DNA of 21,198 bases from JACRDV01 sp024860865 [NCBI: Methanobacteriota archaeon] (lineage in GTDB: Archaea > JACRDV01): NCBI GenBank assembly GCA_024860865.1, contig JACRDV010000096.1, positions 1 to 21,198 on the forward strand. The letters are read 5' to 3'. Positions 1 to 21,198 of this stretch are shown here, piece by piece. Numbering within the stretch: the first letter of the stretch is position 1; each line of letters begins with the position of its first letter. The notes beneath the pieces are model-generated. The model was given only the letters and a program-made list of their open reading frames with translations. It was not told the origin of the DNA and did not search any database. The position numbers and the translations under genes are program-made.

Positions 1-829
1 TGAAAGGTCCAGTTAATAATAGATATTCTTGGGCGAACTTTGAAGGATTAATAATTGCTGTAATTACCTTCCAAGAAGTAAACAATAGACCTAAGGCAAT
101 TAAGAAACCAAAAACTTTACCCAATTCAAACATCAGATTTTTTAATTCTAAACTCATTTCTCTTTTCGATACAGCATAAGTTAAAATTGTGACCAAAATC
201 AACCAAGCTGATCCAGAAATGAGGGCAGTCAAAATAAAGTACAATGGCATATGTGCTCCATACCATAGTGCCCTCTCAACGTTGCCAAATACAGCTCCAA
301 GAGTGCTGTGGGCTGCGATAGCTGAGATAACACCTGCTAACCCAAAAATCATTACCCATCTCATGTCCCTTTTAAAAGAAGCCTCTGATTCATCAGTGCT
401 ACCGAGTGCTAACAACCTGTAAAATGATACCTTTAATCCTGAAGTTGTTTTGGCCAATCTTACTATATCCAGTCTGCTCAAGAACCATAGTTCGATTATT
501 AAGAAAACAAAATAAAATGCATAAAAGAAACCCATCCACCACATTGCAGACGATAGATTAGCAGTGAGAATATAATAGATAGGGAGTCTCTCCATACGCC
601 CTAGATGTATTAGAATTGCAATCCATCCTGAAACGAGTGTGACTATAGCAAGGAAGACTCCTCTTCTACCAATGACTTCGTATCTTTTAACACCAAAGAC
701 GTGCCCAACTGAAGTGATCATACACATGCCAGTACTTGAAACCACAAAAAAGACATAAGTTGATACGAGGATATCCCAAGATACTTTTACTTGTGGCAAT
801 TGCGTCAATTGTAATGTATCGATAAGCAT
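1..829 (-). CDS. NrfD/HybB-like membrane subunit of hydrogenase (partial, cut by window edge)
   Basis: An open frame of 276 codons begins at ATG 829 and runs off the left edge without a stop. Six hydrophobic segments are visible at about residues 20-42, 57-77, 97-117, 158-175, 193-219 and 238-260, matching the NrfD/PsrC/HybB family of quinone-linked membrane anchors (established family; usually 8-10 helices, so the C-terminal part is missing). It is the last visible gene of the hydrogenase operon, 27 bp after the Fe-S subunit gene, with a GAGGG ribosome-site sequence just upstream. By analogy with HybA-HybB of E. coli hydrogenase-2, it probably passes electrons from the Fe-S subunit to a membrane quinone. 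The quinone role is inferred from family and position. Confidence 0.85.
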   Translation of the reverse strand, partial: MLIDTLQLTQLPQVKVSWDILVSTYVFFVVSSTGMCMITSVGHVFGVKRYEVIGRRGVFLAIVTLVSGWIAILIHLGRMERLPIYYILTANLSSAMWWMGFFYAFYFVFLIIELWFLSRLDIVRLAKTTSGLKVSFYRLLALGSTDESEASFKRDMRWVMIFGLAGVISAIAAHSTLGAVFGNVERALWYGAHMPLYFILTALISGSAWLILVTILTYAVSKREMSLELKNLMFELGKVFGFLIALGLLFTSWKVITAIINPSKFAQEYLLLTGPF

Positions 830-856
830 CGCTCATTCCCTCTCATTATTTTTTAA

Positions 857-1681
857 TTATGTTTTTGCTTCAATTCTTTTTTCTCTCCAATAGAGAGCAC
901 CCTTTATCAAGCCAATTCCAATCATCGACACTATTCCTAATAGCGGAGAAGGAACAACTGGGTAAATTTTTCCTATATCTGGTATTAACCCAGCTTTAAC
1001 TGGATCAACAGGTAAAACATAAATGACATTTAGTCCACCCCGTTCCTCAAGGCCATAAATGTATGAACCAGGGTTCCTAGCAGCTATATCTTCAGCCATT
1101 TTTACTATTTCATCTCTCTTTTTGAAATGTAATGCATTCCAAGGGCACTGCTGAACACAAGCAGGTTCTAAACCTTTTTCAACTAAGTCATAACAACCAG
1201 AACATTTTCTCGTAACGTTATGTACAGGATCAAATTGAGGCACTTCATATGGACAAGCTACAACACAATATTGACATCCTATGCATATACTGGGATCAAT
1301 ATAGACTAAATCAGTTTTTTCGCTTTTTGTAGCAGCACCAACAGGGCAAACCTCTACGCATTTCGGTTCATGACAATGCATGCATGAATAGCGCATTCGG
1401 ATTTGTTCGCCGTCATGTGCACCTGTGGAAACATATAGCCAAGTTATAGGCGACAAAAAAGTTTCGAAATCATGTGGAAGTTCATTGCGCTCTTTACATC
1501 CAAATTGACAAAGTTCACACCCTGTGCATGCAAACCCATCAAAAAGGATAGCATAACGCTCGCTACTAAATGGTTCGGCAGAAATTTCTTTTAAGCTACT
1601 TGCCATTATAGCTCCAGTTGCAACGCTTGCAATTGATACTTTGATGAACTTGCGCCTAGAAATTTTTATCCTGTTTGGCAT
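857..1681 (-). CDS. HybA-like four-cluster Fe-S subunit, Tat-exported, membrane-tethered
   Basis: This 274-residue protein starts with a twin-arginine motif (SRRKFIK, residues 8-14) and a hydrophobic stretch, so it should be exported folded. Sixteen cysteines fall in four groups (CTGCELCQFGC, CMHCHEPKC..C, CIGCQYC..C, CSGC..C..C), the pattern of DmsB/HybA/NrfC proteins with four [4Fe-4S] clusters. A single C-terminal helix (about 244-263) followed by basic residues resembles the tail anchor of E. coli HybA. It overlaps the end of the protease gene by 16 bp and has a strong GGAGGAGG site, so it is co-translated with the hydrogenase genes. It probably links the hydrogenase small subunit to the downstream NrfD-like protein. 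Confidence 0.92.
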   Translation of the reverse strand: MPNRIKISRRKFIKVSIASVATGAIMASSLKEISAEPFSSERYAILFDGFACTGCELCQFGCKERNELPHDFETFLSPITWLYVSTGAHDGEQIRMRYSCMHCHEPKCVEVCPVGAATKSEKTDLVYIDPSICIGCQYCVVACPYEVPQFDPVHNVTRKCSGCYDLVEKGLEPACVQQCPWNALHFKKRDEIVKMAEDIAARNPGSYIYGLEERGGLNVIYVLPVDPVKAGLIPDIGKIYPVVPSPLLGIVSMIGIGLIKGALYWREKRIEAKT

Positions 1682-2208
1682 CGGGCCTCCTCCTTTGCCA
1701 TCTCAATAAGTTTAGGCAAGTTCTTTTGGACTGGAAGTGAGAGCTCAATACCCGCCTCCAGTTTAAAAGGCTCGACGCCTAACACTACAATTTTTTGCGG
1801 AAGACGGTATATGTCCTTCGCTGAGAGAATTGCATCAGCAAAAGTTAGCTCATGTAAGCTGAGCGATATATCAAAACCAGGTTTAAAATCTTGTATATTG
1901 AATACAAAACGATGAAGAGCGCCGGGTTCTTTGCCTCCTCTATAAGCATCAATAATTATTGCTTTTTTTCGTTCATTTAAACATTCAAGAAGATCAAAGA
2001 CCCTTGTCCCAACCTCAAAGATATCCACTTTGCTATTAATAGAAGAGTCTTTCATTAACTCATAAGCAACTTGAACTCCTGCGCCATCATCAGACATTGT
2101 TAAGTTTCCGATACCTATTATCACAACAGGTTTTCGAGGTTTATTGTAATCAAACAAATTTTTGCTTGCACTTAACCTCTCAATATCTTGTAGTGTAGAA
2201 CTATCCAA
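1666..2208 (-). CDS. hybD: Hydrogenase maturation protease (HyaD/HybD/HupD family, peptidase M52)
   Basis: The 180-residue product has the M52 signature: GIGNLTMSDDGAGV near residues 32-45 (the acidic residues bind nickel in HybD), IIIDAYRGGKEPGALHRF in the middle and SLHELTFADAI further on. This family removes the C-terminal tail of the [NiFe] large subunit after nickel insertion. Its presumed substrate is encoded 19 bp upstream and does carry a 15-residue tail after DPCLACTVH. The first codon is TTG at 2208. A GAGGT site six bases before it, and no in-frame ATG nearby, support that start. The roughly 25 residues before the family core are longer than usual, so a somewhat later start is possible. 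Confidence 0.93.
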   Translation of the reverse strand: MDSSTLQDIERLSASKNLFDYNKPRKPVVIIGIGNLTMSDDGAGVQVAYELMKDSSINSKVDIFEVGTRVFDLLECLNERKKAIIIDAYRGGKEPGALHRFVFNIQDFKPGFDISLSLHELTFADAILSAKDIYRLPQKIVVLGVEPFKLEAGIELSLPVQKNLPKLIEMAKEEARCQTG

Positions 2209-2214
2209 TTGATT

Positions 2215-2219
2215 ACCTC
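2215..2219 (-). promoter_or_regulatory. Ribosome binding site fixing the TTG start of the protease
   Basis: On the minus strand GAGGT lies six bases before TTG 2208, between the large-subunit stop and the protease start. It supports translation from TTG rather than from a later codon. Confidence 0.6.
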
Positions 2220-2227
2220 AAATTTTT

Positions 2228-3826
2228 TCACCTAATTTGTATCTGGTACCTTTTCTTGTTATCAGCATCGAAAACATGTACTGTACATGCAAGGCATGGA
2301 TCGAAACTTCTAACAGTTCTTCCTATGTTGGTAAGTATCGGGTTCCCTTTAGCATCATTAGGAACTGGCACACCAATTAGTGCTGACTCTATTGGCCCTT
2401 TTTGGTCTAAATGATCTCTTGGAGCAGCATTCCACGAAGTGGCAGCAATGATGTTGTACAAAGAAATTTTTTTGTCCTTGACAGTAACCCAGTGGCCAAG
2501 AGCTCCACGCGGAGCCTCCCAAAGACCAACGCCTTTGTAAGTTCCATCCTTCATTATGTTTGGAGATTTAGGAAGTGCTGTTGGAAGACTTGGATCCAAC
2601 TCTCCTATCCATCGCAATAAAACGCCTTCAACTCCAAAGGACGGTGCACCAATAAACCATAGTGTTTCTTGGACTCTTGCCATAAAACGGCTGAGAGTAT
2701 TTGCAGCAGTATCAGAAGGTTTCCCATTTTCATCGACCCTTAAGTCAAATGGATTTTTGTACATTTTTCTATTAATTACCAACCTTGCCAGTGGACCTAC
2801 TTCAAGTGGGACCCAATTTTCCGCCAAATTATACCGCACGCCTTTAGCCCAGGAATATTTCGGATACTCGGGTGTAGGAATCGGACTGTTCAAGCCAATT
2901 GACTTGACATTTGGATGCGGTGTTGCTTCCTCACCTATATAAACAGCAGTTTTTTCATTCCCCATGTCCGGATTATACCATGAACGCGCTATCGTTTCGC
3001 CAACATTTTTCTGATCAACCAAGTAATCGGAGCCAGCATGATATACTCCACCAGGCACAATTAGTTTGCCTGTCTCTCCAAGTGCATCCAACCATCCATA
3101 GGCAATAAAGTTGTTTAGTCCTTTACCGAAGGTATTCGCACCAACATATTTTATCATAATCTCTTCAAGATTTGCTACAGCAGGCACTAGTGTTGAATCA
3201 ACCCATTGCTGAACGCTTAGAACTCGAGTCATAATTTGCCCGGCTAGTTTGACAGTTATCGCTTGTCCTACCCCTCCTGGTGCCCAAGTATGATCGAAAA
3301 CAGCTCTCCCACCCAATAAAGCAAGACAAGTCATCATGGTGCGCTGATGGAATACCGCTTCTTTGTAGATTTTACCGGTTAAAAAGTTAAATGCCTTCAC
3401 CGTCTCGATGTATTTTGAGGGCCAACCTGACATATCCACGCCATCATTTCTTAATACGTCATAGCTATAGTCTGGTCCCGCTAATGCCACCACATGCAAC
3501 GCATGATCATAAACTATCTCTATCGCTGCCTGAAGGTTCCTCAGCATTATGGCACCTTTAGGGATTTCATTAGTGATTCCAAAGGCATTTTCTATAGCAC
3601 GCGTAGATGCAGTTCGGTGAACGTTATGACAGACACCGCAAACTCTAGCAGTTATTACGGGCGCATCCCTTGGATCTCGACCAAGAAGAATTTGTTCAAC
3701 GCCGCGGTACATCATTGCTGTGGACCAAGCATCTGTGACTTTACCATCTTCAACTTTAACATTAATCGCTAGTGCTCCTTCAATCCTAGTCATCGGATCT
3801 ATCGTGATGATCTGAGGGCTAGCCAT
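2228..3826 (-). CDS. hybC: [NiFe] hydrogenase large subunit (group 1, membrane-bound uptake type)
   Basis: The protein has both nickel-binding motifs: RVCGVCHNVH near the N-terminus and DPCLACTVH near the C-terminus, giving four cysteines for the Ni-Fe(CN)2CO site. A 15-residue tail follows the final His and should be removed by the neighbouring protease. The length of about 532 residues fits group 1 enzymes. The normally conserved RIEGH is RIEGA here: the Glu is kept and the His is replaced. I chose ATG 3826 because GGAG at 3835-3838 lies eight bases upstream. A GTG at 3835 overlaps that site itself and ATG 3832 is too close. It follows the small-subunit gene directly and is exported with it through the Tat signal of the small subunit. 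Confidence 0.96.
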   Translation of the reverse strand: MASPQIITIDPMTRIEGALAINVKVEDGKVTDAWSTAMMYRGVEQILLGRDPRDAPVITARVCGVCHNVHRTASTRAIENAFGITNEIPKGAIMLRNLQAAIEIVYDHALHVVALAGPDYSYDVLRNDGVDMSGWPSKYIETVKAFNFLTGKIYKEAVFHQRTMMTCLALLGGRAVFDHTWAPGGVGQAITVKLAGQIMTRVLSVQQWVDSTLVPAVANLEEIMIKYVGANTFGKGLNNFIAYGWLDALGETGKLIVPGGVYHAGSDYLVDQKNVGETIARSWYNPDMGNEKTAVYIGEEATPHPNVKSIGLNSPIPTPEYPKYSWAKGVRYNLAENWVPLEVGPLARLVINRKMYKNPFDLRVDENGKPSDTAANTLSRFMARVQETLWFIGAPSFGVEGVLLRWIGELDPSLPTALPKSPNIMKDGTYKGVGLWEAPRGALGHWVTVKDKKISLYNIIAATSWNAAPRDHLDQKGPIESALIGVPVPNDAKGNPILTNIGRTVRSFDPCLACTVHVFDADNKKRYQIQIR

Positions 3827-3831
3827 ATCCA

Positions 3832-5100
3832 TCACTCCTTTTTACTCCCAACTTTTTCTTCCTCCTCGACTTTTTTTCGCCGCGTTGCATAAGCATAAAG
3901 CGCATATAAAGCAGTAGCCGCTGCAACGGAGCCCAAAAATATTCCGGAAGATTTTGTTCTAGTTATAAGTGGGGGAGTGGGTAACAGAGGTGGTTTAGGC
4001 AAGATCGCTATTCTCTCAGATAACGGAACATAGAAATCTCTAGTTGGACTATCTGGGTAATTTGGATTTGCGCAACCTTCACAAGGTACGCCTGACTGGT
4101 TAAACCAGCTAACCCCTTCTGCTTGAGAATTCCATTTACGAGTTGGGCAATCATTGAATGTAACTGGACCCTTACAGCCTAGCAAAAGAAAGCAACCAGC
4201 GCCTTTCTCACCAGGCTTAGTTGGGAAAGGATCATTCAGATTGCCGCTGTACTGGTCAAAACTAGTTAAGAATTCTCCTCTATCAAAGAAACCACGGTAT
4301 TGGCATTGATCATGAATTAATCTCCCATAGAAAGCCTTTGGTCTTCCAAGCTCATCGAGTTCTGGTATGTTACCATAAATCAAATCAACCACTGTTAAAA
4401 AGAAGTGGTCAGGATGGACTGGACAACTTGGTAAATTCACAACGGCTGGGACTACTTTCTTGCTCACATCGACACCGAGCTGTTTTAAAGCATCTGCAAT
4501 ACCTAATGCACCAGTTGGATTTGTATTCTCTGGAAGTCCATAAATTGGAGACACTGATCTATATCCATAAATTTGAGCTGAACCCCTTGGTATCCCTCCA
4601 AAAGCTGCAGCCGTGCCAACTGCAACTATAGCATCCGCAGCACCTGCAGCCTGCTTCAGAAGGTCTGTGAATGGACGCCGTTTATTTTCTCTGTAATCCC
4701 AGTAAGTTTCAAAAAGGCCGTTCTCAGCCATTGGAACTGATCCTTCAACAACGAGCACTTTAGGATGAAGTGGTCCTTCTATGAAATTGTCGATCTTCTC
4801 AGCTGCATTTTTGCCCATCTCGACAGTGATGGGGATTAGAAAATCAAGTTGGGTACCCAATTGAACAGCTGCATAGAGGTCAGGATTTGCTCCCTGCAGT
4901 AATGAAACTGCACATCCCTCGCAAGCTTGCCCGTCTAAAATTATAACTTGATTCCTAGCGAAAGCCTGTTTTAAAGCCCTAGCTATTTCAACTGAGTAAT
5001 TTGATAGAACTGTTGATGCACCAACAAGTGCAGCTAATTTTAAGAATTCTCGCCTAGTAACTCTCCATTCAGGTTTTAAAAGTGTTGGAAAGTTTACCAT
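3832..5100 (-). CDS. hybO: [NiFe] hydrogenase small subunit, Tat signal and C-terminal anchor, variant proximal cluster
   Basis: The 422-residue protein opens with a Tat signal (TRREFLK, residues 15-21, then a hydrophobic run) and ends with a membrane helix (about 386-405) and a charged tail. The electron-relay cysteines are CEGC (60, 63) and PSCP (226) for the proximal cluster; His263, Cys266, Cys303 and Cys309 for the distal cluster; and Cys318, Cys340 and Cys343 for the medial cluster. The fourth proximal ligand, normally in GTCAxxGG, is missing: the sequence reads GTAAAFGG with Ala at 164. Only nine cysteines occur in the protein, one fewer than the usual ten. A GGAGG site lies at 5110-5114, nine bases before ATG. 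It is the first gene of the operon; its stop overlaps the GGAG/start region of the large-subunit gene. Confidence 0.96.
   Translation of the reverse strand: MVNFPTLLKPEWRVTRREFLKLAALVGASTVLSNYSVEIARALKQAFARNQVIILDGQACEGCAVSLLQGANPDLYAAVQLGTQLDFLIPITVEMGKNAAEKIDNFIEGPLHPKVLVVEGSVPMAENGLFETYWDYRENKRRPFTDLLKQAAGAADAIVAVGTAAAFGGIPRGSAQIYGYRSVSPIYGLPENTNPTGALGIADALKQLGVDVSKKVVPAVVNLPSCPVHPDHFFLTVVDLIYGNIPELDELGRPKAFYGRLIHDQCQYRGFFDRGEFLTSFDQYSGNLNDPFPTKPGEKGAGCFLLLGCKGPVTFNDCPTRKWNSQAEGVSWFNQSGVPCEGCANPNYPDSPTRDFYVPLSERIAILPKPPLLPTPPLITRTKSSGIFLGSVAAATALYALYAYATRRKKVEEEEKVGSKKE
3835..3838 (-). promoter_or_regulatory. Ribosome binding site that decides the large-subunit start
   Basis: GGAG on the minus strand, next to the small-subunit stop, is eight bases from ATG 3826 but overlaps the GTG at 3833-3835. 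It therefore favours ATG 3826. Confidence 0.6.
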
Positions 5101-5246
5101 ACTTTTTAACCTCCAAAATCTTTCGTTAATAAAAAGATCATTTCGGATTTATGTGTCGTAACCCTTAGTTCTGCAAAATTAAATTGAAAACAAAAAGAAC
5201 CACAGCAATAACTTTGAGCGCCTAAAAATTTAGAGAAATCTCGGCT

Positions 5247-5265
5247 AGAGAGCATAGAACTCTCT
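5247..5265. repeat. Short inverted repeat in hydrogenase leader region
   Basis: AGAGAG and CTCTCT flank a 7-base loop. A smaller palindrome, GAGA-AA-TCTC, lies just before it near 5233-5242. They sit about 150 bp upstream of the hydrogenase start and could be an operator or an mRNA hairpin. The function is inference. Confidence 0.35.
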
Positions 5266-5342
5266 TTATTGCTCATGATTTCCTCTATTTAAATTCAATA
5301 TGCATCCAAAAAAACAAAAGTCTGTTTATTACATAGAGAATA

Positions 5343-5362
5343 AGTTATATAAAGTTATATAA
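5343..5362. repeat. Exact 10-bp tandem repeat containing TATA-like core
   Basis: AGTTATATAA occurs twice head to tail. The core TTATATAA reads the same on both strands, so each copy could act as a TATA box in either direction. It lies 85 bp before hypA and 243 bp from the hydrogenase start. Confidence 0.5.
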
Positions 5363-5446
5363 AAATGTCTTTTTTTGATTATAATAAAAATCTTAATATA
5401 AAATTCTAAATAATTTTTTATCAATAATTTTTTTAGTTGGATTAGG

Positions 5447-5824
5447 ATGCATGAGTATTCGATAACTTCACAAATAGTGGAAAATGTTCTTCAGGAAGCA
5501 AAAAAACATGATGCTAAGAAAATTTTTGAAGTACACTTAGTTATAGGCAAATTTACATTTCTTGGCATAGAGCAAGTTAGATTTTCGTATGAAATCTTAG
5601 TAAAAGGTACGATAATGGAGGGCTCAAAGCTCTACATCGAAGAAAGAAATGGCGTAGTGAAATGTGCTGGTTGTGGTTATGAAGGTACAATCATGTACGA
5701 GGATGACCCAAAATATCACATTTTGTTTCCAACGCTTTATTGCCCTAAATGCAGGAGCAAAGTTGACTTGATTGAAGGGAAAGAATGCATAATAAAAAGT
5801 GTCAAGTTAATGCGTGATAAATAA
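5447..5824 (+). CDS. hypA: Hydrogenase nickel-insertion protein HypA
   Basis: The 125-residue protein begins MHE, the conserved nickel-binding N-terminus of HypA. It has a zinc site made of CAGC (73, 76) and CPKC (99, 102). Length and order match the family. HypA works with HypB to deliver nickel to the large subunit, but hypB is not in this window. The stop lies two bases before hypD, so the two form an operon. Only a weak purine-rich sequence precedes the ATG. The gene is divergent from the hydrogenase operon. Confidence 0.96.
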   Translation: MHEYSITSQIVENVLQEAKKHDAKKIFEVHLVIGKFTFLGIEQVRFSYEILVKGTIMEGSKLYIEERNGVVKCAGCGYEGTIMYEDDPKYHILFPTLYCPKCRSKVDLIEGKECIIKSVKLMRDK

Positions 5825-5826
5825 TT

Positions 5827-6915
5827 ATGTTTAGATACAGAAACAAAGAAGTTGCTCAAAAAATTGTTAAACGATTAAAAGAAATGAACCTCAATATTCG
5901 AATTATGCACGTATGTGGTACACATCAAGACACTCTTGTTCGCTACGGGTTAGATACCTTGTTTAGAGAATGCGGCGTTGAAATGAGACAAGGACCTGGT
6001 TGCCCCATCTGCGTCACTACGCCCAAAGAGTACGAAGAAGCAATTACCTTGGCTAGAGAAGGGAAAGTCGTTGCTACTTTTGGAGATGCTATTCGGGTTC
6101 CGGGAATAACGAAATCTTTAGCAGATATGCGCACAGAAGGCAATGATATAAGGGTTGTTTACAGCATTGAAGATGCGGTGAATAGCGCGAAAGAAACTCA
6201 AAATGACGTAATTTTTCTGGCAATTGGATTTGAAACAACTGCACCCAGCACAGCTGCTACACTATTAAGTGATTTGCCGAATAATTTCTCTATCCTTACT
6301 TGCCATCGTTACGTTCCGCCTGCACTAAAGGCATTAATGGAGATGGGTGAACTTAAGTTGCATGGACTTATCGATCCAGGCCATGTGAGCACAGTCATCG
6401 GCATGAAGCCATATGAAGAAATTTCTAAAAAATATCACGTTCCACAAGTTATAGCTGGATTTGAACCTTTAGATATGTTAATGGGAGTATACATGCTTGC
6501 TCGTCAAATTAAAAATGGTGAAGCTAAAGTAGAAAATGAATACACACGATCTGTTCGATATGAAGGCAATGCCAAAGCGATTCAAGTTATGAATGAGGTC
6601 TTTGAACCATTTGATTTAGTTTGGCGTGGATTTTCGATAATTCCAAATTCTGGCATGAAATTAAAACGAAGATTTGAAGAATATAATGCGAAAAAAATTT
6701 ATGAAGATGAACTTAAGAGCGTTGAAGAAATTAAATTTGAAAAGCCAAAGGGATGCAGATGCGATGAGATTTTAAGGGGATTAGTTGAATCGAAGGATTG
6801 CCCGCTATTTGGTCGAGCATGTACTCCACAGCATCCTGTTGGACCCTGCATGGTTTCTGTAGAAGGCTCTTGCAATATCGAGTATAAGTATGGAACAAAA
6901 AAAATCCAAACTTAA
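5827..6915 (+). CDS. hypD: Hydrogenase maturation factor HypD
   Basis: This 362-residue protein has the HypD signatures in order: MHVCGTH (Cys30), GPGCPIC (Cys59, Cys62), GDAIRVPG, GFETTAPS and AGFEPLD. A C-terminal set of four cysteines (from CRCDEILRG to GSC) holds the [4Fe-4S] cluster. HypD with HypC is the scaffold on which the Fe(CN)2CO group is built from the thiocyanate supplied by HypE. The usual CGTHE is CGTHQ here, a conservative change near the active cysteine. HypC, its normal partner, is not in the window. The gene is co-transcribed with hypA and ends four bases from the end of the convergent hypE. Confidence 0.97.
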   Translation: MFRYRNKEVAQKIVKRLKEMNLNIRIMHVCGTHQDTLVRYGLDTLFRECGVEMRQGPGCPICVTTPKEYEEAITLAREGKVVATFGDAIRVPGITKSLADMRTEGNDIRVVYSIEDAVNSAKETQNDVIFLAIGFETTAPSTAATLLSDLPNNFSILTCHRYVPPALKALMEMGELKLHGLIDPGHVSTVIGMKPYEEISKKYHVPQVIAGFEPLDMLMGVYMLARQIKNGEAKVENEYTRSVRYEGNAKAIQVMNEVFEPFDLVWRGFSIIPNSGMKLKRRFEEYNAKKIYEDELKSVEEIKFEKPKGCRCDEILRGLVESKDCPLFGRACTPQHPVGPCMVSVEGSCNIEYKYGTKKIQT

Positions 6916-6919
6916 GCAT

Positions 6920-7984
6920 TTAGCAAATTCTTGGAACCGGATCTCCCGCTGGAGGTGCAAGAATCCTCTTGCCTCCAACACTTGTCTCAAGTACAACTTC
7001 TTTAAATTTTTTAGTCGCTTCTCCTATTATTTGAGCATCTTTGCCTTCTTTAGTCTCTTTTAAGACAGCTAATACTTCTTCAGCCTTTGGGGGTACAACT
7101 GCTATCACAACTTTTCCCTCATTTCCGATTTCTAGCGGGTCTATGCCCAACATTTCACAAGCAGCTCTAACGCCTCCGTGGATTGGAATGTTATCTTCCT
7201 GCACCAATATCCCAATATTTGACTTTTCGCTCCATTCATTAAGCGTATTTGCTAAGCCACCTCTAGTTGGATCTTTCATTGCTACAACACCACCTACATC
7301 CAAAAGTTGTGCAATCAATTTGTTCAATGGGGCCACATCAGAAGTAATTTCACTTTCAAAACCGTAACCTTCACGGAATGATAATATAGCTATTCCATGA
7401 TCTCCCACTGCTCCAGAAACGATTATTTTATCTCCTTCTTTCAAATTTGAATCGAGAAGCCAACGTGAATTAAATTCTCGGTACTTCTTCACTTCTGTAA
7501 TATTTTTTTCTAATGCATTATTTCGCTTGCCAATTCCAGAAGTGTTTATAAAAAATTTTTCTAAAGCTCCTTTTTCAACTACTTTCGTGTCACCAGTAAT
7601 GATGTGTATACCAGCTTCTCTACAAGTTTCACTCATACTTTTTAAAATTTTTTCAAAATCGGTCACTGGAAAACCTTCTTCAAAAATAAACCCTGCAGAA
7701 AGTGCTATTGGCTCAGCACCCATCACAGCTATATCGTTAATCGTGCCCGCAACAGCTAATCTTCCGATATCTCCGCCTGGAAAAAATAGAGGTTTCACTG
7801 TATGGGAATCAGATTTTAAAACTATGTCATCAATTACAGCCGCATCATCAAGCGCTTCAAGCGGAACTTCAGCATCACTTCCGCCTAAATACTTTAGTAT
7901 GTATCTCTTGATCAGCTCTTGCATGATTGTTCCGCCAGCACCATGCGCAAGAGTAATGCGCTTCAATGTTTCATCGTTTTTCAT
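6920..7984 (-). CDS. hypE: Hydrogenase maturation factor HypE (thiocarbamoyl dehydratase)
   Basis: The 354-residue protein belongs to the AIR synthase-like family. It has LAHGAGGTIMQELI at the N-terminus, DDAAVI, and GDTKVV in the central domain. It ends in PRIC, the invariant tail whose last Cys carries the carbamoyl group from HypF and is dehydrated to thiocyanate for the iron cyanide ligands. The ATP-dependent role is established for the family. The gene is on the strand opposite hypA-hypD and converges on hypD with a 4-bp gap. A TTTAATAA block about 30 bp before ATG 7984 suggests its own promoter and a leaderless or nearly leaderless message. hypF is not present here. Confidence 0.97.
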   Translation of the reverse strand: MKNDETLKRITLAHGAGGTIMQELIKRYILKYLGGSDAEVPLEALDDAAVIDDIVLKSDSHTVKPLFFPGGDIGRLAVAGTINDIAVMGAEPIALSAGFIFEEGFPVTDFEKILKSMSETCREAGIHIITGDTKVVEKGALEKFFINTSGIGKRNNALEKNITEVKKYREFNSRWLLDSNLKEGDKIIVSGAVGDHGIAILSFREGYGFESEITSDVAPLNKLIAQLLDVGGVVAMKDPTRGGLANTLNEWSEKSNIGILVQEDNIPIHGGVRAACEMLGIDPLEIGNEGKVVIAVVPPKAEEVLAVLKETKEGKDAQIIGEATKKFKEVVLETSVGGKRILAPPAGDPVPRIC

Positions 7985-8146
7985 GATAACACTTTATTGT
8001 ATAAGATATTATTAAATTTGATTAACAGTTTTACAATAGAAATATTAAATAAAAATTAATCCTATGTTTAATTTATCTTTAGGTCTTTAACTTATCTTAA
8101 AAACTGAACTGCTTTGAAACATCCAAAAATAACGAACAATTCTTCT
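7985..8146 (-). promoter_or_regulatory. hypE promoter region downstream of TBP
   Basis: This AT-rich gap separates the end of the TBP gene from the start of hypE, both on the minus strand. TTTAATAA begins 32 bases before ATG 7984, the spacing expected for a TATA box of a leaderless archaeal transcript. No clear terminator for TBP is visible. Confidence 0.4.
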
Positions 8147-8704
8147 TTATTTAATAAGTTTGAGTTCTTTCAGTTTTTCAGCGAGTTTAGCAACAGCAAT
8201 TTCTGCATCTTTTGGATGCTTTGCCCCTGTACAGACAAGTTTGCCTGTGCTAAATATCAGAATTACAACCTTTGGCTCCTTTAACCTGTAAACTAAACCA
8301 GGAAACTGCTCAGGTTCATATTCAACATTTTCTAAACCAAGGCCAACAGCAACTGTGTTAAGGTCGAGCTCAGCTTCAAGCTCAGACGAGGAAACTATAT
8401 TTTGCACTTGAATGTTTATTACATCGACATTAAGTCCACCAATCCTCAAATTCTCAATGATTTGAGCAATTGATTTATTAACATCATCAATGACTTTCGC
8501 TCCAGTGCAAACTATCTTACCTGAGCTGAAAATCAGTGCTGCAGTTTTCGGCTCACTCAAACGATAAACTAAGCCTGGGAACTGTTCGGGCTCATATTCA
8601 ATATTCTTAAGTGCCTCAGCAACTTTTTCAAGTTCAAGTCTCTTATTTAGCGTTACAGATGCGACTATATTTTCAACTTTGATTTTATGCTCAATTTTTT
8701 CCAA
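8147..8704 (-). CDS. tbp: TATA-box binding protein (TBP)
   Basis: The 185-residue protein consists of the two direct repeats typical of TBP, about residues 9-88 and 100-180. Each has a VENIVAS/VQNIVSS strand, YEPEQFPGLVYRL, and IFSSGKIVCTGAK or IFSTGKLVCTGAK. It is the core archaeal initiation factor that binds the TATA box and recruits TFB. The length is normal. No ATG or GTG lies in frame upstream before a stop, and the first usable codon is TTG 8704. No ribosome site is visible before it. A 36-codon frame on the same strand ends 14 bases inside this start, so translational coupling is possible. It is monocistronic or paired only with that small frame. Confidence 0.97.
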   Translation of the reverse strand: MEKIEHKIKVENIVASVTLNKRLELEKVAEALKNIEYEPEQFPGLVYRLSEPKTAALIFSSGKIVCTGAKVIDDVNKSIAQIIENLRIGGLNVDVINIQVQNIVSSSELEAELDLNTVAVGLGLENVEYEPEQFPGLVYRLKEPKVVILIFSTGKLVCTGAKHPKDAEIAVAKLAEKLKELKLIK

Positions 8705-8801
8705 AAAAACTATCCCGCATGAAACTTTCTATTATGCCATGAATAACTAGATAACCTCCATTTTTAACTTTCGCAAAAATTGCTTCTTTTAGTGTTGCCA
8801 T
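8691..8801 (-). CDS. Possible 36-residue leader ORF overlapping TBP start
   Basis: An ATG at 8801 opens a 36-codon frame on the TBP strand (starting MATLKEAIFAKVK) that stops at 8691, inside the first codons of TBP. The composition is protein-like, but it is short, has no visible ribosome site and matches no family I recognise. It may be an upstream ORF coupled to TBP, a remnant, or chance. Confidence 0.2.
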   Translation of the reverse strand: MATLKEAIFAKVKNGGYLVIHGIIESFMRDSFFGKN

Positions 8802-9027
8802 GGTTAATCTATTTTCTCAATTTATGTTACATGGCGGAACGCTATGCAATAGCAACTTTACTTACGAGAAATACAAAGATATAAAGAAGCCTGTGCTTCT
8901 ATCCTGCGGCAGAAAGCCAAACCCCATAACTCAGGAAGAGGTTGAGCTGATTATGTCAGTTAGAAAAGAGCATCCCGCCTTGCGGCTTCTAAGGCAGCTC
9001 TTGCCTAAAGGACTGAAACATCCCTAA
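8800..9027 (+). pseudogene. 75-residue ORF, possible transposase N-terminal remnant
   Basis: The frame encodes 75 residues. The middle part (CGRKPNPITQEEVELIMSV, then RKEHP) resembles the helix-turn-helix linker of integrase-type transposases, where a basic GRxP segment precedes a helix and a KEHP motif. The family match is by eye only and weak. There is no ribosome site, the product stops where a transposase would continue, and the base composition is less AT-rich than in the neighbours. It lies beside a stretch of decayed sequence, which favours a remnant over a working gene. A small unknown protein remains possible. Confidence 0.3.
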
Positions 9028-9151
9028 CATCTAAGATACGAGAGCGTACCAATCTTTTATCCGGCACAAAAAGCAACTTGTTTTAGAGCAAAAGCCACTT
9101 TTTTATTTCATTGATTTTCCTTAGCTCGGTCGGCCTTTCTATAATAATGGT

Positions 9152-9173
9152 AAGTATAATATAAGTTATACTT
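9152..9173. repeat. Perfect 8-bp inverted repeat (hairpin)
   Basis: AAGTATAA and TTATACTT are exact reverse complements separated by six bases. CTTTC (9136-9140) and GAAAG (9176-9180) could extend the structure outward. It may be a terminator remnant, an element end or an operator; no neighbouring gene settles this. Confidence 0.45.
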
Positions 9174-9215
9174 TTGAAAGCTTACTGTCGGCTGACGATT
9201 GCAACTAACTAACGT

Positions 9216-9330
9216 TTCGAGCGTATCTGAAGTTCCGAGCGAAGCGAGGGATTTTGATGAGCGACCAAAGGGAGCGAACCGCATACCTTGTCCGACCCAT
9301 AGTGGCGAGCGGACGCGGTGAGCGAAGAGT
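9216..9330. repeat. GAGCG-rich low-complexity patch
   Basis: The pentamer GAGCG occurs at least six times in about 115 bp, partly as GAGCGAAGCGAG. GC content is clearly higher than in the surrounding AT-rich DNA. No RNA family is recognisable. It resembles the dispersed extragenic repeats seen in some archaeal genomes, but other copies would have to be found elsewhere in the genome. Confidence 0.45.
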
Positions 9331-9454
9331 TGACAAACTGCCTCATCATCCTTTTGTTCACGTTCACAGAAATTTTGGAATTTAGAACGCCATAGAATCT
9401 TAAAAGCGTTTTATACGAACCCTCCCAGTCCCATCACGCGTATAACATACCATC

Positions 9455-9645
9455 TCATATCCTCTTGGGTATCACATCTACTTTCTCAAAAAATTGTTGT
9501 GATGGTTTGCATATCTCAGCATTTGTTATTTTAGTCAACCGCCCATCGGGAGAAACATAAAATAAATTGTAAGCATTTACGAAGCCAACATAGAGAAAAA
9601 TTAGCAATAGCAATGCTAGATAGAAGAATATTTTTGTAGTATCAT
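9455..9645 (-). pseudogene. Frameshifted small secreted or membrane protein gene
   Basis: From ATG 9645 the frame reads MILQK and soon stops. If the run of five A (five T on the plus strand, 9631-9635) had one more base, the frame would continue for 64 codons as a hydrophobic signal-like segment (FFYLALLLLIFLYVGFVNA) followed by a short polar region with SPDGRLTKIT, ending at TGA 9455. A signal sequence joined in frame to a polar tail suggests a real gene broken by a one-base loss, or a sequencing error in a homopolymer. The family is unknown. Confidence 0.35.
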
Positions 9646-9926
9646 TGATACAAAGTATCTTAAAATTTTGACTTTATTTTTAAGATCCGATTTGAACTTT
9701 AGCCGAAAGTGCTTTTAAGAATACCCTTAATGAAATCGATGATCTTAGTACTTCATGCAAAGTTGTTAGAGAAGCGGAGATACCCGTATTCTTGTCAAAA
9801 AGAGAGAGCTTGTTCTAGTATGAAAATGCTACTTTCACATTTCTCCATAATTTGATAATGTCAGGTGCTAAATGCGGTTTATGGCGTATAATTAACTATG
9901 TTGGTATAAAAAATCTTAATAGAAGA

Positions 9927-12896
9927 TTATTTTATCCCTTCTTTCTGCATTATCCCTTCAGCAGCTAAAATCCCAGTTGCTGCAGCACCAACAATACCTC
10001 TAGAGAGCCCTGCCCCATCTCCAGCCACAAAAAGATTTTCAACAGATGTTTCTAGATTTTTTCCAACTTCAACTCTCATTGCATAGAATTTTATTTCAGG
10101 AGCATAAAGTAAAACAGAGTCAGAAGCAACTCCAGGTATGACTTTATCTAACTTCTCAAGCCCTTCTATAATATTTGTAACCACTCGGTGTGGTAAAGCC
10201 ATTGCAATATCCCCAGGCGTAACTGTTTTAAGAGTTGGCTCAATCCCAGATCTTGCTATCCTGTCCCAGTAGGATCTTCTTCCCTTTCTTAAATCACCTA
10301 ATCTTTGCAAAATTGGCTTTCCTCCTCCAATTGTTGTTGCAAGCTCAGCAATTGACCTTCCATATGCTGTTGTATCCTCAACTGGCTCAGTTAATTGAAC
10401 TCTTGTTAAAAATGCAAAATTAGTATTAGGCGATTTAATATCTCGCAATGAATGACCATTAACTCCAACAAATCCATCGTACATTTCTCTTACCACATAA
10501 CCTGACCAATTGGTACAATTATGAATTACAACTGGTACATTACCAACTACAAATGTCCGATAAGGCGGAATTGAAAAGTCATAAACTGGACCCTCGTAAT
10601 TAAAGACTTTAATTCCAGTTATTTTTGTATCTAGCAATGGTTCATTCGAAAAAAGATCTTTCATATATCGAGGAGTCTGAACTTGTCTCCAGTACTTTGG
10701 TTTGTGACTTAATAGATTTTTTATTCCTGCACCATCCATGGCTAACATTTCTTTTGCAAAATTAATTTGATGCGCTCTTCCGCCAACATAAATATAATGT
10801 TCAAATCCTCGGCGGAAAATTTTTTGATTTGGAGCTGCACTCAATGTATTCTTTCTATATGTTATAGGATAACCTAGTCGCATGAGTAAATATCCTAATT
10901 GAGCACGAAGCATTTTAGAAGTTGTCATATAATAAACGCCAGTTCTCCCGACATGCCAATCTCCCTTAAAAAGTGCCTTCAATAGGCTAAATATTATGTT
11001 TTTATCAAAGTTGAAAATATATCTTGGTAATTCTTTATTTTTTGCTCCACTTGGAATTCTGAAGACATATTTTAATAATAAACAATGCAAAAGGGATGGA
11101 AAAGTGACTTGGTTATGATAACGACTAGTTAAATAATGCGCAACATCTTTTCCAATAATCTTCATGCTTTGTATGATTTCTTCTCTAATTGTTTTGCTAT
11201 TATTTGTAAAAGCGATGAAATAATTATGGTGATGTAAATTAAAATTGTAATTTCCATCTGAAACAAAATAACCCAAAATTCTTGCTAGGTCGCGCGTAAT
11301 TGGTAAAATAACAGGCAGCTCAATAATACTACCGGTAAGTCCAAGCCTAAATTTTCTATAATAAGAATCCTTAACGCCATATTTTTCTATTAACTTAATT
11401 AACTTTAAAAATCTCAGTCTGTTATGGTCATATTTGCAATAGAGTTGCTCATAGGTCGCTGTTAGATCCTTTCGCTTAATCTCATCAATATAATCTTCAG
11501 TGCCTCTAACAATTATCTTAGTTAAAAATTTTCTCGGAACATATTTCTTAAATTCTTCAATCAAATTTAATTCAGCAATGATTTTAGCCGTATCTGGCAA
11601 ATTGCGAATTCTTGGCAGGAGTTGACCGGTTTTAACTTCAGTAGCTTTTTTTGGTGTATACTTTAAAATAGGGTCTTTCACCCACTTATAGAAAACGAAT
11701 TTACCTTGCATGCTTTTCCAGACGTATCCGTGCTTTAGTAAATGTTTTAATCGTTCTCTAACTAATGCAACATGAAGTCCAATTTTTTTTGCAATTTCTT
11801 CTGAGCGCACTAGCCCGCTTTTCCTTAAAAGTGTAAGTATCGACATTTCTTCTGGTGTTATATTATCACGAATGAGCAATAAGTGATCAGCAGTTACGCA
11901 AATCTCGCCTCCTTTGAATAACTTCAATCTTACCATTTTACCCTTATAAAAGCGCTTAGTTTTGCATTCTGGTTTTAGCATTTTGATTTTTTTATTATCT
12001 AAATCAACAGAAGCTATGCTCGCTCCACTTGGAACATTTTTAATTCGATCAATATGTAATATGCCATTATCTTCGTAAAAGATCGGTTCATTTGGATGGA
12101 GGCAGAAGGTGCGAACGAAATCATCGTAAGTTTCAGTAAAAATATGAAACTTTGGATCGCGATTGATCTTAATAACCGGTTCAATTACTATATTTGGTAC
12201 TTCTACTCTAACCCCAACATCAATTGGCTCATGAGAAAATTTGATTCCTAATGAACTTGCTTTTTGCTCCAACCAATTTGCTCCGATCCTACCTGTAGCC
12301 GCGATGATGTACTTGCACTTAATCTCTTTTCCATTTATACGAACAAATCCTTTTCCAAAATCTTCAACTTTGGTATCAGCAAGTATCTTCACACCATTTT
12401 TTTCTAAAGTGTTTTGGATAGCTTTCAAAACTTTTGGGGTATAGTCCGAACCAACTAGCCTTTGTGGAATTTGGATGAACTTAACTCCAGCAGCAGCTGC
12501 TTTTCTGGATAACTCGAGCGCTGTATTGCTCGGCTCATAAAGCTCATTAGGAGCTCCATGCTTCAAAAAAACATCATCAACTTTCTTAACCAAATCCCAG
12601 GCTTTTTTCTCATTTTTAGTTAGATCTATTAGGTTACCACCGATATCTGGCCTTAAATTTAAAATACAGGATGAAAGCCCGCCAGCCCCTCCAACTCCAG
12701 ACATAATATTGCATGGCTTACAGCGTTTGCATTCGCCAATTGCTACTCCAATTATGCCTGCTGGACAATTGCGTTTATCGACCGGTTTACCTTGCTCTAA
12801 AACCAAGACATTCAGTTTGCTTTTCTCAGAAAGCTCATAAGCAGCAAATAGACCAGCTGGGCCTGCTCCGATTATCACAACGTCGGCTTTTTCCAT
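9927..12896 (-). CDS. FAD-dependent dehydrogenase (COG2509 type) interrupted by an intein
   Basis: The 989-residue reading frame encodes a flavoprotein of about 460 residues split by an intein. Residues 1-264 hold the dinucleotide-binding motif ([18 protein letters not shown]10-G15), a Cys-rich segment (C44, C56, C59, C62), the GVGGAGG loop and [12 protein letters not shown]. Residues 794-989 end with the second FAD motif [20 protein letters not shown]. This matches the uncharacterised FAD-dependent dehydrogenases of COG2509; the substrate is unknown. After splicing, residue F264 joins C794 to give RTF-CTNW. The gene is divergent from the HTH-CBS gene and shares its promoter region. Removal of the intein is needed for activity because it sits inside the catalytic fold. 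Confidence 0.92.
10518..12104 (-). mobile_element. Intein with LAGLIDADG endonuclease and internal winged-helix segment
   Basis: The intein spans residues 265-793 (529 residues). It begins with Cys265, has the TADH block B motif at 335-338, and ends VVIHN with Cys794 as the next residue, the standard class 1 splicing set. Block F is near 766-786 ([16 protein letters not shown]). Two LAGLIDADG-type motifs ([12 protein letters not shown], 538-549; [13 protein letters not shown], 638-650) indicate a homing endonuclease; both keep an acidic residue. A winged-helix-like stretch (347-407) lies before the strand EVKTGQLLP, inside the splicing half. All motifs look intact, so splicing and endonuclease activity are both plausible. 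Confidence 0.93.
11676..11858 (-). other. Winged helix-turn-helix-like insert within the intein splicing domain
   Basis: Residues 347-407 of the precursor read as a typical MarR/ArsR-like winged helix: a helix starting [16 protein letters not shown], then [20 protein letters not shown], then [20 protein letters not shown]. It follows block B directly and precedes the Hint strand EVKTGQLLP, so it is placed in the splicing domain rather than in the endonuclease. Confidence 0.6.
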
Positions 12897-12966
12897 AAAA
12901 ATAGTTCCCTTGTCTATAGCAGCGCTTCCTACTCTTTAATTTTTCGAATGTAGAGTTGTTTGATTA

Positions 12967-12982
12967 TTATACATTTGTATAA
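12967..12982. promoter_or_regulatory. Operator-like palindrome, copy 1
   Basis: TTATACATTTGTATAA is a perfect 7-bp inverted repeat with a 2-bp centre. It lies upstream of the TATA box of the HTH-CBS gene and overlaps TATA-like sequence for the divergent FAD gene. It matches copy 2 at 13 of 16 positions. Confidence 0.55.
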
Positions 12983-12994
12983 AATTTAGAAATA

Positions 12995-13002
12995 TTTATA
13001 TA
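12995..13002 (+). promoter_or_regulatory. TATA box of the HTH-CBS/purP-like operon
   Basis: TTTATATA, preceded by purine-rich GAAAT that could act as a BRE, begins 31 bases before ATG 13026. This spacing places the transcription start at or next to the start codon, so the message is probably leaderless. Confidence 0.55.
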
Positions 13003-13013
13003 CATCAGTATAA
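12998..13013. promoter_or_regulatory. Operator-like palindrome, copy 2
   Basis: ATATACATCAGTATAA has half-sites TATAC and GTATA with a 4-bp centre. It overlaps the TATA box and is centred 31 bp, about three helical turns, from copy 1. A bound protein would block TBP and TFB. Confidence 0.55.
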
Positions 13014-13025
13014 TGTGGATTTTAC

Positions 13026-13628
13026 ATGCTGATCTCAGAGAAAATAACCAATGATATTATCAAAAGATACTTAAATGGCGAGAGCCCGCGACTTATTGCA
13101 AAAGATATAGGAGTCCATTATCAGACAGTATATTACCATCTAAAGAGAACAGACGCAATAGGTCAACGAAAGGAATTTTGGAAGAAAAAAGCAGAGGAGC
13201 TCGAAGATAAACTTGTTAAACTTGGCGAAAAAAATCTCGGCTTGCTGTTTAAATCCATGTCAAAATTTGTAAAACCAGTGCAATCAAGTCTTAATCCAAA
13301 TGATACTATTCAAGATGCTCTGCGAATAATGTTACAGGGAATACGACGAATCCCAGTTTTAAAAGACAAAAAAGTCGTTGGCACTTTGACTTCCATTGAT
13401 ATAATTAGAAACTTAACTGATTTAATTACTGGCGATAAAGTTAAAGAGGTTCAACATTATATGACCGAGCCAGTAATAATTAGTTCAGATAAAAATCTGA
13501 TTGAAGCTGCAAAACTTATGTGCGAAAAAAATGTTTCGGGTTTGTGGGTTATAAATAAACATGGTAAATTAATCGGCTCTATATCACAAACCGATTTAGT
13601 CTGTGCTATTGCTGATTTAATGAGGTGA
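13026..13628 (+). CDS. HTH-CBS domain regulator
   Basis: The 200-residue protein has an N-terminal helix-turn-helix (residues 7-41, with SPRLIAKDIGVHYQTVYYHLK), a short basic coiled linker (45-75) and two CBS motifs (about 81-134 and 144-198; GIRRIPVLKDKKVVGTLTSIDI and NVSGLWVINKHGKLIGSISQTDL). CBS pairs often bind adenine nucleotides. The protein is therefore likely a transcription factor that senses AMP, ATP or a related ligand. It is four bases upstream of a PurP-family gene, so a link to purine metabolism is plausible. Two palindromes in its own promoter are candidate self-regulation sites. Domain assignment is firm; ligand and targets are inferred. Confidence 0.88.
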   Translation: MLISEKITNDIIKRYLNGESPRLIAKDIGVHYQTVYYHLKRTDAIGQRKEFWKKKAEELEDKLVKLGEKNLGLLFKSMSKFVKPVQSSLNPNDTIQDALRIMLQGIRRIPVLKDKKVVGTLTSIDIIRNLTDLITGDKVKEVQHYMTEPVIISSDKNLIEAAKLMCEKNVSGLWVINKHGKLIGSISQTDLVCAIADLMR

Positions 13629-13632
13629 GAAA

Positions 13633-15000
13633 ATGATAGAAAGAAGAGAAATGCAAGAAATGGTTGCAAAATATAAAGAGCCTATAGTACTATCCATAGG
13701 AAGCCATTCTGCACTCGATGTGCTTGACGGAGCACGAGCATATGGTTTTAGAAGAATAGTGTATGTTCCACTTAAAAGAGCAAACATTTACTTAAGGCAT
13801 CCAATAGTTGGAGACCAAAATGAGGAAATTGAAGACTTGCCAGAAATTGTGAAAAGAGACTTAATCGTAACTAATGACGTTGCTCAAATTAAAAAGAAAG
13901 GAAATTGGAAGCTTGCAATTTTAATTGTAGATAGATATGATGACGTACTAAAAAATGAGTATCAAGATGCGTTTACTGAGCTTGAAACCATTCAAATCCC
14001 AAATAGAGCTTTTGCAGTTTATGTGGGAGGATATGCCTGCGAAAAAATCGAACGGAACTTTAAACTTCCAATACTTGGAAGCCGAAATTTGCTTAAGATT
14101 GAAAATCGAGAAGAAGTGAAAGAGAACTACTACTATCTTTTGGAGAAAGGAGGAGTTCCACACCCGGAGGAATATAAGTACAAAGTTATTGGAAGTGGAA
14201 TAGAATTTGAACAGGAAGTGCCTGGACCAGTTGTATTTAAAGTGCCACATGCAGTTAGGAGACTTGAAAGAGGTTTTTTGTTTGCAGCTAACGGAAAAGA
14301 AATGGAAAGAAAAGTGAGAGAGGCAATTGAACAGGGAGATATTGACCCAAATGATTTAAAGGATGGACGTGCTGAAGAATATGTTCCTGGAGTAACTGCA
14401 AATTTGAACTTCTTTCATTCGCCTATTGATGCTAAAGCTGACTTAGGAGAACTTTCAAAATATTATGAAAATAATTTAGGTACACAATTTATTTCAGTGG
14501 ATATGAGATTCGAAGCTACTCACGATGGAATTTCAAGAATGCATGCTAAAGACCAAATCCAATGTGATTGGAGTAAAACTCGATATTCAGAAACATTTGA
14601 AGTAGTCGCACATGGCGGAGAAAGCGTTAGAGAATCTTTGTTAAGATTAGTTTTTCCTATTGTGGATAAATTTGATAAAATTTGCAAAGAAGAGTATCCG
14701 CCAGGAATGATTGGTGCATATTGTATTCAGACTCTAATCACTTTTAGGCAGCAAGCTCTCATGGAAGGCGCTACCATTGGGGTTTATGATGTTCCAGAAG
14801 GAAAAAGAGTCACCGATTTTGATTTTGTTTGCCAGGATGTAGCAACAAGGTTAGGAGGCGGAACAAATGCTCACATGGGCCTTGGGGGGCAATATGGGAT
14901 CGTACTATACAATAAACAAGGAATGTCAATGGGAAAGAGAATTGCATTAGAGCTAAAAAAAGCTAAAGAGAAGAAAATGTTAGAAGAAATTGTTACTTAA
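13633..15000 (+). CDS. PurP-family ATP-grasp protein, long paralogue
   Basis: The 455-residue protein matches the PurP family (FAICAR synthetase, formate-dependent AICAR formylation in archaea): SIGSHSALDVLDGA (21-34) of the N-terminal domain, then EYVPGVTANLNFFHSP, VDMRFEATHDGISRM, PPGMIGAYC and finally CQDVATRLGGGTN (400-412) followed by GMSMGKRIA. It is about 100 residues longer than canonical PurP, and the metal-binding FEISAR-type Glu is Asp402, as I recall for the long archaeal paralogues. It may be a second FAICAR synthetase or an enzyme acting on a related substrate. A GGTGA ribosome site precedes ATG, four bases after the HTH-CBS gene. Confidence 0.85.
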   Translation: MIERREMQEMVAKYKEPIVLSIGSHSALDVLDGARAYGFRRIVYVPLKRANIYLRHPIVGDQNEEIEDLPEIVKRDLIVTNDVAQIKKKGNWKLAILIVDRYDDVLKNEYQDAFTELETIQIPNRAFAVYVGGYACEKIERNFKLPILGSRNLLKIENREEVKENYYYLLEKGGVPHPEEYKYKVIGSGIEFEQEVPGPVVFKVPHAVRRLERGFLFAANGKEMERKVREAIEQGDIDPNDLKDGRAEEYVPGVTANLNFFHSPIDAKADLGELSKYYENNLGTQFISVDMRFEATHDGISRMHAKDQIQCDWSKTRYSETFEVVAHGGESVRESLLRLVFPIVDKFDKICKEEYPPGMIGAYCIQTLITFRQQALMEGATIGVYDVPEGKRVTDFDFVCQDVATRLGGGTNAHMGLGGQYGIVLYNKQGMSMGKRIALELKKAKEKKMLEEIVT

Positions 15001-15248
15001 AATTTTTGTAAGTATTTAGCTCCTTCGTTTACTTAAGAAAAATCCTAACATTTGGTCTTCTACGAGTACGACCTATTTCTGTTTAAAGTTATTTTTCTTA
15101 TTGGATACTAGATATCTATTTATAAGTAGTTTCCAGTTGGAAAAAGAAGAATAAAATAAATATAGCTAAATCCGTACTAAAATTTTTTGTTAAATATCTA
15201 AATATCCACTTTTGTTATAAGGTTTAGGATTTTTTCTGGGTTAAAATT

Positions 15249-15710
15249 ATGTATGAAAGATTTGAAAAATTATTCAATAAAGTTATAGAATTAGCATCTA
15301 AAGAATACCCAAAAGATAAAACAAAATTCATTTTAACTCCATTAGACACTGAAACCTGGAATAAAACTATAACTTTAGAAAAAATTCCAACTGAAACATT
15401 AGCTTTTATTAACCTTAATCCATGCAAAAAAGAGGATAAAGAAGAACATTTTCATATTTATTTTAATCCAGAAAAATTGTTGCCATACTCTGATACAGAA
15501 ATTTTATATTTATTTTTACATGAGATAATTCATGGAATAGAGCACAATAAAATTTTTTTGGGAATTGCGGAGCGAGAGACTTATCCTATGCAACTTATAG
15601 AATCTATCGTAACCTTAAGAGCTAGACAAATTTTAGAAAGAAATAAAATTTTTCTCCAAGAAAAACAAATTCAAATGCTAGCTTCCAAATTAGCTAAAAG
15701 CATCAGCTAA
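15249..15710 (+). CDS. Small HExxH zincin-like protein
   Basis: The 153-residue protein has LFLHEIIHGIEH (zinc ligands His91 and His95, catalytic Glu92) on a predicted helix, followed by a second helix with QLIESIVTLRARQIL, where Glu118 could be the third zinc ligand as in gluzincins. No signal peptide or membrane segment is seen. Size and layout recall the archaeal minigluzincins, but this is a comparison by eye; an SprT-like or inactive protein is also possible. The start is ATG after an AT-rich upstream region without a clear ribosome site. It is convergent with the next gene, 11 bp away. Confidence 0.6.
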   Translation: MYERFEKLFNKVIELASKEYPKDKTKFILTPLDTETWNKTITLEKIPTETLAFINLNPCKKEDKEEHFHIYFNPEKLLPYSDTEILYLFLHEIIHGIEHNKIFLGIAERETYPMQLIESIVTLRARQILERNKIFLQEKQIQMLASKLAKSIS

Positions 15711-15721
15711 CTGATTTGTTG

Positions 15722-16195
15722 CTATCTATACATAATATCCCAAATTTCTAGCTCTGGTCTCCTTAATTTAGGCGGCAAGGGCATTCCCTTTAAATGAATG
15801 TACAAACCAGTTTCATCCCTGACTATATAATAGTGCAAATAATCAAGAATCATTAAAATATCTTTTGGATATAGCACAAATTCCTCTACAAATTCTTCTG
15901 GTGTAAAACTTCCATCTGGCACTCTTGCTATGATAATCCCTTTAAAATTTAATGACCGATCTAAAATATCCAAATACTGCTCTTCTATTTGAACGCAGTT
16001 AATTGCCTTATTTGTTAACCAAAAAAGTTTATACAAATCTTTATAATCAAAAATTTGGCGTGTTAATGTGGGTAAAATAACAAATTCGCTATCTTCAAGC
16101 TCTTTTTGGAGTAATTCTAATAACTCTATCAACTTCTCTTTTGTTGGATTTTTCTCGGCTTTTAATATTTTTTCACTAACTTTTTCTTTATCCAA
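15722..16195 (-). CDS. Hypothetical protein, 157 residues
   Basis: I do not recognise the family. The protein has an N-terminal charged helical segment (about 1-35), then mixed alpha/beta sequence with FVILPTLTRQ and GIIIARVPDGSFTPEEFVEEF, and a proline-rich basic end (PLPPKLRRPELEIWD). No signal or membrane segment. The middle part resembles proteins that read as small soluble enzymes or immunity-type proteins of the SseB kind, but I cannot support either. The start is TTG at 16195, preceded by AGGGA about five bases upstream; a stop lies in frame three codons before, so no other start is available. It faces the HExxH gene tail to tail. Confidence 0.6.
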   Translation of the reverse strand: MDKEKVSEKILKAEKNPTKEKLIELLELLQKELEDSEFVILPTLTRQIFDYKDLYKLFWLTNKAINCVQIEEQYLDILDRSLNFKGIIIARVPDGSFTPEEFVEEFVLYPKDILMILDYLHYYIVRDETGLYIHLKGMPLPPKLRRPELEIWDIMYR

Positions 16196-16421
16196 TCTCT
16201 TCCCTTAATTTACTCCAATACTCGAAATTTTGACTGCTAAAAACGTACATGAAGCATATTAGTAAATTAACTAGACTTTATTTAATATTGTTGAATTTGA
16301 TTTAGAATAATCTAAATTTTAAAATAACTTACTTTAATATAAATATGATACAATAAAAAAGAGCAAGCAGTATACTAAAAAATTTTAAATAAATACATCA
16401 ATAATTTTGAATATATAAAAA
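16196..16421. promoter_or_regulatory. AT-rich divergent intergenic region
   Basis: This gap separates the minus-strand hypothetical gene from the plus-strand TPR-like gene. A TTTAAATAAATA block (16384-16396) lies about 26-38 bases before ATG 16422, consistent with a leaderless promoter. Another TATA-like block (ATATATAAAA) touches the start codon and is too close to serve it. Confidence 0.35.
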
Positions 16422-16928
16422 ATGGTGGAGAATTTGTCATCTACTTTAAATGAATTGAAAAATATTGGTGATGGTCATATCTATCTACAAAGTGGAGATT
16501 ATCAAAAAGCCGAAGAGATTTACAGAAAAATCTATAAAGGTTTACTCGAGAAGCAATCCTCAGAAAATAAGCGGTTTTCAAAATCGAATATTTTATTTTT
16601 AATAGGTATTTCACTTTTCTTTCAAAAAAGAGTGAAAGATGCCATCCATTATTTCATTCTTGCTTGCTCAGAACAGCTTTTAGATGCCCCAATTGGTAAA
16701 GAAGACCCAGTAATATGTGCACCGGTAGGTCCGGGCAATGTACTTAAGTCCCTTTTTTGCTTTAATGTGCAAAGCCTTGAATTGGTTAAGGATATTGCCA
16801 TAGTAAAAAAGAAAAATGGAAAAATCCCACCTGATCCAGAGGAAATTTTTAAAGAATTTCTACAAAAGCAAAATATTAGTGAAGATAAAATATTGACCCT
16901 CTGTGAAAAATTTCCAATTCAAGTATAA
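16422..16928 (+). CDS. TPR-like protein
   Basis: The 168-residue protein has two TPR-like helical pairs: about residues 14-47 (GDGHIYLQSGDYQKAEEIYR) and 54-87 (ILFLIGISLFFQKRVKDAIHYF). A distinctive segment, DAPIGKEDPVICAPVGPGN, follows and then a C-terminal helical part. TPRs usually mediate protein contacts; the partner is unknown. No signal peptide. ATG 16422 is used here; a TTG five codons later has GGTGG in front of it and is an alternative start. It is followed 61 bp later by another small gene on the same strand, and both lie before a terminator-like hairpin, so they are probably one unit. Confidence 0.6.
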   Translation: MVENLSSTLNELKNIGDGHIYLQSGDYQKAEEIYRKIYKGLLEKQSSENKRFSKSNILFLIGISLFFQKRVKDAIHYFILACSEQLLDAPIGKEDPVICAPVGPGNVLKSLFCFNVQSLELVKDIAIVKKKNGKIPPDPEEIFKEFLQKQNISEDKILTLCEKFPIQV

Positions 16929-16989
16929 TATTAATTTTGCAAATTTGATAATTTTTTTAAATTTTAGTGGGATATGAAAGGAAGAAATA

Positions 16990-17346
16990 ATGGGAATAGT
17001 TCAAAAAGCTTTGCTATTTGAAAGTGGCGCACTTAGAAACCAGGCTTTCAATTTATTGGGTTCAACCGTATCACTTAGAGAAGAAATTCCTTTGTTTGAT
17101 TTAGCTGTCAGAACAATTGATTGCAAGACCCATAGCCGCAGAGAATACTATTTATTTATCACTGGTGAATTAGAAGATGTTGCAAATTGCCTTAAGTTCT
17201 TGGAAATGAATAAGTTTTACTTTAGCGTTCCTGAACCAATTGTATATAGGGAGCCTGATTTTGAATGGGTTTTTCCAAAGCTAGAACCTTTACCTCAGGA
17301 GAAAAAAGGTGAAAAAGTAGAGATTATGCTCGCTTACAAAGGGTGA
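16990..17346 (+). CDS. Hypothetical small alpha/beta protein, 118 residues
   Basis: I do not recognise the family with confidence. The layout looks like strand-helix-strand: LFDLAVRTIDC, then REYYLFITGELEDVANCLKFLEM, then FYFSVPEPIVY, with an acidic-basic tail. The central strand-helix with ITGELEDVANCLKF is loosely like bacterial microcompartment (BMC) shell domains or ACT-like folds, but no family motif is complete. A GGA-rich ribosome site (AAAGGA) precedes ATG. It ends 48 bp before a terminator-like hairpin, so it is likely the last gene of a two-gene unit with the TPR-like protein. Confidence 0.55.
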   Translation: MGIVQKALLFESGALRNQAFNLLGSTVSLREEIPLFDLAVRTIDCKTHSRREYYLFITGELEDVANCLKFLEMNKFYFSVPEPIVYREPDFEWVFPKLEPLPQEKKGEKVEIMLAYKG

Positions 17347-17394
17347 TATAAAACCCAACAGAAAGTTCTGCATTTCAATAATTTAACAATATTT

Positions 17395-17438
17395 GGAACT
17401 AAAAAATCTCTAAATCAAAGATTTTTGGTCCTTTTTTT
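17395..17438 (+). terminator. Hairpin followed by T tract
   Basis: AAAAATCT (17402-17409) and AGATTTTT (17419-17426) pair perfectly around a 9-base loop. GGA and TCC extend the stem with small bulges, and seven T follow. It resembles an intrinsic terminator and separates the two-gene unit upstream from the radical SAM gene. Confidence 0.55.
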
Positions 17439-17460
17439 GTGTAATAATTATTAAGTTCAT

Positions 17461-17470
17461 TTTTTAATAT
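17461..17470 (+). promoter_or_regulatory. TATA-like box for radical SAM gene
   Basis: TTTTTAATAT ends 24 bases before ATG 17494, a spacing that fits a leaderless transcript. No ribosome site is visible before the ATG. Confidence 0.35.
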
Positions 17471-17493
17471 GAGATTAAAATGGTTGCATTGGA

Positions 17494-20109
17494 ATGGCTA
17501 AGAAAGTAGCTTTTTATATGGACTATGATAAATACGGCCGAAATGAAGCTCCTGGTATTCTGCTTTTCGTTCAACTGCTTAGAGATAAAGGATATGAAGT
17601 GGATTTTATAACTTCAGAGCAAGAGCTACTCCATAAATTAGAGCATAATAGATATGATGCCGTTGCTGTTTCTGCTTTTAGCAGTTTAGAATTGCGTGAT
17701 ATTTTAAAGACGGCAATTAAGATCAAAAAGCAAGATCCTTGTATTGTCACTATTCTTGGAGGGCATGGAGCATCGACAAATGCCCAAAAATTATCTCATG
17801 CTACAGGCATCGATGTAGTTGTAGAAGGTGAAGCAGAGAATTCTCTCCCCCTTATTTTAAAAAATGTTGAAAGGGCTGAAGTACCTGCTATAGAATCGAT
17901 TAATGATCGAGCTGAACTGGACCTAACACAAGAGCAAATCGAATTTTTAGGTATAGAAGCTGTTAATTTGTTACTAATGGATAGAGTATATTATAGAAGC
18001 CCAATAACCAAGGAACAGGCTGAAAGACTGATAAATTCTTCATTTGAAAGAATAACCACAAAAGATGGCGAACAAATAAAATTAAATGTACCTCTATCAG
18101 GTGTAATTTTTAGCACGCGAGACGGTAATTTTTTCGATATGAGTAAGATAACCAAAAGTACTGACCATAGCTGGACAGATGCACATCAAAGGAATAAACT
18201 GGTGTGGGAAAAAGAACATTCTAAAAAATTTCCACTAATCTTACAAGAGTTTATCCATTACATGCATCTACATCCAACTGACGAAGAATGGAACAAACAA
18301 ACTACAAAATATCCATGGGACATAGTAAAAGAAAAGAACTGGACTAATATCAGTTTATATGTGCAAAAGGGATGCTCCTGGCGCAATTGTGCATTTTGCG
18401 GTGTAACTACAGTGGGAGGTAGAAGGCTCAAGGTTAAGTCAAAAGAGAGTTTAAGCGTTATTCAGATGTTGGAAGAAGCTAGAGACAACGGCATTAAAGC
18501 AGTTACATTTGATGATGATGAATTTGTTCAAGACCAAGAATGGGTAAAAGAACTATGCAATGAGATAATGAAGCGCAAATTAAATGAAAAATTAGTTTTC
18601 AGTGCAATGATAAGAGTGGAGTCAATTAAAAGAACACAATTGTCAAAACATCATATCAAGAAAGCGATAAACAGCATCAAGGGAGAAGAAAATAAAAGAA
18701 TAGTTTCAGAAATGTTAAAATACATAGAAGATGAAGGACTTAACAATTTTTTTAAAGAACTTAATTTTGGTGGTAAGTTTGGTAAAGAACAAGCAATAGC
18801 AGAGCTGATAGGAAAATTAAATGAATTCTTGCCAGAATCTGAGAAAATAGCACTTAACGAATATCTTTCTGATAAATTAATAGAACATTTTCTACTGCAA
18901 TTGCTAAAAGATGCAAACTTTATAAAACTTCAAATTGGAGTAGAAAGTTTCGTTCCAGAGAAAATAAAATATTTTCAAAAAACGAGGGAGGGAAAAGAAG
19001 AAAAATACATTGAAAAAGCAAAAGAACTAATTCGATCTTGTTTAGAAGCAGATATAATCCCTGGAATATTCGTAATTACAACAAGACCTAAGCAGAAGCG
19101 CGCCTTAAGTGAAATTGCTGAAGAACTAAAAATAATTTCTAGTATACTTAAGGAGTCTTATGAAAAGTATAACATAATTCCAATTTTTAGTTTTAATGAT
19201 ATGCTGATGGCATATCCCGGTGCTCCGTTGCTTAAAAAAGAAGGGATAAAAAAATTTTTGGCTCCATTGAGACCGGTTATAGTTGCTAAAGGAGAAAAAG
19301 TAAAAATTGAAATTGAAACTTTAGAAATTCCGTATATTTTTAAACTTAAAAATATGGCGCTAACTAATTTTATTAGCAATCTATTTGCCATCAGTAAAAG
19401 CAGAAAATTACCTCCTGAAGAACTAAACGAAACGATAGAACACATTAAAGATGCAACAAGTGCTCTTGAAATATCTGCAAAGCAATTAGGCACCCTTTCA
19501 AGCATAATTTACGAATTTATAAGAGAACTTGGTTCCGATGGCAGGTTTGCTGGAGAACAAGCTGCTGTTAAGTTGCTGATTGAACTTAACGAATTTTTGC
19601 CTGAGTGGCATAAAATAACTCTGGATGATGGGTCCGCAATCAAACCAGATGCCCATTTAATAGGGCACGATAAATCAATTCCTGATAAATTGAAAAAGTT
19701 GTTGGTACGTAACATTTTGACGCCAGAGAATGTTGTTAATGCAATTAAAAATACCCAAAATAATGGGAACAAAAAGATGTTAGAATTTATCAATGATGAA
19801 GTAACCAAACAACAATTAGCAGAAAAGGATGAAGTTTTAGACAAATGCGGCGAGATAAATAGGAATATCCTAGACTTAGAAAACTCGATTGACGAAAACA
19901 TAAAAAAATATCTTAGCCAATTAAGAGATGAGTTAGAAAAATTGAATGAAATTAGAGATACAAAAATATTTGCTCAGAAAATTAATGAAATGTGCGAAAG
20001 AACTAAGGACTTTATAGAAAAGGTATTTCCTTCACTTAAAGGAAGAACAACATTAAATTCAGTTATAAATTGGCTTTCAACATACTCTATTAAAGAAAAA
20101 ATTTTATGA
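17494..20109 (+). CDS. B12-binding-domain radical SAM protein with inserted repeat module
   Basis: Residues 1-125 form a cobalamin-binding-type Rossmann domain (ILGGHGAST and IDVVVEGEAENSL) without the DxHxxG base-off motif, as in many B12-type radical SAM proteins. Residues 285-600 hold the radical SAM core: GCSWRNCAFCGV gives Cys294, Cys299 and Cys302 (CX4CX2C, one residue longer than CX3CX2C), then AVTFDDDEF, SAMIRVESI and IKLQIGVESF. About 88 residues (379-466) interrupt the core between SAMIRVESI and the next helix. A 40-residue segment in this insert (416-455) reappears near the C-terminus (673-712). The last 150 residues are mostly helical. The substrate is unknown. At 871 residues it is long for the family. 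It stands alone after a terminator-like hairpin. Confidence 0.85.
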   Translation: MAKKVAFYMDYDKYGRNEAPGILLFVQLLRDKGYEVDFITSEQELLHKLEHNRYDAVAVSAFSSLELRDILKTAIKIKKQDPCIVTILGGHGASTNAQKLSHATGIDVVVEGEAENSLPLILKNVERAEVPAIESINDRAELDLTQEQIEFLGIEAVNLLLMDRVYYRSPITKEQAERLINSSFERITTKDGEQIKLNVPLSGVIFSTRDGNFFDMSKITKSTDHSWTDAHQRNKLVWEKEHSKKFPLILQEFIHYMHLHPTDEEWNKQTTKYPWDIVKEKNWTNISLYVQKGCSWRNCAFCGVTTVGGRRLKVKSKESLSVIQMLEEARDNGIKAVTFDDDEFVQDQEWVKELCNEIMKRKLNEKLVFSAMIRVESIKRTQLSKHHIKKAINSIKGEENKRIVSEMLKYIEDEGLNNFFKELNFGGKFGKEQAIAELIGKLNEFLPESEKIALNEYLSDKLIEHFLLQLLKDANFIKLQIGVESFVPEKIKYFQKTREGKEEKYIEKAKELIRSCLEADIIPGIFVITTRPKQKRALSEIAEELKIISSILKESYEKYNIIPIFSFNDMLMAYPGAPLLKKEGIKKFLAPLRPVIVAKGEKVKIEIETLEIPYIFKLKNMALTNFISNLFAISKSRKLPPEELNETIEHIKDATSALEISAKQLGTLSSIIYEFIRELGSDGRFAGEQAAVKLLIELNEFLPEWHKITLDDGSAIKPDAHLIGHDKSIPDKLKKLLVRNILTPENVVNAIKNTQNNGNKKMLEFINDEVTKQQLAEKDEVLDKCGEINRNILDLENSIDENIKKYLSQLRDELEKLNEIRDTKIFAQKINEMCERTKDFIEKVFPSLKGRTTLNSVINWLSTYSIKEKIL
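18739..18858 (+). repeat. Protein repeat copy A inside radical SAM core
   Basis: Residues 416-455 include FFKELNFGGKFGKEQA and LNEFLPESEKIAL. They match copy B at most conserved positions: F, EL, G, F, EQA, LNEFLPE, KI and L. The copy is part of the segment that interrupts the radical SAM domain. Confidence 0.6.
19510..19629 (+). repeat. Protein repeat copy B in C-terminal region
   Basis: Residues 673-712 include FIRELGSDGRFAGEQA and LNEFLPEWHKITL, the second copy of the module. A helix like the one before copy A (AINSIKGEENKRIV) seems to follow copy B instead (AIKNTQNNGNKKML), so the order of parts may differ. Confidence 0.6.
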
Positions 20110-20126
20110 TAATTTTTGGTTGACTG

Positions 20127-20147
20127 AAGTTAATGAAGGCTTAACTT
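20127..20147. terminator. Inverted repeat between convergent genes
   Basis: AAGTTAA and TTAACTT are perfect complements around seven bases. The hairpin lies between the ends of the radical SAM and ferredoxin genes and could end transcription from both sides. Confidence 0.4.
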
Positions 20148-20743
20148 TAAAATTTATGACCACCCTTGCAGTAAAATGCTGCCGGCTGAAACCATTCTAG
20201 TTCAGGGATGACTAAAACTTTTATTTTTTCTTTTTCTATATAGGTAGAGAGTTCATCAAGTGTACCAAACTTTCTTGCTTTATATGGACACTTTGACACA
20301 CAAACTGGCACTTGACCTCTATCCACTAGATGCGCACACATATTACACTTATCAGCAATGCCAATTTTGTCGTTGAACTGTATAGCTCCATATGGGCAGA
20401 CCAAAATACATTGCTTGCAACCGATGCACTTGTCTGCTACTATGTGAACTATCCCATCTGCACGCCTTTCTATCGCTCCCTTAGGACAGGATTCGATACA
20501 TGGCGCTCTGCCACAGTGGTAACAGTTCTGGGGTACAAACAGTTTTTGGGGTACCCCCCATCTTTTGTCTATTTCCTTGTTTTCGGGTTCAAATGTAACT
20601 ACACTGGAGGATGGATCAAGCACTGTCACGCGTATTCGCCATATGGTCTTTGGAAGATTGTTTTCTCTTCTGCACCAGACCTCGCAGGCATGGCATCCAG
20701 TACAGGTATTTATATCAGTAAGAAAGCCGTACTCTTTTGAGAT
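20147..20743 (-). CDS. Four-cluster ferredoxin subunit (DmsB/PhsB-like), start codon uncertain
   Basis: Sixteen cysteines form four [4Fe-4S] groups: CTGCHACEVWC, CYHCGRAPC..C, CIGCKQC..C and CNMC..C..C. The first group lies upstream of the only standard start codon in frame (GTG 20629), which would delete a whole cluster. The open frame continues to a TAA at 20774-20776, but contains no ATG, GTG or TTG in that part. I give ATC 20743 as a marker only. Either a rare start is used, or the start was lost; adding one G to the G5 run (20751-20755) would create a TTG start. Proteins of this type carry electrons for molybdopterin or aldehyde oxidoreductases, but no partner is adjacent. No Tat motif is visible, so it is likely cytoplasmic. 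Confidence 0.75.
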   Translation of the reverse strand: MSKEYGFLTDINTCTGCHACEVWCRRENNLPKTIWRIRVTVLDPSSSVVTFEPENKEIDKRWGVPQKLFVPQNCYHCGRAPCIESCPKGAIERRADGIVHIVADKCIGCKQCILVCPYGAIQFNDKIGIADKCNMCAHLVDRGQVPVCVSKCPYKARKFGTLDELSTYIEKEKIKVLVIPELEWFQPAAFYCKGGHKF

Positions 20744-20860
20744 ATTTAAACCCCCAAATCTCTTTAGACGGGATTATTTTCCCTAATACCTTATATTTTC
20801 TTTCCCCGCATGGTTCTGTTGCATTTTCGGGACTTAATACTTCCGGTGACCTCTGTCAAG

Positions 20861-20868
20861 TTATATAC
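20861..20868 (+). promoter_or_regulatory. TATA box of tnpB
   Basis: TTATATAC begins 30 bases before ATG 20891. The spacing fits a nearly leaderless message; AAGGT directly abuts the ATG and is too close to be a ribosome site. Confidence 0.4.
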
Positions 20869-20890
20869 TTAAAGAATTGCATAATAAGGT

Positions 20891-21198
20891 ATGCAAGCTA
20901 TTAAAACAGTTCAGATATCTTATCAACCTACCCACGAGATTCTCAACCTGCTTGAAGCCTTCAGGGACATGGTCAATTATTCCATTTTTATTGGCTTAGA
21001 GAAAAACATAACCTCTAGGTTCAAGCTTTCAAACGAGGTCTACCACAAGTTAGCAGAGTCCGGATTGCACACTTGGTATGTGCTTTCTGCAATTGAGGTT
21101 GCTTCCACTATTTTGAAGAACTATCGGAAAGCGGTTGGGAGGGGAGAAAAACCAAAGAAACCGCATGCTAAAAAACTTATGGCCAAACTTGGGAACCA
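20891..21198 (+). mobile_element. tnpB: TnpB (IS200/IS605-type) N-terminal part, cut by window edge
   Basis: From ATG 20891 an open frame of 102 codons runs off the right edge. The N-terminal sequence (KTVQISYQPTHEILNLLEAF, then DMVNYSIFIGLEKN) and the downstream WYVLSAIEVASTILKNYRKA match the helical N-terminal domain of archaeal IS605 OrfB/TnpB proteins, ancestors of Cas12. The RuvC active site lies outside the window, so activity cannot be judged. No TnpA precedes it, so it is probably a TnpB-only element or the second gene of one. The left end of the element should lie between 20776 and 20860, but no clear end hairpin could be assigned. Codon composition is less AT-rich than that of its neighbours. 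Confidence 0.85.

Follow-up and report, generated by a model that had tools for sequence, protein, structure and literature searches.

Three archaeal genomes encode a [NiFe] hydrogenase in which two near-universal residues have been lost and, by alignment, both sit at one cluster: the third cysteine ligand of the proximal iron-sulfur cluster in the small subunit (Cys115 of E. coli hydrogenase 1, Hyd-1), and the histidine of the large subunit that faces the same cluster (His229 of HyaB, His214 of HybC). This joint loss in three genomes suggests that the first electron relay has been rebuilt, probably with three irons. One of the three enzymes is encoded in the window, the whole stretch of 21,198 nucleotides analysed here (contig JACRDV010000096.1); its features are collected in Table 1. 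A preliminary description of the window had noted the missing cysteine; it missed two things, the lineage-wide extent of the loss and the paired loss of the histidine in the large subunit.

Table 1 Genes and residues of the hydrogenase locus in the window, in order of position; aa, amino acids; Hyd-1, E. coli hydrogenase 1.
Feature	Position	Strand	Basis
NrfD-type membrane subunit (HybB role), cut by contig end	2..829	minus	PF03916, 80.1 bits
Multi-[4Fe-4S] electron-transfer protein, HybA/HmcB/DmsB-like	857..1681	minus	PF13247 and other Fer4 models over cut-off
Hydrogenase maturation endopeptidase (HycI/HupD type)	1666..2208	minus	PF01750, TIGR00072
[NiFe]-hydrogenase large subunit, 535 aa	2228..3835	minus	PF00374, alignments
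V179-F180-D181-H182, with Phe180 at the proximal-facing His site (HyaB His229 / HybC His214)	3290..3301	minus	alignment
Cys170, sole large-subunit Cys outside the Ni motifs	3326..3328	minus	alignment
[NiFe]-hydrogenase small subunit, 422 aa	3832..5100	minus	TIGR00391, PF14720, PF01058, hydropathy
Ser225-Cys226, with Cys226 the kept proximal ligand 4 (Cys149)	4423..4428	minus	alignment
Insert a few residues past the lost Cys, approximately residues 172-193	4522..4587	minus	alignment
Ala164 (codon GCT), site of the third proximal ligand (Cys115 of Hyd-1)	4609..4611	minus	alignment
Glu119 (Glu76 of Hyd-1), candidate replacement ligand	4744..4746	minus	alignment; PMC5811149 for Hyd-1
Cys60-Glu-Gly-Cys63, kept proximal ligands 1 and 2 (Cys17, Cys20)	4912..4923	minus	alignment
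hypA	5447..5824	plus	TIGR00100 over cut-off
hypD	5827..6915	plus	TIGR00075 over cut-off
hypE	6920..7984	minus	TIGR02124 over cut-off

Sequences compared

The panel holds 55 small-subunit and 53 large-subunit open reading frames: archaeal matches, E. coli Hyd-1 and Hyd-2, three enzymes of C. necator, and other plasmid-borne enzymes. Bacterial rows, from plasmids and from E. coli K-12, make up 17 of the 55 and 17 of the 53, respectively. It covers 30 archaeal matches with loci and leaves out others, including second copies in genomes G207, G189 and G094 and many members of family f17; duplicate loci (L001, L014-L018, L020, L027, L036, L048) do not enter the counts. Close kin are frequent among the rows (six belong to family f2, for example), five rows are group-3-like outgroups, and several large-subunit rows are shortened by the locus end. 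An in-frame TAG in L004 and in L065 lies before the start or at the protein end. The labels MBH, AH/HofK, group 1h and group 3 given to reference rows are our assumption, and the RH row is labelled by its own annotation; L058 matches HucS at 560 bits. Ligands were numbered by alignment to E. coli HyaA, in mature numbering, and the positions of HyaB His229 and HybC His214 were verified on the E. coli K-12 genes.

Small subunit

The small subunit was assigned by TIGR00391 (188.6 bits against a cut-off of 179.5, a slim margin), by a match to PF14720, and by the relay ligands in the alignment. Its N-terminus is of the Tat type (TRREFLKLAA, by eye), and a C-terminal hydrophobic segment is placed at residues 387-405 (best 19-residue hydropathy 1.56; an internal segment is nearly equal at 1.52).

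The protein has nine cysteines (60, 63, 226, 266, 303, 309, 318, 340, 343), all of which align with ligands. At the proximal cluster Cys60 corresponds to Cys17, Cys63 to Cys20, and Cys226 to Cys149; at the medial cluster Cys318 to Cys230, Cys340 to Cys249, and Cys343 to Cys252; at the distal cluster Cys266 to Cys190, Cys303 to Cys215, and Cys309 to Cys221, together with His263 (His187). Ala164, in the translated motif VGT-A164-AAFGG, stands at Cys115, Gly169 at Cys120, and Glu119 at Glu76. Over the standard [4Fe-4S] set (Cys 17, 20, 115 and 149 in Hyd-1 numbering) the window reads Cys, Cys, Ala and Cys. The preliminary description had given alanine at residue 164 in GTAAAFGG, every other relay ligand in place and no cysteine among the nine to spare; translation and alignment bear this out, and a compensating cysteine in the small subunit is ruled out.

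Two further changes adjoin the kept and lost ligands. Ser225 precedes Cys226, at a column that holds Gly in 46 of the 52 other rows; this position (Gly148 of Hyd-1, before Cys149) is Ser or Thr in the clade of three. Past the lost cysteine all three members carry an insert of 17-18 residues. The segment from (F/Y)GGI to NPTGA(L/V)G is 33-34 residues long in the clade; the 47 other rows of group-1/2 type have 15-27 (31 of them exactly 16), and the five group-3-like outgroups have 30-32. Tyr178, Ser184, Tyr187 and Glu191 of the insert are invariant across the three members.

Rarity of the loss

The third proximal position is Cys in 52 of the 55 small subunits, the exceptions being the window and its two closest relatives. 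With the four proximal positions given in order, the sets are CCCC in 30 rows, DCCC in 12, CDCC in 6, CNCC in 4, CCAC in 2 and CCTC in 1; replacement by Asp at position 1, or by Asp or Asn at position 2, is seen repeatedly in the panel (Asp at one or the other in 18 of 55 rows), and a non-Cys residue at position 3 occurs only in the clade of three. Alignment with group 1 small subunits and archaeal homologues, as the preliminary description had proposed, places no other Cys at the ligand position. Its statement that the ligand set differs from the 3Cys-1Asp type also holds: Asp stands at position 2 in four C-D-C-C rows (L049, L056, L059, L060), which we take to be group 1h, and at position 1 in 12 archaeal rows.

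The twelve archaeal small subunits with D-C-C-C are L004, L032-L034, L037, L040, L019, L026, L028, L029, L031 and L041; they fall in at least two separate places in the small-subunit tree, one next to the Huc-like rows and the other a group-1 clade. L054, from a Sulfurimonas plasmid (small-subunit frame from 2248), has C-N-C-C and groups with E. coli Hyd-2 (93/84); its Asn at position 2, like that of Huc, is apparently of separate origin.

For the proximal cluster, the natural substitutions given in Table 1 of PMC4070099 concern positions 1 and 2 alone, and the clade adds a third position (115) to them. No printed case of a loss of the third proximal Cys was recognised in the open-licence literature, by title or abstract opening. 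Undescribed archaeal group 1 clades are mentioned in PMC11018855, and these may include the clade of three.

Relatives and inheritance

Relatives were sought with exact short peptides of the window protein in one genome per species (84,980 species), a scan that more distant members could escape. Two were found in separate assemblies: L012 (JAADFM010000050.1, 66% identity) and L013 (JALTZZ010000014.1, 63%). At residue 164 the motif reads GT-T-AAYGG in L012 and GT-A-AAYGG in L013, with the codons ACG and GCA against GCT in the window, and in neither protein does any Cys fall at the vacant position. Each has one Cys near residue 325 (WNC) that is absent from the window; it adjoins the medial ligand Cys318 in sequence and was not taken as a replacement ligand. 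By alignment, the loss of Cys115 is a lineage trait, with Ala, Thr and Ala in the three genomes.

A profile of the three rows, run against 394 archaeal genomes, matched in 72; the three members scored about 850 bits and the next match 206, the profile having been built from those three. By contig coordinates L012 lies in genome G394 and L013 in G219; these two belong to two families of one phylum (23 genomes), and the window's genome is the sole one of its own phylum in the set. Further searches, by phylum and with the relatives, gave no fourth member, the extra matches falling in genomes already matched, and one scan of viral contigs gave no relative.

All three members retain the counterparts of Cys17, Cys20 and Cys149, the ligands of the medial and distal clusters, and the catalytic motifs, and the frames are full-length and open. 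Locus GC is 0.363 in the window, 0.596 in L012 and 0.373 in L013. Among the three loci dN is 0.27-0.31 and dS is saturated (NG86), which fits purifying selection.

Large subunit

The nickel-binding motifs are intact and conserved in all three members (L1, RVCGVC, residues 64-69; L4, DPCLAC, residues 512-517). The GGKxPH motif reads GGR(A/G)VF in each, with the proximal-facing residue Phe in 3/3 members; all 50 remaining rows of the 53 have His. Val179 replaces the Pro that precedes this site in 41 of the 50 other rows; His182, two residues past it, is found in 3/3 members and in at most 2 of the 50 others. In most structures the N-epsilon of the histidine is hydrogen-bonded to the Cys17 sulfur of the proximal cluster and the N-delta to Thr79, according to PMC5811149. 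Its exchange for Ala in E. coli Hyd-2, a standard [4Fe-4S] enzyme, was without major effect on catalysis (PMC5900901).

Among columns that are well filled and invariant in all other rows, the clade is changed at 1 of 13 in the small subunit (Cys115) and at 1 of 8 in the large subunit (His229).

Cys170 occurs in 3/3 members and otherwise only in L019 and L041 among the 53 rows. Over the 49 loci with one gene per subunit, 5/5 carriers of Cys170 are non-canonical at the proximal set, and 0/27 canonical loci carry it. The HyaB Glu73 position is Ala in the window and Ser in both relatives; Ser is also found there in 6 other rows. His70 stands at the position of the Hyd-1 Thr that holds His229, a variable column (Thr in 9 of 53 rows, His in 9) from which no significance is drawn.

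Trees and placement

The clade of three is supported by a 100/100 branch in the small-subunit tree and in the large-subunit tree; the nearest relatives, which would point to a HydDB group 1 subgroup, differ between the two. In the large-subunit tree the clade is sister to eight archaeal rows (100/99), six of which have Asp in the proximal set; in the small-subunit tree it is placed elsewhere with weak support. The small-subunit data reject the large-subunit placement at an AU p of 0.0142, with twelve rows held together and the group named after the other tree had been seen. Either the rebuilt small subunit misleads its tree, possibly by a long-branch effect, or the subunits have different histories, possibly by a swap.

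State of the proximal cluster

The losses of Cys115 and His229, the change at Gly148 and the insert after the lost cysteine together point to one site rebuilt across two subunits. The preliminary description had offered two options, a new set of ligands or a cluster held by 3 Cys, and these remain the right pair. The reading that we prefer, at about even chances, is that of a membrane-bound uptake [NiFe] hydrogenase whose proximal site was rebuilt in the ancestor of the clade and which now holds a three-Cys cluster, most likely [3Fe-4S]. The ligand Cys115 and the second-shell His229 were lost on one stem of the archaeal tree, with the rest conserved; the cluster would be held by Cys60, Cys63 and Cys226, without the iron that Cys115 would hold. 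Such a first relay would be of higher potential and would favour H2 oxidation. Beyond the medial and distal clusters, electrons would reach the HybA-like protein and the NrfD membrane subunit; from there they would probably enter a quinone-type pool and, in these DsrA-bearing genomes, would perhaps go onward to sulfite or sulfate reduction.

A precedent for a three-Cys [3Fe-4S] cluster is Huc, an H2-oxidising enzyme. Its small subunit has Asn at position 2, and its proximal cluster is reported to be [3Fe-4S] (PMC10017518). That assignment, made for all three Huc clusters, was based on density, the fourth coordinating residue and EPR, and clusters of this kind have a potential about 250 mV higher (PMC10017518). 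An Alteromonas enzyme also speaks for the reading: the third proximal Cys (C158 by mapping on L052) is not named among the ligands that tolerated at most Asp (PMC4070099). The same source numbers the first two ligands 78 and 81 against 61 and 64 in L052, and the others compared agree. Against the reading it counts that the position missing in Huc is 2 and that in the clade 3, that the residues tried in the Alteromonas enzyme (Asp, His, Asn and Gln) did not include Ala, and that the sequence also allows a [4Fe-4S] cluster whose fourth ligand is not Cys.

Alternatives in which a [4Fe-4S] cluster is kept with a non-Cys or large-subunit fourth ligand (Glu119, the insert, His182, Cys170) are, taken jointly, a real prospect that we would put somewhat short of even. 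The first of them, a site-differentiated [4Fe-4S] cluster with its fourth iron on water or hydroxide, or on Glu119, Glu191, Ser184, Tyr178 or Tyr187, is by itself doubtful. The insert that would supply four of these residues begins a few residues past the lost Cys and is matched in length by no other group-1/2-type row, and the frequency of Asp at positions 1 and 2 in the panel shows that O-type residues are common at the cluster. Glu76 of Hyd-1, the counterpart of Glu119, can bind a proximal-cluster iron, but that iron is the one held by Cys20 and not that of Cys115 (PMC5811149). Glu119 is, moreover, no new gain, since most relatives with Cys115 have it too. AlphaFold models from three-row alignments (mean pLDDT 38.4 for the small subunit, 35.2 for the large) are too low in confidence to place a residue at the open iron.

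The second, which we regard as improbable, is ligation across the subunit interface, with His182 or Cys170 of the large subunit giving the fourth ligand of a site-differentiated [4Fe-4S] cluster and so replacing Cys115 and His229; if true, it would give the Ni-Fe site a direct coupling to the first relay. The restriction of His182 almost wholly to the clade, and the association of Cys170 with non-canonical proximal sets, speak for it. The five Cys170 loci, however, lie in one large-subunit clade, so that the association is not independent, and L019 and L041 have Asp at position 1 and keep both Cys115 and His229, so that Cys170 is probably older than the loss of Cys115. This weakens Cys170 as a ligand gained with the loss.

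Loss of the proximal cluster, or decay of the enzyme, is a good deal less probable still: two near-universal contacts of the cluster are missing together, but the remaining relay ligands and catalytic motifs are kept in all three members, the frames are open, the operon is preserved, hypA, hypD and hypE are present in the window, and dS is saturated at a dN of about 0.3. An error of sequencing or assembly can be dismissed, although the window's genome is a 160-contig draft: a change from Cys to GCT takes at least two base changes, as had been pointed out when a read error was first called unlikely, both independent relatives have other non-Cys codons, and the partner subunit is altered at the same site.

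Comparison with known hydrogenases

The proximal cluster and the histidine that faces it are central in work on catalytic bias and O2 tolerance (PMC5900901, PMC5811149). Having dropped both residues and kept the rest of the enzyme, the clade offers a natural way to ask whether H2 oxidation requires one or the other. The O2-tolerant [4Fe-3S] type was considered and rejected, Cys19 and Cys120 being Gly62 and Gly169 here; other features of O2 tolerance are likewise missing in the window (Phe at His229, and Ala at the Glu73 position, which is Ala or Ser in the clade).

As in Huc (group 2a, 7uur/7utd), one proximal Cys position is replaced; HucS, however, has Asn at position 2, where the clade has Cys63, the loss in the clade being at position 3, and Huc keeps the His facing the proximal cluster, where the clade has Phe. 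With the group 1h or actinobacterial-type enzyme (C. necator HofK, which we take to be L049; 5aa5) the clade shares three Cys and one non-Cys residue at the proximal cluster, but in that type Asp is at position 2 and the His is kept, whereas the clade has Ala or Thr at position 3 and Phe. The archaeal group-1 enzymes with a proximal Asp (L019, L041, L026) are sisters in the large-subunit tree, and L019 and L041 share Cys170; unlike the clade they keep Cys115 and His229 and have no insert this long, and the small-subunit tree denies the sisterhood. E. coli hydrogenase 2 (HybO/HybC/HybA/HybB) has the same cluster of small-subunit, large-subunit, HybA-like FeS and NrfD/HybB-like genes; it differs in gene order, in the four proximal Cys of HybO and in His214 of HybC. 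Its proximal cluster is a standard [4Fe-4S] (PMC5900901).

Gene neighbourhood and genome context

The gene order common to the three loci is small subunit, large subunit, protease (absent in L012), FeS protein and NrfD. For the FeS protein the NCBIfam matches shown (HmcB, HybA, DmsB) are all under cut-off; the NrfD frames are full-length in L012 and L013. No other [NiFe] hydrogenase was found in the window's genome, which is 92.45% complete. In that genome and in G219 the two large-subunit matches fall within a single frame, which gives one [NiFe] large-subunit gene per genome; G394 has one, with an additional short match under cut-off. DsrA is over cut-off in the genomes of all three members; a link to the hydrogenase clade is not specific, since 13 of the 23 genomes in the phylum to which G219 and G394 belong also pass the cut-off.

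Three other genes of the window were recorded. At 9927-12896 (minus) lies an FAD-dependent oxidoreductase-type protein of 989 aa, split by an intein that Pfam matches over residues 289-793, with a weak LAGLIDADG match and, inside that stretch, a Pfam MarR-type helix-turn-helix (346-392); at 17494-20109 (plus) a protein of 871 aa that has a long C-terminal region, a domain of the B12-binding type and a match to radical SAM under cut-off; and at 20147-20629 (minus), near the other contig end and with no hydrogenase gene adjoining in the window, a second ferredoxin-type multi-[4Fe-4S] protein.
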